A stretch of 64,000 bases of DNA from Synechococcus sp. RS9916 (lineage in GTDB: Bacteria > Cyanobacteriota > Cyanobacteriia > PCC-6307 > Cyanobiaceae), in the NCBI RefSeq assembly GCF_000153825.1, contig NZ_DS022299.1:709216-773215 (forward strand), in the 5' to 3' direction. A program made the translations under genes and the position numbers. Below are positions 1-64,000 of the stretch, one piece after another. Each line of letters begins with the position of its first letter. The first letter of the stretch is position 1. The notes under the pieces were generated by a model. The model saw nothing but the letters and a program-made list of their open reading frames with translations, had not been told where the DNA came from and ran no database searches.

Positions 1-344
1 AGAGTCAACCGGTTGACAGTGAACCCGACCAACTGGGAGTTGCCTTGCTCCGTCGTCTGCGCGACGAAGCCCATCGTTTTGCGGTCAGCTTCCATCGTCA
101 GCAGCGTGGTGAGAGGATGAAACGCTCGCGACTTTCCGACATTCCTGGGCTGGGTCCTAAACGGATCAGAGATCTGCTGGCCCACTTCAATTCCATCGAT
201 GCAATTCAGTTGGCATCGGTGGATCAGCTCTCTGTCGCTCCCGGCGTCGGTCCCTCGCTGGCGCAGCAGATCAGGGACTACTTTCACCCTGATGAGTCTG
301 AGGCTCCTGCGCTTGCATCCACGTCTGATCCTGAGCTCGGTTAA
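1..344 (+). CDS. uvrC: UvrABC excinuclease subunit C, C-terminal end (partial)
   Basis: This is the 3' end of uvrC; the gene enters from the left edge and its reading frame begins at base 3. The visible 113 or so residues include the conserved [13 protein letters not shown] helix of the endonuclease domain, then a tandem helix-hairpin-helix region ([13 protein letters not shown] and [13 protein letters not shown]) that binds DNA near the lesion. UvrC makes the dual incision in nucleotide excision repair of UV damage. The tail after the second hairpin is short and acidic. The stop is TAA at 342-344. The next gene probably starts inside this 3' end, so the two may be translationally coupled. 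Confidence 0.93.
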
Positions 345-687
345 CAGGCTTCAACGACGGGGACAGCGCCGCTGGTGGTTTGACCAGCGCTGGACGCGAG
401 TGGCACTGCTGCTGATTCCCTGCCTTCTGGCGCTAGTGATCGGACCGAAGACTGCTTTCGCCTCACCAGGCCTGTGTACCGGCCCGGTGTGTGCTGATGC
501 CATCACCCGCAGCGCGAAGAATCACTGGCAGCTTGTTTTACGCCTTGAGGATCAACAGGGCCATCGCGAAAAAGTGGTGATGGATTGCCGCGCCAATGTG
601 CTTAGCCCTCAAGCGGGCCTTGTGGACCGGGGGTATGCCCGGGCTCTCGGCTTGCGCCTCTGCCGTTATGTCTCTGATGCCGCCTAA
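292..687 (+). CDS. conserved hypothetical exported protein, four cysteines
   Basis: About 131 residues with an arginine-rich N-terminus followed by one hydrophobic stretch ([15 protein letters not shown]) that ends in a signal-peptidase-like AFA site. The product is probably exported or membrane anchored. The mature part carries four cysteines (LCTGPVC, MDC and LC near the end), which could form disulphides. No function is recognised. The start is uncertain: the ATG at 292 overlaps the end of uvrC by 53 bases, and a GTG at 400 would leave almost no positive N-region. It lies 19 bases before the photolyase gene, so co-transcription is likely. Confidence 0.6.
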
Positions 688-706
688 TCCGAACGTTTCC
701 TGAGCG

Positions 707-2194
707 ATGGACCTCACACTGATCTATCCCAATCAGCTGTTTGCTGAGCATCCATCACTCCAACCCGGCAGACCTGTGGTGCTGCTGGAAGATCCTCTCC
801 TGTTTGGAACCGACCCCACTTGGCCCGGTCGGATTCATCGTCAGCGGGCGCTCCTGCATCGTCTGTCGATGCAGACCTACGCCGAACGTCTGAAAGGACA
901 GGGCTTTGAGGTTGCGATCCAGCATCACAACCAGGCAGCCGACACATCCGAGCACATCACTTTCCTCTGGCAGCAGGGCTATCGCGTCTTTCATCTGGTC
1001 AATCCCCTCGACGATCTGCTCGAGCGTCGGCTGAGAAGCACGCTGACTGAACTGGGAGGACAGATCGTTCTAAGCAACACCCCGATGTTGCTGACCCCTC
1101 CTGAGCTGCTGGAGAGCCATTTCGGTTCTGGCCGAAAGCCATTCATGGCGCGCTTCTACGAGATGCAACGCAAGCGAATGGGTGTGTTATTGACACCCGA
1201 AGGAGGCCCTATTGGTGGTCAGTGGAGTTTCGATGCTGATAATCGCAAGAAATTACCCAAAGGGATTGCCGTTCCTCAGGAACCGACCTGCACTCCTTTC
1301 GTCGATCACGCCACCACCTTGGCCCAACTGGAGACGGAGGCACTGCCACTGATCGGTGTGAGCAAGGACTGCTTGTACCCGATTGATCATCAGGGGGCTC
1401 AGGATTGGTTGGATCGATTTCTTGAAGAGCGTTTCGAGCACTTTGGCGACTATGAAGATGCCATCAGCCGCCACCACAGAGTGATGTGGCATGGCGTTCT
1501 GACGCCGATGCTCAATATCGGTCTGCTGACCCCTGAACAGGTCCTCCGTCGCGCTCTGGAGGCCGGAGAGTCTCGCTCGATCCCCCTCAATTCATTGGAA
1601 GGGTTTGTTCGACAGATCATCGGCTGGCGTGAATTCATGGCGTCGATGTATCAACGCCATGGACGCCAGATGCGAACCACCAATTTTTGGGGTTTTAACA
1701 ATCAGCCACTTCCTGAGGCTTTTTACACGGGAACAACCGGACTGCCTCCGATTGATGATGCGATTCACCATGCCTTGGAGACAGGCTGGTGTCATCACAT
1801 TGAGCGTCTGATGTTGATAGGCAATGTGATGCTGCTTTGCAGATTCCATCCAGATCGCGTTTACCAATGGTTTATGGATCTCTTTGTGGATGCTTATGAC
1901 TGGGTGATGGTGCCAAATGTCTATGGCATGAGTCAATTCGCTGATGGAGGGTTGTTCACCACAAAGCCGTATCTCTCAGGGTCGAACTATGTGCGCAAGA
2001 TGTCGGATTACCCCAAAGGGGATTGGTGCGATATCTGGGATGGCTTGTTCTGGAGTTTCATCCACCAGCACCAGGATTTCTTCCGGAGCCAGTACAGACT
2101 GGCCATGATGGCGCGCAATCTGGATCGAATGGCGCCTGACAAGCTCCTGGCCCATCAACAACGGGCATCACAGTTTCTTGACGGCTTGAACTGA
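707..2194 (+). CDS. cryptochrome/photolyase-related protein, FeS-BCP (PhrB/CryB) type
   Basis: A 495-residue protein of the deoxyribodipyrimidine photolyase-related family, whose characterised bacterial members repair (6-4) photoproducts with FAD and light. An N-terminal Rossmann-like antenna domain (about 1-130) is followed by an all-helical FAD-binding domain. Family signatures seen include GWREF near 306-310, GWCHHIERLM at 360-369, PNVYGMSQFADGG at 403-415 and TKPYLSGSNY. Known members have three further cysteines after the MSDY segment that help bind a 4Fe-4S cluster. Here that segment reads MSDYPKGDWCDIW with one cysteine only, so the cluster may be absent. Its position after uvrC suits a DNA-repair role, though a signalling role is possible. 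Confidence 0.85.
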   Translation: MDLTLIYPNQLFAEHPSLQPGRPVVLLEDPLLFGTDPTWPGRIHRQRALLHRLSMQTYAERLKGQGFEVAIQHHNQAADTSEHITFLWQQGYRVFHLVNPLDDLLERRLRSTLTELGGQIVLSNTPMLLTPPELLESHFGSGRKPFMARFYEMQRKRMGVLLTPEGGPIGGQWSFDADNRKKLPKGIAVPQEPTCTPFVDHATTLAQLETEALPLIGVSKDCLYPIDHQGAQDWLDRFLEERFEHFGDYEDAISRHHRVMWHGVLTPMLNIGLLTPEQVLRRALEAGESRSIPLNSLEGFVRQIIGWREFMASMYQRHGRQMRTTNFWGFNNQPLPEAFYTGTTGLPPIDDAIHHALETGWCHHIERLMLIGNVMLLCRFHPDRVYQWFMDLFVDAYDWVMVPNVYGMSQFADGGLFTTKPYLSGSNYVRKMSDYPKGDWCDIWDGLFWSFIHQHQDFFRSQYRLAMMARNLDRMAPDKLLAHQQRASQFLDGLN

Positions 2195-2229
2195 GTGGTC
2201 CCTAAGGTCGAGGCGTTCATCAATCCACC

Positions 2230-2802
2230 ATGACCCTGCCACCTGAGGCTTACCTGTGGTTCAAGACACTCCACATCGTGGGGGTCGTGGTCTGGTTCGC
2301 GGGCCTCTTTTACCTGGTGCGTCTGTTCATCTATCACGTGGAGGCTGAAGAGCTTGCACCTGAGCTCCAGGCACCTTTCAAACAGCAGTACGCCTTGATG
2401 GAACGAAGGCTGGCCAACATCATCACCACCCCGGGAATGGTGGTGGCTGTGTCGATGGCTGCCGGCTTACTTGTGACTCAGCCCAGCTGGCTGCAGCAGG
2501 GCTGGATGCACGCCAAATTGGCTTTCGTCGCAGCATTGCTGGCTTACCACTGGTTCTGCTACAGGCTGATGGGTCAGCTTCAGCGGGGTGACTGTCAGTG
2601 GAACGGGCGACAGTTGAGAGCCTTGAACGAGCTGCCCACCTTGTTGCTGGTGATTGTGGTGATGCTGGTTGTCTTCAAGAATCAGTTCCCGACGGGAGCC
2701 GCCACCTGGTTCATGGTTGCGCTGGTGGTGTTCATGGCCGCTTCAATTCAGTTTTATGCACGCTGGAGACGGTTACGCCAAGAAGCCTCCACGAGTGCCT
2801 GA
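2230..2802 (+). CDS. hemJ: HemJ-type protoporphyrinogen IX oxidase
   Basis: A 190-residue, strongly hydrophobic protein of the HemJ (UPF0093) family. It oxidises protoporphyrinogen IX to protoporphyrin IX, the last shared step of haem and chlorophyll synthesis, and replaces HemG/HemY in most cyanobacteria. The N-terminal signature KTLHIVGVVVWFAGLFYLVRL (about 12-32) holds the conserved histidine (H15), and four or five membrane helices are apparent. The length matches the family. It lies 35 bases after the photolyase gene and 4 bases before the PHP gene, so it is probably in the same transcript. Confidence 0.92.
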   Translation: MTLPPEAYLWFKTLHIVGVVVWFAGLFYLVRLFIYHVEAEELAPELQAPFKQQYALMERRLANIITTPGMVVAVSMAAGLLVTQPSWLQQGWMHAKLAFVAALLAYHWFCYRLMGQLQRGDCQWNGRQLRALNELPTLLLVIVVMLVVFKNQFPTGAATWFMVALVVFMAASIQFYARWRRLRQEASTSA

Positions 2803-2806
2803 GTCC

Positions 2807-3463
2807 ATGGCTGATCGCTCCCATCCACTCTGCGCAGTCCTTAACCAGGTCACTGTCGAGAGTTGCCCTGGTGGTTTGAACTTTCACTGCCACACCCAGT
2901 GCAGTGATGGAAGCCTGGAGCCTTTAGCCCTTGCGCAGCAAGCTCAGCAGCTAGGGCTGGAGCACCTGGCCGTCACCGACCACCACAGCACAGCCGCCTA
3001 TCTCAGGATTCAGGATTATTTCAGTGCTCAGGGTGAGCAAGGCTCCGCAGTACCCACGCTTTGGACCGGCATGGAAATTAGCTGTCTGCTGAAGGGGTGC
3101 CTGGTTCATGTGCTGGCCCTTGGCTTTGATCATGGTCATCGCGCCCTGCACCTCTACAACCAAGGTGATGCCGCTGTGGGAGAGCCACTGCGTGCCGATG
3201 CTGTGGTGCGAGCGATTCATGCCGCCGGAGGTCTTGCAGTGCTGGCCCATCCGGCCCGCTATCGGCTTGGGCATGAGGTGTTGATCGAGGAGGCTGCTGC
3301 GATTGGGATTGATGGTGGGGAAGCCTGGTACGACTACGACATGCAGCCCGTTTGGAGCCCCACACCTGTTGTCTGTGATTCCATCGATTTGCAATTAAAA
3401 AATCTTGGCCTTTTACGTACGTGTGGAACCGATACCCACGGTCTTGACCTCAAAGGCCGCTAA
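2807..3463 (+). CDS. PHP-domain metal-dependent phosphoesterase (TrpH/RNase AM-like)
   Basis: A 218-residue PHP-domain protein. Metal-binding motifs in order are FHCHTQCSDG (H27 and H29), AVTDHHS, VLAHPARY and GTDTHG, which together make the trinuclear metal site of this fold. Relatives such as E. coli YciV/RNase AM remove nucleotides from short RNAs or 3',5'-bisphosphonucleotides, but the substrate here cannot be read from sequence. I chose the ATG at 2807 because the longer open frame runs back into hemJ in another frame, and homology begins near residue 20 of this start. Confidence 0.85.
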   Translation: MADRSHPLCAVLNQVTVESCPGGLNFHCHTQCSDGSLEPLALAQQAQQLGLEHLAVTDHHSTAAYLRIQDYFSAQGEQGSAVPTLWTGMEISCLLKGCLVHVLALGFDHGHRALHLYNQGDAAVGEPLRADAVVRAIHAAGGLAVLAHPARYRLGHEVLIEEAAAIGIDGGEAWYDYDMQPVWSPTPVVCDSIDLQLKNLGLLRTCGTDTHGLDLKGR

Positions 3464-3491
3464 GTTCGCTTAAGAACCTGACATCCCAGGC

Positions 3492-4037
3492 ATGGGCTTC
3501 CTCGATCGTCTGCTGAAATCGGGCTCCAATGGAGGCGGCAACGCCTTCAATCGGAAGCCTGAACCCGCCAAGAAGGAAGAAGCCTTCTTCCTCGATAGCG
3601 ACGCATCGTCTTCTCTTGGTGACCGTGATTACATGCGGGAAACCAAGACCATCCGCAGAACCTTCCCTGGCACTGCAGACAACCCCGGCGGCAAGGAACT
3701 GGTCACCGAGGTCACGGCCATGGATTTCAAGGTTGAGACCCAATCAGACGGTCTAGGCGGAGTCACCGCACAGCAACAGACCACCTCGTTGACTGGTGGT
3801 GTGCCGAAGCCGGTGAAGAAAACCTTCGCAGAGGCGATCACGAAGCAAGAGCTTCAGCAGCGCATGAAGGGAAGTGCGCTCAGTACCAATGCACCCGCCG
3901 CTGCAGATGCGGCCCCAGCGGCTCGCAAGGCTCAACTCAAGGCGTCACCTACGACCAGTGGTTCCTCTCAGACGTCGTCATCGACGCCTGGTTCCATCGA
4001 TCCCTTCCGGGACATGGTGCGCAATCTCAACAAGTGA
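3492..4037 (+). CDS. conserved picocyanobacterial protein of unknown function
   Basis: A 181-residue soluble protein with no domain I recognise. The N-terminus MGFLDRLLKSG is amphipathic and could associate with membranes. The middle is polar (RETKTIRRTFPGTADN), and the last third is low-complexity Ala/Ser/Thr ending in PFRDMVRNLNK. The ordered ends and disordered centre suggest a scaffold or regulatory protein, but no function is claimed. It follows the PHP gene by 28 bases on the same strand, and its 3' end overlaps the convergent cobN by 11 bases. Confidence 0.7.
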   Translation: MGFLDRLLKSGSNGGGNAFNRKPEPAKKEEAFFLDSDASSSLGDRDYMRETKTIRRTFPGTADNPGGKELVTEVTAMDFKVETQSDGLGGVTAQQQTTSLTGGVPKPVKKTFAEAITKQELQQRMKGSALSTNAPAAADAAPAARKAQLKASPTTSGSSQTSSSTPGSIDPFRDMVRNLNK

Positions 4038-7000
4038 TCGCCTGATCGGGTCCGTTCTCCACGGTGGTTTCCGCCTGGAGAACGAGCTCCTTGAGTTGGT
4101 TGAGGCGCTCTTCAGTCGCTGAAGACCACAGACCACGATTCGCAGCTTCCAAGAAACGCTCGCTCATATCCCGCAGCGCCCAAGGGTTGTTCTGCATCAG
4201 AAAACTGCGATTGGTTTCGCAGTTCAACCATTGGTCCTGGAGTGCGGTGTAGCACCAATCAGGGACCACTCCACTGGCTGCGTCATAGGCAAACAGATAG
4301 TCGAGGCTCGCGGCCATTTCAAACGCTCCTTTGTAGCCGTGCTGTTGCATTCCGTTGATCCAGCGGGGATTCAGCAGACGGCTGCGCATCACCTTGTCGA
4401 TCTCCTTCTTCACCGGGTGGATCCTGAGGCGCTCGCGTCTGGAATGGTCGGCAAACCAGAGGTTGGGGCTTGATCGTTTCAAGCGCGTCACCGCGGCGGC
4501 AAGGCCGCCATGGAACTGGTAATAGTCATCGGAATCCAACAGGTCGTGTTCCCTGTTGTCCTGGTTGTGGAGCACCATCTGAACGGTTCTGAGGCTGCGC
4601 TCAAGGGCCCCACGGTCTTGTTTGGGATTTCCTGCTCCGTCGTAACTCCACTGGCTCCACTCCAGGAAGGCCTCGCCCAAATCGTCACGGTCCTCCCATT
4701 GCCCTGAGTCGATCAAGGCTTGAAGCCCTGCGCCATAGGCCCCGGGTGCTGAACCAAAGATGCGTGCTTGATCACCCTGCTCACGTGTCAGTGCGGCGAG
4801 AGGGTTCATCGCGTCGTCTTCGTGCAATCCAGCCACCAAGGTCTGGGCCCGATGCACCCATGTGATCAGTTGCGGAAACGCATCGCGGAACAAACCCGAC
4901 ATGCGCAGCGTGACATCGACTCTCGGACGGCCCAACAAAGACAGGGGGATCACCTCCAGGTCGACCATGCGTCGCGTCGGTCCATCCCACACGGGACGGA
5001 CACCCAGCAACGCCAGCAACTGGGCGATGTCTTCACCGCCGTTGCGCATGGTTGCCGTTCCCCAGACCGATAAGGCCAAATGTTGGAGCGGTTCGCCCTC
5101 CTCCAGCAGATAGAGATCCAGAAGACGTTCCGCACTCCGTCGGCCGAGATCCCAGGCCGCCTCAGTTGGCAGACCTCTCAGGTCCACGGAATAGAAGTTC
5201 CGGCCAGTGGGCAGCACATCCGGTCGACCGCGGGTGGGCGCCCCGGAGGGTCCACTGGCCAGTCTCCGGCCGTCCATCGCGCGCAGGAGGGCCCGTTGTT
5301 CTTGTTCAGCACACGCATGAAGACGCGGGATCAAGTTGTCGCGCAGTTGGAGGAACACTGGATCGTTGCCTGCATTCATCCAGTCCTGGATCGCGGGATG
5401 CAGCTTCGGCTCAGCGGCGGTCTCTGCCTCGTCGATCAGGATGCGGATCACCTCCATGGCCTGTTGGTCCAACCAGGCAACGGCATCAGCCACACGCCTT
5501 GGTTTCGTCTGGGTAAAGCCACGAAGACGCTCTTGGTCGACATCCGACAACAGCTGACCGTCTTCATCGCCCCACGGGTCCACCTGCAGCTTCAGCAAAT
5601 TGGCAAGCCGCTGTGTCATTCCCTCCAGTTCAGCTGAAGGCGCACGGCTGATCGCCAACAGAAGCTCGACAAAGGTCTCTGGCTCCGGTGCAGTGCCAAG
5701 CCGATGCAGGCCGGTGCGTATCTGGGCTTCTTTCAGTTCGCAGAGATAGGTCTCCACCTGATCGAGGCAATCACTCCAAATCGGTTCATCAAAAAGCGAC
5801 TGATCAGGTGATGGGGACGTGAAACCCTCCGGTAATCCTGGCCAGTTGATGTCCTGGAGCAGCGCCAACAATTGCGCGTTGAGTTCACCACTGCGCTCTG
5901 ATGCGAGTTGGTTGGCTTCGACGTACTCGTCAAGCAGCCCCTCAAGGGTTTCAAGCGATCCGTGGCTGCCTGCCCGTCCCAGGGGTGGTGTGAGGTGATC
6001 AAGGATCACCGCCTGTCCACGCCGTTTGGCCTGGGAGCCTTCACCCGGGTCATTGACGATGAAGGGGTAGAGATGAGGCACCGGGCCAAGTGCCAGACCT
6101 GGTGCACACCCACTGCTGAGTCCCACGGATTTGCCAGGAAGCCATTCCGCACTGCCATGTTTTCCGAGATGGACCAGTAGTTGGGTGCCGTGGATTTGGC
6201 GCATCCAGAGGTACTGGGCGAGGTACCGATGGGGGGGAGGCAGATCCGGTGAGTGCAGGTCGCTCAGTTGATCAGGGTCGTAGCCACGGCTCGGTTGAAT
6301 CAACACCGCCACATGACCGAATTCGATGCCGTGAATTGGGAAGCCCTCGGCGTCGAGGTCGATGGCATGGGCTGGGTCGCCCCAACGGGCTTCAATCGCA
6401 GCGCGAGCGTCTTCGGGCACTGTGCTCCACCACTCCAGGTAGATCGCTAGCGGCAGATGGGTCAGAGGCCGTAGGTGATGACTTTCTGGATCATTGGTTC
6501 GCGTCGAAAGCAGGCGCTTGATCAGCGTTGTCGGGTCGTTCGGGAGATGCTCATCACCAAGGTCATACCCCGCGTCATTCATCCAGCGCAGAACGTTCAA
6601 CAAACTGGCGGGTGTGTCGAGGCCAACGCCATTGGCAATCCGGCCATTGCGCACGGGGTAATTCGCGAGCACCAACCCGATTCGACGCTGGGCGATAGGG
6701 GTCTGCTGAAGATCGACCCAGGCCCGTCCGTGTTCGGCGATCCAGGCCAACCCCTCACGATTAGGAATAGTGCTGGGCACCGCCGTTGCCAAACTGGGAT
6801 GGGCTTGACCGACCTCACGGAATCCACCAATGCGGGTGGTGATTCGACCATCCAGTTCCGGCAGCACAACCTGGAGAGAGAGATCCAATGGATCGAGTCC
6901 GCGGCTCGATGACTGCCAATGGGAAAGGGGTCTGCTGCTGCTCAGCAGTTGCAGCACAGGCCGGTCGAGCTGATCCCAAAGAGGGGCGCCGAACCCAGCC

Positions 7001-7800
7001 TGCTCGAACTGAACGGAAGCAAATGACGTGGCTGTGATCACCACGGCCACATCCTGCTGACGGAAGTGGGCCAGCACCCCTTCCTGCACGATCGGGTCCC
7101 GCAGGCTGCTGACCCAAAGCGCTCTGGGGGAGAGACCGGCCAGTCTGAGCTCTCGCAGCAGCGCAACGGCCATGGCCTGATCTCCCGATTGGGACAAGGC
7201 GCGATACAGCACGACACCAACGCGGGCGCCTTCATCAGGTTGCCAATCCCAGGGCGAAGGATCGGCCATGGCGTGGCAAGTCAAGCTCACCGGATCCGGG
7301 GGCGCCCCTTCAAGGACGTCCGCAAGGCCATCCAGCACGGTGGTCATGTTGTCTGTACCGCCTTCGCGAAGGAGCAGAGCCAGGCGATCGCTCAGGGCTT
7401 GAGGCACTGACCCCATCCCATGCAGGGCCTCGTCCTGATCTGATGTTCCCGCCAAAACGATCAATTGGCGCCCAGGGATGCCTTGCTGCCACTGCTGGAG
7501 TTGATCGAATCCATAAGACCAGTGGCCTCGTCCACCCAGGAGCCGAACAACGATCAGCCGGCACGCATGCCCCGTCGTGCTCAGGTAGTGGTCGATCTGG
7601 GCGGGATGGCTGAGAGAGGCAAGAGGTAGGGCACGGATTCGGTCATGCCAGTGCTGCAGCTCCTCCTGCTCAAGACAGCTGGCCAAGGTGGTGAGGTCAG
7701 TGGCTGCACTTGTCAACAGCAGCACCGGCGCGGAGGGTTGCTCGACGAGCGTGAAGGCGTCCCCGAAATCACCGCCAGGCAGGCTGCTGAGTCTGTGCAT
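4027..7800 (-). CDS. cobN: cobaltochelatase subunit CobN
   Basis: A 1257-residue large chelatase subunit, the length expected for CobN. It inserts cobalt into hydrogenobyrinic acid a,c-diamide in the aerobic corrin pathway, or an equivalent late step in cyanobacteria, with ATP hydrolysed by partner subunits. Motifs include HLGKHGSAEWLPGKSVGLS and a C-terminal region with the DLLDSDDYYQFHGG and RSRLLNPRWINGM signatures of the CobN/Mg-chelatase H family. ChlH is the close paralogue, but ChlH is longer and has a different metal-site motif, so CobN is preferred. It is transcribed divergently from ilvE across a 66-base gap with no visible cobalamin riboswitch. Confidence 0.92.
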   Translation of the reverse strand: MHRLSSLPGGDFGDAFTLVEQPSAPVLLLTSAATDLTTLASCLEQEELQHWHDRIRALPLASLSHPAQIDHYLSTTGHACRLIVVRLLGGRGHWSYGFDQLQQWQQGIPGRQLIVLAGTSDQDEALHGMGSVPQALSDRLALLLREGGTDNMTTVLDGLADVLEGAPPDPVSLTCHAMADPSPWDWQPDEGARVGVVLYRALSQSGDQAMAVALLRELRLAGLSPRALWVSSLRDPIVQEGVLAHFRQQDVAVVITATSFASVQFEQAGFGAPLWDQLDRPVLQLLSSSRPLSHWQSSSRGLDPLDLSLQVVLPELDGRITTRIGGFREVGQAHPSLATAVPSTIPNREGLAWIAEHGRAWVDLQQTPIAQRRIGLVLANYPVRNGRIANGVGLDTPASLLNVLRWMNDAGYDLGDEHLPNDPTTLIKRLLSTRTNDPESHHLRPLTHLPLAIYLEWWSTVPEDARAAIEARWGDPAHAIDLDAEGFPIHGIEFGHVAVLIQPSRGYDPDQLSDLHSPDLPPPHRYLAQYLWMRQIHGTQLLVHLGKHGSAEWLPGKSVGLSSGCAPGLALGPVPHLYPFIVNDPGEGSQAKRRGQAVILDHLTPPLGRAGSHGSLETLEGLLDEYVEANQLASERSGELNAQLLALLQDINWPGLPEGFTSPSPDQSLFDEPIWSDCLDQVETYLCELKEAQIRTGLHRLGTAPEPETFVELLLAISRAPSAELEGMTQRLANLLKLQVDPWGDEDGQLLSDVDQERLRGFTQTKPRRVADAVAWLDQQAMEVIRILIDEAETAAEPKLHPAIQDWMNAGNDPVFLQLRDNLIPRLHACAEQEQRALLRAMDGRRLASGPSGAPTRGRPDVLPTGRNFYSVDLRGLPTEAAWDLGRRSAERLLDLYLLEEGEPLQHLALSVWGTATMRNGGEDIAQLLALLGVRPVWDGPTRRMVDLEVIPLSLLGRPRVDVTLRMSGLFRDAFPQLITWVHRAQTLVAGLHEDDAMNPLAALTREQGDQARIFGSAPGAYGAGLQALIDSGQWEDRDDLGEAFLEWSQWSYDGAGNPKQDRGALERSLRTVQMVLHNQDNREHDLLDSDDYYQFHGGLAAAVTRLKRSSPNLWFADHSRRERLRIHPVKKEIDKVMRSRLLNPRWINGMQQHGYKGAFEMAASLDYLFAYDAASGVVPDWCYTALQDQWLNCETNRSFLMQNNPWALRDMSERFLEAANRGLWSSATEERLNQLKELVLQAETTVENGPDQAITC

Positions 7801-7866
7801 TCATCCATTCTCTGCGGCAGACCCGTAGGCGTGGGTGAGAAGATTTGGCCATCGGCCGCTTCAGCC

Positions 7867-8784
7867 ATGCATCAGTTCCTGCCCTTCGCCTGGTTTGAAG
7901 GCCGGTGTGTGCCTTTTGAAGAGGCCAAAGTCTCGGTGGCAACGCACGCGCTCCACTACGGGACAGGCGCCTTCGGAGGCATGCGGGCCATTCCTGACCC
8001 CAACAAGCCAGGCGGCATGCTCCTCTTCCGTGCCGAGCGCCATGCCCGTCGGCTCAGCCAGAGCGCCAAATTGCTGCTGGCAGACCTGAGTGAAGCCACG
8101 GTGATGGAAGCTCTCACGGCCATGCTCAAGGCCAATCAACCCAAGACCCCGATCTACCTCCGGCCTTTCGTGTACACGAGCGATCTTGGGATCGCCCCAC
8201 GCCTGCACAACATTGAGACCGATTTCCTGATTTATGGCCTGGAGCTGGGGGATTACCTCTCGCCAGAAGGGGTCAGCTGCCGGATCAGCAGCTGGACCCG
8301 TCAGGAGGATCGCTCGCTGCCGCTGCGGGGCAAGATCAGTGGGGCCTACATCACCAGCTCCCTAGCCAAAACGGAAGCCGTCAGCAGTGGCTTTGATGAA
8401 GCCCTGCTCATGAACAGTCGAGGCAAGGTCAGCGAAGCCAGCGGGATGAATCTGTTCCTCGTCCGCAACGGTCAGCTGATCACCCCGGGGGTTGATCAAG
8501 ACATCCTTGAAGGCATCACCCGAGCCAGCGTGATCGAACTCGCCAAAGCCATGGGTATTGAGGTGATCGAACGGCCTGTGGACAAAACCGAGTTGTTCAT
8601 TGCCGATGAGGTGTTTCTCACCGGCACTGCTGCCAAGATCAGCCCGATCCGCCAGCTGGAGTCCACGGTTCTGTCAGACAAGCGCCCGATGATGGAGGCT
8701 CTTCGAACCAAGCTGGTGGCCATCACCGAGGGCCGGGATCCCGACTACGCCCACTGGGTGACCCGTATTGAGCTGAACGACTGA
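7867..8784 (+). CDS. ilvE: branched-chain amino acid aminotransferase
   Basis: A 305-residue class IV PLP-dependent aminotransferase that exchanges amino groups between glutamate and the keto acids of leucine, isoleucine and valine. Visible motifs are ATHALHYGTGAFGGMR at the N-terminus, YLRPFVYTS, the PLP-lysine region LRGKISGAY (K156), EASGMNLFLV and the C-terminal DEVFLTGTAAKISPI that binds the cofactor phosphate. The start at 7867 (MHQFLPFAWF) matches the family N-terminus, and the upstream in-frame sequence is not conserved in type. The metH start follows 22 bases after its stop, suggesting one operon. Confidence 0.93.
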   Translation: MHQFLPFAWFEGRCVPFEEAKVSVATHALHYGTGAFGGMRAIPDPNKPGGMLLFRAERHARRLSQSAKLLLADLSEATVMEALTAMLKANQPKTPIYLRPFVYTSDLGIAPRLHNIETDFLIYGLELGDYLSPEGVSCRISSWTRQEDRSLPLRGKISGAYITSSLAKTEAVSSGFDEALLMNSRGKVSEASGMNLFLVRNGQLITPGVDQDILEGITRASVIELAKAMGIEVIERPVDKTELFIADEVFLTGTAAKISPIRQLESTVLSDKRPMMEALRTKLVAITEGRDPDYAHWVTRIELND

Positions 8785-8806
8785 TTCGGCTCTTTAGGAT
8801 GGGGCG

Positions 8807-11800
8807 GTGAACGGACCCCAGATGCAAGCAGGAACGATTGCGCAGACCACGTCCCGCTTTCTGGACCGTCTTCACTCTCCTGAACGTCCGGTGCTCGTGT
8901 TTGACGGAGCCACCGGTACATCGCTCCAGCAGCTGAATCTGACCGCCGCTGATTTTGGTGGCGAGGAACTCGAAGGCTGCAACGAAAATCTGGTGGTCAC
9001 CCGTCCGGATGCGGTGCAGAGCGTGCACCGTCTCTTCTTGGATGCAGGGTGCGATGTCATTGAGACCGACACGTTCGGTGCGGCGAGTGTTGTGCTCGCT
9101 GAGTACGGGCTCGAAGACCAGGCCTTTGAACTCAATCGTCGTGCTGCCGAGTTGGCCCGGGAAGTGGCTGATGAGTACAGCACCGATGCCAAACCCCGTT
9201 TTGTCGCCGGCTCAATGGGGCCCACAACCAAATTGCCCACCCTGGGCCACATCGACTTCGACACCCTCAAGCAGGCGTATTGCGAGCAGGCTGAGGGCCT
9301 TCTGGTGGGTGGCGTCGACCTGTTCATCATCGAAACCTGTCAGGACGTCCTCCAGATCAAGGCAGCTCTTCAGGGGGTGATGGATGCCTTCGAAAAGCGA
9401 GGCGAGCGCAGGCCGTTGATGGTTTCGGTGACCATGGAAACCACCGGCACCATGCTGGTGGGGTCCGACATCGCTGCTGTCGTGGCGATTCTCGAGCCCT
9501 TCCCGATCGACATTCTGGGGCTCAACTGCGCCACCGGCCCCGAACAAATGAAAGAGCACATCCGTTACTTGTCGGAATGCTCCCCATTTGTCGTCAGTTG
9601 CATCCCCAATGCAGGTCTTCCGGAAAACGTGGGCGGGGTCGCCCATTACCGGCTGCAACCGCTTGAGCTCAAGATGCAGCTCATGCATTTTGTTGAGGAT
9701 CTAGGCGTTCAGGTGATCGGTGGATGCTGCGGCACCACTCCGGCCCACATCAAGGCCCTTGCTGAGCTCTCCGAAGAGCTGACTCCCGCCGTGCGGCCCA
9801 CGCGTCTTCAACACCATGAGCGTCCTGTTCTCAAATATGAGCCGTCGGCTTCGTCGATCTACGGGGCCACGAGCTACCACCAAGACAACTCATTTCTGAT
9901 CATTGGCGAACGTCTCAACGCCAGTGGTTCGAAAAAGGTTCGTGAGCTCCTCAATGAGGAGGACTGGGATGGCCTTGTCGCTGTCGCCCGTGGTCAGGTC
10001 AAGGAAAATGCCCACGTTCTTGACGTGAACGTCGACTATGTCGGCCGCGATGGAGAAAGTGATATGCGTGAGTTGGTCTCACGTGTTGTGACCAACATCA
10101 ATCTGCCTTTGATGCTCGACTCCACCGAGTGGCAGAAAATGGAGGCTGGCCTCAAGGTTGCTGGCGGTAAGTGCATCTTGAATTCCACCAACTTTGAAGA
10201 TGGCGATGAACGCTTTTTCAAAGTTCTGGAACTGGCCAAACGCTACGGCGCAGGCGTTGTGGTGGGCACCATCGACGAGGATGGCATGGCGCGCACTGCT
10301 GAGAAAAAAGTAGCGATTGCCAAGCGTGCCTACCGGGCTGCTGTTGAGTATGGAATCCCAGCCCGTGAGATTTTTTACGATCCCCTAGCTCTGCCGATCT
10401 CGACAGGCATTGAAGAGGATCGCAGAAATGGCCTCGAAACAATTGAAGCCATCCGCCAGATCCGTGAAGACCTGCCGGGCGTGCACGTCGTTCTAGGTGT
10501 CTCCAATGTGAGTTTCGGCCTATCCCCGGCTGCAAGGATCACCCTCAACTCGGTGTTCCTGCATGACTGCTGTGAAGCCGGCATGGATGCGGCAATCGTG
10601 TCGCCGGCCAAGATTCTTCCGCTGATCAAGATCAGCGAGGAGCATCAAACGGTCTGCCGCGATCTGATTAACGACAACCGTCGCTTTGATGGAGACGTCT
10701 GTGTCTATGACCCGCTGACGGAACTCACCAGCCTCTTTGAAGGCGTGAGTGCGAAGGATGCACGTGCATCAGGTCCATCCCTCAGCGACCTGCCCGTGGA
10801 GGAGCGTCTCAAGCAGCACATCATCGATGGTGAGCGAATTGGCTTAGAGGATGCACTTGCGCTGGGTCTTGAGAGCTACAAACCACTAGAAATCGTCAAC
10901 ACCTTTTTGCTGGATGGCATGAAGGTGGTCGGTGAATTGTTCGGCTCCGGACAGATGCAACTGCCTTTTGTGTTGCAGTCAGCCGAAACCATGAAAGCTG
11001 CAGTGGCTTACCTCGAGCCCTACATGGAAAAAAGTGATGGTGAACGGTCTGCAAAAGCAAAGTTTCTCATCGCGACTGTGAAAGGCGATGTGCATGACAT
11101 TGGCAAAAATCTTGTTGACATCATCCTCACCAACAATGGCTATGAGGTAATCAATCTTGGTATCAAGCAAGATGTTGGCGCCATCATTGAGGCCCAGTTG
11201 AAGCATCAGGCGGATTGCATTGCCATGAGTGGACTGCTTGTGAAATCAACGGCCTTTATGAAGGACAACCTTCAGGCCTTTAACGAGGCTGGCATTACCG
11301 TTCCAGTTGTGCTTGGAGGTGCGGCACTCACACCTCGATTCGTCAACAAGGATTGCAGTGAGGTCTACAACGGCAAGGTGATCTATGGACGCGATGCCTT
11401 TACTGACCTCCGATTTATGGATGCCTATGTCAATGCCAATGCTGAAAACAGTTGGGATGATCAACAAGGGTTTCTCAACGGCACGCCCGAGGGATTGACC
11501 CTTGGTGGTGACACAGAGGCAGACAGCGATGCCAATCCTGAAACCTCATCTATGTCCAGTGATGCTCCTGTTCAGGCCGCAGCACCGGTCACCACCGAAC
11601 GATCGGAAGCTGTACCGGCCGAGGCTCCCATCACAGCGCCGTTCCTCGGGTCTTGCCTGCTTGATTCCAGTCAGATTCCACTGGAAGAGGTCATCGCCTA
11701 CCTCGACCGACAGGCACTATTTGCGGGTCAATGGCAGATGCGCAAAAGCAAAGAGCAATCCCGTGAGGCCTATGAACAGGAACTGGCTGACAAAGCGGAA

Positions 11801-12430
11801 CCCGTTCTTCAGGCTTGGTTGACCAGGATTCGCAACGAAGGATTGCTGCAGCCAGCCGTGGCTTATGGCTATTTCCCGTGCGGGCGGCGCGACAATAGCG
11901 TTGAGGTCTTTGAGCCCACTGGAGACGGTCGTTTGGGACGCTTCACCCTGCCCCGTCAACGGGGTGGGAATCGCTACTGCATCGCCGACTTCTTCAACGA
12001 CGTTGTTGACGATGGACCAAGTGACGTTCTGCCGATGCAAGCCGTAACCATGGGTGAGGTCGCCAGTCAGTTCAGTCAGTCTCTGTTTGCAGCTGACGCC
12101 TACAGCGATTATCTCTATTTCCATGGTCTTGCCGTCCAGATGGCTGAAGCACTGGCGGAGTGGACCCATGCACGCATCCGTCGCGAATGCGGCTTCTCAG
12201 ACCCTGATGGGATGCCTCTGCGCGATGTTCTGGCCCAGCGTTACCAAGGCAGTCGTTATTCCTTTGGCTATCCCGCCTGCCCCAATGTGGGGGACTCCAG
12301 AGATCAGCTGATTTGGTTGGGTGCTGATCGCATTGGCTTAACGATGGATGAGTCAGAGCAATTGCATCCTGAGCAGAGCACCACAGCATTGGTCGCTCTT
12401 CACAGCAAGGCGCGCTACTTCAGCGCCTGA
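8807..12430 (+). CDS. metH: cobalamin-dependent methionine synthase
   Basis: A 1207-residue MetH that transfers the methyl group of 5-methyltetrahydrofolate to homocysteine through bound corrinoid. Domains in order are: homocysteine-binding (about 20-335, zinc site ending IGGCCGTTP), pterin-binding (about 360-620), cobalamin cap and binding (about 640-880, with the [10 protein letters not shown] lower-ligand histidine motif), and SAM-dependent reactivation (about 960-1207, with [12 protein letters not shown]). A roughly 70-residue Ala/Pro/Ser/Thr-rich linker separates the last two. The start is GTG at 8807; an in-frame ATG at 8822 is an alternative. It needs the corrinoid made by cobN and cobU, both in this window. 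Confidence 0.96.
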
Positions 12431-12445
12431 ACCCCGCTCAGAGCG

Positions 12446-12475
12446 GAACGGTCACCCGCAGACTGGTGACTGTTC
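12446..12475. terminator. 11-bp hairpin after metH
   Basis: A stem GAACGGTCACC / GGTGACTGTTC with one G-T pair and an 8-base loop lies 16 bases after the metH stop and 13 bases before the next start. There is no T-run after it, so it may be an inefficient terminator, an RNA 3'-end stabiliser or a processing site and not a classic intrinsic terminator. Confidence 0.4.
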
Positions 12476-12487
12476 TGCACTGACGCC

Positions 12488-12760
12488 ATGGATCTCAGCG
12501 GACCCGACGCCATCGACAAAGCCATCGCCGCAGGGATCGACCTGGATGGCTCCCCCCTGCCCGAAGCAATGCTCGGGCTTTACAACGACGTGATGGACAA
12601 GGAAGGACAACGCAAGCGCAGCGGAGTGCGCAAGTCGATGCGCAATCGCGTGGTCCGCACGGGTGCGAAGCACTTCGACCAGGAGACCCTGAATCAACGG
12701 CTCATTGAAGCGGGCTGGGATGGCCTCAAGGAGAAGGAGATCGCTTTCTTCTACGGATGA
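12488..12760 (+). CDS. small conserved cyanobacterial protein, unknown function
   Basis: A 90-residue charged, soluble protein starting MDLSGPDAIDKAIAAG and ending LKEKEIAFFYG. The centre is strongly basic (QRKRSGVRKSMRNRVVR), which could bind nucleic acid or acidic partners. No domain is recognised. The codon use and composition resemble the neighbours, and the reading frame fills the gap between two hairpins, which supports a real gene. It lies 57 bases after metH on the same strand. Confidence 0.65.
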   Translation: MDLSGPDAIDKAIAAGIDLDGSPLPEAMLGLYNDVMDKEGQRKRSGVRKSMRNRVVRTGAKHFDQETLNQRLIEAGWDGLKEKEIAFFYG

Positions 12761-12786
12761 GGGCAGAAGCCTTTCAAACAGCAGCT

Positions 12787-12817
12787 GAGAGCCCTCTCAA
12801 AGGACGACGGGGCTCTC
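12787..12817. terminator. 8-bp hairpin between convergent genes
   Basis: A perfect stem GAGAGCCC / GGGCTCTC with a 15-base loop sits between the stop of the plus-strand small gene (12760) and the stop of the minus-strand small gene (12831). Its position suggests a bidirectional transcript end, but no T-run is present on either side. Confidence 0.35.
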
Positions 12818-12830
12818 TGTCCATCCAGGC

Positions 12831-13061
12831 TCACTCCTGGCAGAGCTTTTGCATGGTGTCGATGACCTCTTGCTGGAATTCCTCGAGGGCGCTGGACTCG
12901 CTCAGATCAATGCCTTCACCGGCTGCGTTCTGAGCCAAATCCTGGAAATGAAAGGCACCCTCGCCATTGGCCAAAAATTCGATGGCCGATGATTCGCCGC
13001 TTTCGCGAAAGGCATCGCACAGCGCCAGGAAGGCGGCGTCTTCAGTGAACTCCCAATCCAT
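12831..13061 (-). CDS. small acidic conserved protein, unknown function
   Basis: A 76-residue acidic protein beginning MDWEFTEDAAFLALCDAFRES and ending VIDTMQKLCQE. It is predicted soluble and largely helical, with two cysteines, and no domain is recognised. The phrase EFLANGEGAFHFQDLAQNAAGEG is glycine-poor and helix-forming. It is divergent from the DUF2237 gene. The low overlap with other genes and the biased third positions support it being coding. Confidence 0.6.
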   Translation of the reverse strand: MDWEFTEDAAFLALCDAFRESGESSAIEFLANGEGAFHFQDLAQNAAGEGIDLSESSALEEFQQEVIDTMQKLCQE

Positions 13062-13172
13062 CGAGGAGGCATGACTGATCGACCTTTAACGCCTCGCCCC
13101 CGGGATCCGTCAACCACCTTGTCGCGCAATGTGCCATTAATCCGGCAGAATCCAGGCATTGTTCTGCCGTCG

Positions 13173-13568
13173 ATGAGCGTGCAAAACCCTTCCGGCGCTG
13201 AGGTTCTCAACGTTTTGGGCCAGCCTTTGGACAGTTGTAGTTGTGAACCGATGACAGGTTGGTTCCGCGACGGCACCTGCCGAACTGATCAAAGCGATTT
13301 AGGACGTCACAGTGTGTGTTGCGTGATGACCGAAGGATTTCTGAGTTACAGCAAGGCTCAGGGAAACGACCTGTCCACCCCCGTACCCGCCTTTGGCTTT
13401 CCCGGTCTGAAGCCTGGGGATCACTGGTGCGTCTGTGCACCGCGCTGGAAACAGGCCCATGAGGATGGGATGGCCCCACCGGTCTGTCTTGAATCGACAG
13501 AACAGAGCACGCTTGAGGTGATCCCTCTGAAGGTGCTGCAGCCCATGGCCTACCAGGGGATGGGCTGA
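13173..13568 (+). CDS. DUF2237 family protein
   Basis: A 131-residue DUF2237 protein with the family core NVLGQPLDSCSCEPMTGWFRDG, the segment TEGFLSYSKAQGNDLSTP, and GFPGLKPGDHWCVC. The several cysteines in conserved places (CSC, CRT, CC, WCVC) hint at metal or redox chemistry, but the family has no established function. The open frame reaches back to an ATG at 13071, preceded by GAGGAGG with only one base of spacing. Those 34 extra residues look non-conserved, so I prefer 13173 with moderate confidence. The last 19 bases overlap the convergent SDR gene. Confidence 0.75.
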   Translation: MSVQNPSGAEVLNVLGQPLDSCSCEPMTGWFRDGTCRTDQSDLGRHSVCCVMTEGFLSYSKAQGNDLSTPVPAFGFPGLKPGDHWCVCAPRWKQAHEDGMAPPVCLESTEQSTLEVIPLKVLQPMAYQGMG

Positions 13569-14281
13569 CCGTCCCAGGCCAGGAAGGAACCGCTCTGGTC
13601 GGGGCCTTGGTTCATCAGCACCTCGAGCAGATGCCCTGCAGCCCGTTCAGGGCTGAACAAGGATTCCGGTCGGACAAACGACTGAAAAGGCTTCGACAAG
13701 GCCGTATCCGTCGTCCCTGGATGAAGCAACAACACTGTCGCCTGGGGGAAGCGTCGAGCCCACTCCAAGCTCAATGTTTTCAAGTACATGTTCTGGGCTG
13801 CTTTTGCGCCGCGATAGGCGTACCAACCTCCACTGCGGTTGTCGGTGATGCTTCCAACCCGAGCACTGAGGCTGGCGTAATGAAAGGGACGTGACCGTTC
13901 CAAGCACGGCTCGATTGCTTTGGCGAGCAGCAATGGTGCGGCGGCATTGACCGCGAAGCAAGCGTTGAGGGCATGCAGATCCACCTGCTGGAGCCGTTTT
14001 TCCGGCGTAATCGCAGGGGCATCACCGTCGGCACGGTGCAGCAGGCCTGTGGCATTGATCACCAACCGCAGGGGTAGGGAATCAGCGATCAGCTTCTGCT
14101 GAAACGCCTCGAGGCTGGGGGGAGATTCGAGATCGACCGACCAATCGATACCCGCGGCCAATTCACGGCCACACAGCGTCACCTCCAGCTGGGGGTGGTT
14201 CATCCGAAGGCTCGACGCCAGTGCTCGGCCGATGCCTCCGGCCCCCACCACCAACGCCCGTCCCGACCAAGGCATGCTCAT
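13550..14281 (-). CDS. short-chain dehydrogenase/reductase (C-factor-like)
   Basis: A 243-residue SDR enzyme. The N-terminal nucleotide-binding motif ALVVGAGGIGRALA (GxGGxG variant) and the catalytic YRGAK (YxxxK) preceded by a conserved serine (YASLSARVGSI) are both present. The size and the WYAYRGAKAAQNM segment resemble CsgA/C-factor-type SDRs often called cell-cell signalling proteins, but the substrate is unknown. I chose the start MSMPWSGRAL at 14281, with a second ATG six bases inside, because the upstream in-frame extension runs into the divergent gene and lacks any SDR feature. Confidence 0.82.
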   Translation of the reverse strand: MSMPWSGRALVVGAGGIGRALASSLRMNHPQLEVTLCGRELAAGIDWSVDLESPPSLEAFQQKLIADSLPLRLVINATGLLHRADGDAPAITPEKRLQQVDLHALNACFAVNAAAPLLLAKAIEPCLERSRPFHYASLSARVGSITDNRSGGWYAYRGAKAAQNMYLKTLSLEWARRFPQATVLLLHPGTTDTALSKPFQSFVRPESLFSPERAAGHLLEVLMNQGPDQSGSFLAWDGQPIPW

Positions 14282-14363
14282 GGCCAGACCATTGCAGCAA
14301 CGCTCCGCATGCTGATGAAGCCAAGAAGGGCCAGGATAGTTCTCTGATTTGAAGCTCCTTGTG

Positions 14364-15329
14364 ATGTTGTCCGGGCGCTCGCCATGGACTCTGCTGATGG
14401 CCCTCGGCTGTCTCAGCCTCGCCATTCCTTTGGCAGTGCGCTTAGGGGGTGCATTGCCTTGGGATGGGTCAACCTCCCCAGCCAAGGGGGGCGACAGACT
14501 GTTGGAGGCGCTGCTGGAGAGCGATCAGCCTGTCAGCGCTTCAAGCCTCCAAGGATCGGCCAGCCGAAGCAACGACAACGGCTCTGATCGCGATCCAAGC
14601 GGCCGGCCTAACTCATCAAGAGTGGAATCGACCTCAGGGCCGATTGCCACACCTCAGGTCCGGGTGGCGCTCCTGCGCCAGATTCCTCTCCGAAGCTTGG
14701 AAACCCAAGGGAACGGTCATTGCCAAGACCGACAGGGCAAGACCTACACAGCCATCAACATCCAGGGCTGGACAGGATCGCCATTGAGGTGTCGGAGCAT
14801 TGGCGCTGGGGCCATCGTCGTTAACGGACTCGCCTACCAAGGGACGATCGAACTGGTGCGTTCAGGTGATGAATGGCTTCCTGTCAATCACCTCGACTTG
14901 GAAACGTACGTCGCATCCGTGGTGGGTGCGGAAATGCCAAGCCATTGGAGTCGGGAAGCGCTGAAAGCGCAGGCGGTCGCTGCCCGTTCCTACGCGCTCG
15001 TCCATTTGGTGCGACCCGCCACCAGCCTTTATCACCTCGGCGACACCACACGTTGGCAGGTGTATGGGGGCGAAACCAGCACGGCGCCTAGCACATTGGC
15101 TGCCGCACGTGCCACAAAAGGCCAGGTCCTCAGTTTTAGGGGTGGTCTGGTGGAGAGCCTCTATGCGGCCACGGAATCGATCAGCGCTGAAGCCCATGGC
15201 CATCTCGGCGCCAGCATGAGCCAAACAGGAGCCCATGCCTTGGCACAGCAGGGGCACTCCTACACGCAAATTCTGGATCGGTACTACAAAGGAGCTGAGC
15301 TGGCGCGGATCACAGCCAATGGTCCTTGA
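14364..15329 (+). CDS. SpoIID/LytB-domain exported protein
   Basis: About 321 residues: a hydrophobic N-terminal segment (signal or anchor), a Ser/Arg-rich linker, and a C-terminal SpoIID domain with the signature EMPSHWSREALKAQAVAARSYAL. In sporulating Firmicutes SpoIID is a lytic transglycosylase; cyanobacteria do not sporulate, so a wall-remodelling role at the peptidoglycan is inferred. Conserved later segments include LSFRGGLVESLYAATES and YTQILDRYY. TTG at 14349 and GTG at 14361 are alternative starts. Its 3' end overlaps the next gene by 11 bases. Confidence 0.82.
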   Translation: MLSGRSPWTLLMALGCLSLAIPLAVRLGGALPWDGSTSPAKGGDRLLEALLESDQPVSASSLQGSASRSNDNGSDRDPSGRPNSSRVESTSGPIATPQVRVALLRQIPLRSLETQGNGHCQDRQGKTYTAINIQGWTGSPLRCRSIGAGAIVVNGLAYQGTIELVRSGDEWLPVNHLDLETYVASVVGAEMPSHWSREALKAQAVAARSYALVHLVRPATSLYHLGDTTRWQVYGGETSTAPSTLAAARATKGQVLSFRGGLVESLYAATESISAEAHGHLGASMSQTGAHALAQQGHSYTQILDRYYKGAELARITANGP

Positions 15330-16206
15330 GTGTTACGAGCAAGAGGCACTGGCGCGCAGTGCATCAGCTCTGCAGCTGGGTGCCCTTCACCCTTTGAAAA
15401 CCACCCGATGTAATCTCCCGGATCCCAATAGCTCGTCGCAGTTCGAGCTCAGGGCATTGGAGTCCGATCTGCCGAAGCATCTGCGGCCATCAGGTCCTAA
15501 ACCCAATCCGTTTCTTCCCTGGGATCCCCGACTGGAAGTGGCTCAGGTTGGACCTGACCACGCACTGATTCTCAACAAATACCCCGTCCAGCTTGGTCAC
15601 ATGCTGCTGGTCACACGCCAATGGGCGGCTCAGGGTGACTGGCTTCAAGCTGAAGACTTTCAAGCACTTGCCACAGTCGATCAGCGAACCAGCGGACTTT
15701 GGTTTTTCAACAGTGGTCCGGATGCTGGGGCGAGCCAACCCCATCGCCACATCCAATTGCTTCCGCGCAGCGACGTTGCATCGATCTGTCCGCGCGAACC
15801 ATGGTTTTTGGAACGCTTGGCCGCCATGGAAAGCTCCCAACGCGACCACTCTCGCCTTGAGAAAGCGGTCTGTGTTCATGAACGTGACATCAAAGAGCCG
15901 GATCAAGCCGGACATCTGATGGCTCTGTATCGGCAGATGAGCCAAGAGCTGGGTCTGGGAGATCCTTCACACGACCAGAAGCCCCTAGCTGCCTACAACC
16001 TGTTGTTGACCCGTCGATGGATTGCGCTCGTGCGACGGCTGCGGGATGGGTGCCATGGCTTCAGCATCAATGCGCTGGGTTTTGCTGGCTATCTGTTGAC
16101 CACACAGGTCTCTGATCAGCACTGGCTTAACACCCATGGCCCCGAGCAATTGCTGGAGAGCGTGATCGAGCCATTCCGTGATTTCTCTGTTGCTGCGAAC
16201 GGCTGA
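15319..16206 (+). CDS. ATP adenylyltransferase (Ap4A phosphorylase)
   Basis: A 295-residue protein of the APA1/2 family, which splits diadenosine tetraphosphate into ATP and ADP using phosphate. The HIT-type catalytic motif GASQPHRHIQLLP (HxHxQ) is present, as are the upstream VLLVTRQWAAQ-like strand region and FFNSGPDAGAS. The C-terminal part (YNLLLTRRWIALVRR, NALGFAGYLL) is typical of the APA2 tail. The ATG at 15319 lies within the end of the SpoIID gene, suggesting coupling. The longer upstream open frame is not used in this model. Confidence 0.87.
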   Translation: MVLECYEQEALARSASALQLGALHPLKTTRCNLPDPNSSSQFELRALESDLPKHLRPSGPKPNPFLPWDPRLEVAQVGPDHALILNKYPVQLGHMLLVTRQWAAQGDWLQAEDFQALATVDQRTSGLWFFNSGPDAGASQPHRHIQLLPRSDVASICPREPWFLERLAAMESSQRDHSRLEKAVCVHERDIKEPDQAGHLMALYRQMSQELGLGDPSHDQKPLAAYNLLLTRRWIALVRRLRDGCHGFSINALGFAGYLLTTQVSDQHWLNTHGPEQLLESVIEPFRDFSVAANG

Positions 16207-16259
16207 GGCGTGAATGGCTGAGGAAGACCTCTTCATGCCACCTCAGGCGACAAGGACTC

Positions 16260-16922
16260 ATGCAAAGGCTCACAACAGCTCGAAATCGTCGCGTCAGAGC
16301 TTCACTGGAATTGGTGACACCGATTGCCTTGCACTACGCACGGATCGCCAGACAAGACAAGGATGATCTGATTCAAGTGGGGCGGCTCGGACTGATCAAG
16401 GCTGCAGGCCTCTACCAAAACGCTTTTCAGGTTCCCTTCAGTGCTTTTGCCAGGCCCCACATCCGTGGGGCGATCCTTCACTACCTCCGCGACAGCGTTG
16501 GTTTAGTGCGTCTGCCTCGACGCGTTCAAGAGCGTGCTCAGAGGTTGCTCAAGCAGCAGGGCCAAACCGCACAGTTCCTTCAACACCAGGTCAGCCCCTC
16601 AGACCTGCAGCTTGTCGAGGACTACCGCCAACGTGGCGGATGGCAACCGCTGAGCGAAAGCGAACGACAAACCATCCCCACAATCGATGGCTGGACAGCC
16701 AGCGAGATCGCAGTCGAGGAACGAGACCAAGCGATAAGGAGGTATTGGCAACGCCTGCCGGTCATGGAACAACGCTGTGTTCAAGCCGTCGTTCTGGAAG
16801 GGCAGAGTTTGCGGGTCACCGCTCAGTCGCTGGGGACCAGCGCGATGACCGTGCAACGAAGGGTGAAAACGGCCTTAAGCATCCTGTCCAGACAATGCAG
16901 GAACGAGGGACTCCTGACCTGA
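16260..16922 (+). CDS. alternative RNA polymerase sigma factor, sigma-70 family, small type
   Basis: A 220-residue sigma factor with region 2 (ALHYARIARQDKDDLIQVGRLGLIKAA, then AFARPHIRGAILHYLRD) and region 4 (RYWQRLPVMEQRCVQAVVLEG, then the helix-turn-helix VTAQSLGTSAMTVQRRV). Region 1 and most of region 3 are lacking, as in group 3 (type III/SigF-like) cyanobacterial factors. It directs polymerase to a subset of promoters, and the regulon cannot be read from sequence. It lies 53 bases after the Ap4A gene, and no anti-sigma factor is adjacent. Confidence 0.87.
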   Translation: MQRLTTARNRRVRASLELVTPIALHYARIARQDKDDLIQVGRLGLIKAAGLYQNAFQVPFSAFARPHIRGAILHYLRDSVGLVRLPRRVQERAQRLLKQQGQTAQFLQHQVSPSDLQLVEDYRQRGGWQPLSESERQTIPTIDGWTASEIAVEERDQAIRRYWQRLPVMEQRCVQAVVLEGQSLRVTAQSLGTSAMTVQRRVKTALSILSRQCRNEGLLT

Positions 16923-16928
16923 AGGCCC

Positions 16929-17108
16929 TCAGTCCGAGCTGGTGTCGCGCGCAATCTGGCCTTCAAGGGTGCTGATCGAAGCATTGATCGCAGCCAGCTG
17001 GCGTTCCAAGCCGTCTCGCCAAAAGCGGAGCATCTCAAGCTTTCGCGACTGGTGATGCTTGCGCCAGTCAGAACTTGAGGCGCTGCTACAGAGAAATGGA
17101 GGGAGCAT
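16929..17108 (-). CDS. small coiled-coil conserved protein
   Basis: About 59 residues. The C-terminal part (DWRKHHQSRKLEMLRFWRDG, then LERQLAAINASISTLEGQI) is a regular heptad-rich helix that reads as a real protein. The N-terminal MLPPFLCSSASS is weak, so the true start is uncertain; a GTG at 17126 would add six residues. The function is unknown, and a scaffold or partner-binding helix is plausible. It converges with the sigma-factor gene six bases away, and its start codon overlaps that of a small plus-strand frame. Confidence 0.5.
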   Translation of the reverse strand: MLPPFLCSSASSSDWRKHHQSRKLEMLRFWRDGLERQLAAINASISTLEGQIARDTSSD

Positions 17109-17190
17109 GGACGTACAAGAACCCACTCAATACTGGCGAATGGGGACGCGCTCCGCGCCATCAGTTGGCAGTCATCTGGAACGTGTTTAA
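17107..17190 (+). CDS. possible 27-residue leader peptide
   Basis: ATG at 17107 is preceded by GGAGGGAGC, a strong ribosome binding site, and opens a 27-codon frame (MDVQEPTQYWRMGTRSAPSV and so on) ending at TAA 17188-17190. It precedes the DUF3370 gene by 64 bases and is antisense to the first codons of the small minus-strand gene. It may be a leader peptide or a chance frame. Confidence 0.3.
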   Translation: MDVQEPTQYWRMGTRSAPSVGSHLERV

Positions 17191-17253
17191 GTTTGAGGGC
17201 TGCGCAGTTTGTTCCGAGGAACAGGTCCCGCAATTCGGATCAAGGAGTCTCCC

Positions 17254-18879
17254 GTGTCTCGTTCAATCCCATTCCTGGTCTTGCTCGGCATCTCGGTCGC
17301 GACGATTGAGACTGTGGAGTTGAAGCCTGCTGCAGCCTATGTACCGCTAATGGCGGGGCAACGAGCCAGGCCATTGAACGGAACATTCAATAATGTTCCG
17401 GTGCTGCATTCCAATCAGCCTGAGATTGTGAAGGGTGCCGGAATCCTGGTGAACACACAACCAGGCAGTGCGATTGCCAGCGAAAATAACCAGCCCCTGC
17501 GCAATGCAGCATTCACCTTTAACGGTGAATTTGGCCTGCACATGCACCATAAGTATTATCCCAGTGATGCCAGTCGCCTTGGGGGTTCACGGCAGAGAGG
17601 ATTGATGACGATTGCCGCAATCGCCATCAATCCTGGAAATCAACCTGTCACCTTGAAATTCAAGCGTGGCTCGGTGAAAAACAGCTTTGAAGCGCCTTAT
17701 CATCCCAATAAATTGATGGGCGTGAAGCCCCTTGGCAGGCGTCCCTGGAACACTGGACCCGGAGATGCAACAGCGGTTCAGATGTTGCGAGGTGAATTGG
17801 ATCGTCGTCTGCCCGACCAGGTGGTGATTCCTCCTCGTAGTCGCAAAGTTGTTGTAAGCACGGTTTTACCAGCCCGGGGGATCGCCAATGGCTTGCTGCG
17901 CGGCAGCAGTAATGGAAAATTCCAGATGGCTGTTGTTGCAGCAGAGGAAACACAAAACGAACAGGATTTAATTGCAGTCCTTGACCAGGGAAAATTGGCT
18001 CCCGGCCGTATTTATCTGAATCGTCTTCGCGAAATCGAAACTGGGAAGGTATTTTCACGGGTTGCTGGTGTAGCCCTTGGTGATCACTACAAGGCTTCAA
18101 TTCAGCACGATCTCAACCAGGGGCCTCTGCATGTCCCACTAACGAGCACGCATAAACATCACTTCGGCACGCGCGAGATTCAAATCAATCCGTTGAGCAC
18201 GCGGATGATTGATTCCGCCGTCAACAACGTCGGCACGTATGGGGTTCGCTACGACCTCGATCTGAATCTCTCCGGTCTCGGACCGCACGAACTGGTGTTC
18301 AGCCATCCGGTCGCTTCAGGTCGATCGTCCTTCACGGCGTTTCGTGGATCAATCCGCATTGAAACGGATGAGGGCTTCCGTGAGGTGCATGTTGGCCTGC
18401 GATCAGGCCAGAGCCTGCCCATCAGCGATTTGCGACTCAAGCCTGGTCAGAACAACCGCGTCAGAGTGAGCCTGGTCTATCCAGCCGATGCAACGCCCGG
18501 ACATCTCTTGAGCGTCGTGCCTGTGCAGCAACTTGCCATGCTGCAACGCCGGCAGGAGATGCAGGCTGCTGCTGAACGTGCACTGGCCGCCTCCAAACAG
18601 CGAAACGTCACACCCACGACGCCCCCACCGTCTCCGATTAGCCCTGCTGCGACGCAGCCAGCCGTGATTAAGCCGAGCATCAAACGAATTCCTGCTCAAC
18701 CACAGCAGCCTGTCGCCCAACCAACTGTGAGGCCAATGCTGGCTACACCACGTCGTGGTGCCAGTGCGATGCCGCCGGCCATGATCATGCCCGGACGCAT
18801 TAATGCCACGTTGGAGCAGCGTTATCGCGAAGCAATTCGGGTCCAACAGGAGTGGCTTCAGCGCATGCAGGGCCGATAG
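17254..18879 (+). CDS. DUF3370 family exported protein
   Basis: A 541-residue DUF3370 protein found widely in cyanobacteria. The GTG at 17254 is chosen because AAGGAG stands seven bases upstream and the product then opens directly with a signal peptide (SRSIPFLVLLGISVATIE, cleavage near PAAAY). The body contains NGEFGLHMHHKYYP, a conserved family segment, and repeated short beta-like stretches. The last 130 residues are Pro/Gln/Ala-rich and probably disordered. Localisation is probably periplasmic or cell surface; the function is unknown. Confidence 0.8.
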   Translation: MSRSIPFLVLLGISVATIETVELKPAAAYVPLMAGQRARPLNGTFNNVPVLHSNQPEIVKGAGILVNTQPGSAIASENNQPLRNAAFTFNGEFGLHMHHKYYPSDASRLGGSRQRGLMTIAAIAINPGNQPVTLKFKRGSVKNSFEAPYHPNKLMGVKPLGRRPWNTGPGDATAVQMLRGELDRRLPDQVVIPPRSRKVVVSTVLPARGIANGLLRGSSNGKFQMAVVAAEETQNEQDLIAVLDQGKLAPGRIYLNRLREIETGKVFSRVAGVALGDHYKASIQHDLNQGPLHVPLTSTHKHHFGTREIQINPLSTRMIDSAVNNVGTYGVRYDLDLNLSGLGPHELVFSHPVASGRSSFTAFRGSIRIETDEGFREVHVGLRSGQSLPISDLRLKPGQNNRVRVSLVYPADATPGHLLSVVPVQQLAMLQRRQEMQAAAERALAASKQRNVTPTTPPPSPISPAATQPAVIKPSIKRIPAQPQQPVAQPTVRPMLATPRRGASAMPPAMIMPGRINATLEQRYREAIRVQQEWLQRMQGR

Positions 18880-18904
18880 GCTTGGCCCGCAAGAGTAGGT
18901 AGAC

Positions 18905-19975
18905 GTGGCAGCGTCAGAGTCCAAGGATCGGCGAAGAATCAGTGTCGAACTTCCCGAATCACTGGTCACACGCCTGGACGCTCTCAAGGATGAATGGGGG
19001 CTAAGGGCCCGTGGCGACTGCCTGACCCGTCTGCTGGAAGAGATCTTCAAGAGCGATGAGGGGTTGGAGGATGATCATTCCCTTGCTGATACGCAGCAGG
19101 ATCCGATTGAGGATGCCGATGCGCCTGGTGGGATTGGTGGTACTGCAGAGCAAGACCAAGAGCAACAGTCGCGTTTCAACGAAGACCGGGCCCTGGTGCT
19201 GATCGGTCGACGAGACCTGGATCTTGCCAACGAACCCGATTTCGCTGATCCACCTCAGCCGAGGGTTAAACCGATCAGCTCCAATCAAGGCGGCATCGAT
19301 CTCCCGGGCTTTGTGCGTAAACGCACCAACGAAATCCGCGACAGCCTCCGCCAACCGGCTGAACCCGACCTCACCGTTGATGCGCCTTTGCTGCCTGCCG
19401 TTGACAGTCAAATCCTTCGCGAGAGTGCAGACGCCACATCCGAGCATTGGTTGAATCTCTACGGAAAGCCTGCCGGTGACACGGTGCTCGAGGCGGCGAT
19501 GACTTGGCTTGGCCGGGACATTTGGCCCCATGCTGATGGCACTGAAGGGCGCACGTTCACCTGGTCCCAAACACGACGGATTTTTGAACACATCAGTCCT
19601 GGATGGCTCGAATCAACCCCACGCTTCGATCAGGTCATTGTTGTCGCGGGGGTGCTGGAGGATCCTTTTGCATCGTCGGAGTTGGTCCACCGCATTCCCA
19701 CCTTGATTCGTCGGTTTGTGAATCGGTTTAAGCGCAGCCGCAAGGTGACCTCGTTCCAGACCCTTGAATCCACCATGACCGTGCATGGCGCGTTGAAATT
19801 ACTCCACCTTCCAACGACTGCAGGCGCTTCCCTGACGCTGAAGGCGATCCGTGAGGCCTACAAGCAACAAGCACTCGAAACCCATCCCGATGCGGGTGGT
19901 TCGACCGAGGAAATGCGCCGGCTCAACGAGGCCTACCAAATGCTGCGGGAGCTCTATCGCCAGAAAACTGCATAA
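18905..19975 (+). CDS. ribbon-helix-helix plus J-domain protein
   Basis: A 356-residue protein with an unusual arrangement. Residues about 8-46 (RRRISVELPESLVTRLDALK and on) look like a ribbon-helix-helix dimer DNA-binding motif. The centre is acidic then globular (TWLGRDIWPHADG, FDQVIVVAGVLEDPF). Residues about 300-353 form a J-domain with the HPD tripeptide (LETHPDAGG) that stimulates DnaK. There is no G/F or zinc-finger region. The start is GTG at 18905. It may recruit DnaK to a DNA-bound or protein partner; that is inference. Confidence 0.75.
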   Translation: MAASESKDRRRISVELPESLVTRLDALKDEWGLRARGDCLTRLLEEIFKSDEGLEDDHSLADTQQDPIEDADAPGGIGGTAEQDQEQQSRFNEDRALVLIGRRDLDLANEPDFADPPQPRVKPISSNQGGIDLPGFVRKRTNEIRDSLRQPAEPDLTVDAPLLPAVDSQILRESADATSEHWLNLYGKPAGDTVLEAAMTWLGRDIWPHADGTEGRTFTWSQTRRIFEHISPGWLESTPRFDQVIVVAGVLEDPFASSELVHRIPTLIRRFVNRFKRSRKVTSFQTLESTMTVHGALKLLHLPTTAGASLTLKAIREAYKQQALETHPDAGGSTEEMRRLNEAYQMLRELYRQKTA

Positions 19976-19981
19976 CCCACT

Positions 19982-19997
19982 TGTCTCTAATGAGACA
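19982..19997. repeat. dyad A: TGTCTC-N4-GAGACA
   Basis: A perfect 6-base inverted repeat with a TAAT centre. It shares its core with dyad B about 145 bases downstream but in the opposite arm order. A partly matching inverted copy (TGTCTCGTATG, read on the minus strand) ends near 20184. Confidence 0.7.
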
Positions 19998-20140
19998 CTT
20001 AACGAGTCCCGTAGCAAGTCTCAAAAGCGTCTGTTGCGCTCCATCGCGCCCTGCTTCAAGCGCGCCATCCCAATAGAAGGCGGAGAGTTGGGAGTGACTC
20101 CCTCCTCAACCGCCGAGGGCTTGCCTTTCCCTTGTCTTGG

Positions 20141-20163
20141 ATGAGACGCATATCTAGTCTCAT
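20141..20163. repeat. dyad B: ATGAGAC-N9-GTCTCAT
   Basis: A perfect 7-base inverted repeat around a 9-base centre (GCATATCTA). The architecture is the same as dyad D (AGAC-N9-GTCT), with GAGAC in place of AAGAC. Confidence 0.7.
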
Positions 20164-20613
20164 GAGTAGCCACATACGAGACACCAAAGGGAGAGTCTTG
20201 CTAAATCACCTCTGCCCCCTAAGGCGCTGAATTGAGGCGTGGTCAACGATTGCCTCAAAATCACTTTTTTTGCTATTTCTATTTGCACCGCTGTTGTTAG
20301 GGCAGTCCAGCCTGAGTCTTGATCGCAATTGCCGCCGATGCGACCTAGCCCCATCCGCAAGCCTTAAAAGGCATGTCCATCAAGCAGCTTGTCCATGTCC
20401 ACCATCTGGCTCGTCCAGGCAAAAGTATTGGAATGACTGATTTTTAGGAACCCGCGTACCTGCTGTAGACACAGATACGCAGGCTGAATCTCAAAGGTTT
20501 TTGCCTTTCCGGCTTTCAGTCGATCGATCCAGCCCTGGCCTGGAACCCGAGCTCGAGGTGCCGAGAGCGAATGCGAAACCTGTGCGCAGCTGACTCAAGT
20601 TGGTCTCTTTCCT

Positions 20614-20641
20614 GGTCTTGCAAAAAGTCTTACCCAAGACC
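20614..20641. repeat. dyad C: GTCTT-N4-AAGAC, inside a wider inverted repeat
   Basis: The inner hairpin GTCTT-ACCC-AAGAC (20627-20640) lies inside a wider inverted repeat, GGTCTTG (20614-20620) with CAAGACC (20635-20641). The 4-base centre matches dyad A. Confidence 0.6.
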
Positions 20642-20752
20642 TGCGAGCACTGATAGGCACTCGAAGCCGCATTCATCAGCCAAGAAAACGGAGTCCTAAG
20701 GCTGGCCCAACGCAGGCCTTCATTGAATCAGAAGGGAATCTCACAAGTCGCG

Positions 20753-20777
20753 GATAAGACAGGTTGCAAGTCTTATC
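20753..20777. repeat. dyad D: GATAAGAC-N9-GTCTTATC
   Basis: A perfect 8-base inverted repeat around a 9-base centre (AGGTTGCAA). It mirrors dyad B in layout and follows dyad C as B follows A. Confidence 0.7.
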
Positions 20778-20832
20778 ATGCGTCACTAATGAAATTCGTG
20801 AATTGGACAATCGATATCGCGCCGGATAAAGC

Positions 20833-20847
20833 CGGTGCTTTGCACCG
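20833..20847 (-). terminator. hairpin after apcD
   Basis: On the minus strand CGGTGC-AAA-GCACCG forms a 6-bp stem 25 bases past the apcD stop, followed by GC and then TTTAT. The T-run is short, so termination would be weak; it is a plausible but unproven apcD terminator. Confidence 0.4.
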
Positions 20848-20871
20848 CTCGGTAAACCTTGCTGAAAGAGA

Positions 20872-21366
20872 TCAGGTTGAGGTCTGCATGCCCTGAATCA
20901 AGAAGTCGAAATAAGGTGCGGCCAACGTTTGTTGGTCATCAGAAAGCAGACCTAAGGAGGCTTCGCGCATTGACTTCATGGCTTCAACCATGCCGGGCAT
21001 CGGAACGCCGAGGCTGTTGTACATCTCACGGGCACCGACAAGACCGATGTTTTGAATCATCTCGGTGCTACCGGCGAGGACGCCGTAGGTCACGAGGCGG
21101 AGGTACCAGCTGTAATCACGCAAGCACTGAGCACGTTGCTTCTGACCATATGCATTCCCGCCAGGCGCCACATATTCAGGTTTACGACTGAAGAGCTGCT
21201 TCGCAGACTCATCAACAATCTTCTTCTCGTTATCTGTCAGAACGCGAACGATTGAGAGACGAATGCCGCCTTGGTCGAGGTAATCAACCATGGAGCGCAA
21301 TTCACCGCTTGTGGGGTAGCGGAGATCGTCATCGGCTTGAAGAATCAGATCACGAACGACGCTCAT
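20872..21366 (-). CDS. apcD: allophycocyanin B alpha-type subunit (terminal emitter)
   Basis: A 164-residue phycobiliprotein of the phycobilisome core. I assign ApcD over ApcA/ApcB/ApcF from the ADDDLRYPTSGEL N-terminus, DNEKKIVDESAKQLF, and PGGNAYGQKQRAQCLRDYSWYLRLVTYG. The cysteine of QCLRD is the phycocyanobilin attachment site. ApcD acts as a low-energy emitter that passes excitation mainly towards photosystem I. The start at 21366 (MSVVRDLIL) is preferred over the ATG 12 bases upstream. It is divergent from rlmD across 80 bases that must hold both promoters. Confidence 0.92.
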   Translation of the reverse strand: MSVVRDLILQADDDLRYPTSGELRSMVDYLDQGGIRLSIVRVLTDNEKKIVDESAKQLFSRKPEYVAPGGNAYGQKQRAQCLRDYSWYLRLVTYGVLAGSTEMIQNIGLVGAREMYNSLGVPMPGMVEAMKSMREASLGLLSDDQQTLAAPYFDFLIQGMQTST

Positions 21367-21446
21367 GACGGCTGGCATGCTGAGGTGACTTTAGTGCGCT
21401 CAAGCCCTGAAACCGCTCGAGGCGGCTTGGGTGTAACGCCTTTGCA

Positions 21447-22823
21447 ATGGCCAACGTCCCCTCTGATCCCGCTCCAGGCTTGATGATCACCGTGACCGGT
21501 GAAGATCTCGACCTCCGGGGAAACGGGATCGGCCGCTGGCAGACATGGGTGATTTCCGTGCCCGGTCTCCTACCCGGCGAAGTGGCTCGAGTCCAACTCC
21601 AACAGCGCAAACGATCCCTCTGGATTGCTCGCAAGACCGAGTCACTACTCCCGGCCACCGATTCCCGAAAACCACCTTGCATCCTGGCCAAGGATTGCGG
21701 TGGCTGCACGCTTCAGCACTTGGCCGACGCCAGTCAGACCGCATGGAAGCAGCAGCAGCTGCAGAAAGCGCTGTCACGCATCGGAGGAATCGAGGCACCG
21801 GTGGGCGCACTGCTCAAGAGTGATGCCAAGCCTCTGGGGTACCGCAACAGGGCATTGATCCCTCTGCATCGCGATGCTGAAGGGAAACTCCGGATGGGCT
21901 ACTACCGGCGAGGCTCCCACCGCATCGTCAACCTCAACCACTGCCCGGTTCTCGACCCCCGCCTCGATGCCCTACTGGAACCGATCAAGCACGATCTTCA
22001 GGCCTCTGAATGGCCTGCTGATGCAGATCTGCACAGCGGCGAAGGATTGCGTCATCTCGGCCTTCGTCTCGGGGCCCGAACCGGAGAAGTCCTGATCACA
22101 CTGGTCAGCAGCACCGCTGATTTGCCTGGTTTGCATGCGCTAGCGAAGCAGTGGTGTGAACGCTGGTCAGAGGTGCGTGGCGTGACCCTGAACCTGCAGC
22201 CCCAACGCAACAACCGCGTTCTTGGCGATGACACGCAGTTGCTTTCAGGTGAAGGGCAAATTGAAGAGCGATTTGCTGATGTGTCGTTAATGCTCGGCAC
22301 CACGACCTTCTTCCAGATCAACACCCTTCAGGCTGAAGCCGCCGTCAAACACCTGAGCCAATGGCTGTTGGATCGTGCTGGAACCACAACGGTGATTGAT
22401 GCTTACTGCGGTATCGGCACCATTGCCCTTCCATTAGCGGCACAGGGACATCAGGTGTTGGGGCTTGAACTCCACAAGGCATCAGTGGATCAGGGGCGCC
22501 TAAACGCAGCACGCAACCGTCTTGAGCAGGTTCGCTTCAAGGCAGGAGATGTCAAAGCCCTGTTGGCTGATGCGTTACCAAGCCATGAGGCCCTCGTGGT
22601 GGATCCACCACGCAAGGGGCTTGATGCGGATGTGGTTGATCAGATACTCGAATGCCCTCCCCGATGGATGGCCTACCTCAGCTGTGACCCAGCCACCTTG
22701 TCTCGCGATCTGAAACGGTTGTGCGTGCCTCAAGGCCCCTATGAGGTTGAGGGCATCCATCCCGTGGATTTCTTCCCTCAAACCACTCATTTGGAGAGCC
22801 TTGTGCTGATGAAACGCAGCTGA
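21447..22823 (+). CDS. rlmD: 23S rRNA (uracil-C5)-methyltransferase
   Basis: A 458-residue RlmD/RumA-type SAM-dependent methyltransferase that makes 5-methyluridine in 23S rRNA. It has an N-terminal TRAM domain (about 10-65), a 4Fe-4S cluster motif (PPCILAKDCGGCTLQHL plus the later NHCPVLDP), the SAM-binding YCGIGTIALPLA, VDPPRKGLD, and the catalytic cysteine in LSCDPATLSRDL. The C-terminal HPVDFFPQTTHLES is typical of the family. An in-frame ATG at 21483 (MITVTGEDL) is a possible shorter start. Which uridine is modified is inferred from family only. Confidence 0.88.
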   Translation: MANVPSDPAPGLMITVTGEDLDLRGNGIGRWQTWVISVPGLLPGEVARVQLQQRKRSLWIARKTESLLPATDSRKPPCILAKDCGGCTLQHLADASQTAWKQQQLQKALSRIGGIEAPVGALLKSDAKPLGYRNRALIPLHRDAEGKLRMGYYRRGSHRIVNLNHCPVLDPRLDALLEPIKHDLQASEWPADADLHSGEGLRHLGLRLGARTGEVLITLVSSTADLPGLHALAKQWCERWSEVRGVTLNLQPQRNNRVLGDDTQLLSGEGQIEERFADVSLMLGTTTFFQINTLQAEAAVKHLSQWLLDRAGTTTVIDAYCGIGTIALPLAAQGHQVLGLELHKASVDQGRLNAARNRLEQVRFKAGDVKALLADALPSHEALVVDPPRKGLDADVVDQILECPPRWMAYLSCDPATLSRDLKRLCVPQGPYEVEGIHPVDFFPQTTHLESLVLMKRS

Positions 22824-22827
22824 CTGA

Positions 22828-25299
22828 TCAGCTGCGCAATTCGGCCTTGAACTGCTTCGCCAATGCTTGCCGCACTTTCTCGTGCACCGGCTGCAACTGG
22901 TCATCGGTGAGCGTGCTGTCCTTCCCGCGGTAACGAATGCGGAAGGCTTGGCTGCACTGATCGTCTGCAAGCTGGCCACCTTCGAAGCGATCAATCAATT
23001 CAACGCTTTCAAGCAATGGTTTGCCCGCTTTTCGGATGGCCTGGAGCAAATCAGCACTGCGTTGCGTGCGCGGGACGACAACAGCCAGGTCCCGTTCCAT
23101 TGCTGGCACCGTGGCGAATGGTTTGAACGCTGGTGTCCAGCGGTTGGTGCGTGTTGCAGCGTCCAACAGTCGTTGAAGATCCAGGTCGAACAGATAGGTC
23201 TCATCAGGAAGATCAAACTGCTCTGCGAGCAAGGGATGCAGTTGCCCGAAACATCCAAGTGGTCTCCCCTCCAGCACCAATTCAGCACTGCGCCCCGGAT
23301 GTAGACGGCCATCAGTGTTGAGCGGGCGATCAAGCACTTCCAGCTTCAGCGCCTTGAAGATGCGGGTCAGTGCACCACGTGCTGCGTAGTAATCCGGGAG
23401 CGAAGGTTTACCACTTGTGGTCCAACGTTCGAGCCGGCGTTCACCGCAGATCACTCCAGACAACTGAGCGGATTGGGTGATGGCTTCACCATCCAGAGCG
23501 AACACATTGCCGATCTCAAACAACCAGCAACCGTTCTGAGACGCCTGAAGATTGCGTTGACAGACGCGCAAATGCTCTTCCCACAGGCTCGCTCGGAGGT
23601 GGCTTGTTTCGGCCAGCAGGGGATTGCTGATGGCAATGCGCGCTTCCGGCTGTTCCGCTCCGACGGGATTGGCCTCAGGTTCTGCAGACGTCAATGACAA
23701 GCTCGTGACTTCCTGCAGTCCGGCACCACAGAAGAGATTGCGAAGCTGACGCTCAGCCCGTTGACTCGCGGAAAGCTGGCCTGGCTCTAAGGGGTCTGGA
23801 AGATGGGATTCAAAGCGGTCGAAACCGATCAAACGGGCGACCTCCTCGATCAGATCCACTTCTCGGGTCAGATCGCAGCTGCGGGAGGGTGGCACCGTCA
23901 CCGACCAGCCATCCTCTGTGGCGGTCAAGTCACAACCAAGAGCGGTCAGGCAGCGTCCAATTTCGGCATCGTCAAGGTCCTCAGGACCTGCATCGGTGCT
24001 CAGCGGCCCAAGCAATTGATGCAACGCCGAACGACGGAGCGCAATGGCTGCAGGTGCCTCGAACGGTTTGGCACACACGAAGGTCTGATCAGCTGTACCG
24101 CCCAGATGCTCAGTAATCAGTGCGATGGCCCGCTGCGCGGACAGCAGGGTGATCTCGCGGGGCAGACCTTTTTCGTATCGGGTGCTGGCTTCAGTGCGAG
24201 AACCGGCACTGCGGCTGGTGTTGCGCACCGCAGTTGGGCTGAACAAGGCTGATTCCAGCCACACGCGCTTGGTGGATGTCGTCACTCCACTGGCTTCACT
24301 GCCCATCACGCCAGACAAGGCGATGGGCAGATCACGGCAGGTCACAAGCTGCGCCCGTGAATCGAGGGTGAGTTCACGGCCATCAAGGGCTTGGAAGGTT
24401 TCACCGTCTTTGGCGTTCCGCAGACCGAAATCCTTGGCTGTCACGTCCCCGCCGCAGAGCTGATCGAGCACATCAGCATCGAAAGCATGGAGAGGTTGCC
24501 CCTGCTCCAGCATCACCAGATTGGTCAGATCCACCACGGTGTTGACGCTGTTCATGCCGGCGCGATCGAGACGGCGTTGCAACCAAATCGGCGATGGCTT
24601 GCTGCTATCGACATCTCTGATTTCGGTGATTCCGTAAACACCACCCGACTTCATGCGATCAGCACTGGCTGGATCCGTTGTCAGTTCGGCGGTGACCGCT
24701 GGAGGAGTGAGCAAAGGCAGCTGCAACGCTGCTCCGGTCAGAGCGGACACTTCTCTGGCGATGCCCGTCATCGACAGTCCGTCCGGTCGATTGGCGGTGA
24801 TCGCCAGCTCCAGCACGGTGTCATCGAGCCCAAGGGCTGGTGCTGCAGGAGTTCCGGGAGCAGGGACGCTGTCGAGCAGGTCTTCGAGGATGGCAATGCC
24901 ATCCACATCGGTGGACTGGCCCAGCTCTGCCAGGGAACAGATCATCCCTTCACTGGCCACCCCGCGCAGCTGACCGGCCTTGATCGTCAGGCCGACTGCT
25001 GGCAAGACAGCACCAACCATGGCCACAGGCACATGAATCCCTGCGCGCACATTGCTGGCACCGCAAACGATCTGGAGTGCTTCCCCAGCACCCACATCGA
25101 CCTTGCAAACGCTGAGCTTGTCGGCGTCAGGGTGCTTGTCGCGCTCGAGCACATGCCCCACCACGACGCCTTGGGCCAGACGACTCAGATCATCAATCTC
25201 CTCAACCTCAAAGCCGGCCATTGAGAGCCGTTCTGCGAGTTGATCAGCGGGCTCATTCACTTGAACGAGATCCTGTAGCCAGGAGAGGGAAACCCGCAT
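22828..25299 (-). CDS. pheT: phenylalanyl-tRNA synthetase beta subunit
   Basis: An 823-residue PheT. The start [12 protein letters not shown] matches the family N-terminus; the longer open frame upstream is not conserved in type. Domains are the N-terminal tRNA-binding OB fold (about 42-150), B1, B3/B4 editing ([12 protein letters not shown]), B5 (ITLPPS-like [27 protein letters not shown]), a catalytic-like domain, and the C-terminal ferredoxin-fold anticodon-binding domain ([11 protein letters not shown]). It pairs with PheS, which is not in this window. Its stop is four bases from the rlmD stop. Confidence 0.95.
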
Positions 25300-25440
25300 G
25301 AAATCGAGGCTGGAAGCTGGAAATCTTACGAAGCCTCCATCCACCATGTCCGCAACACAAAAATGCGAGGGGGAGGGGCACATCGATCTGTAAGATCGTT
25401 AGCTGTCACTTCGCTACGCAACTGCGGCGCAACGTCCTTT

Positions 25441-25635
25441 ATGGCCAAGAACAAGGGCGTCCGGATCGTGATCACTCTCGAGTGCACCGAATGCCGGTCC
25501 AATCCCGCCAAGCGCTCTCCCGGTGTGTCCCGTTACACCACCGAGAAGAATCGCCGGAACACCACCGAACGGCTGGAGATCAAGAAGTTCTGTCCTCACT
25601 GCAACAAGTCGACTCTCCATAAGGAGATCAAGTGA
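25441..25635 (+). CDS. rpmG: 50S ribosomal protein L33
   Basis: A 64-residue L33 with [20 protein letters not shown] and the zinc-ribbon type second pair [15 protein letters not shown] (Cys-x2-Cys twice). L33 sits near the E site of the large subunit. An inverted repeat CGATCT-GTA-AGATCG lies 43 bases upstream. It is followed at 38 bases by rpsR, the conserved cyanobacterial pair. Confidence 0.96.
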
Positions 25636-25673
25636 CCTTGCAGGTCCACACCTCTTCCCAGTCGTTCTGAATT

Positions 25674-25895
25674 ATGTCCAGCTCTTTCTTCAAGAAGCGT
25701 CTTTCGCCGATCAAACCTGGCGATCCCATCGATTACAAGGATGTGGATCTGCTCAAGAAGTTCATCACCGAACGCGGCAAGATCCTTCCCCGTCGTCTCA
25801 CAGGCCTTACCGCCAAGCAGCAGCGAGACCTCACCAATGCGGTGAAGCGTGCACGCATCGTTGCCATGCTTCCCTTCGTTAATCCCGAGGGCTGA
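25674..25895 (+). CDS. rpsR: 30S ribosomal protein S18
   Basis: A 73-residue S18 with [23 protein letters not shown] and [25 protein letters not shown], the rRNA-binding core that contacts S6 on the platform of the small subunit. The stop is TGA at 25893-25895. The RNase II-type gene continues in the same reading frame only one codon after this stop, which is unusual; see the findings. Confidence 0.96.
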
Positions 25896-25898
25896 TCC

Positions 25899-27929
25899 CT
25901 GGCTGACGCGTTTCATCCCGGCGATCTTGTCGGTCTGCTTGAAGCGCGTGAGCCTCAGCTCGCAGTCATCGAATCCATCAACGGAGGCAAGATTCGCCTT
26001 CGGGTTGGATTCCATGCCAAACAACAGCTGACGTCGAAGCGTCACCTCGAGCTCATCACCCCCCTGGCTTCCGGCGAAACACCGCCTCAGAAGCTGGGGG
26101 TTTTTCCTTGGCTGATCACGCCCGAAACGCTTAATTCCGCTCGTCCCACACGTCGCGAATGGGGCGCAGCCTGGGTCTTGCTCTTAGAAGCAGATGAGAC
26201 CCTTGAGCTATCGGCTTTTGTTGAATTGGTGTGCGGGGCTGCCGGACCCCAGGAGAGCGCTGCCTGTTGGTTGGCCTTGCATCAACCTCAATGGATGTAC
26301 CGCTTTCGCCAAGGAGCAGTGCAAGCGCGCAGCCAGCAAGATCTCAAACGCCTACGTCAAGACCAATGGCGTCAGGCTCTGGAATCCAAACGACGTGAAG
26401 AGCTGCAGCGTTGGCTGCAGCAAGACTCCGTGACTTCCATCGATCGCTTGGATCCACAGGTAAGCCTTTGGATTGAACAGCTTCAGGCTCTGGCTGCTGG
26501 AGCCATTCCCCTTCGGGACATCGATGAGGGCTGTCGCTGCGTACTGAAGGAACTCAAACTCGATCTCGATCCCACTGAACTCCACCGCACCTTGGTGACA
26601 AACGGCGCTGCTGATCCCCATCAACTTCCTGCGATGCAGGGGAGTCGCTGGTCGAGCGGCTTCTCGACCGAGCAGTTGCAGGAGGCAGAAAACCTGCTGA
26701 ATGCAAGCCAATCCTCGCAACCTGGTGATGAGAGACGCATCGATCTTTGCCATCTTCATTGCGTCACCATCGATGACAGTGAGACCCGCGACATTGATGA
26801 CGCGCTCTCGTTAGAGCGCAAACCAGACGGATCGAAGCGCATCTGGATCCACATTGCCGACCCAGGCCGATTGATCCAGCCAGGCTCGACTTTGGATCAA
26901 GAAGCCGCCGCCCGGGGCAGCAGTCTTTATCTCGCTCGCGGGAATCAGCCGATGTTTCCTGACGTGCTCTCAACGGGCCCTTTCAGTCTCCGGGCGGGTC
27001 ACAAGAGTGCGGCCTGGAGCACCTGGGTTGAGCTGAATGAGGAGGGTGCAATCGCTGCATACGGGATCACCCGCAGTTGGGTCAAGCCGCTCTACAAACT
27101 CAGCTATGACGATGCGGACGAATTGATCGATCTGGCCCCGCCGGAGGAAGCTGATCTCGCCGATCTCGATCAATTGCTTCGGCGCCGCAAGCTGTGGCGT
27201 GAACGCAACGGAGCCCTTCTGATGGATCTTCCCGAGGGGCGAATCCGTTGCCGCGACGGTGATCTAAGTCTGGAGATCACCGAGCCTTCCGTATCGCGAC
27301 TGATGGTGGCAGAGGCCATGATCCTCACTGGCGCGGTCACCGCCCAATACGGCGTGGATCATGGCTTGCCGCTGCCCTACCGCAGCCAGCTACCAGCGGA
27401 CCTGCCCTCCCCTGCACAGTTGAGTGAACTGCCGGATGGTGCCGTTCGCTTTGCCGCAATCAAACGTTGCCTCAGCCGCGGACTGATGGGAACCAAGCCA
27501 GCGTCCCATTTCAGTCTCGGGCTACCTGCCTATGTGCAGGCCACGTCCCCCATCCGCCGCTACTGCGATCTGATCGTGCAGCGTCAGATTCAGGCGCACC
27601 AAGCCGGAAGCCCCCAACTCAGTGAAGAGGAGCTTCAGGAGCTTGTTGGCAGCGTTGATCTCGCCACTCGGGAAGGCATTGGCATCAGCCGCGAAGACCA
27701 ACGCCATTGGCAGCAGGTCTGGTTTGAGCACCATCGTGATCAGCAGTGGCAGGCTGACTTCCTGCGCTGGCTGCGCCCCCAGGATCGCCTTGGCTTGATT
27801 CGCATCGACGCCTTGGCCCTCGACCTCGCTGCTGAATGCCCGCCGGGCAGTGAGCCGGGTGATCAACTTCAGTTGCACGTGCTTGAGGTGGATCCGATTC
27901 GCGATCAACTCAGACTGCAAGCCCACTGA
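25899..27929 (+). CDS. RNase II-family exoribonuclease
   Basis: About 676 residues of an RNase II/RNB-family 3'-5' exoribonuclease, equivalent to the shorter of the two cyanobacterial paralogues. The catalytic aspartate cluster is intact (VTIDDSETRDIDDALS, about residues 289-304), as is TSPIRRYCDLIVQRQ near 548. The coding signal begins at FHPGDLVGLLEAREPQ, right after the rpsR stop, but no ATG, GTG or TTG exists in frame before the TTG at 26178. That codon would remove the N-terminal RNA-binding region. I place the start at CTG 25899, which has GAGG eight bases upstream; readthrough from rpsR is the alternative. Confidence 0.82.
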   Translation: MADAFHPGDLVGLLEAREPQLAVIESINGGKIRLRVGFHAKQQLTSKRHLELITPLASGETPPQKLGVFPWLITPETLNSARPTRREWGAAWVLLLEADETLELSAFVELVCGAAGPQESAACWLALHQPQWMYRFRQGAVQARSQQDLKRLRQDQWRQALESKRREELQRWLQQDSVTSIDRLDPQVSLWIEQLQALAAGAIPLRDIDEGCRCVLKELKLDLDPTELHRTLVTNGAADPHQLPAMQGSRWSSGFSTEQLQEAENLLNASQSSQPGDERRIDLCHLHCVTIDDSETRDIDDALSLERKPDGSKRIWIHIADPGRLIQPGSTLDQEAAARGSSLYLARGNQPMFPDVLSTGPFSLRAGHKSAAWSTWVELNEEGAIAAYGITRSWVKPLYKLSYDDADELIDLAPPEEADLADLDQLLRRRKLWRERNGALLMDLPEGRIRCRDGDLSLEITEPSVSRLMVAEAMILTGAVTAQYGVDHGLPLPYRSQLPADLPSPAQLSELPDGAVRFAAIKRCLSRGLMGTKPASHFSLGLPAYVQATSPIRRYCDLIVQRQIQAHQAGSPQLSEEELQELVGSVDLATREGIGISREDQRHWQQVWFEHHRDQQWQADFLRWLRPQDRLGLIRIDALALDLAAECPPGSEPGDQLQLHVLEVDPIRDQLRLQAH

Positions 27930-29724
27930 CGCGCAACCAGGGGCCCCAAGGATTTGCCGTGGCAATCAGTTCCATGTTTTGACTGCACTCCAATTGACGC
28001 ATCCACCGGTGCACAACCGGCTCGAGCGTGATCAAGGGCCAGATTTGGCCGTTGGAGCAGTGAAGAGCGATCGTGTCATCGCGATCAACTTCAACTCTCC
28101 CAGTCCAGGTCTGAGCCAGAGGACTATGGCCACATGGGGGGACTGCGACAGAAGTCGAATCCTTGATCTCTAAATCCGATTCCACAAGGGCGAGGGGGCG
28201 GTCGAGAGAGTCAAGCTGTCGCTGGCGCCACTGCGGATGATGCCAAGGCGTGTTCCAAAGCGGTGCGACCGCCGAGGGTGCGCGACTATCGCCGATCAAG
28301 GCTTCCTGAAGTTCACGCACCGGCAACACAGCAGGGGAACATCCACGCTGTACAGACAGGGCAGCTGCCAAGCCCGAGGCCTGGCCGACATTCATGACCA
28401 GGGGTTGAAGCCTGGTGGCACCGTTGGCCATATGGCTGGTGCTGATCGCTTTATCAGCCGCCAACAAGTTGCTGATGCTTTCACTCACCAACGCGTCGTA
28501 AGGAACGCAGAAGGGTGTCCCGGTCCAGCGACCACCCCAGCGGCAGCTCTTAGGCGCTAGAGGCCAGTCGTCATCGGGGTAGTGGTGATCATTGGCATAG
28601 TTGCCAACCGCGATCGATTGCAACGCCCCCGATGGCGACAAAGGCAAGGGCGCAACAGCCTGTCCCTCATGGATCGGCAGCAGGTCCTGCTCGATCACCG
28701 TGGTGAGGCCAACCATCCGTCGACCTTCCCTCCAGTAGGGCATGGCCGCCAGCCAAGCAGCAGGGCTGCCCGACTCGGGCGCAAACGCATGACCGAGCGT
28801 CAGCCAGCCATCACTGGCGTCATGCATGGCCTCAGCAAAGCGCAGGCTGTGCTCTTGCATTTCAACAGCCAGCTCTGACTCCTTGCTGGGATCGTCAGCG
28901 AAGCCCCGCTCCAGCCCCCAGTGCCAGTCATTGCCGTGCAAAGGCCAGTTGAGCATCACCAAGCCACCAGGAAGACGCCCGTAGGTGAGGGTGCGCTCGA
29001 GACCAAAAGCGTCAGTGGCCCGCTCAAAAAGACCCGGTAACTGGGGCTTGCTTGAGGGATCAAGCTCACGCACCTGACCGGCCTGCAGTTGATCGCTCTG
29101 CAGCTGCCCCATCACAACCCAGGTGGGTGACTGCACCGGGTGTGCACGGAAAAAGGGCTCGTTGTCGAGTCGTTGTTGGAGGGGGGCACTGGGTTCACCC
29201 CAATGCTCCTGTGATTCCCATCCGAAGCGAAAAGCCGCATTGGCCATGGGCAAAAGATCGCCGCGATCACTGCCATCGATGACCACCTGGCAGCTCACGC
29301 GTCGCTGTTCGGCTGCCACCGCAATGCGCAACGCCGTGATCTGCGATCCGTCACGGTCCACCGCCAACAGACGACAGTCGGGCCACCAAAGCAGCTTCGA
29401 CTCGGCACGCACCCACCGTTGCAGGATCGCCTCAGCGCTGCTGGGGCGATAGCCAAAACAACTCACCCAGTTGTGATCGAGACCGCTGGGTTCGGTCTGT
29501 TCCAATTCTCTGAGAAACGCTCCCCAGAGACCGGTCTGCCATGGAGAGAGTTCGTTGCCATCGGGGCAACACACCCCTGCTGCACTCACCATCCCCCCGA
29601 GCCAGGTGCCTGGTGTGAGCAGAAGGGTTCGAGCGCCTGAACGGGACGCCTGGATGGCAGCAGCCACCCCTCCGGTGCCTCCACCCCAGACCACCACATC
29701 CGTGTTCTCCACGTTGCCGTTCAC
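27910..29724 (-). CDS. FAD-dependent oxidoreductase
   Basis: About 604 residues of the FAD-dependent oxidoreductase family (PF12831 type). The N-terminal dinucleotide fold motif DVVVWGGGTGGVAAAIQASRSG is clear, followed by GTWLGGMVSAAGVCC and VIDGSDRGDLL. A later segment LLAADKAISTSHMANGATRLQP is typical of the group. The substrate is unknown. The start is GTG at 29724 (VNGNVENTD); a TTG at 29775 would add 17 residues of non-typical sequence. It converges with rnb, overlapping by 20 bases, and is divergent from metG. Confidence 0.78.
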   Translation of the reverse strand: MNGNVENTDVVVWGGGTGGVAAAIQASRSGARTLLLTPGTWLGGMVSAAGVCCPDGNELSPWQTGLWGAFLRELEQTEPSGLDHNWVSCFGYRPSSAEAILQRWVRAESKLLWWPDCRLLAVDRDGSQITALRIAVAAEQRRVSCQVVIDGSDRGDLLPMANAAFRFGWESQEHWGEPSAPLQQRLDNEPFFRAHPVQSPTWVVMGQLQSDQLQAGQVRELDPSSKPQLPGLFERATDAFGLERTLTYGRLPGGLVMLNWPLHGNDWHWGLERGFADDPSKESELAVEMQEHSLRFAEAMHDASDGWLTLGHAFAPESGSPAAWLAAMPYWREGRRMVGLTTVIEQDLLPIHEGQAVAPLPLSPSGALQSIAVGNYANDHHYPDDDWPLAPKSCRWGGRWTGTPFCVPYDALVSESISNLLAADKAISTSHMANGATRLQPLVMNVGQASGLAAALSVQRGCSPAVLPVRELQEALIGDSRAPSAVAPLWNTPWHHPQWRQRQLDSLDRPLALVESDLEIKDSTSVAVPPCGHSPLAQTWTGRVEVDRDDTIALHCSNGQIWPLITLEPVVHRWMRQLECSQNMELIATANPWGPWLRVSGLAV

Positions 29725-29851
29725 GAACCAAGCCCGTCCCGAGTGGAGATTCGCAGCTGGATCGGATCTCAGCAAGGGAGCGCCCTAGGATCCAGCCCCA
29801 TCAGCCCGCACCACAGAGTGCAGGGCATTGCACGGAGCAGACGTCGGAGAG

Positions 29852-31396
29852 ATGACCTACAGCCTCACGACCCCTCTCTATTACGTCAACGACAAACCCC
29901 ATCTCGGCAGCACCTACACCACGCTGGCTTGTGATGCTCTGGCCCGCTTTCAACGGCTGGAGGGCAATGACGTGGTGTTCATCACCGGGGTTGATGAACA
30001 TGGTCAAAAGATTCAGCGCACCGCTGCAGACCGTGGCGTCACACCGCAGGAGCATTGCGACGCCATCACGAAGCGCTACATCTCGCTCTGGTCGGACTGG
30101 GGAATCAGCAACGATCGCTTCGTTCGCACCACAGAAGAGCGCCACCTGCCATTAGTCGAGGCATTTTTCAAACGATGTGAAGCCAACGGCGACATTCGCA
30201 TTGGCCGGCAAACCGGTTGGTACTGCGTTGGCTGTGAGGAATTCAAGGATGAGCCTCCTGAAGCGAAGGACCCCTACTGCCCTATTCACCAGAAAGCCCT
30301 GGAATGGCGTGATGAGGAGAACCTGTTTTTCTGCCTCTCCAATTTCCAGGACAAGATTGAACAGCTGATCAGCCAGCCTGATTTCATTGCTCCAGCGAAT
30401 CGGCGCAAGGAAATCCAGAACTTTGTTGCTGGGGGCTTGAGGGATTTCTCGATCTCACGCGTCAACGTGTCATGGGGACTGCCAGTTCCTGGCCATCCAG
30501 GCCACACCTTCTATGTCTGGTTTGACGCACTGCTCGGCTATCTAACAGCGTTGCTCGATGACGGCGGCACGGTTGATCTTGATCGCCTCGCCAGCGTCGG
30601 CTGGCCCGCTCAGATGCATGTCATCGGCAAAGACATCCTGCGTTTCCATGCGGTGTATTGGCCGGCGATGCTGATGTCGGCTGGACTGCCGGTTCCAGCG
30701 CGCGTCTTTGGCCATGGATTTCTGACCCGAGAAGGCCAGAAGATGGGTAAATCGTTAGGCAACGTGCTCGATCCCGAGTTGCTGCTCGAGCGCTGTGGAA
30801 CTGATGCGGTGCGTTGGTACTTGCTCCGCGACATCCAGTTCGGCGACGACGGCGACTTCCAGCAACAGCGTTTCAGTGATCTGGTCAACAACGATCTGGC
30901 CAATACGATCGGCAACCTGCTCAACCGCACGGCCTCGATGGCGCGCAAGTGGTTTGGAGATGCCGTTCCTCAGGCAGGAACGGCCATTGCGACAGATCAT
31001 CCCTTGCGTCAACACGCCGAAGCAGCCATCGGCCAGGTGCGTGATGCGATGCCAGACATGGCCTTCCAACGGGCTTCAGAAGCCGTCTTGCAGCTGGCCA
31101 TTCAGGCCAACGGCTACCTCAATGAACGAGCCCCTTGGAGCCTGATGAAACAGCCAGGTCAGGAAGACGCTGTTGGTTCCGATCTCTATGCAGTGCTCGA
31201 ATGTTGCCGGATTGTGGGATTACTGCTCAATCCACTGGTGCCGGATCTGAGTGAGCGGATCCTCAATCAACTCGGCCAGCACACGATGCCAGAGCAATGG
31301 CATGACGCGTTGATCTGGGGGAAACTTCCCAGTGAACAGCCTCTGCCTAAGCCCAATCCGGTGATGCAACGTCTCGAACTGGAGTCACCGCTTTGA
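29852..31396 (+). CDS. metG: methionyl-tRNA synthetase
   Basis: A 514-residue class I synthetase. The HIGH-type motif is PHLGSTYTT near the N-terminus, KMSKS is represented by KMGKSLGN, and WYCVGCEEF belongs to the connective domain. It charges both initiator and elongator methionine tRNAs; fmt, which formylates the initiator, is also in this window. The start at 29852 (MTYSLTTPLYYVND) fits the family; the ATG-less upstream extension is not conserved in type. The stop overlaps the TTG start of the next gene (TTGA). Confidence 0.95.
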   Translation: MTYSLTTPLYYVNDKPHLGSTYTTLACDALARFQRLEGNDVVFITGVDEHGQKIQRTAADRGVTPQEHCDAITKRYISLWSDWGISNDRFVRTTEERHLPLVEAFFKRCEANGDIRIGRQTGWYCVGCEEFKDEPPEAKDPYCPIHQKALEWRDEENLFFCLSNFQDKIEQLISQPDFIAPANRRKEIQNFVAGGLRDFSISRVNVSWGLPVPGHPGHTFYVWFDALLGYLTALLDDGGTVDLDRLASVGWPAQMHVIGKDILRFHAVYWPAMLMSAGLPVPARVFGHGFLTREGQKMGKSLGNVLDPELLLERCGTDAVRWYLLRDIQFGDDGDFQQQRFSDLVNNDLANTIGNLLNRTASMARKWFGDAVPQAGTAIATDHPLRQHAEAAIGQVRDAMPDMAFQRASEAVLQLAIQANGYLNERAPWSLMKQPGQEDAVGSDLYAVLECCRIVGLLLNPLVPDLSERILNQLGQHTMPEQWHDALIWGKLPSEQPLPKPNPVMQRLELESPL

Positions 31397-32586
31397 CCAG
31401 GCCACGGCTTCGCCGGCCAGTGACAGCCAGCGTGATCGCTGCTCTCATCCTTGGGGGGTGTGCTTCGGTTGACGAATCAACGTCCACGGAGGCGCCACCC
31501 TTTGTGTTTCGTTCCCTGGAGCTTCGCCAGAAACGACCGAATGGAGAAAAAGACTGGGATCTAACCAGCCCTGAAGCGCGTTATGAATTCAGCCGTCGTC
31601 TCGTAAGAGCGAGTCGCCCGGAAGGCCTTCTTTATCGCAACAATCTGCCGGCCTACCGAATCCGTGCCGACAGAGCCACGGTGATCAACGACGGTCAATT
31701 GGTCCTCTTGGAAGGCGACGTTCAGTTGCAGCAGTTGCAAGGCCAGAAGGTCTTGATCAAAGGTGACCGACTGCGCTGGACTCCTCCCCAGGCCCTGTTG
31801 GTGATGGAACAGCGCCCTGAAGCGATTGACCGCCTGACCAGAATTCAAAGTAAGCGGGCACAGCTTCAACAGCGCACCGAGGACCTCACCCTGCTTGGAA
31901 ACGTTCAGCTGGAACGTTGGAATCAGGCTCCAGTGCGTCAGCAGGGCAGCAAGGCGGACTCCGTGGTGCGTGCTCGCCAGACGCAATGGAACCTTGGCTC
32001 CGGTTCTCTCGAGTCCCAGGGACCCGTGCTAGGCCAGCGCCGCGGTTCAGGCCATCAAACCCTTCAGCAATTGCATGCCGAACGATTGAGCGGAAACACA
32101 GTCAAGGGTTTCCTTGATTTGATCGGCCCCGTCAAGGTTCTGGCTCCAGACCGTGATGGCCGACTTGATGCCACCACCACCCGATGGTTGTTTGCTGAAG
32201 ATGCGTTGTTGAATGACCAACCATTCGAGGCATCCATGAAGGATTCACGCCTTTCGGGTCGTGGGTTCCGGATTGCCATGGGCCAGACAACGGTGAACGT
32301 GCTCAGTGGATGTGAGCTCAAGCAACCTGGAGACCAACTCCAGGCCTCACGCTGCACCTGGAACTGGACCACCAATCAGGTTGAGGCCCAGGGGAACGTG
32401 GAGCTTCAACGCAAGGCCAATCAGCAGATCACCCGTAGCGATCGACTGGTTGGATCTGTGGGGCGCAATGGCACCGTTGTGTTCTCTTCACCGGGTGGGT
32501 CGGTCCAATCCCAACTGAAGATCAACGACAACCTGAAGCGTCCTTCAACGCAGGAGAAGGACCGTTCGTCTCCAGTGTCGTTCTGA
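31393..32586 (+). CDS. LptC-like lipopolysaccharide export lipoprotein
   Basis: A 397-residue protein with a basic N-terminus, a hydrophobic stretch and a lipobox (LILGGC, cysteine near residue 24), so it is probably a lipoprotein. The body has LptC/OstA-type beta-jellyroll strands (AYRIRADRATVINDGQLVLL, LLEGDVQL, KVLIKGDRLRW) consistent with LPS transport across the periplasm. Bacterial LptC is shorter (about 190); cyanobacterial relatives are of this length. The start is TTG at 31393 inside the metG stop. Its 3' end overlaps the convergent gene by 65 bases. Confidence 0.78.
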   Translation: MTRPRLRRPVTASVIAALILGGCASVDESTSTEAPPFVFRSLELRQKRPNGEKDWDLTSPEARYEFSRRLVRASRPEGLLYRNNLPAYRIRADRATVINDGQLVLLEGDVQLQQLQGQKVLIKGDRLRWTPPQALLVMEQRPEAIDRLTRIQSKRAQLQQRTEDLTLLGNVQLERWNQAPVRQQGSKADSVVRARQTQWNLGSGSLESQGPVLGQRRGSGHQTLQQLHAERLSGNTVKGFLDLIGPVKVLAPDRDGRLDATTTRWLFAEDALLNDQPFEASMKDSRLSGRGFRIAMGQTTVNVLSGCELKQPGDQLQASRCTWNWTTNQVEAQGNVELQRKANQQITRSDRLVGSVGRNGTVVFSSPGGSVQSQLKINDNLKRPSTQEKDRSSPVSF

Positions 32587-33217
32587 GTCGTTCACACCAA
32601 CCGGTAAACCAACGTTCATCCGAGCGGCTGAAGCAACGCTCCGTCCAACCTCCAAGCACCACCCAGCCCCGGTCCCCCAGCGGTTGCACCATGACGGACG
32701 GTAGACCTGGAAGGACCGGATCGAATTCGGTGCGGCCCGGATAGAGAGCCGTTTTGACCAGGGAAACCAACTGCCCTTGCCGTTGAGCCCGCTCACAGAT
32801 CGGGCCTGGGGTGAAGGTTTCTCCGTTAGCGCCGTCCTGGTCGGCGATCAATAAGGTTTCTGGCACCAGACCACGCCGCAGCAGAACGTGTCCATCCCAA
32901 GCCACAAGGATTGTGGCGGCAGAGGTGGCTGTCAGCAGAAGATGACTTCCCCAAGCCAGTTCCGTACGACAGAGCTCACTGAGCTCAGGGAGAAGTTTGA
33001 GACTCTGCTCACCGGGAAGCTCCACGGCTTTTGGGGCCAAGGGTTGGGCCCGCGTCCACAGCACGGCGACGAGCATCAACCCCACAGCAGCCATTCCGGC
33101 CAACACTTCCGCCCGTTGAAGGGTTGGATCAATGGCGACAGCCGTGAACACGTTGCCTGCGGCGAGCAAAAGCAGCAACACCCCGACCGACAGACTGACG
33201 CGTGCTCCAAAAGGCAT
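32522..33217 (-). CDS. complex C cofactor assembly protein, CCB2/CCB4 type
   Basis: A 231-residue membrane protein with two N-terminal transmembrane segments (LSVGVLLLLLAAGNVFTAVAI and AEVLAGMAAVGLMLVAVLW) and a soluble domain. The pattern matches the CCB2/CCB4 (DUF2930) family, which helps attach haem c(n) to cytochrome b6. Seen in the soluble part are LLADQDG-like LLIADQDGAN and VQPLGDRGWVVLGGW. It overlaps lptC convergently by 65 bases, leaving no room for a separate terminator. Confidence 0.75.
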   Translation of the reverse strand: MPFGARVSLSVGVLLLLLAAGNVFTAVAIDPTLQRAEVLAGMAAVGLMLVAVLWTRAQPLAPKAVELPGEQSLKLLPELSELCRTELAWGSHLLLTATSAATILVAWDGHVLLRRGLVPETLLIADQDGANGETFTPGPICERAQRQGQLVSLVKTALYPGRTEFDPVLPGLPSVMVQPLGDRGWVVLGGWTERCFSRSDERWFTGWCERLRTTLETNGPSPALKDASGCR

Positions 33218-33279
33218 TGAGCAAAGGGCTGGCAGATCGAATCACTCTTGCTCAAATGGGGGTCGTAGCACCAGTTGCC

Positions 33280-33690
33280 ATGGACACCGCAGAAGCGTTT
33301 GCCGCCATTGCCCTTGGTGCTGTCGCCTGCGACGGCGTTTTGGGCCGAGAAGAAGCCCATGCCTTACGTCGGCACCTGGAGTACCGCCTCCCCTATCGCG
33401 ACCGAAGCGATGAACAGATGGGGGACTTGTTTGATCGCCTGCTCACCGTGCTCCGTCAGGACGGAGGACTGCCGCGATTAATCGACCAGGCTTTGCCCGT
33501 ATTGAACCCAGAACAACTCGAAACCTCCCTCGCTCTGGCTGCCCAATTGGTGCATGCAGACCGAGTGGTTGATGACGAGGAACACGCCTTCCTGGCCATG
33601 CTCTGTGAACGGATGCCCCAGGGGAAGGAGCGCTGCGAGGCGATTGTTTCGGCAATCGTGGCTTTAAACCGCGACAGCCTCGCCTGCTAA
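33280..33690 (+). CDS. TerB-like tellurite-resistance domain protein
   Basis: About 136 residues of an all-helical TerB-like domain (FAAIALGAVACDGVLGREEAHALRRHL, then LAAQLVHADRVVDDEEHAFLAML). The two D/E-rich loops (ACDGVLGREE and HADRVVDDEE) resemble the metal-binding loops of the fold. Despite the family name, tellurite resistance is not implied. The start at 33280 is preferred; ATG at 33256 adds eight residues. The longest frame starts inside the divergent CCB-type gene. Confidence 0.7.
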   Translation: MDTAEAFAAIALGAVACDGVLGREEAHALRRHLEYRLPYRDRSDEQMGDLFDRLLTVLRQDGGLPRLIDQALPVLNPEQLETSLALAAQLVHADRVVDDEEHAFLAMLCERMPQGKERCEAIVSAIVALNRDSLAC

Positions 33691-33719
33691 AGGCAGACTG
33701 CTGTCACCGACTGCCACGA

Positions 33720-34394
33720 ATGATGCTTCGGATGCGTTCTCTTTATGCCGGCTTGCTGGCCACTTGCCTCAGTTTTCTGTTGCTCGTACCAGCCTGCTTC
33801 GCTGTCGCTCCAGTCGATTTCCCGACTGAAGTACCTGTGGAGAGTGTGATCGATTCGGCCGACGTGCTGAGTCGCGCCAGTCGTTCTGACATCACAACCG
33901 GTCTTGAACAGTTCAAGCAAGAACGCGTGGACGCCCGTCTTGTCACCGTCCGCCGTCTGGATTACGGCTTGAGCCTCAATCAGTTCGGTGAGCAACTGAT
34001 CGAGCGTTGGTCGACCCAGCAACAGGATCTTCCCCTGTTGCTGCTGCTGATTGAGTCCCAGAACAAGCAAGCAGCCGTCGTTGCTGATCCCCTGCTTCTC
34101 GATCGTCTTCCCGATGAATTGCTGAAAAGCACCGGTCGCACCACCATGAGTCAACCCCTGCGGGAGGGTGATCGCTATCGCCAAGCCAGTCTCGATGGCA
34201 TCACGCGTTTGGACGTGGTGTTGAACGGTGGCGCCGATCCCGGCCCTCCAGTTGAGGTGGAGCGCACCACGCTTCCGACCAACATCCCCACTGTCGAAGA
34301 AACCCGTGAGAGCAACGCGTTCACCTGGGTTGTCGTTCTGCTGGTTGTTGGCACCATCGTGCCTATGGCCACCTGGTGGGTCTTCTCCCGCTGA
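33720..34394 (+). CDS. psb32: photosystem II protein Psb32 (TPM domain)
   Basis: A 224-residue protein with a signal peptide (LYAGLLATCLSFLLLVPACFA), a TPM domain (SVIDSADVLSRASRSDITTGLEQFKQERVDARLVTVRR) and a C-terminal membrane anchor (TWVVVLLVVGTIVPMATWWVF). This matches Psb32, which in Synechocystis protects photosystem II from photodamage and speeds recovery. The TPM domain faces the lumen. It is followed by pxcA, 17 bases after its stop. Confidence 0.85.
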   Translation: MMLRMRSLYAGLLATCLSFLLLVPACFAVAPVDFPTEVPVESVIDSADVLSRASRSDITTGLEQFKQERVDARLVTVRRLDYGLSLNQFGEQLIERWSTQQQDLPLLLLLIESQNKQAAVVADPLLLDRLPDELLKSTGRTTMSQPLREGDRYRQASLDGITRLDVVLNGGADPGPPVEVERTTLPTNIPTVEETRESNAFTWVVVLLVVGTIVPMATWWVFSR

Positions 34395-34411
34395 TCCGCA
34401 CGAACCCCTTC

Positions 34412-35560
34412 ATGGCACTCCGCAACTGGATCACCACCCTGGGGCAAGCCAATGCCCGCGACGTGAACAGCGATCTCGATCGTGGTTATGAGGCTGCCCT
34501 TCTGATTCAGAGCCTTGAGCTGGAGTACTACGGCGATCGCCCCATCCGTCAGGATCTGCAGCTTTCGGTCCCGAGTTCTGTGCAGGCCACCATCCTGCGC
34601 AAATTCAGAGCCGCCCTCAGTGTCTGTCGCAGCAGCCTCGACAAGCTCGAACCGATTCGTGGTCAGTTCGACACCCAGGAGTTGCGTCAGGTCCAGTTGA
34701 TCGAAGCGGTGGTCAATCGCTATTCCCCCCGTCGCACTGCATCTGCTCCGACCATGAGTCGGGAACCAGACCCGCTTCCCCGGTCTCTTCTTGGTGTAGT
34801 TGACAGTGTTCGGCGTCAACTTGATCCCACGGCAGAAGCCACTTTGGTGGCCGGTTTCCGTCGCCGCCGTGACTCGACCTTGATTTCACTCAAGGTCTTG
34901 CTCCTGCTGATCCTTGTGCCGCTCCTCATTCAGCAGACCAGTCGCACCTACCTGATCAGCCCCATGGTTGATCGATTCGCTCCTGACCTTCCCTTTCTGA
35001 GCTATCCAAAACCTCAGCTCGAAGAAGAAGCGGTGGAGAAACTGAGGGTCTACAAAGCTGAAATTGAATTTGATGCGTTGTTGAAGGGGAAGGCCATCCC
35101 CAGCCAGGAGGAGCTGCAGCAGGCCCTCGCCACAAAAGCAGAAGAATTGAAAGAGGAGGCGGATGCTGCCAGCACCCACGCCATCAAGAACGTCCTCTCT
35201 GACCTTGCAGCCCTGATCGCCTTCGTTGTGGTCTGTTTCTCTTGCCGCGAAGAATTACGGGTTCTGCGCGGGTTCTTTGATGAGGCTGTTTATGGGCTGA
35301 GTGACTCAGCCAAAGCGTTTGCCATCATTTTGTTCACGGATATCTTCGTCGGTTTCCACAGCCCAGAGGGTTGGACCGTCTTGCTCGATGGCATCGCCAA
35401 TCACTTCGGCTTTCCGGCTCGTGAGAATTTCATCCTTCTGTTCATCGCCACATTCCCTGTGATCCTGGCGACGGTCTTTAAGTACTGGATTTTCCGCTAT
35501 CTGAACCGCGTCAGTCCTTCCTCTGTGGCAACCCTGCGCGGCATGAACGGTGGAGGTTGA
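34412..35560 (+). CDS. pxcA: proton extrusion protein PxcA (CemA/CotA family)
   Basis: A 382-residue membrane protein. The N-terminal soluble half (MALRNWITTLGQANARDVNS, GYEAALLIQSLELEYYGDRP) is typical of cyanobacterial PxcA, and the C-terminal half carries about four transmembrane helices with an intervening charged helix. PxcA drives light-induced proton release and is needed at acidic pH in Synechocystis; the chloroplast relative is CemA. The start at 34412 follows the psb32 stop by 17 bases. Its end overlaps cobU by 11 bases. Confidence 0.9.
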   Translation: MALRNWITTLGQANARDVNSDLDRGYEAALLIQSLELEYYGDRPIRQDLQLSVPSSVQATILRKFRAALSVCRSSLDKLEPIRGQFDTQELRQVQLIEAVVNRYSPRRTASAPTMSREPDPLPRSLLGVVDSVRRQLDPTAEATLVAGFRRRRDSTLISLKVLLLLILVPLLIQQTSRTYLISPMVDRFAPDLPFLSYPKPQLEEEAVEKLRVYKAEIEFDALLKGKAIPSQEELQQALATKAEELKEEADAASTHAIKNVLSDLAALIAFVVVCFSCREELRVLRGFFDEAVYGLSDSAKAFAIILFTDIFVGFHSPEGWTVLLDGIANHFGFPARENFILLFIATFPVILATVFKYWIFRYLNRVSPSSVATLRGMNGGG

Positions 35561-36089
35561 GCAAGGCCTCGTGCTGGTGAGCGGCCCAAGCCGCAGTGGC
35601 AAAAGTCGTTGGGCAGAAACGCTCCTGGACCATCAAGACGCTGTCACCTACGTGGCGACCGCTGCGCGCAGGGAGCACGATTCTTCTTGGCAGGAACGCT
35701 TGCGTCTCCATCGTGAGCGGCGGCCAGCGCACTGGAGCCTGGTGGAGGCCGAGGCCAACTTGCCTGCTCTGATTACAGACATCGATCCAAATCATCATCT
35801 GTTGATCGACGCCCTTGGTGGCTATGTGGCGTGGTGTTTGGAGCTAGACCACGAGCAGTGGCAGAACGCTTGTCAACAGTTGATCAAAAGCCTCACCATG
35901 CGCCAACGAGCCGCTGTTGTCGTCATCGAGGAAACAGGCTGGGGTGTCGTGCCACCCACCGCCATTGGGGGGCTCTTTCGCGATCGATTGGGTTCGCTTG
36001 CCCAGGCCCTGGAGCAGCACAGCCAGCGAAGTTGGCTCGTGGTCCAGGGCCGAGCTCTTGATCTGCATGCCCTTGGGATACCGGTATGA
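35550..36089 (+). CDS. cobU: adenosylcobinamide kinase/guanylyltransferase
   Basis: A 179-residue CobU/CobP protein. The Walker A motif GPSRSGKSRWAE is at about 12-23, and YVATAARREHD and LLIDALGGYVAW follow. It phosphorylates adenosylcobinamide and transfers GMP in the lower-ligand branch of corrinoid synthesis. The start is GTG at 35550. It overlaps pxcA at the 5' end and trmL at the 3' end, so it is embedded in a polycistronic unit. Confidence 0.88.
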   Translation: MEVEQGLVLVSGPSRSGKSRWAETLLDHQDAVTYVATAARREHDSSWQERLRLHRERRPAHWSLVEAEANLPALITDIDPNHHLLIDALGGYVAWCLELDHEQWQNACQQLIKSLTMRQRAAVVVIEETGWGVVPPTAIGGLFRDRLGSLAQALEQHSQRSWLVVQGRALDLHALGIPV

Positions 36090-36562
36090 CCTTGCCTGAA
36101 TCGCCATTGCGCATCGCGCTGTTCGAGCCGCGCATTCCACCCAATACAGGAAACATTGCACGCAGCTGTGCAGCTTTTCAATTGCCTTTGTCGTTAATTG
36201 AGCCGTTGGGATTCAGCATTGATGATCGAGCAGTCAAACGTGCTGGATTGGATTACTGGCCCCATGTCGACTTGGCGACTCACCCAGATTTTGAGCACTT
36301 CCTTGCTGAACTGCCCGTCCCTCATCGCCTGATCGGTTGCAGCCGGCATCAAGGCCAATCCCTGAGCACATTTCAGTTCCAGCCTGGAGACGTGCTGCTC
36401 TTCGGACGGGAAGACACCGGGTTACCCAACCCCGTTCGCGAGCGCTGTGATGCGATCTGCACGATTCCAATGCGTGGCCATGAGAACGTGCGCAGCTTGA
36501 ATCTCTCTGTGTCCTGTGCGCTGGTGAGTTTCCAAGCGGGTCTCCAACTGGGTTTGTGGTAA
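36086..36562 (+). CDS. trmL: tRNA (cytidine/uridine-34-2'-O)-methyltransferase
   Basis: A 158-residue SPOUT-family TrmL. It ribose-methylates position 34 of some leucine tRNAs. Family features are the N-terminal ALFEPRIPPNTGNIARSCAAF, the knot segments LFGREDTGLP and PMRGHENVRSLNLSVSCALV. The size fits. The ATG overlaps the cobU stop by four bases (ATGA), suggesting coupled translation. Confidence 0.92.
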   Translation: MTLPESPLRIALFEPRIPPNTGNIARSCAAFQLPLSLIEPLGFSIDDRAVKRAGLDYWPHVDLATHPDFEHFLAELPVPHRLIGCSRHQGQSLSTFQFQPGDVLLFGREDTGLPNPVRERCDAICTIPMRGHENVRSLNLSVSCALVSFQAGLQLGLW

Positions 36563-36671
36563 TCGACAACCTGGGCCAAGCCCCCTTGCGCACGGGTGTT
36601 CGGGCCGCTACTTTCGGCCAGTCTCTGGGTCGTGGCGGCTTCTCCGGAGATGTTGTTCTTCTCTCGCTGAG

Positions 36672-37688
36672 ATGAAGCCCCTCCTCACACTGGCACTCAC
36701 CTCTGCGATTCCCGTTCTGGGGCTTGCAGCCATCGGTAGTCAGCCTGGCATCGCTGATGGCCGTCACAACACGGGCGCCCAAGATTTCCTGCTCGCTTCT
36801 GCTCCACCTCCTGTCGCCACCGAATCCAAACGGCAGTGGATTCGCGTCAATCAAGACGTTCGTTTGAGCGCGCTGGCCGACGATCTCAACCTGGCCGTCG
36901 AGACACTCACCAAGCTCAATGAGCTGCCATCAGACGCTTCCATCAAGAAAGGCGCTTGGGTTGTCCTTCCCGAGCTTGACGATCTGAAGCTTGCACTGTC
37001 CACATTCCTTGATCGGAAAAAGATCAGCGATACGGCACCACTCGTGCCGCCACCTTCGCTTGGTCAGGTTATCAAAATCACTAGCAGCGACTCGCTCACA
37101 TCGATTGCGAAGCGCCATGGCCTCAGCCTGACCGACATTCGCCGCTTGAATCCCGGTGTCAACCTGGCGCGACTGGTGATTGGCTCAGAGCTCAAGGTGG
37201 CCAATGCCTCGACTCGTGCTCTGCTTGCCATTCGGCCTGGTGTTTCCGGTGGTGCGAGCTGGCCCAGTCGTCCCCAGTTCCCTGGTGGAACGCAGCAAGA
37301 CCAGGCACAATCCTTCCTTTGGCCTGCCAAAGGCGTCTTCACGTCTGGTTACGGGTGGCGTTGGGGACGCATGCACAAAGGCATTGATATTGCCAACAAC
37401 GTCGGCACCCCGATTCTGGCCGCTAAGGACGGTGTTGTTGTCTACTCCGGTTGGAGCAGTGGATATGGCTATCTCGTTGAGATGAGTCACGGCGATGGCA
37501 CGTCCACCCGCTATGCCCACAACAGTCGCTTGCTCGTGCGCAAAGGGCAGCTGGTCCCTCAAGGACAGACCATTTCGCTGATGGGAAGTACCGGTCGCAG
37601 CACTGGTCCTCATCTGCACTTCGAAATCCGTAAGCCAGGTGGTGCAGCAGTCGATCCGATGAGCCTTCTTTCCAGTCGCCGCGCCTGA
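36672..37688 (+). CDS. LysM/M23 peptidase, NlpD-like cell-wall protein
   Basis: A 338-residue exported protein: signal peptide (LLTLALTSAIPVLGLAAIG), two LysM modules (about 54-102 and 134-178, the second LTSIAKRHGLSLTDIRRLNPG), and a C-terminal M23 domain (about 225-330) with HKGIDIAN and HLHFEIRKPGG. M23 proteins are endopeptidases of peptidoglycan crosslinks; inactive relatives activate amidases. The zinc histidines appear present here, so it is probably an active enzyme. It is 110 bases after trmL. Its stop is followed 35 bases later by tRNA-Met. Confidence 0.88.
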   Translation: MKPLLTLALTSAIPVLGLAAIGSQPGIADGRHNTGAQDFLLASAPPPVATESKRQWIRVNQDVRLSALADDLNLAVETLTKLNELPSDASIKKGAWVVLPELDDLKLALSTFLDRKKISDTAPLVPPPSLGQVIKITSSDSLTSIAKRHGLSLTDIRRLNPGVNLARLVIGSELKVANASTRALLAIRPGVSGGASWPSRPQFPGGTQQDQAQSFLWPAKGVFTSGYGWRWGRMHKGIDIANNVGTPILAAKDGVVVYSGWSSGYGYLVEMSHGDGTSTRYAHNSRLLVRKGQLVPQGQTISLMGSTGRSTGPHLHFEIRKPGGAAVDPMSLLSSRRA

Positions 37689-37723
37689 TTGCTGACAGGC
37701 GATCGTTTAAACTTTCGAAGTCC

Positions 37724-37797
<74 letters not shown>

Positions 37798-37800
37798 TTA

Positions 37801-37831
37801 AAAAAGCCCGCCTGAAATAGGCGGGCTTTTT
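37801..37831 (+). terminator. intrinsic terminator after tRNA-Met
   Basis: A GC-rich stem GCCCGCCT / AGGCGGGC with a 5-base loop is preceded by five A's and followed by a run of five T's; the A and T runs extend the pairing. It is the clearest terminator in the window and works for the tRNA transcript. It may also act in reverse for the minus-strand gene ending at 37863. Confidence 0.9.
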
Positions 37832-37862
37832 ATTGCAAATGGTTCACGAATTACAGGTCACG

Positions 37863-38156
37863 TCAACGCATTTCAATGGCGTTCAGGCGATCCCGGAAAG
37901 AGCGAGGAGTATCAGCTTGACGTTCAGGAAGGAGGCTGTCTCCTGTGTGGTTTTCAAGGGCATTGGGCCGGCGCTGAGCCCGCACGGGCTGCCCTCGCAT
38001 GGGCTTGGCTTGGAGTTGAAGAACTTTGGTTTGCGGGTCACGCTGGAGCGGCTGAGCCTTGAGCTCGCTACGCACCTGATTCAGAAGACGGAAATGGCCA
38101 GTGCTACTGAACTTCCTGAGTAGAGCCTGATCCCAGGCCATTGAACGATTGATCAT
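37863..38156 (-). CDS. conserved cyanobacterial protein, unknown function
   Basis: A 97-residue basic protein starting MINRSMAWDQALLRKFSSTG and continuing HFRLLNQVRSELKAQPL, a well-formed helical region, with a basic, proline-rich C-terminal half likely to be disordered. It resembles a conserved cyanobacterial small protein but I know of no function. The strong basic character suggests RNA or DNA contact. It converges with the tRNA terminator and is divergent from the peroxiredoxin gene. Confidence 0.6.
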   Translation of the reverse strand: MINRSMAWDQALLRKFSSTGHFRLLNQVRSELKAQPLQRDPQTKVLQLQAKPMRGQPVRAQRRPNALENHTGDSLLPERQADTPRSFRDRLNAIEMR

Positions 38157-38312
38157 GAGCCCATTTTACGGCCAGACTTAAAGCAAGCTCGATACACCCC
38201 AACAATTCAGGCCAAGAACGACCGTGATAAATTGAGAAAGGCAACTGGTAGTCGATTCGACTTCGCGTAAGAATTCGGATCGCTGTCAGGGCTGAACCAT
38301 CGCTCTTCCATC

Positions 38313-38915
38313 ATGACCGCCACCGGCGCTCTGCGCGTGGGTCAACAGGCCCCCGATTTCACCGCCACCGCAGTGGTTGACCAGGAATTCAAAGAGGTCA
38401 CCCTGTCGCAGTATCGCGGCAAGTACGTGGTGCTGTTCTTCTACCCCCTCGACTTCACCTTCGTGTGCCCCACGGAGATCACTGCATTCAGCGACCGCTA
38501 TGCAGACTTCTCCAGCAAGAACACTGAAGTGCTGGGCGTTTCTGTGGACAGCCAGTTCAGCCACTTGGCTTGGATTCAAACTCCCCGCAACCAGGGTGGC
38601 CTTGGCGACATCGCCTATCCCCTGGTCGCTGACCTGAAGAAGGAAATCGCTAGCGCATACAACGTCCTCGATGAGGATGCTGGCGTGGCACTGCGTGGCC
38701 TGTTCATCATTGACCCTGATGGTGTGATCATGCACTCCACCATCAACAACCTGCCCGTGGGTCGCAACGTCGACGAGACGCTCCGCGTCCTCCAGGCCTT
38801 CCAGTACGTGCAGTCTCACCCCGATGAGGTCTGCCCCGCAAACTGGACTCCCGGCGAGAAGACCATGAAGCCCGACCCCGTCGGCAGCAAGGAGTTCTTC
38901 GCCGCAGTCAACTGA
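38313..38915 (+). CDS. 2-Cys peroxiredoxin
   Basis: A 200-residue typical 2-Cys peroxiredoxin. The peroxidatic cysteine is C52 in [13 protein letters not shown] and the resolving cysteine is C174 in DEVCPANW, with the extended C-terminal tail. It reduces peroxides with electrons from thioredoxin or NADPH-thioredoxin reductase and protects the photosynthetic apparatus. The [10 protein letters not shown] loop (GGLG-like) and C-terminal tail resemble sensitive Prx1-type enzymes. A 156-base gap precedes it and must hold its promoter, which I could not locate with confidence. Confidence 0.94.
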
Positions 38916-38943
38916 GGCTGAGGATCAGACTCATTCAAAACAG

Positions 38944-38965
38944 CCGCCCGTCGGGGCGGTTTTTT
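38944..38965. terminator. intrinsic terminator, probably bidirectional
   Basis: A CCGCCC-GTCG-GGGCGG hairpin is followed on the plus strand by six T's and bounded on the other side by AAAACAG, so it can end both the peroxiredoxin transcript and, on the minus strand, that of the UPF0182 gene ending at 38978. Confidence 0.85.
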
Positions 38966-38977
38966 GATGCTTCGGCG

Positions 38978-41806
38978 TCAGGAGCCTTTTCCATCCAACA
39001 AAGCTTGAATGGCATCGAGAAGGGTGCTCTCCATCGCAACACGGCTGCCGTCACTGACTACGACGCGCTTCAACGCGGGGAGTCCCCCCTGTTCAGCCTT
39101 GAGGTAGACAGGCTCCACGTACAGAAGAGCATCACCCACAGGAAGAACCAACAAGTTCCCCTGAACCACCTCAGATCCAGCACGATCCCAGAGACCAAAT
39201 TCGCGGCTGATTTCAGGATCCTGATTGATCAGAGCCTGAATCTGTTCTGGCCCATAAATCGGAAGATCCGACGGGAAACGGAGCAAGACCAGTTCGCCGT
39301 AATGATCTCCATCACTACGAGCCGCCAACCAACCCGAGAGATTGGGACGCGCCAATGGGGTTAACGGTTGTAGGAGAAGAAATTCAGACTCCGATGCAGA
39401 CGTCAGTTGAGCCGTCACGTGGTAGGGAGCCACAGGGATCTGACGCTTGCCATACAGCTCCATCGGCACTTGCCAGACATCGTCGCCGCTGTAAAAAATA
39501 CGCGGGTCAGTCACGTGATAGCGAAGCAATTGCTGCACCTGAAGTTCAAACAGATGGGTTGGAACCATCAGATGGCGTTGAAGTTCAGCCGGCATTGCGT
39601 CGAGCTCTTGAAATAATTCAGGGAACACAGCCATCCATCCCTGAACAATCGGATCCTCCGGTTCGCTGACATACAAATGCACACTGCCGTTGTAGGCATC
39701 AACAACGGCTTTGACAGCATTGCGCACATAGCGAAGGGAGCTGCCGTCGGGCAGTTCAGCGGCATAGGGATAGGTCTTGGATGTGGTGTAAGCATCAACA
39801 ACCCAATACTGATGTTGGCTGGAGGTAAATCCTTGGGTTCCAGCTGAAATCGGCACCGAGACCAGATAAGGATCACCCTCGTACGACAGGAAAGGGGCCA
39901 GCGCCCTCAAGCGCTGTCTCACCTCCCGTCGCACAAGCAGCTTGGAGCCTGGTGTCAAGGCTCCGGTATTGAGTAAACGGGGCTCTTTGAGATAGACGGC
40001 AGCTGCCAACCGTTGAAGAGGATTGGCCAATGGGACGCCAGCCGATCCGCGATAGTGGTTGTATTGATTTTCATCCCCTTCGGGATAATCCAGCTCTTCA
40101 ATCGTTGTCGGTGCTACGGCATAGGGCGAAGGCAAGCTGCCGAAATAAAGAGCGGCACGACCAATTGGCACCCTTTCTTTCACATCGTTTTTGCTGATAC
40201 CCAGGGACTGATTCCCTTCGATGCGTGTGGCCTGCCCCAGGTCACTAATGAAATAATCCGGTAATCCGTCTTGGGCATGGGTATTTACAGGGCTGAGCGT
40301 GAAGCCGTATCCATGGGTAAAGACGAAATGTCGGTTCAACCAGGTGCGCGATCGATCCGGTAGAGCTGCCTGATCCAATTCACGGGCACTGATCATCACC
40401 TGTTGTCGCTGTTCATCAGACTCAGTGAGCTGATAGCGATCAACCGCTGCATTGGAAAAGCGGTAATACAACCTGAGTTGCTGGAGTTGCCTGTTGGTCG
40501 CCAGTAATGGTTGGCTATCCCAGAGGCGCACATTGCTCAGTGTGCTCGCAGCCGCAGTGAGGTCCTCTTGGCTCAGACGGGGAGCCGGTGTGGTTGAACG
40601 GGTACTGATGTCATCCAGCTGAAAAGCGTGTCGGGTGGAAGCAATCGCCCGTGTGATGTAGGGCGTCTCCAGCACCAACTCCCGAGGACGAATCAGCAAC
40701 CAATCCCAAAGCGGCGTCAGGATCAGTTCCATCAACAGACAGGCCAGGGCGATGGAGATGGCCAGTCGGCGGCCACGTCGACGTGAAGTCGGCCAAGGGA
40801 TGGGGAAGACCAGCACGGCTAGGGCCAAGAGGGCGAAGGCGCCTCCCTGACGCAACGGCAACACCCAATGCACATCAAGCCAGCCTGCGCCAGCCACAAC
40901 GCCGTCTTGGGTCCACATCAACTGGTGCCTGGACAGCCAGACCAAACCAGCGAACAAGCTGAGGATCCCTGCCAGTAGAGGGCGAAGACCCCGTCGTTCA
41001 GCGGTGTTCAGAGCCTGAACGGACCAATCCGACAAGGCTGTTGATGCGGTCATCCGGCGCAACAAGGCTGATCCCAAGACCAGCAACAACTGCGCGAGCA
41101 ACAACTCAAGGACCAGGGCAATGGCTGAAAAGCGCCCAAGCCCAAAACTGACATCAGCACCAAGAAGGGGATCGCGGAGACCGCTGGACGGAATCGCCAG
41201 AGCCAGAATCCAGAGTCCCCATGCACGTGCCGCCGAGAAGCCAAGGCAGAGGCTGCTCATCAGCAGCAATGGGGCATCTTGGCGACGAAGTGCAAGGGTT
41301 GTCACCAGGCTGGAGAGACCCAGAAGAGCCATCACCCAGGGCAAGGTCTCACCTGGAAAGGGTTGGTCCCACCAGTGGCCCAACGCGAAGGGATTGGCCC
41401 AAGCAATCCAAGTGACCCGAAGGATGGATGCGAGCACGGTGATCACCAGCGTTGTCACCGCCAAAAGGCTCAGCCCATAACGCCAACCCTTGAGCCTTTG
41501 AGATGGATGAGGATGCTCCTGTATGAGCAGATCTGCGCCAACCAGCGGATCAGCCAGTCGCAACCAACGACGTCGCCAAAGCCAGAGACCTGTGCTGAAG
41601 AGCAGAGAACACATCCCCGCTGCCACAGCAAAGACCCAGCGCTTGAGCAAGACGGATTGCAGGGAAAACTGGGCAAACCAGTGCCACTCCACCTGAATCC
41701 GCAGACACAGCACGATCAGCAATGCTGTGCCTAGGCCAGCAATCCACCAGCCCAATCGACCTTGACCGGTCGCTCGTGATGATGAGCGCGCCGGTTTGGT
41801 ACTCAA
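38978..41806 (-). CDS. UPF0182 family membrane protein
   Basis: A 942-residue protein of UPF0182. The N-terminal 380 residues carry about seven to eight transmembrane segments, and the rest is a large soluble domain that contains the family segment YGFTLSPVNTHAQDGLPDYFI and later YAAELPDGSSLRYVRNAVKAVVDAY. Function is unknown, and the large domain is probably extracytoplasmic. The start is TTG at 41806, overlapping the FtsH stop in TTGA, so it is probably translated from the ftsH message. No other domain is recognised. Confidence 0.87.
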   Translation of the reverse strand: MSTKPARSSSRATGQGRLGWWIAGLGTALLIVLCLRIQVEWHWFAQFSLQSVLLKRWVFAVAAGMCSLLFSTGLWLWRRRWLRLADPLVGADLLIQEHPHPSQRLKGWRYGLSLLAVTTLVITVLASILRVTWIAWANPFALGHWWDQPFPGETLPWVMALLGLSSLVTTLALRRQDAPLLLMSSLCLGFSAARAWGLWILALAIPSSGLRDPLLGADVSFGLGRFSAIALVLELLLAQLLLVLGSALLRRMTASTALSDWSVQALNTAERRGLRPLLAGILSLFAGLVWLSRHQLMWTQDGVVAGAGWLDVHWVLPLRQGGAFALLALAVLVFPIPWPTSRRRGRRLAISIALACLLMELILTPLWDWLLIRPRELVLETPYITRAIASTRHAFQLDDISTRSTTPAPRLSQEDLTAAASTLSNVRLWDSQPLLATNRQLQQLRLYYRFSNAAVDRYQLTESDEQRQQVMISARELDQAALPDRSRTWLNRHFVFTHGYGFTLSPVNTHAQDGLPDYFISDLGQATRIEGNQSLGISKNDVKERVPIGRAALYFGSLPSPYAVAPTTIEELDYPEGDENQYNHYRGSAGVPLANPLQRLAAAVYLKEPRLLNTGALTPGSKLLVRREVRQRLRALAPFLSYEGDPYLVSVPISAGTQGFTSSQHQYWVVDAYTTSKTYPYAAELPDGSSLRYVRNAVKAVVDAYNGSVHLYVSEPEDPIVQGWMAVFPELFQELDAMPAELQRHLMVPTHLFELQVQQLLRYHVTDPRIFYSGDDVWQVPMELYGKRQIPVAPYHVTAQLTSASESEFLLLQPLTPLARPNLSGWLAARSDGDHYGELVLLRFPSDLPIYGPEQIQALINQDPEISREFGLWDRAGSEVVQGNLLVLPVGDALLYVEPVYLKAEQGGLPALKRVVVSDGSRVAMESTLLDAIQALLDGKGS

Positions 41807-43623
41807 GGCAGAGCTCCTTCCTGCACCGACATCGGCAGCTCTTCGTTGGCCAGACCAGCGAGTGCAAGAAAGCGCTCGGTGTGGAGCGTTTCTTCGGCGA
41901 TCAATGCCTCGACCAGCCGGTCCATGGTTTCGCGGCGGGACTCAAGCAAACCAATCGCCTCGCTGAGGGCCTGTTTTGCAAGATTGCGGATTTGGGCATC
42001 GATGGCACGTCCGGTGCTTTCGGCGTAAGTGGGCCTGGTGTGCACAAGATCACGCCCAAGAAACACCTCATTGCCACCCCCTTCCAGGGCAACCGGTCCC
42101 AGGCTGGAGAAACCAAATCGAGTCACCATCTCGCGTGCGAGCTGACTGACCATCTGCAGATCGCCACTCGCCCCCTGCGTCACTTCAGAGGGCCCAAACA
42201 CCACCAACTCAGCCGCCCTGCCACCCAACGCAACAACCAAGCGTGCCTTGAGAGCAGCACGGGTGAGCAACCCGGAATCGATCACCTCATCATCCGGCCA
42301 GAACCGCGTAAACCCTCCAACACCTCCGGATCGAGGCAGCAGGGTCACCTTGTCGACCTTTCCTGCACCAGGCGTAAGAGCAGCAACGAGTGCATGCCCA
42401 ATCTCGTGGTAGGCAATCAGTCGCTTTTTGGCATTGTCTTGAAGCGGTGCTGCCGTCAAGCCCATGGTGATGCGCTCTAAGGCTCTCTCGATCTGACCAT
42501 CACCAATGGCCAAAGCGTTATCCCGGGCCGTAAGGATCGCTGCTTCATTGAGCAGGTTGGCCAGATCTGCACCAGAAAAACCCGGTGTCCGTTTGGCCCA
42601 ATCGCTCAAATCAACATCTTCTGCAAGAGGTCGTGTCCGGCCATGCACAGCCAGAATCGCTTCGCGACCGCGTCGATCAGGGAGATCGACATGGATCCTG
42701 CGATCAAAACGGCCTGGTCGCATCAGCGCCGTATCCAGTACATCGGCACGGTTCGTTGCGGCAAGCAGGATCACACCTGAGTTGTCAGCGAAACCATCCA
42801 TTTCGGTGAGCAACTGATTGAGGGTTTGTTCACGCTCGTCATTGCCCCCTCCAATGCCGGCGCCACGTTGACGACCAACAGCATCGATTTCGTCAATGAA
42901 CACAATGCAGGGTGATTTTTCCTTGGCCTGGCGGAACAAATCACGCACCCGTGAAGCTCCGACGCCAACAAAGAGTTCCACAAACTCCGAGGCGGCCATC
43001 GAAAAGAACGGGACGCCAGCTTCGCCGGCGATGGCTTTGGCTAACAGCGTCTTGCCAGTGCCGGGAGGGCCAATCAATAGCACTCCCCTGGGAATCTTGG
43101 CTCCGAGGCGGATGAAGCTCTCGGGCTCCTTCAAGAAGGTGACCACTTCCTGCAGTTCATCCTTCGCTTCTGTGATCCCAGCAACATCCTCAAACCGGAC
43201 CACCACATCGTCTTCAGATTTGACCCGTGGCTGACTGCGGCTGAAACCCATGGCCCGGTTCGCAACCTGAGCAGAACGTCGCAGGAGAAACGACAGACCA
43301 ATGACGATGACCAGAACCAAGCCGAGGTTGCCGGCTAATCCGGCAAGAGCCTGCTCGCCGCGAATGTCCTTGACAGTGAGGGGGACACCAGCACTCTCAG
43401 CAGTGCGAAGGACCTGTTGGTCATTCGCAAGGATGGAAACAGTTGCTTTGCGGCCGTCGGCGTAACGCACCAGCACTTCGCGCCTCTGTGGGATCAAAGT
43501 CAGATCTTTGACCTCACCACCTTTGATTTGGCGCAGTAATTCGCTGTAAATAGGAGGCTGATCCGGCCTCAACCGTGCCAAGGGGTCAGGGTTCTGAGCT
43601 GGTGTCGCGTTGCCTGAACTCAC
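41803..43623 (-). CDS. ftsH: FtsH-type AAA+ zinc metalloprotease lacking the first membrane segment
   Basis: A 606-residue FtsH. Walker A is GPPGTGKT (185-192), Walker B is [11 protein letters not shown] (240-250), the second region of homology is [20 protein letters not shown] (289-308), and the zinc motif is HEIGH (406-410). One membrane segment is apparent (about 95-115). The usual first N-terminal helix is missing: the frame has a stop not far upstream, and residues 1-90 are hydrophilic. The start is GTG at 43623. It degrades membrane and soluble proteins; the target here is unknown. It is upstream of UPF0182 in the same unit. Confidence 0.9.
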
Positions 43624-43710
43624 AACAGTTCGTCGATGATTGAAGCCTAGCGATTTGACGAGAGGACTCTCGACAGTGGAAGATCACTGTTTGGCAGAAA
43701 TCCGCCGGCA

Positions 43711-43884
43711 ATGGCTGTACCTAAGAAGAAAACCTCCAAGAGCAAGCGCAATCAGCGTCATGCCGTGTGGAAGGCCAAGGCAGCGACCGCCGCGCAACGC
43801 GCCATGTCCATCGGCAAGTCTGTGCTGAGTGGCCGCGCTCAGGGCTTTGTCTACCCCGTTGCTGAAGAAGACGGCGAAAGCTGA
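43711..43884 (+). CDS. rpmF: 50S ribosomal protein L32
   Basis: A 57-residue L32 encoded from ATG 43711 ([20 protein letters not shown]) to TGA 43882-43884. The basic N-terminus and the length match the family; the tail ends [10 protein letters not shown]. The zinc ribbon is not present. It is divergent from ftsH, and its stop abuts the stop of the convergent glycerate kinase gene. Confidence 0.93.
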
Positions 43885-44820
43885 TCAGCGCCAGCGGAGC
43901 TCACGAACGACGCGATCGAGCGTGAGCTCCACCACAACATCAGCACGATCAATCGTCTGCAGTGCTTTCTGAGGGATCGCTGTTTCGATCATGCGCACAA
44001 ATCCTCGAAGCGAGTCATCCGACAGCCGTGCACCCGTGCGCTGATGCATGGCATCTTCTTGTTGCTGTTTCCACAACCTGCTCGCCTCAACAGCAGGTGC
44101 TTGGAGCTGCCAAAGGGAACTGAGCTTGTCCCAAACCGGTTGATACCGATCCAATTGCTGGAGCATGCGTGATCTGTACTGCCGTTCAGCAGGCGTGAGT
44201 GGGGGGTCAAGAGAGGCGTCGTTGTTGGCCTCAACGCCTAGAAACCATCCCTCCAGTAACACCACAGCGGCTGTGTGTTCCCGCCAGCCCGCACGATCGC
44301 CTCGGCCCTGGCGAAGTGATTTGTTGAACTGCGGAGCATGCAGTGTTCCGCTCTCGAGCCAGTGGTCAAGGGCCTCTTCCATCAGCTTCAGATCGTGACT
44401 ACCCGGTAAGGCACGGGGCACTGACCAAGGATTTCCCGCCATTGCCGCCTCCATCTCGGCAGCGGGCCAGTAGAAGTCATCGATCGACACCACAGACACC
44501 GGAATCTCAAGCTGGGCACCGGCCTCTTCAATCCAGTGAGCAAGGCTTGACTTGCCACAACCGGGAAGTCCATTCAGCCCGAACAACAATCGCTGGTTGC
44601 TACGGGCTGCCTTCTCAAGCGCCGTTAACAACGGAAACCCCACTCCCCAGATCCATCGGGGATCAACAGCAAATGGCCAGGCGTGGGTCGCCAAGTGGAG
44701 CCCACCTCTGGACTCCCACTGCGCAACCCAATCACGGGGACTCCATCCCATCCCCAACAACCACCCGTCCAATCCAGGCAGAGCGGATGGATCAAAGAGA
44801 ACGCTTTGGTCAGGAGCCAA
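43885..44820 (-). CDS. D-glycerate 3-kinase-like P-loop kinase
   Basis: About 311 residues. The P-loop is GLNGLPGCGKSS (about 81-92), followed by VSIDDFYWP and RALPGSHDLKLM, matching plant and cyanobacterial D-glycerate 3-kinases, which finish the photorespiratory salvage of glycolate. The start is TTG at 44820 with GGAGG nine bases upstream, inside the end of the ycf20 gene. The longer frame begins in ycf20 with unrelated sequence. It forms an operon with ycf20 and the HAD gene. Uridine-kinase-like activity is an alternative. Confidence 0.82.
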   Translation of the reverse strand: MAPDQSVLFDPSALPGLDGWLLGMGWSPRDWVAQWESRGGLHLATHAWPFAVDPRWIWGVGFPLLTALEKAARSNQRLLFGLNGLPGCGKSSLAHWIEEAGAQLEIPVSVVSIDDFYWPAAEMEAAMAGNPWSVPRALPGSHDLKLMEEALDHWLESGTLHAPQFNKSLRQGRGDRAGWREHTAAVVLLEGWFLGVEANNDASLDPPLTPAERQYRSRMLQQLDRYQPVWDKLSSLWQLQAPAVEASRLWKQQQEDAMHQRTGARLSDDSLRGFVRMIETAIPQKALQTIDRADVVVELTLDRVVRELRWR

Positions 44821-45145
44821 GTTTGTAAGCCTCCAGAACCACGGCGTAGACCACACCGATGCGCAGATTGTCGAGCAAAACCCAGCCCAGAGGCCAAGGG
44901 GCAGATTGCACGCGTGTCCGCATGCGGACGACGACTTCAATCAGCAGCACCAACACCAACACCACGACGGGACGCTGGCCGATTTTTTCCAGGTAGTAAG
45001 TGGTGAGATTGCTGCCCAGGAAAAACCCCAGCAGCAGGGATAGCGCCCCGAGACTGCGACGTTTCCAAGGGCCATCCACAACAGGTTGAACCTGATCACC
45101 CAGCTGTCGCTGAAGGCGTTCATAGCGGGTGCGCTGCAGCACCAT
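44810..45145 (-). CDS. Ycf20-like DUF565 membrane protein
   Basis: About 111 residues. The N-terminal half is soluble (MVLQRTRYERLQRQLGDQVQ) and two membrane helices follow (SLGALSLLLGFFLGSNL and VVVLVLVLLIEVVVRM). This is the DUF565/Ycf20 pattern; in green algae Ycf20 loss affects non-photochemical quenching, but its biochemistry is unknown. The ATG at 45145 overlaps the HAD stop (ATGA). It overlaps the kinase by 11 bases. Confidence 0.75.
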   Translation of the reverse strand: MVLQRTRYERLQRQLGDQVQPVVDGPWKRRSLGALSLLLGFFLGSNLTTYYLEKIGQRPVVVLVLVLLIEVVVRMRTRVQSAPWPLGWVLLDNLRIGVVYAVVLEAYKLGS

Positions 45146-45900
45146 CAGCCGGACGTCTCCAAAAGCAACTGGAGGTACTCCAGCGTGATCAATCCATCCA
45201 CACAAGGGGGCCCTGACGTTTGCGTCAGGGGTTGATGGTGCTCACCCAGGTGATCGACCACCGCAGCAGCCCGATGAATCACCTTCGGAAGTTGTTGATC
45301 CCAGAGTGATGGCGTGACCAGGCAGGGCATCGAAGCATGAACGGCAGCCGTCAACCCAGCCGCTGAGTCTTCAACCGCCAAACACCGATTGGCAGCAGCA
45401 CCACTGCTGTTCACCGCATGGAGATAGGGGTCGGGGTGGGGTTTATGCCGCTGCACATCATTGGCGCTGATGGAGCCCTCAAAAGGGTTCGCAGCTCCGG
45501 GGAACAGGCCCTCCATCAAGGCCTCGACGGAGGCCCGACCGCTGCTGGTCACGATCCATTGGCGAACGCCCGCGGCTCTTAATTCATTGAGAAGCCTTGC
45601 CACTCCGGGACGCAAGCAAACAGCTCCGCTGCGGATGCGGGCCAAGTAGTGGCTTTGCTTCACCTGCTTGAGCTGTTCGAGAGCTTCAGGATTGAGTGGA
45701 TGGCCTTGTTGCTCAGCGAAGAAAGCCATGCGTTGGCCGCCTCCAGGAATGGCCAGCAACTGTTGGTAGAGGGTCCGATTCCAGTGCCAGGGAAGGCCCA
45801 ATTCCTCAAAGGCCTGATTAAAAGCTGGTCGATGGCCCTCCATCTCAGTATCGGCCAGCGTTCCGTCCACATCCCAGAACACGGCCTGCAAGCGGGGCAT
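45145..45900 (-). CDS. HAD-superfamily phosphatase, CbbY-like
   Basis: A 251-residue HAD hydrolase with motif I FWDVDGTLADTE, motif II IVTSSGRASVEALM, the conserved KPHPDPYLHA lysine, and motif IV LAVEDSAAGLTAAV. The helical cap after motif I suits CbbY-type sugar phosphatases; in plants a relative dephosphorylates xylulose-1,5-bisphosphate, an inhibitor of RuBisCO. The substrate here is not known. The start at 45900 (MPRLQAVFWD) is chosen over the upstream extension, which is not conserved in type. Confidence 0.82.
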   Translation of the reverse strand: MPRLQAVFWDVDGTLADTEMEGHRPAFNQAFEELGLPWHWNRTLYQQLLAIPGGGQRMAFFAEQQGHPLNPEALEQLKQVKQSHYLARIRSGAVCLRPGVARLLNELRAAGVRQWIVTSSGRASVEALMEGLFPGAANPFEGSISANDVQRHKPHPDPYLHAVNSSGAAANRCLAVEDSAAGLTAAVHASMPCLVTPSLWDQQLPKVIHRAAAVVDHLGEHHQPLTQTSGPPCVDGLITLEYLQLLLETSG

Positions 45901-45928
45901 CAACGCTGTTGCGAAGTCATGGTTTTGA

Positions 45929-47866
45929 TTGAACCAGACTCCACAATGCAACGACCCAAGAGCAGCGTTTGTGTCAACCGCCGCCCAGCCTCAGCTCTGG
46001 CAATTGCCGTTGGCCACCGATGCCACGCCGTTGCAGACGCTCCCGCTGCCTCTGCCGCTACGCGCTGTGTTGATGCGCCGCGGCATCAACGATCTTGATC
46101 AGGCCAAGCAATGGCTGACCCCGTCGGCCTTACCACCTGCCGATCAGCACTTTCCAGGACTTCAACCGGCTGTCACCCGATTAATCGCAGCGTGCCAATC
46201 GGGCGAGACGCTGGCGATCTGCGGTGATTACGACGCCGATGGGATGACCAGTACAGCTCTGCTGATCCGAGCGCTGCAACCCCTTGGTGCCCGTCCGGTC
46301 GCCGCCATTCCCAGTCGCATGGATGACGGCTACGGCCTGAATGTGCGCATGGTCGAAGAGCTGCATCAGCAAGGGGTGCGCTTACTGGTCACAGTCGACA
46401 ACGGGGTCGCAGCAGAAGCGGCCCTGGCGCGGGCCAAGGATCTGGACGTGCAGGTGATCATCACGGATCACCACACCATTCCGGATCCTCCGCCCCAGGC
46501 GCTTGCCCTGCTTCACCCCGCCACCACGCCTGTCGATTCCCCTTACCGGGGCCTGGCAGGTGTTGGACTTGCCTATGTGTTGGCACGATCGTTGGCCGAA
46601 GCGCTGGAGAAGCCCGAGGCGATCTCCAGTGCTCGCGATCTGTTCTGCATCGGCACGATTGCTGACATGGCACCGCTGACTGGAGCGAATCGGGCATGGC
46701 TTCGTGAAGGCCTTGATCACTTACACCGCACCCGTTGTGCTGGTTTGAGGGCCCTGCAACAACTGAGCGGTCTGGAGGATCGAGCACTGCGTGCTGATGA
46801 TGTCGGATTTCAGATCGCTCCCAGGATCAATGCCGTCGGTCGACTGGGAGAACCCTCGTTGGTGGTGGATCTGCTCACCGAAAACGACACCGATACCGCA
46901 GTTGAGCTGGCCCGGAAGTGTGATGGGCTCAACCGTCAGCGGCGTGAGCTCTGCGACGCCATCGAAGCGGAAGCCGTCGCCTTGGTGGAATCCAACGCCA
47001 AGTCGATCGCACCCTTTCTTCTCCTGGCACAAGGCCACTGGCACCACGGGGTGATTGGAATCGTGGCTGCTCGTTTGATGGAGCGTTACCAGCGACCGGC
47101 TGCTCTCCTCGCTGCCGACGGAGAGGGAATGATGCGCGCATCTGTCAGAGCCCCGGAAGGGTTCGCCGTGGATCAGGCCTTGCAAGCCTGCGCCGACCAC
47201 CTCGATCGTTTTGGTGGTCACCCTGCTGCTGGGGGATTCACTGTGAAGGCGGAACGGGTCGCGGCGTTGCACGCTCAGCTCAATGGCATTGCTGAGCACT
47301 GGATGGAGTCGCGTTTGAAGGGCCGCGTTGTGAAGCCCGAAGCGCTGCTTCGCTTTGAGCAGATTGACCGCTCCCTGTGGACCTCGCTCAGAACGCTGGA
47401 GCCCTTCGGCATCGGCAACCCCGCTCCCCTGTTCTGGGCGCGCAACTGTGATGTGCTCGAACAACGAATGCTGCGCGGTGGGCACTTGAAACTGCGCCTG
47501 CGCCAAGGAGCCACCCTCCTCGATGCCATCGCCTGGCGTTGGCGCGAGAACGCAACCATTCCGGATCAGATTGATCTGGCCTTCCGGCTGTCAATGAACC
47601 GTTGGCAAGGGGAGGAGCGCCTCCAGCTCGAAATCGTGGCCTTGCGTGCGCATCACAGCACCATGCTTCTCCAACGGGGGCAGCAGACCTACAGCTGTGA
47701 GCAACGCGACGGGACGCAGATCACCCTCACCAACCCTGATGGCGCACAGCTGATTGTGCAAACCGGGGATGACGGGCTGCTTCAGTGCGACGACAGCAGA
47801 GCATCCCACCCCTACGTTGCAAGCCTGATCGAAGAGGCCGCCATCGGTCTCGGCATGCAGCCATGA
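45929..47866 (+). CDS. recJ: single-strand-specific exonuclease RecJ
   Basis: About 645 residues. The DHH-family motifs are clear: CGDYDADGMTSTALL, MDDGYGLN, VDNGVAAEAALA, ITDHHTIP, and the DHHA1 segment (FAVDQALQACADHLDRFGGHPAAGGF). RecJ degrades 5' single strands in recombination and mismatch repair. The start is uncertain: TTG at 45929 gives the full frame; a GTG at 45971 gives a product 14 residues shorter. Its stop overlaps the ClC start by four bases (ATGA). Confidence 0.93.
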   Translation: MNQTPQCNDPRAAFVSTAAQPQLWQLPLATDATPLQTLPLPLPLRAVLMRRGINDLDQAKQWLTPSALPPADQHFPGLQPAVTRLIAACQSGETLAICGDYDADGMTSTALLIRALQPLGARPVAAIPSRMDDGYGLNVRMVEELHQQGVRLLVTVDNGVAAEAALARAKDLDVQVIITDHHTIPDPPPQALALLHPATTPVDSPYRGLAGVGLAYVLARSLAEALEKPEAISSARDLFCIGTIADMAPLTGANRAWLREGLDHLHRTRCAGLRALQQLSGLEDRALRADDVGFQIAPRINAVGRLGEPSLVVDLLTENDTDTAVELARKCDGLNRQRRELCDAIEAEAVALVESNAKSIAPFLLLAQGHWHHGVIGIVAARLMERYQRPAALLAADGEGMMRASVRAPEGFAVDQALQACADHLDRFGGHPAAGGFTVKAERVAALHAQLNGIAEHWMESRLKGRVVKPEALLRFEQIDRSLWTSLRTLEPFGIGNPAPLFWARNCDVLEQRMLRGGHLKLRLRQGATLLDAIAWRWRENATIPDQIDLAFRLSMNRWQGEERLQLEIVALRAHHSTMLLQRGQQTYSCEQRDGTQITLTNPDGAQLIVQTGDDGLLQCDDSRASHPYVASLIEEAAIGLGMQP

Positions 47867-49227
47867 GGTCTGACCCGCGGCACCACGAGCATCTGTTCCC
47901 TGGACTGGTGGACCGACGGGCTTCGACCGTCAAAGCCCTGGCCCGTCATTTCATCGGGTTGGTGGTGGTGGGCATTGCCATTGGCCTGGCGTGTTGGCCT
48001 TTGAACGTGGTCGATCGTCTGCAGTCGTTGCTGTTTGCGCGGTTGCCGACAACGGCCTCAGCATGGTCATGGCCAGGGGTTGGCATCGCACTGCTGCCAG
48101 TGGTGGTGATGCCGACACTGCTGATGCTGCAACGCGGCCCCTGGCGCGCCGGGGCTGGGTCCGGCATTCCTTCCACCATGAATGCGCTTGAGGATCCCGG
48201 CCTGATGCCCAGCGCCATGGCGACGCCAGGCACCGTGCAACGGGGGATTCTCTGGTCGATTGCCACTGCCGCGATGTTCCCCCTTGGGCGTGAAGGGCCC
48301 GTGGTTCAAGTGGGTGCAGCTGTGGCACGCGCGATCCATCGACGCTGGGGCCAATGGCTTCCAAGCCTGAATGAAAGGCAGATGGTCGCCATCGGGGGTG
48401 GTGCGGGACTAGCCGGTGGGTTCAACACCCCCCTGCTCGGAGCGGTGTTCATGTTGGAGGAACTCAGCACCGATTACGCCATCACAACCATCTGGCCTGC
48501 TCTGGTGATCAGTGTGGCGGCCGCCGGCTTCAGCAACCTCGGCGGCCAGCCCATTTTCGGCCTGGGAGTGATCAACGTGATGACACCGGAACCGGATCAA
48601 CTGTTGATGGCTCTGCCGATCGGCGTGGCCGGCGGGATCGTCGGTGGCTTGTTCAGCCGGGGATTGGTCTGGGCCACTGGCCGAATCTCCCCAATGGTGC
48701 AGCGCTATCCAATCCGCACTGGCCTGTGTCTTGGTGGCGGGCTATGTCTCTTGGCCCTCACAACCTGGGGCACCAGCACCGGAGACGGTGAATCGTTGTT
48801 AAGGCAGCTCATCCAAGAGGGCATGCCCAATGGCAATCCTGATGGGGGCTCATTGTTTATCGGTCTGAGCAGTCTTTGGATCACTGCAGGGAGGGTAATC
48901 GGTCCGATGCTGGCTCTCGCACCAGGAGTGCCTGGAGGTCTTATCGACCCGTCCCTCACCTTCGGAGGCTTGCTCGGCTACACCATCTGCGCGGTGCTCG
49001 GGTTCAGTCAACACCTAGGGATTGCCCTAGGACTCGCCGCCGGGCTCTCAGGGGCCACGCAACTTCCCCTGGTTTCGATCGTGTTTGCGTGGCGACTGAC
49101 AGGCGACCAGCAACTGTTCGCTGGTGTGGTTTTGGCCGCTGTGATTGCTGCATACACGGGCCGGCTGATTGCACGCCAGCCCGTTTATCACGCACTCAGC
49201 CTGCTTCAGAGAGCGCCGCGACGATAG
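47863..49227 (+). CDS. ClC-family chloride channel or chloride/proton antiporter
   Basis: A 454-residue ClC with about 10 or more hydrophobic segments. Selectivity motifs are [26 protein letters not shown] (gating glutamate present) and [16 protein letters not shown]. Whether it is a channel or an exchanger cannot be told without locating the internal proton glutamate. The start at 47863 is in the ATGA overlap with recJ. The last 22 bases overlap the minus-strand psb30. Confidence 0.88.
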
Positions 49228-49313
49228 AAAAGGATGAAGATCACGGCTGGGCCAGCAAGGGTGATCAGGGCGAGAGCCCCAAAGTTTGCGATCAGATGAA
49301 AATCGATACCCAT
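49206..49313 (-). CDS. psb30: photosystem II protein Psb30 (Ycf12)
   Basis: A 35-residue frame, [20 protein letters not shown] then [15 protein letters not shown], on the minus strand. A single transmembrane helix followed by a basic C-terminus matches cyanobacterial Psb30/Ycf12, a low-mass photosystem II core subunit. It is convergent with, and overlaps by 22 bases, the end of the ClC gene. The frame is shorter than typical gene-calling cutoffs and could be missed in annotation. Confidence 0.85.
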
Positions 49314-49422
49314 GGGGAAAGAACGGCAATCCGTGGCAATGATCTCATCAAGCTAGAGAACACGCCAGTGGATTCAGCCCCACATCCCCTGCCACTGTGA
49401 TGGCTTGTCACAGCTTTCAGCC

Positions 49423-49797
49423 ATGGCACACGGCACACCGACCTGGACCTGCATCCATCACTGCGGAGCCTGTTGCCGATTGGCGCCGGAAGAACGGCAG
49501 GAAGCGTTAGACGCCCTCACTGAAGAGCAGAGAGAGACCTATCTCGGCATGGTCGGTGAAGACGGCTGGTGCAAGCACTACGACAGTGGTGGACGTCGCT
49601 GCCGGATCTACGCGGAGCGCCCGGACTTCTGCCGGGTCAGCAGCCTCGCTGATCTCTTTGATGTGCCGGCCGAGGACACCGATGCCTTTGCCATTGCTTG
49701 CTGCAATCAACAGATTCGTTCGCTCTATGGCGGTCGAAGCAGTGAGATGCGTAGGTTTACGCGTGCTGTGAACCGAACCGTCAAAGGGAATGCCTGA
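49423..49797 (+). CDS. YkgJ-family cysteine-cluster protein
   Basis: A 124-residue protein with the zinc- or iron-binding motif CIHHCGACC (C-x3-C-x2-CC) near the N-terminus and further cysteines (WCKHY, CRIYAERPDFC, ACC). This is the YkgJ (UPF0153) cysteine-cluster family, whose biochemistry is unsettled. The start is ATG 49423 (MAHGTPTWTC); TTG at 49405 is possible. It overlaps the next gene by eight bases. Confidence 0.82.
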   Translation: MAHGTPTWTCIHHCGACCRLAPEERQEALDALTEEQRETYLGMVGEDGWCKHYDSGGRRCRIYAERPDFCRVSSLADLFDVPAEDTDAFAIACCNQQIRSLYGGRSSEMRRFTRAVNRTVKGNA

Positions 49798-50164
49798 GGT
49801 CGAGACCACCAACAGAGCATCCCTGTCGCCAGACACCGTTGCGTCAAAAGAGCAAAGCCAGGGGCTTGGTTTCACAGCCGTGATGCTGAGCACCTTCACA
49901 ACGGTGTTTGTTGCTGAGCTCGGGGATAAAACCCAACTGGCAACGCTGTTGCTGTCGGCTCAATCCGGCCAACCCTTGCTGGTGTTCATCGGGGCAGCCT
50001 TTGCCCTGATCTGCTCGAGCCTGGTGGGGGTGCTTGTGGGCCAATGGCTGTCCAAGATCCTGCCGCCCGAACGCTTGGAGCAAATGGCAGGAGTGCTGAT
50101 GGTCGGATTAGGGCTTTGGCTGGGATTTCAGGCCCTGCAGTCGCTGATCCAACACTCGATTTGA
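49790..50164 (+). CDS. GDT1/TMEM165-family protein, first half-size unit
   Basis: A 124-residue membrane protein with about three transmembrane helices and the ExGDK motif VAELGDKTQLATLLL. Single-domain members of this UPF0016 family occur as pairs that together form the six-helix Mn2+/Ca2+ exporter, as reported for heteromeric cyanobacterial pairs that move manganese from the cytoplasm. Its N-terminal extension (SPDTVASKEQSQG) is cytoplasmic-like. It starts inside the YkgJ gene, and its partner follows 12 bases after its stop. Confidence 0.82.
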   Translation: MPEVETTNRASLSPDTVASKEQSQGLGFTAVMLSTFTTVFVAELGDKTQLATLLLSAQSGQPLLVFIGAAFALICSSLVGVLVGQWLSKILPPERLEQMAGVLMVGLGLWLGFQALQSLIQHSI

Positions 50165-50176
50165 TCTCTCGGATCC

Positions 50177-50485
50177 ATGGATTTCCCCCTGTTGCTGTCC
50201 ACCTTTCTGACGGTGTTCCTCGCAGAGCTTGGCGACAAAACCCAGCTGGCCACCGTCGCAATCAGCGGCACCTCTAACCGACCGCTGGCGGTCTTTATCG
50301 GTTCATCCAGTGCCTTGGTGTTGGCCAGCCTGATCGGTGCCATCGCCGGTGGATCAATGGCCAACGTCGTCCCCGCTGAGGTGCTTCAACTGATTGCCTC
50401 GGTGGGTTTTCTGGTGATCGGTCTACGTCTGCTTTGGCCGATGCTGAAAGGAATGCAAGAACCCCTTGGTTCTGAGCAGGACTGA
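50177..50485 (+). CDS. GDT1/TMEM165-family protein, second half-size unit
   Basis: A 102-residue partner of the previous gene with the second ExGDK motif FLAELGDKTQLATVAISG and about three helices. In fused eukaryotic and full-length bacterial proteins, the two halves pack as an inverted repeat; here they are separate genes. Together they are predicted to export Mn2+ from the cytoplasm, to the thylakoid lumen or periplasm. Confidence 0.82.
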   Translation: MDFPLLLSTFLTVFLAELGDKTQLATVAISGTSNRPLAVFIGSSSALVLASLIGAIAGGSMANVVPAEVLQLIASVGFLVIGLRLLWPMLKGMQEPLGSEQD

Positions 50486-50536
50486 CTGCTGACGGGCCCT
50501 TAGAGTCGTGGTTCGCCAGGGATCCTGCCCTCCATT

Positions 50537-50578
50537 CCCTGAACGTCGGTTCAGGGCAGTGGTCATTGGTGATCACCA
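50537..50578. repeat. hairpin and palindrome upstream of the Zam-like gene
   Basis: CCCTGAAC-GTCG-GTTCAGGG (50537-50556) is a perfect 8-bp stem without a T-run. The 12-base palindrome TGGTGATCACCA (50567-50578) follows 10 bases later. Both lie in the 129-base gap before the Zam-like gene. They could be transcript ends of the manganese genes or elements of the next gene's leader. Confidence 0.5.
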
Positions 50579-50614
50579 CCCCCGGTCCTGTAGGCCGGCC
50601 AGCCCAAAGCAACG

Positions 50615-52960
50615 ATGAAGTTCTCGGTCGCCGATCTCCTCGACCATCTGCCAGTTTCCGGTTCACTCGAAACGGCGAAGCTTGAAAAGATCCTCCGGCT
50701 CAGCAACCGCGCTGAAAAAGAGGGCCTCAGCTTGGCGCTGCAAAGCCTGAACAAGCTGGGATTGCTTCAGTTGGGCGACGACGGCGCTGTCTGCCGTGGA
50801 GACGACAGCGACTTGATCGAAGGGCGACTGCGTTGCAGCAGCAAAGGCTTTTGCTTCGCCATCCGCGAAGACGGCGGCGAAGACATCTATATCCGCGACC
50901 ATCAGCTCAATCACGCCTGGAATGGCGATCGTGTGCTGGTCCGCATCACGCGCGACGGAGGCCGAAGACGGTCACCCGAAGGTGGCGTTCAATGCATCTT
51001 GGAGCGCAACACCACCAGTCTTCTCGCTCAGATCGACCGTCAGGAGGAGCGTCTGCTGGCGTTGCCCCTCGACGACCGCGTCTTGGCAACCATTGAGTTG
51101 CCGGATGCTGATGCCAGCCATCTGAGCGATGGCACAAATCCCTCGGTGGTCGAGGTTGCCGTTGACCGTTTCCCCGTCGCCCAATTCGCAGCCCGCGGTC
51201 ATGTGGCGCGTCCCCTACCGCTGGATGCAGGGCCGGATGGAGACAGGGAACTTCTACTGACCAAAGCCCATCTGCATCAGCGTCCCGCGGCCCCTCGAGC
51301 GACCGCAAAAGCCCCTTCCACCAAGAAACGGCACGACCTCACAGCCCAACCAGCCCTGTTGCTCCAGAGCTGGTCGGGAGCACAAGCTCCATGCCTTCCA
51401 GCAGTGCACGTCGAACCCCACGACGGTGGCTGCAGATTATGGATTCATGCCCCAACTGTGGCCGAGCGCCTCAACGGAGGCAGCAGCATCGACCAGTGGT
51501 TACAGGAGCAAGGAGAAGCGCTCTGCCTGGGTGACACCTGGCAACCACTTCTCAGCAACAACCTCACGCAAGCATCCAAATTCAGTCCAGGCACCACCCA
51601 GGAGGCGATTTCACTGCGCGTTGATGTTGATGCCGATGGTCATCTGGGCGAGTGGCAATTTCAGCTCAGCACCGTGCGGCCCGTTGCCTCAGTGACCAGC
51701 GAGGCGATGGCGGCTCTCGCCGCTCGCAAACCCAAGGCGCGTACGGTTCCCGCAGCGTTGAAGCCTCTCAAGGATCATCTAGGCCAACTGGAAACTCTCC
51801 TGTTCTGTGCCCGCAGTTTGAACAAGGGATTCCAGCAGGACGGAGCCATTGAACTGGATTTACCGAATCCGCAGGTCGAGCCGCTTGGCGATCTGCGCTA
51901 TTCGCGCCCGGATGCCTGTCTTCATCAATGGTTAGCCCCGTTACGGGAAGACGACCCCAACGCCATTCTCGCAGTGCTGATCCGCGCGGCAGACCGTTGT
52001 TGGGCGATGCATGCTGCAGACCTCAAATTGCCCGCCCTGGTTCTTGAGTCTCCCGAAGCCGATGGCTCAACGCTGACGGATGTGGCCAAGACGGCCATTG
52101 GCCTGGATCTCCCGCTCGAACTGGATGAAGACGGCACCCCATCCCCTTCCGATCTGGCCAAAGCCTTCAAGGACAGCCCGCTGCGACGGATGCTGGAGCT
52201 TCAGATGCGCCAAGCGTTCAGCGATCCGATGGTGCGTTTGAAAGGTCTGGCACCAAACCAACGAACGGACAACGACGACACGACGTCTGATCAGGCTGAC
52301 GAGGCCACGACGCAGGTCAGTGAGAAAGCCCTGGCTGGCACGGGTGGAGCCCCTTGGTGCTGCCCAACCCTTCACGCCACGGATCTGATCAATCAACAAG
52401 TGCTCAGCACGCTTCTCAACGATGGCAAGGACCGTCCCACCGTTCGCCACAAGGAAAAGGTCACTCTGGGGCTGCGCGGTGTGGGTGGATCGATCACGTG
52501 GCCTCTCATCACCGCCTCGCAGGAGCAAAAGCTGTTCGACAACCTCAAGGAACGGCAGATCCTGCGGCTGAATAACCGCCGTCGCCAAGTCGCCGAGCTG
52601 GAGAAAGATCTCGTGGCTATGGCACAAGCTCGCAGTGCTGAACCGATGGTTGGTGAGGAGCACCCTGGTCGGATCAGTGGTGTCCAGAGTTACGGATTCT
52701 TTGTTGAACTCCCTCCAGCGATGGTGGAGGGAATGGTGCATGTCAGCTCCCTCAACGACGACTGGTATGAATACCGATCCCGTCAAAACCGTCTGGTCGG
52801 TCGACGCAATCGACGTGTTTATCAAATTGGTGATGAGGTGACTGTGCGCGTGGTCAAGGTGGACGTTTTACGCAACCAGATCGATCTCGACATCGTGACC
52901 ACGGAGATTCAGAAAGACGACGATCATTCGAATCTTCCCGTTGCTGTTAGCGACGCCTGA
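50615..52960 (+). CDS. Zam/RNase R-like protein with degenerate RNB domain
   Basis: A 781-residue protein with the RNase II/R layout: an N-terminal winged-helix/cold-shock part (EGRLRCSSKGFCFAIREDGG about 69-88), an RNB-like centre, and a C-terminal S1 domain (about 683-765, GRISGVQSYGFFVELP, MVEGMVHVSSL). The length matches cyanobacterial Zam proteins, linked to acetazolamide resistance in Synechocystis. The RNB aspartate cluster (consensus DxxDAxDxDDA) and the TSPIRRYxDL motif are not recognisable; the latter region reads PTLHATDLINQQVL. I infer an RNA-binding protein without exonuclease activity. The other RNB gene in the window is intact. Confidence 0.8.
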   Translation: MKFSVADLLDHLPVSGSLETAKLEKILRLSNRAEKEGLSLALQSLNKLGLLQLGDDGAVCRGDDSDLIEGRLRCSSKGFCFAIREDGGEDIYIRDHQLNHAWNGDRVLVRITRDGGRRRSPEGGVQCILERNTTSLLAQIDRQEERLLALPLDDRVLATIELPDADASHLSDGTNPSVVEVAVDRFPVAQFAARGHVARPLPLDAGPDGDRELLLTKAHLHQRPAAPRATAKAPSTKKRHDLTAQPALLLQSWSGAQAPCLPAVHVEPHDGGCRLWIHAPTVAERLNGGSSIDQWLQEQGEALCLGDTWQPLLSNNLTQASKFSPGTTQEAISLRVDVDADGHLGEWQFQLSTVRPVASVTSEAMAALAARKPKARTVPAALKPLKDHLGQLETLLFCARSLNKGFQQDGAIELDLPNPQVEPLGDLRYSRPDACLHQWLAPLREDDPNAILAVLIRAADRCWAMHAADLKLPALVLESPEADGSTLTDVAKTAIGLDLPLELDEDGTPSPSDLAKAFKDSPLRRMLELQMRQAFSDPMVRLKGLAPNQRTDNDDTTSDQADEATTQVSEKALAGTGGAPWCCPTLHATDLINQQVLSTLLNDGKDRPTVRHKEKVTLGLRGVGGSITWPLITASQEQKLFDNLKERQILRLNNRRRQVAELEKDLVAMAQARSAEPMVGEEHPGRISGVQSYGFFVELPPAMVEGMVHVSSLNDDWYEYRSRQNRLVGRRNRRVYQIGDEVTVRVVKVDVLRNQIDLDIVTTEIQKDDDHSNLPVAVSDA

Positions 52961-52975
52961 AGAGAGGAGTCATCC

Positions 52976-53614
52976 TTGTCGAACCCCATCAACAACGACG
53001 TGGACTCACTCCCGTACGTGCTTGCGGTGAGTGGAGCTTCAGCCCAACAACTGGCAGAACGCTCACTACAGCTGCTTCTTGAGAACGATCGTCATGTGCA
53101 CCTGATTCTCAGCCGCGGGGCCCACGAGGTGTGGTCTGCGGAATTGGAGGTGCATGTTCCTGTCGAACCGGAGGCCCAGGCCCGTTTCTGGCGTGATCGC
53201 CTTAAGTGCAGCAAAGGAACCCTGGAATGCCATCGCTGGAACGATCAAGCGGCCAGCATTGCCAGTGGCAGTGTTCGCACGCGCGGGATGGTCATCGTCC
53301 CCTGCAGCATGGGCACCGTCGGGCGCATTGCCGCCGGTGTGGCCACCGACTTGGTTGAGCGTTGCGCCGATGTTCATCTCAAAGAAGGGCGCCCCTTGGT
53401 ACTGGCACCCCGGGAAATGCCATGGAATCTGATTCATTTGCGCAATCTCACCTCACTGGCTGAAGCCGGCGCCAGGATTGCTCCGCCGATTCCAGCCTGG
53501 TACACCCAACCCAAGACGCTTGATGACATGGTCGATTTCCTGGTGGTTCGACTCTTCGACGGACTCGGTGAGTCTCTGAAGCCGATTCAGCGATGGCGGG
53601 ACACTGACGCATGA
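52976..53614 (+). CDS. ubiX: UbiX-type flavin prenyltransferase
   Basis: A 212-residue protein with the flavoprotein fold signature AVSGASAQQLAERSLQLL, VIVPCSMGTVGRIAAGVATDL, and RPLVLAPREMPWNLIHLRNL. UbiX joins a dimethylallyl group to FMN to make the prenylated flavin used by UbiD decarboxylases, needed for quinone synthesis; no ubiD is in the window. The start is TTG at 52976. It is 15 bases after the Zam-like gene and overlaps the next gene by four bases. Confidence 0.92.
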   Translation: MSNPINNDVDSLPYVLAVSGASAQQLAERSLQLLLENDRHVHLILSRGAHEVWSAELEVHVPVEPEAQARFWRDRLKCSKGTLECHRWNDQAASIASGSVRTRGMVIVPCSMGTVGRIAAGVATDLVERCADVHLKEGRPLVLAPREMPWNLIHLRNLTSLAEAGARIAPPIPAWYTQPKTLDDMVDFLVVRLFDGLGESLKPIQRWRDTDA

Positions 53615-54195
53615 CCCGTCTGCAGAAACTTCTGCTGTTGCCCTGCCTGAGTCCTTTGGCTGTCGCCCTGGTCGTTGGCGGTTTGAATCTGCGGCAACCG
53701 ACGGCTCTGCGCCTGCTGACGTGGCGCTCGGGCAATTTGCCGATGGGAGCGTGGATCGCACTGGCCGCTGCCGGCTCTGCCCTGTTCACAGCAGGGGCGT
53801 CTCTGACAGCAGGAGCCACCGCCACTCCCTTACGCCGTCAAGTCCATCGCCCGATTGGGTGGGAGAGTGACGCGGAGCCAGCCTGGCGACCAAGATCCGA
53901 GGATTGGCCCAGGGATGCAGACCATTCAGAGGCGACACCGTCCACAAACCCGACGATGGTGTGGCCTGAACGCGATGTGCGCGACCCAGCTCCCACCGTG
54001 TCCGTCCCTTTCAAAGTGGTTAGACGGGGATCAAGACCCTTCAGTACGGCTTCAGCACGCGGTGACTCCAGCGTCAGCAGTGCGTCCTCGAGCAACAGCA
54101 GCACCGAGGAGGAGACGAATCCTCAAACAGCTTCCACGCCAACCACGGGCTTAAGCACCGACGACTGGGATCAACCCTTGCCTGGAGGCTGGTGA
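53611..54195 (+). CDS. membrane protein of unknown function with disordered tail
   Basis: A 194-residue protein with two N-terminal transmembrane segments (LLLLPCLSPLAVALVVGGLNL and AWIALAAAGSALFTAGASL) and a hydrophilic, Ser/Thr/Asp/Pro-rich C-terminal 130 residues containing a serine run (SSVSSASSSNSSTEEE). No domain is recognised. It starts in the ubiX stop (ATGA-type overlap) and lies between ubiX and DUF2996, both linked to quinone or photosynthesis functions. Confidence 0.65.
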   Translation: MTRLQKLLLLPCLSPLAVALVVGGLNLRQPTALRLLTWRSGNLPMGAWIALAAAGSALFTAGASLTAGATATPLRRQVHRPIGWESDAEPAWRPRSEDWPRDADHSEATPSTNPTMVWPERDVRDPAPTVSVPFKVVRRGSRPFSTASARGDSSVSSASSSNSSTEEETNPQTASTPTTGLSTDDWDQPLPGGW

Positions 54196-54240
54196 TCCTT
54201 GCCCAGAGCTGATTACAGTTCCGCCAGTGAAGGAAATCTG

Positions 54241-54660
54241 GTGAGCGAAACTCCAGCTAAAGCCACCCCAACTCCTGCTGAAAAACCGGCAAAGCCTCCC
54301 AAGCCGGAAGACAAGCCTTTTGATGCCTTCATTCAGGAGGATCTTCTGCCAGCTGTCCGCAAGGGCATCGTCGATCGCGGCATTACGCCCTCGGTGTTGG
54401 ATCTTCGCCAAGGGGAGCGCCCCGTTGTCGGCGGCAGCTGCTGGATGCTGTACGGCGAACTGCCTCCGGGTCGGCGCTTCTGGCTCTGTTTCTCCGAACC
54501 ATCCATCGGCGCTGACAAGACCATCGCCCTGGCTGACCCAGGGACCGACGCCAGCCTGTTGGAGTCGTTTCTGATCGATGAGAAACGCATGAGCCTGGCG
54601 CTCCTTCAGTCGCGGCTGTTGCAACGTCTCAATGGTCAGAAATGGCTGGGAGGCAACTGA
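54241..54660 (+). CDS. DUF2996 family protein
   Basis: A 139-residue DUF2996 protein, a family of cyanobacteria and plastids with unknown role. The N-terminal 35 residues are Ala/Pro/Lys-rich and disordered; the conserved part is PFDAFIQEDLLPAVRKGI through DEKRMSLALLQSRLLQRL. The start is GTG at 54241, with GAAGGA six bases upstream; the longer frame to 54199 lacks such a site. Confidence 0.78.
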   Translation: MSETPAKATPTPAEKPAKPPKPEDKPFDAFIQEDLLPAVRKGIVDRGITPSVLDLRQGERPVVGGSCWMLYGELPPGRRFWLCFSEPSIGADKTIALADPGTDASLLESFLIDEKRMSLALLQSRLLQRLNGQKWLGGN

Positions 54661-54728
54661 CGCTTAACACGACCACCCGGCCTCTGCCGCAAGGCGCCTA
54701 CATTGGTCACCACTGAAGATCAGATCCG

Positions 54729-55811
54729 ATGGTGCCCCCCACCGCCGTCAGCGAAGCCGCAGCACCGGGTTCCGCCGTTGCCGTCAAGGACCCGGTGAAG
54801 GACACGATCCTGACGCCGCGCTTTTACACCACCGACTTCGATGCGATGGCGGCGATGGACCTCCGTCCGAACGAGGCCGAGCTTGAAGCCATCTGTGAAG
54901 AGTTCCGCAAGGACTACAACCGTCACCACTTCGTTCGCAACGAGGAATTTGAAGGTGCCGCCGACAAGCTCGATCCCAAGACTCGCGAAGTCTTCGTCGA
55001 GTTCTTGGAGCAGAGCTGCACCTCTGAATTCTCCGGGTTCCTTCTTTACAAGGAATTGAGCCGCCGGATCAAAACCAAGAACCCCCTTCTGGCCGAGTGT
55101 TTTGCTCACATGGCCCGTGATGAAGCCCGCCATGCAGGCTTCCTCAACAAGTCGATGAGCGACTTTGGGCTGCAGTTGGATCTCGGTTTTCTAACGGCCA
55201 ACAAGAAGTACACCTTCTTCAAACCGAAGTTCATCTTCTACGCCACCTATCTGTCCGAAAAGATCGGCTACTGGCGTTATATCGCCATCTTCCGCCACCT
55301 CGAAAAAAATCCTGACAGCAAGATCTTCCCGATCTTCAATTTCTTCGAGAACTGGTGTCAGGACGAAAATCGTCATGGCGACTTCTTTGACGCCCTGATG
55401 AAGGCGCAGCCCGACACTGTGCGTGGATTCAGGGCTCGTCTTTGGTGCCGCTTCTTCCTTCTGGCCGTCTTCGCCACCATGTACGTGCGTGATGTCGCCC
55501 GTAAAGAGTTCTATGAAGCCCTTGGTCTCGACGCCCGCGAATACGACCGCATGGTGATCGACAAGACCAACGAAACATCGGCACGGGTCTTCCCTGTTGT
55601 CCTCGACGTCAAGAACCCCAAATTCTGGGACGGCCTCGAGAACCTGGTGAACAACAACGCAGCCCTCGCTGCTGCTGACGCCAGCGGAGCTCCTGCTCCT
55701 GTGAAGCTGATCCGCAAGCTTCCCCATTTCGCAGCCAATGCGCTGCAAATGGCGTCCCTGTTCTTCATGGCCCCTGTGCGCAGCGAGAACTACCAACCGG
55801 CGGTGCGCTGA
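54729..55811 (+). CDS. acsF: Mg-protoporphyrin IX monomethyl ester oxidative cyclase
   Basis: A 360-residue diiron enzyme that forms the fifth ring of chlorophyll from Mg-protoporphyrin IX monomethyl ester using oxygen. Diiron-ligand segments are [23 protein letters not shown] and [11 protein letters not shown] (ExxH motifs). The N-terminal 25 residues are Ala/Pro-rich and variable. It works with Ycf54, not seen here. A TACATT -10-like element lies at 54699-54704, 25 bases before the start. A strong terminator follows it. Confidence 0.96.
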
Positions 55812-55833
55812 TCGCTGCACCGACGCATTCATC

Positions 55834-55860
55834 AATGCCCGGCGAAGGCCGGGCATTTTT
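55834..55860 (+). terminator. intrinsic terminator after acsF
   Basis: TGCCCGGC-GAAG-GCCGGGCA, an 8-bp stem extended by AA/TT, is followed by a T-run (ATTTTTG). It lies 23 bases after the acsF stop. The open frame of the next gene begins inside it, but its true start is later. Confidence 0.9.
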
Positions 55861-55885
55861 GTGTTCAGTTCTCCATAATCGAAGC

Positions 55886-57349
55886 TTGTCGCAAGCGGAC
55901 GGTTTGGTCGCATCCCATCCAGCGGAACGCCATGACCTTGGGCTTGATCCCGGTCAGACGCAATGGAAATCACGGCTGGAAGCCCTGTTGGGAGAAGGGG
56001 CTCGGGCTGGGGCCGACCTGGTGGAGGTGTTTCTGGAACGCACCGATCACATCGGTGTTTTGGCTGAACAGGACACGATCACCAGTGTCAGCCCTGCCTT
56101 TGGCATGGGTGCTGGCATCCGCGTGTTCAAAGGCCACCGTGATGGCTTTGTCAGCACCAATGATTTGAGCGATGCCGGCCTGCTGCTGGCCCTCGATCAG
56201 GCTCTGGCCATGCTCAGTCTTGAACGCAACGCTGCGGCATCACTCAAGGCGTTCGAGGGATTGAAGCCCTTACGGGATTTCGCGATCGATAAACATCAGT
56301 GGTTGTCCCAGTCGCCTGATCTGGCCACCAGCACCGCATTGCTGCTCCAGGGCACCAATCTTCTGGAACGCCACGGCAAACACCTTGATGTGCGCCGTGG
56401 CTCCTACTCCAGAGACTGGCAGGAGGTGCTTGTCGCTGCAAGTGATGGAACCTTCGGGCACGACATTCGTTTGCACCAATCCAGCGGTCTGAGCGTGCTC
56501 GCTGCCGACGGTGAACATCGCGCCAGCATCGGCCGCCGTTACGGAACGACGGATCGCCCCGATGATCTGCGCAACTGGGATGTCGAGTCCAGCGCCATCG
56601 AGGTCTGCAGCAGTGCAGCCAAGATGCTCTACGCCGACTACGTCGATGGTGGGCAGATGCCCGTGGTCCTGGCCAACCGCTTCGGCGGGGTGATTTTCCA
56701 CGAAGCCTGCGGACACTTGCTGGAAACCACTCAGGTGGAACGCGGGACCACCCCTTTCGCCGACCAGGTTGGTGAAGCGATTGCACACTCAGCAGTCACC
56801 GCCATCGATGAAGGGTTAAGTGCCGGAGCCTTCGGTTCGATCTCCATGGATGACGAGGGCATGGAATCAGAGCGCACCGTTTTGATTGAAAACGGCGTTC
56901 TCAAGCGATTCCTCAGCGATCGAGCAGGAGAAATGCGCACGGGTCATGCACGCACTGGAAGCGGCCGTCGTCAGAGCCACGGCTTCGCTGCGGCCAGCAG
57001 GATGCGCAACACCTACATCGCCGCTGGTCCCCACAAGCCGGAGGACCTGATCAGTTCGATCGACAAGGGCCTTTACTGCAAATCCATGGGGGGCGGAAGC
57101 GTCGGCGCCACTGGTCAGTTCAATTTCTCCGTGGAGGAGGGTTACTTGATTGAAAACGGACAGCTCGGCCAACCCGTGAAAGGCGCCACCTTGATCGGTG
57201 AAGCCAAAGAAGTGATGCCCCGCATTTCCATGTGCGCCGATGATCTCGACCTGGCCGCTGGGTACTGCGGATCCGTGAGCGGCAGCATCTTCGTCACCGT
57301 GGGGCAGCCCCACATCAAGGTTGATTCCATCACTGTCGGAGGCCGCTGA
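55886..57349 (+). CDS. tldD: TldD-type metalloprotease
   Basis: About 487 residues. The zinc motif HEACGH is present (VIFHEACGHLLE), as are ADLVEVFLERT, DEGMESERTVLIENGVLKRFL and YIAAGPHKPEDLISSI. TldD and its partner TldE form a heterodimer that degrades or trims peptides, known from microcin B17 maturation and CcdA turnover. The start is uncertain because there is no ATG or GTG; TTG at 55886 (SQADGLVASHP) or TTG at 55904 are the candidates. The partner gene follows 3 bases after its stop. Confidence 0.9.
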   Translation: MSQADGLVASHPAERHDLGLDPGQTQWKSRLEALLGEGARAGADLVEVFLERTDHIGVLAEQDTITSVSPAFGMGAGIRVFKGHRDGFVSTNDLSDAGLLLALDQALAMLSLERNAAASLKAFEGLKPLRDFAIDKHQWLSQSPDLATSTALLLQGTNLLERHGKHLDVRRGSYSRDWQEVLVAASDGTFGHDIRLHQSSGLSVLAADGEHRASIGRRYGTTDRPDDLRNWDVESSAIEVCSSAAKMLYADYVDGGQMPVVLANRFGGVIFHEACGHLLETTQVERGTTPFADQVGEAIAHSAVTAIDEGLSAGAFGSISMDDEGMESERTVLIENGVLKRFLSDRAGEMRTGHARTGSGRRQSHGFAAASRMRNTYIAAGPHKPEDLISSIDKGLYCKSMGGGSVGATGQFNFSVEEGYLIENGQLGQPVKGATLIGEAKEVMPRISMCADDLDLAAGYCGSVSGSIFVTVGQPHIKVDSITVGGR

Positions 57350-57351
57350 AC

Positions 57352-58740
57352 ATGACCACCACACCCTCGACTGCAGCATCTACGCCCCTCAACGTGCATG
57401 CGTTGCGCGATCAACTTCATGCGCTGGCCAAGCGCGACGGCATCCAGCGTTGGGATCTGGGAGCCAGTTGCAGCACCAATGCTTCGGTGCAGGTGGATCG
57501 AGGCGAAGCCAAACAGATGAAGGCATCGCAGCGCAGTTCCATCACGGTGCGCGTCTGGAATGAGGCAGGCCTTGTTGGCATCACAAGCACCTCGGATCTG
57601 TCCCAGTCAGGCCTCGAAAAAGCACTGACGGGAGCGAAAGAAGCCAGTCGTTTTGGCAATGCTGATGACGTACCCGGCTTCTCCCCTCTGGCGACAGCAC
57701 CGATCCCTGAGCTGGACCGGCCCCTTCAACCTGCCCAGGGGATTCAGACCCTGCTTACGCGCCTCAAAGCTGCCGAGCATGATCTGCTGGCCCATCACAA
57801 GGCCATCGAAACGGTCCCTTACAACGGATTGAGTGAGGGCAGCAGTGAGCGCATCTACCTGAACAGCGACGGCGCCCTGCGCCAGATGCAACGCACCCAA
57901 GCCAGCCTCTACCTCTATGCCCGTGCCGAAGAAGCAGGGCGCAAGCCGCGCAGTGGTGGCGCTGTTCGCGTGGCCCTCGGCAGTCAGGGACTGGATGTTC
58001 AGGGATGTGTTGAAGAGGCAGCCCAGCGCACCATCAGCCATCTCAACTACCAAGCGATTGACACCGGTCGCTATCTGATCTGCTTCACCCCTGAGGCCTT
58101 TCTCGACCTGCTTGGTGCATTCAGCAGCCTGGTGAACGCCCGCGCGGTACTCGATGGGGTCAGCCTCAGTCAGGTCGAATCCCTCGGCACCTCAGTGGCC
58201 GTTCCGTTCTTCTCCCTGCACGACAACGGTCTGCATCCCGGTCACGTCGGCGCCGCACCCTTTGATGGAGAGGGGACACCGACACAACGTCTGTGCCTGA
58301 TTCACAACGGCCGGTTGGAGAGCTTCCTGCATTCGGAAGCCACAGCCCGCCGTTTCGGCGTGGCCCCCACGGGTCATGCGGGCCTTGGCGCCAAGGTGTC
58401 GGTTGGTCCTGACTGGTTTGAAGTGGGCACCAGTGAGGGAACCAGCAGTGGAACCACCCATCTGCACCATGCCACCACAACAGAACCTTTCGTGCTGATC
58501 GAAAGCCTCAATGCCCTCCATGCCGGGGTGAAGGCCAGCCAGGGGTCGTTCTCGCTTCCATTTGATGGCTGGCTGGTGCGCGGAGGTGAACGCATCTCGG
58601 TGGAATCAGCCACCGTTGCGGGTGATATCCGCGAGGTTCTCAATGGCATCGTGCATCTTGAAGCCGATGCCAAGGTGACGCACCAGGGCGTCTGCCCCCA
58701 TGTCTGGGTGGATGGACTGGCCATCACCGGTGAGGCCTGA
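57352..58740 (+). CDS. pmbA: TldE/PmbA-type subunit
   Basis: A 462-residue TldE/PmbA protein. It shares the fold of TldD (SLYLYARAEEAG, VSVGPDWFEVGTSEGTSSG, ATTTEPFVLIESLNALHAGV) but lacks the HExxxH zinc motif, as in the non-catalytic partner of the heterodimer. It is encoded directly after tldD, so the two are probably made in equal amounts. The N-terminus begins MTTTPSTAAS. Confidence 0.9.
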   Translation: MTTTPSTAASTPLNVHALRDQLHALAKRDGIQRWDLGASCSTNASVQVDRGEAKQMKASQRSSITVRVWNEAGLVGITSTSDLSQSGLEKALTGAKEASRFGNADDVPGFSPLATAPIPELDRPLQPAQGIQTLLTRLKAAEHDLLAHHKAIETVPYNGLSEGSSERIYLNSDGALRQMQRTQASLYLYARAEEAGRKPRSGGAVRVALGSQGLDVQGCVEEAAQRTISHLNYQAIDTGRYLICFTPEAFLDLLGAFSSLVNARAVLDGVSLSQVESLGTSVAVPFFSLHDNGLHPGHVGAAPFDGEGTPTQRLCLIHNGRLESFLHSEATARRFGVAPTGHAGLGAKVSVGPDWFEVGTSEGTSSGTTHLHHATTTEPFVLIESLNALHAGVKASQGSFSLPFDGWLVRGGERISVESATVAGDIREVLNGIVHLEADAKVTHQGVCPHVWVDGLAITGEA

Positions 58741-58761
58741 GCTCAAGCGCAAGATCCTGCT

Positions 58762-59805
58762 GTGAAGATCCTTTATTGGGGCACCCCTGCCTATGCGGTG
58801 CCCACCCTTCAGGCCCTTCATCAGGCTGGTCACGCCATCGTTGGCGTTGTGACGCAGCCCGATCGCCGACGGGGACGGGGGAAACAACTGGTGCCCTCGC
58901 CCGTGAAAACAGCGGCCCTCGAGCTGGGCATCCCTGTGTTCACCCCCGAACGGATTCGCAAGGAGCCTGACTGCCAAGCCGAGCTGGCACGATTGGGCGC
59001 TGATTGTTCGGTGGTGGTGGCTTTTGGCCAAATTCTCCCCAAAGACGTGCTGGAACAACCGCCTCTTGGTTGCTGGAACGGCCACGGTTCCTTGCTGCCT
59101 CGTTGGCGAGGAGCGGGCCCAATCCAGTGGTCCTTGATGGAAGGAGACGAGGCAACGGGGGTTGGGGTGATGGCCATGGAGGAAGGGCTGGACACCGGTC
59201 CTGTGTTGCTGGAAGAAGCCCTGCCGATCGGGGTGCGTGAAAACGCGGAATCCCTGGCGTCACGGCTCAGTCAATTGACGGCTGAGCTGATGGTCAAAGC
59301 CATGCCGCTGATCGAAGCCGCGGGTCCCGGTCCGGAGCATGAGCGCCTTGCCCGTCTGAACGTCCGCCCACAAACCGAGCCCAGCAGTTACGCCCGCATG
59401 TTGGCCAAAGAGGATTTCCAGATCAACTGGAACCGCTCAGCTCTGGCCATTCATCGGCAGGTGATGGGGCTCTATCCCGGTGCCACCACGCACTGGAAAG
59501 GCAAACGTCTCAAAGTGATGGTCACTGAACCATTGATCAAGCGTCTCTCCGACCACTTGAGTTCAGAAGCAGCGGCTCTGGCGGAGCAATGGGGTCTCTC
59601 GGCTGGCGAAACGCCAGACCCCTCCATTCATCCAGGCCAGGTGCTTGCCGTTGTGCCGGATCAGGGCTTGGTGGTGGCCTCCCAAGGCTGTCCACTTCTG
59701 GTGAAGGAAGCCCAATTGGAGGGCAAATCCCGGAGTCAAGGGGCACAACTGCTCCAGCAGTTGCAGGCCTGCGAAGGGGATCGCCTTGGCCTAAGCGATC
59801 AATAG
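58762..59805 (+). CDS. fmt: methionyl-tRNA formyltransferase
   Basis: A 347-residue Fmt. It formylates initiator Met-tRNA using 10-formyltetrahydrofolate. The motifs are ILYWGTPAYAVPTLQAL, CWNGHGSLLPRWRGAGPIQW (the HGSLLP catalytic region), and EEGLDTGPVLLEEAL; the C-terminal OB-like domain binds the tRNA. The start is GTG at 58762. It converges with the J-domain gene with a 15-base overlap. Metabolically it links to metG and metH in this window. Confidence 0.95.
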   Translation: MKILYWGTPAYAVPTLQALHQAGHAIVGVVTQPDRRRGRGKQLVPSPVKTAALELGIPVFTPERIRKEPDCQAELARLGADCSVVVAFGQILPKDVLEQPPLGCWNGHGSLLPRWRGAGPIQWSLMEGDEATGVGVMAMEEGLDTGPVLLEEALPIGVRENAESLASRLSQLTAELMVKAMPLIEAAGPGPEHERLARLNVRPQTEPSSYARMLAKEDFQINWNRSALAIHRQVMGLYPGATTHWKGKRLKVMVTEPLIKRLSDHLSSEAAALAEQWGLSAGETPDPSIHPGQVLAVVPDQGLVVASQGCPLLVKEAQLEGKSRSQGAQLLQQLQACEGDRLGLSDQ

Positions 59806-60624
59806 TTGATAGGCGTCATTGACACGACGGAATGCATCGGCGGATCCCCCCATGTCGGGGTGGTGCTGCTTCACAAGACGGCGGTGGGCCTGCTTGATCC
59901 GATCGCGGCTGGCGCCCCAGCTCAACTCAAGAGCGGCATAGGCCGCCACGCGGCGAGGATCAGCACCACGTGGAGCGCCAACGTTGTGATGGTGGTCTGA
60001 CGAAGCCTGTTCAGACGACTGATCATCAGCCCGACGATCCGTACGGCGCTGATCACTGCGCGTGCGCCGTCCACCCTGGCGCCGGGCCAGTCGTTGGCGA
60101 AGCTCGGCGACCACACGCGCTGGGTCTTCATCAAGCCATTCATTGGTGCGCACCCCATACAAAGCGAAGGCCGCCAAAACGGCCCAATGTTTCTTGGTTG
60201 TCGGGGTACCAATTGCATCGAACAAGTCACGTCCCAACCCCGGCAACAACCGATCAAGACGCTGCTGAAGGGTGAGATTGGCGTGGAAACTTTGGCGGTT
60301 GAGCTGATCCACCAACTCCACTAATCCCTTCTGGCGCAGCACGGACCAGCCAGGTTGGCCCGCTAGAAGCTCACCCCAGTTCTCCACCTGCCGGGCATTG
60401 ACGCGAGCCGGTTCGGGTTCGCCTTGCGAGCCCTGCCAGCCCCAAGCCTGGCCACGGAAGGGCTGAGGATCTCGGCGCGCACTGCGTTCAAGCCGCTCCA
60501 GCTGTAAACGGAGGTGGCGCACTTCCCTGCGCAAGGCTTCATTTTCCGCCAGCAGCGTCTCAACATTGCTGGTGACCTCGCGGGCACGGGGCTCCGATGA
60601 CCAGCGTCGTGGATCAAAGCCCAT
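59791..60624 (-). CDS. J-domain protein with N-terminal coiled coil
   Basis: A 277-residue protein. A coiled coil is predicted near 18-50 (VETLLAENEALRREVRHLRL), followed by a helical middle (LRQKGLVELVDQLNRQ), a basic linker (RRQGGRRTRSDQRRTD), and a C-terminal J-domain (about 222-277) with HPD (VKQHHPDMGG). Like the product of 18905-19975 it lacks G/F and zinc-finger regions, so it is a class C J-protein that recruits DnaK to a particular partner. The partner is unknown. It sits beside the DEAD-box gene on the same strand. Confidence 0.82.
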   Translation of the reverse strand: MGFDPRRWSSEPRAREVTSNVETLLAENEALRREVRHLRLQLERLERSARRDPQPFRGQAWGWQGSQGEPEPARVNARQVENWGELLAGQPGWSVLRQKGLVELVDQLNRQSFHANLTLQQRLDRLLPGLGRDLFDAIGTPTTKKHWAVLAAFALYGVRTNEWLDEDPARVVAELRQRLARRQGGRRTRSDQRRTDRRADDQSSEQASSDHHHNVGAPRGADPRRVAAYAALELSWGASRDRIKQAHRRLVKQHHPDMGGSADAFRRVNDAYQLLIA

Positions 60625-60642
60625 GCGCAGTTCAGTGAACGA

Positions 60643-61992
60643 TCAGCGTTGAGGGGGGCGCCCGGAGCGCTTGGGACGACCGGATGCAGAGCGCGAGGAT
60701 CCACCCCTTGACCCGCCACCACCACGATTACGTTCGTGATGATTACGGGTCGGCCCTCCCCCACGGGGAGAGCGTCGCCCACGGCCTCCACTGAGATCGA
60801 GGGGTGGAGCGTCAAGAACAGTGGGTTCAAAACCGGGAACCAGCACCTTCTCAAGCGATTCACGGGTGGTGCGTTCAATTGCTTTGAGCAGCAGTGCCTC
60901 CTCTGCTGCAACGAGGGAGATCGCATGGCCACATTCACCGGCACGACCGGTGCGGCCGATGCGATGCACATAGTCCTCCGCCACGTTGGGTAAATCCAGA
61001 TTCACCACATGGGGTAGCTGCTGGATATCGATCCCGCGGGCGGCGATGTCGGTCGCCACCAACACGCGCACCGATCCATCCTTGAAGCCCTGAAGGGCAC
61101 GGGTGCGTGCACCTTGGCTTTTGTTGCCGTGGATCGCAGCAGCGACAAGTCCTTCGTTGGTGAGCTTCTCCGCCACACGGTTGGCGCCATGTTTGGTTCT
61201 TGAGAACACCAGCACCTGCTGCCAGTCGTTCGAGCGGATCAGATGACTGAGCAGATCCGGTTTCCGCTTCATGTCACAGGGGTGCACCACCTGCTGAACC
61301 GTGCGTGCCGTCTGATTGGGCGGTGTGATCTGAATCTGAAGCGGATCATTGAGCAACCCGGTGGCCAACTTCCGGATGGATGGACTGAACGTGGCCGAGA
61401 AGAGAAGGTTTTGACGCCGCTCGGGGAGCCGCGACAACACGCGACGGATGTCGTGAATGAATCCCATGTCGAGCATGCGATCCGCTTCATCCAAAACGAG
61501 AAATTCGACCCGCTCGAAGCGAACTGCTCCCTGCTGATGCAGGTCTAGCAGGCGTCCGGGAGTCGCCACCAGCAAGTCAACTCCCTGTTGCAAGCGCTGG
61601 ATCTGGGGATTGATCTTCACGCCACCAAACACCACCTCACTGCGCAAGCGCAAATGACGGCTGTAGTCCCGCGCATTGTCGAGCACCTGGGCCGCCAGCT
61701 CACGGGTCGGTGTCAACACAAGTGCTCTGATCTGCCCGCGACCTGGCCGGGCCCCATGGCTGAGCGTTTCCAGCATGGGCAGGGTGAATCCCGCCGTTTT
61801 GCCGGTGCCGGTCTGGGCCGCTGCCATCAGATCTCTACCGCTAAGAACGGCCGGGATGGCTTGTTCCTGAATGGGAGATGGGGTGCTGTAGCCCTTCTCC
61901 CGCAGTGCCTGAAGCAGAGGGGCGCTCAAGCCCAGGTCGTCGAACGTTGCTTTGGCAGTTAGGGCAGAAGAAGCAGAAGCGGTGATGGTCAT
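60643..61992 (-). CDS. DEAD-box RNA helicase with basic RG-rich tail
   Basis: A 449-residue DEAD-box helicase. Motifs: Q motif region ([13 protein letters not shown]), [28 protein letters not shown], and [11 protein letters not shown]. The C-terminal 70 residues are Gly/Arg-rich ([20 protein letters not shown]), typical of RNA-remodelling tails. It resembles RhlE/CrhR types, with possible roles in cold response, ribosome assembly or RNA decay. The start at 61992 ([10 protein letters not shown]) is preferred. It is downstream of the 62.0-62.3 kb gene. Confidence 0.92.
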
Positions 61993-62047
61993 CAAGCGAT
62001 GACCGTTAACCCTAGGAGCTGGAGCGACCAGCTTGGATTGGGACTCT

Positions 62048-62266
62048 TCAGTGGCAACCGTAGAGGTGGTGCGCTTGCTGCCAGACCTCGTCAAGATCCT
62101 GATCAGAAAGCACGAGCGCCTGGGGATGCATCTGGGTCAACCAGGCACGGCGTTGGCCCCGTTGCTGCTGAGAAAAGAATTGGTCTTCCGCAGCCAGAAC
62201 CCGAAATTTGAGAAACTCCAGCAGGATCGCTCGAGATCGCAGCCGCTGAGAGTCGCTGATCTCCAT
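62048..62266 (-). CDS. conserved small helical protein, start uncertain
   Basis: About 72 residues from ATG 62266 ([20 protein letters not shown]) ending [10 protein letters not shown]. The sequence is helical and charged, and reads as coding. The reading frame continues upstream to a TTG at 62317, just after a stop. Another frame, 62271-62345, encodes a hydrophobic signal-like peptide; see the findings. No function is recognised. Confidence 0.55.
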
Positions 62267-62270
62267 CAGG

Positions 62271-62345
62271 TCAGGACAGAGACGGTGCAGCACAGACCAG
62301 CGTTGCCGCGGTAGCAATCACGGTCCAACGAACGACTTGAGCCAT
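62271..62345 (-). CDS. possible 24-residue hydrophobic peptide or frameshifted N-terminus
   Basis: ATG 62345 opens MAQVVRWTVIATAATLVCAA followed by PSLS and a stop. It looks like a signal or membrane segment. It overlaps, in a different frame, the upstream part of the 62048-62266 gene. It may be a small gene, or the true N-terminus of that gene separated by one frame change. Confidence 0.3.
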   Translation of the reverse strand: MAQVVRWTVIATAATLVCAAPSLS

Positions 62346-62385
62346 CGTGATGACGAGAGTGTGTGGGTAGTTTTACCTAATAGCT

Positions 62386-62919
62386 TCAGGAGTGGAAGTC
62401 GTGAAGGCCACACCCGTCTGATTCAGGCACATCACCGCGATGCAACCTCAGACGCGAGGGATCGACTCCGAGTTCCACAACTCCGCCTGCAGGAAACGCA
62501 TCGATCCAAGGAGCCAACACTTCAAGAACCGATGACGGCTGCCAATGCCTGGCTTTGGTTTCGGGATGGGGGTAGTAAACCAACGCAGGCCAGCTGCGCC
62601 GTTGCTCCAGATCGCGAAGGTGAACCGACCAGAAGGAGAAGGTTTCCGGTGGATGGAGGTCTGTCCAGCACAAATTGGGAAAGTGATAGTCGGGTTGCTG
62701 CAGTGACCACCAAGCCGGTGCAACGGATAGGTTCAAGGTTCCGAGCCAGTAGGCACTGAGGTCCAAACCCAGAGCTGCAAAGAATGGGGCTTGCATCGCC
62801 AAGGTGCCCTGTGGATAAGGCGACGCGCTGCGCTGAGGATCGCTATTGGCAATACCAGAGGCCACACCATGGCCGTTCACGCGCTGACAGCGGTGCCAGC
62901 ACCAAGGATCCAACTCCAT
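62386..62919 (-). CDS. conserved protein, unknown function
   Basis: About 177 residues. The start at 62919 (MELDPWCWHRCQRVNGHGVA) sits in the ATGA overlap with the upstream gene. Conserved-looking phrases are YPQGTLAMQAPFF, YWLGTLNLSV and SFWSVHLRDLEQRRSWPALV. The two GTL phrases are slightly reminiscent of DUF120/CTP-dependent riboflavin kinases (PYPGTLN), but I cannot confirm this. Tryptophan-rich; no signal peptide. Confidence 0.6.
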   Translation of the reverse strand: MELDPWCWHRCQRVNGHGVASGIANSDPQRSASPYPQGTLAMQAPFFAALGLDLSAYWLGTLNLSVAPAWWSLQQPDYHFPNLCWTDLHPPETFSFWSVHLRDLEQRRSWPALVYYPHPETKARHWQPSSVLEVLAPWIDAFPAGGVVELGVDPSRLRLHRGDVPESDGCGLHDFHS

Positions 62920-63263
62920 CAACCCTGGCGAAGTTCGTAGTGGGTGCATTGCTCGCATGGGCCATCCGGGAGCACGGCACACCGCAGCAGGGGGCTTAAG
63001 GCATTGAAGCGGCAGCTTGGATCACCAATCACCCATCCATGGCGATAGCGGTTCGCATCGGCAGGCTGCTGTTGTTGCTTGACCAGCAACACCACAGAGG
63101 CGAGCTGGTAGCGACCGGAACGGAGGGAGTAACGATGACGCCGTTGCAGCACGAAATAACTGGCCGAGCCAAGCTCGAGCCAACGCCCGGGATGGGGCGT
63201 GTCTGCAAGGTCAATGCGATCAAGCAGTCGCTCGCTACCCGACTGACGTAACTCAACAAGCAT
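62919..63263 (-). CDS. DUF6464-like cyanobacterial protein
   Basis: A 114-residue protein with HRYSLRSGRYQLASVVLLVK, GWVIGDPSCRFNALSPLLRC and AVLPDGPCEQCTHYEL. The cysteine pattern in the last third (CRFNA, LLRC, GPCEQC) matches what I recall of DUF6464, a cyanobacterial family of unknown role, and could bind a metal. It is 2 bases downstream of the terC gene and overlaps the following gene by one base, so the three form an operon. Confidence 0.72.
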   Translation of the reverse strand: MLVELRQSGSERLLDRIDLADTPHPGRWLELGSASYFVLQRRHRYSLRSGRYQLASVVLLVKQQQQPADANRYRHGWVIGDPSCRFNALSPLLRCAVLPDGPCEQCTHYELRQG

Positions 63264-63265
63264 GG

Positions 63266-63997
63266 TCAGGCGGGTTCAGAAGCTGGAGGAATACGGGTGG
63301 AAAAGCCCCAAACCAGGAGTGCAATCACGCTGCTCAGCATTACCCATTCGGGAACATGAAGGGTGTTCAACAGCAAGGTGATCAACAGCTTGAAACCCAC
63401 CAAACCAACCGCCACATAACCGGCGGTCTCAAGCCGAGGGAAAATTTCCAACCAACGAACGAACAGGCCTGATGTAAAACGCAGGGCGATCACGCCAATT
63501 AAGGCGCCTGTCACCACCAGAATCAGTTGGTCGCTGATCGCAACCGCCGTCGCCACGCTGTCGACGGAAAAGGCCAGATCCGTTAGCGCCAAGGCCAATA
63601 CCGTGCGGAGCAGTGATCCAGCAGACGCCGATTCAGGGGTGCCGTCAGCGTCAATGTCATCACCGGAAGCGGCAGTTTTGGAGCGCAGATGGCCGATGAA
63701 CAACCACACCAGGTAGGCACCTGCGATCAGTTGAATCGGCTTAAAAGCCAAAATCCACTGCGCCATCAGGATCAAAGCAGTCCTGAGCGCGAAGGCCAGA
63801 CCAATGCCCAGGTTGAGAGCCTGACGCTCTCGCAATGGGTCTCGTTGATCACGCGCGATTGCCGCAAGGGCAATGGCGTTGTCAGCCGAAAGGATCAGCT
63901 CAAGTGCGACCAGCACGGGAAGCAAAGGCAAAAGCTCACCCCAGCGGTCGACGCCATCCAGAAGGGGAGTAAGGGATGGAAGTGCTGCTGAATCCAT
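63266..63997 (-). CDS. TerC family integral membrane protein
   Basis: A 243-residue, mostly hydrophobic TerC family member. The family motif ALELILSADNAIALAAIA is in the first helix region, and the mirror DLAFSVDSVATAVAI lies in the second half. About seven transmembrane helices. Family members handle metal (manganese) export or thylakoid membrane protein insertion; the exact role here is unknown. The start is ATG 63997, very close to the window edge; the gene is complete unless it starts further upstream. Confidence 0.85.
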   Translation of the reverse strand: MDSAALPSLTPLLDGVDRWGELLPLLPVLVALELILSADNAIALAAIARDQRDPLRERQALNLGIGLAFALRTALILMAQWILAFKPIQLIAGAYLVWLFIGHLRSKTAASGDDIDADGTPESASAGSLLRTVLALALTDLAFSVDSVATAVAISDQLILVVTGALIGVIALRFTSGLFVRWLEIFPRLETAGYVAVGLVGFKLLITLLLNTLHVPEWVMLSSVIALLVWGFSTRIPPASEPA

Positions 63998-64000
63998 GGG

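Follow-up and report, generated by a model that had tools for sequence, protein, structure and literature searches.

What are the four short dyads that lie between two gene ends in Synechococcus sp. RS9916? They occupy the convergent intergenic space at 19976-20871 of the window (the whole stretch of 64,000 nucleotides that was analysed), which holds no gene, and each is exact and lies where a preliminary description had placed it (Table 1). Comparison across genomes suggests that in picocyanobacteria the replication terminus quite probably carries a dif-type recombination locus, and that the dyads belong to the accessory-site array that forms its outer part. The locus is conserved in these organisms (Synechococcus, Cyanobium, and Prochlorococcus-like genera), and its overall layout of a core, GTCCA sites, and flanking arrays is common to several genera.

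Table 1. Features of the intergenic locus and its bounding genes (positions in the window).
Feature	Position	Strand	Description
RHH/DnaJ fusion gene	18905..19975	+	N-terminal ribbon-helix-helix, C-terminal DnaJ domain (HPD motif); candidate array binder
Dyad A, GTCTC-TAAT-GAGAC	19983..19996	.	Exact match; forms the first array cluster with 20018-20022
Second array cluster	20134..20199	.	GTCTT 20134, GAGAC 20143, GTCTC 20157 (dyad B), GAGAC 20178, GTCTT 20195
Dyad B, GAGAC-N9-GTCTC	20143-20161 (20141-20163 including 7-bp arms ATGAGAC..GTCTCAT)		Exact match
Candidate arm-type sites GTCCA	20375..20417	+	At 20375, 20391, 20397, 20413; offsets -79, -63, -57, -41 from core start
Core site GCGTACCTG-CTGTAGACA-CAGATACGC	20454..20480	.	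Candidate cyanobacterial dif-type recombination site
Third array cluster	20603..20640	.	GTCTC 20603, GTCTT 20615, GTCTT 20627, with dyad C
Dyad C, GTCTT-ACCC-AAGAC	20627-20640		Exact match
Fourth array cluster, dyad D (AAGAC-N9-GTCTT at 20756-20774)	20753..20777	.	8-bp arms GATAAGAC-N9-GTCTTATC
Allophycocyanin-family phycobilisome gene	20872..21378	-	Convergent, bounds the locus; Pfam Phycobilisome E 1e-57

The unusual feature of the region is the clustering of dyads, not the single N9 dyad. Dinucleotide shuffles bear out the earlier contention that four such dyads exceed chance: none of 5000 gave two N4 and two N9 dyads, and 4976 of the 5000 shuffles of 19976-20871 contained no such dyad at all. 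RAGAC/GTCTY pentamers number 15, against 3.9 ± 1.9 in shuffles (about a four-fold excess). Array density was measured over the surrounding 400 kb, with a pattern search in five genomes; within these 400 kb, perfect GTCTY-N4-RAGAC occurs only as A and C, and perfect RAGAC-N9-GTCTY only as B, D, and one further place. Lone N9 dyads are unremarkable genome-wide (11 in genome G000 versus 18 for a control pattern). A matS-like scatter of single N9 dyads across the terminus was considered and rejected, the other copies being at chance level.

Parts of the preliminary description need revision. It saw two duplicated modules differing by one base per arm; these are not a duplication, additional sites lie at 19992/20018, 20134/20143, 20178, 20195, 20603, and 20615, and GAGAC and AAGAC, both present as reported, are versions of one degenerate motif, RAGAC. 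The sequence GCAAGTCT, described as shared near 20014 and 20766, is found at both positions and in a third copy at 43814. Both spacings come back in related genomes: across 27 genomes of the genus, the N9 spacing occurs 27 times and the N4 spacing 22 times (0.13 and 0.09 expected), counts that are not independent since these genomes are mutually related. The N9 and N4 spacings are also found 21 and 9 times, respectively, in 28 genomes of other genera. In the 27 genus genomes, there are 165 copies of GTCTC/GAGAC where 47 would be expected, and 93 of GTCTCA where the expectation is 14.7; in genomes of other genera, GTCTCA is observed 80 times against 15.3.

Spacing within the array is quantised. 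RAGAC is followed by GTCTY at 14 bp 27 times and GTCTY by RAGAC at 9 bp 22 times in the genus genomes, with further preferred spacings of 12, 18, 23, and 35 bp, while shuffles give each spacing 0.1 to 0.3 times (maximum 3). Of all neighbour classes in the array, the N9 and N4 dyads are the two most frequent; the array clusters lie about 250-350 bp to the left of the core and about 100-200 and 250-400 bp to its right. Because the spacing is quantised, the letters between sites vary while the distances hold, and the pattern is conserved in many genera, the array elements are candidate protein-binding sites. The earlier suggestion of operator sites thus survives as far as protein binding is concerned, but not as promoter operators, since both genes end here.

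Gene neighbourhood makes the RHH/DnaJ protein the best candidate for the array binder, a proposal to which we give somewhat less than even weight. In other genera, almost every locus checked has its gene next to the core, and of 17 homologues, all match the Pfam model DnaJ and 10 match RHH_1 (best E 9.7e-6). In its own genome the protein is recognised only by its DnaJ domain; the N-terminal ribbon-helix-helix is conserved across the family. The product of the convergent gene is nearest to NCBIfam ApcA, below the cut-off of that model.

The preliminary description saw the dyads but missed both the core between them and the terminus location of the locus. When the DNA of 31 genus genomes was searched, the region proved almost unalignable save for about 30 bp at 20454-20480. 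Allowing up to three mismatches, the core is found in 27 of the 31, in one copy each, and a reversed control pattern in none; its gene neighbourhood is conserved in 16 of 16 other matching genomes, the upstream gene lying past the contig end in one. The family as a whole has it in 107 genomes out of 399, spread over 15 of 50 genera (reversed control 0), a count that includes a few extra or chance matches at two mismatches. The core is a single-copy site with two inverted arms of 9-11 bp around a centre of 7-9 bp; here it is a 27-bp inverted repeat with 9-bp arms and a 9-bp centre, which extends to a 10-7-10 arrangement in genome G003. This is the geometry of a dif site, in which two inverted arms of about 11 bp surround a centre of 6-8 bp.

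The two arms vary together. Of 40 distinct cores, 27 read CC, TT, or AA at arm position 6, at least 36 have the remaining eight positions paired alike, and some genera have a perfect inverted repeat, GCGTACCTG-N9-CAGGTACGC. In AT-rich Prochlorococcus-like genera, the arms are CGTAACTG..CAGTTACG or CATAACTG..CAGTTATG. With a pattern that allows AT-rich arms, CGTAACTG-N9-CAGTTACG is found beside the same dnaJ-like gene; since this pattern yields chance matches at two mismatches, only sites adjoining that gene were counted. A targeted and weaker look at the largest Prochlorococcus-like genus gave GTACTG-N9-CAGTAC downstream of the dnaJ-like gene, with GTCCA at -55.

Position on the chromosome agrees with a terminus site. 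The distance from dnaN to the core, measured in 13 single-contig genomes, is 0.465-0.524 of the circle; in cyanobacteria such as S. elongatus (PMC3480399), dnaN adjoins oriC. In RS9916, cumulative GC skew, followed over 400 kb, reaches its maximum at 723,346, about 6 kb from the core at 729,669. One copy at the replication terminus is what a dif site should show, with the proviso that this position is common to the neighbouring genes, places the locus and not the core alone, and is not independent of synteny. Our judgement, which is not a computed value, is that a dif-type locus at the terminus is quite likely.

The presence of arrays on both sides of the core at the terminus would also suit a replication fork trap, in which the dyads would be sites for a Tus- or RTP-like terminator protein and the core would be incidental. 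Such a trap is unlikely: no part of the locus is better conserved than the core, which has the geometry of a recombinase site, the array dyads are symmetric and lack the polarity of a one-way block, and we know of no Tus- or RTP-like terminator protein in these genomes.

One tyrosine recombinase of about 400 aa is common to all 24 near-complete genomes of the genus, with orthology of the matches confirmed by alignment for ten, and four genomes (G002, G010, G020, and G030) have no second PF00589 match. Homologues occur in Prochlorococcus, Cyanobium, and Vulcanococcus, and in the five loci read, the gene adjoins a methyltransferase gene and a cobalamin-type gene. This single enzyme likely acts on the core, the two being linked by co-occurrence; Synechococcus WH7803 (G002), for example, has both. 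It reaches the cut-off of none of the NCBIfam Xer models (17 of 267 bits for XerS, 12.5 versus 329.6 for XerD), and a single conserved recombinase stands in place of an XerC plus XerD equivalog pair. The predicted fold is nearest to XerA, XerH, and lambda integrase (Foldseek 4.7e-6 versus XerA and 1.2e-4 versus full-length lambda integrase 1z1g), with an overall pTM of 0.47 that leaves the domain arrangement uncertain.

The recombinase carries an extra N-terminal domain, predicted as an alpha-beta-beta-beta-alpha fold (AF2 pLDDT 95.5). VIA-align gives it a weak Z of 4.3 with the arm-type domain 3ju0 (HAI7), unrelated folds reaching 5.8, and does not list the lambda and Tn916 arm domains. Its match to Pfam Arm-DNA-bind_2 is below the cut-off (E 0.077, 13.4 of 22 bits), an arm-domain profile run against solved sequences gave no match, and Foldseek with the isolated domain found nothing at E 0.001.

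The DNA beside the core offers candidate sites for such a domain. Of 55 host loci, 45 have GTCCA at -55 to -57 and 38 have it at -76 to -80, on one side of the core only; the background is 0.15 loci per 3-bp window, with a maximum of 2. Loci were turned with the GTCCA-richer side to the left, which favours the side but not the exact offsets. Among 11 Prochlorococcus-like loci, GTCCA lies at -56 in nine and at -67 in seven. With intervals close to 11 or 22 bp, the sites fall on the same face of the helix, and their offsets put them at fixed distances from the core, as expected of arm sites for an arm-binding recombinase. GTCCA stands about an even chance of being the arm site of this enzyme.

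FtsK, the translocase that activates Xer recombination elsewhere, was sought with PF01580: above the cut-off it is found in 0 of 31 genus genomes, with positive controls in E. coli and others. This concerns PF01580 FtsK, and a divergent or HerA-type translocase is compatible with the result. The only FtsK_SpoIIIE-like match below the threshold in the genus is at G025:C1:2033344-2033457 (L291), with 20 bits versus a cut-off of 24 in a 915-aa frame.

Exact core arms also occur in viruses. Fifty IMG/VR contigs (L215-L264) carry them, one clearly a T7-like phage, and these may come from phages that borrow the host recombinase in an IMEX-like manner. None of the 50 has the host neighbour genes or a close recombinase relative near the site, and PF00589 is present in one. 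Many show GTCCA in similar phase, none has a rich GAGAC array, and the phage core spacers are mostly unlike those of hosts (1 of 38 types shared). Named phages searched with core and arm DNA gave chance matches only. A Prochlorococcus-like genome (G076) contains a second core-like site (L276:1480-1660) away from the dnaJ locus and near glyQ, with several (T)GGACA repeats after it at intervals of about 11 bp; the site resembles a mobile-element version of the core.

These viral arms, the T7-like phage, and the second site of L276 with its TGGAC repeats at 11-bp spacing away from the dnaJ locus could mean that the core is an attB for phages or islands and not a housekeeping site. This, too, is improbable, because almost all genomes examined have the host site at a single syntenic terminus locus with no element inserted, and this site has chromosome-specific arrays that the phage sites lack; phage use of dif elsewhere is secondary. 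The phage copies suggest that viruses exploit the system.

That the dyads are operators, bidirectional terminators, or small RNAs serving the convergent genes is very improbable: they can be drawn as hairpins in a region between two gene ends, but both flanking genes end here, so that no promoter is controlled, no promoter-like site is seen, the RNA fold z is -1.06, the one terminator-like match is at chance level, and the direct repeats of fixed spacing go unexplained. Promoter and terminator scans of the region gave no signal beyond that match, which is expected by chance. The structured RNAs raised in the preliminary description found no support in this z-score, in the missing promoter-like site, or in Rfam, where a scan at gathering and relaxed thresholds gave no family and no match in the region above the gathering score. 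Its decayed MITE ends fare no better: each genome has a single such locus, the genes around it are conserved in the genus and in other genera, and the RS9916 genome has no second copy, whereas MITE or transposon ends would be present several times per genome, with terminal inverted repeats and target duplications.

The dif-type reading suggests how the locus may work. The core-binding and catalytic domains of the recombinase would bind the core arms, its N-terminal domain would bind the GTCCA sites in the way of lambda integrase, and the enzyme would resolve chromosome dimers at the core. Less certainly, a second protein, most likely the RHH/DnaJ neighbour, may bind the RAGAC/GTCTY array, thereby folding or holding the terminus, and give the reaction its direction where FtsK would otherwise do so. 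At this locus, one recombinase can probably separate joined chromosomes unaided by the usual helper, FtsK. More tentatively still, and rather doubtfully as a whole, it may represent a new type of chromosome resolution, in which a housekeeping tyrosine recombinase with an arm domain acts on a dif-like core with one-sided arm sites, RHH/DnaJ coats the arrays on both sides for terminus organisation and direction, and FtsK is replaced across picocyanobacteria.

A survey of genomes for dif was unsuccessful in all Cyanobacteria (PMC3025954); a later publication states that none is predicted in the phylum (PMC6416890), and xerC has been called rare there (PMC5101192). No earlier description of this terminus locus was found in the literature searched, within its limits, and the locus is probably the missing cyanobacterial dif-type site, previously unrecognised. 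It bears on chromosome resolution and segregation in ecologically dominant cyanobacteria and supplies exact sequences for testing (core, arm sites, recombinase, and candidate terminus-binding protein). Published classification separates simple chromosomal from arm-binding mobile-element recombinases and notes a separate subgroup of the simple kind, "Cyan", in other cyanobacteria (PMC8138268). If the arm-type domain is real, a housekeeping recombinase that carries one would cut across that split.

Among known systems, XerCD/dif, XerH/difH, XerS/difSL, and archaeal XerA/dif share with the cyanobacterial locus a site of about 28 bp with inverted arms, in one copy at the terminus. XerA and XerH are nearest to the cyanobacterial recombinase in predicted fold, and XerA is described as FtsK-independent (PMC5357621). 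The differences are a recombinase below the NCBIfam Xer cut-offs, its extra N-terminal domain, FtsK not being detected, and the one-sided GTCCA sites and arrays spread over about 0.9 kb. Lambda-type integrases resemble the system in the core with phased arm sites and in a three-strand N-terminal domain in the arm-binding position; the cyanobacterial locus is, however, chromosomal, single-copy, vertically inherited, and not mobile, and homology of the arm domain is weakly supported. The plasmid resolution sites cer and psi likewise join a Xer-type core to accessory DNA, about 180 bp that imposes resolution only (PMC5357621), whereas the cyanobacterial locus is chromosomal and has other accessory sequences. 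The likeness to MatP/matS is in idea only, a ribbon-helix-helix protein at symmetric terminus sites, and a literature search on MatP in cyanobacteria found nothing relevant. MatP has a ribbon-helix-helix fold; the cyanobacterial RHH is fused to DnaJ, and its putative sites are clustered at one locus with a GTCTCA-N2-TGAGAC-like motif, whereas matS, GTGAC-N3-GTCAC, is scattered through the Ter region.
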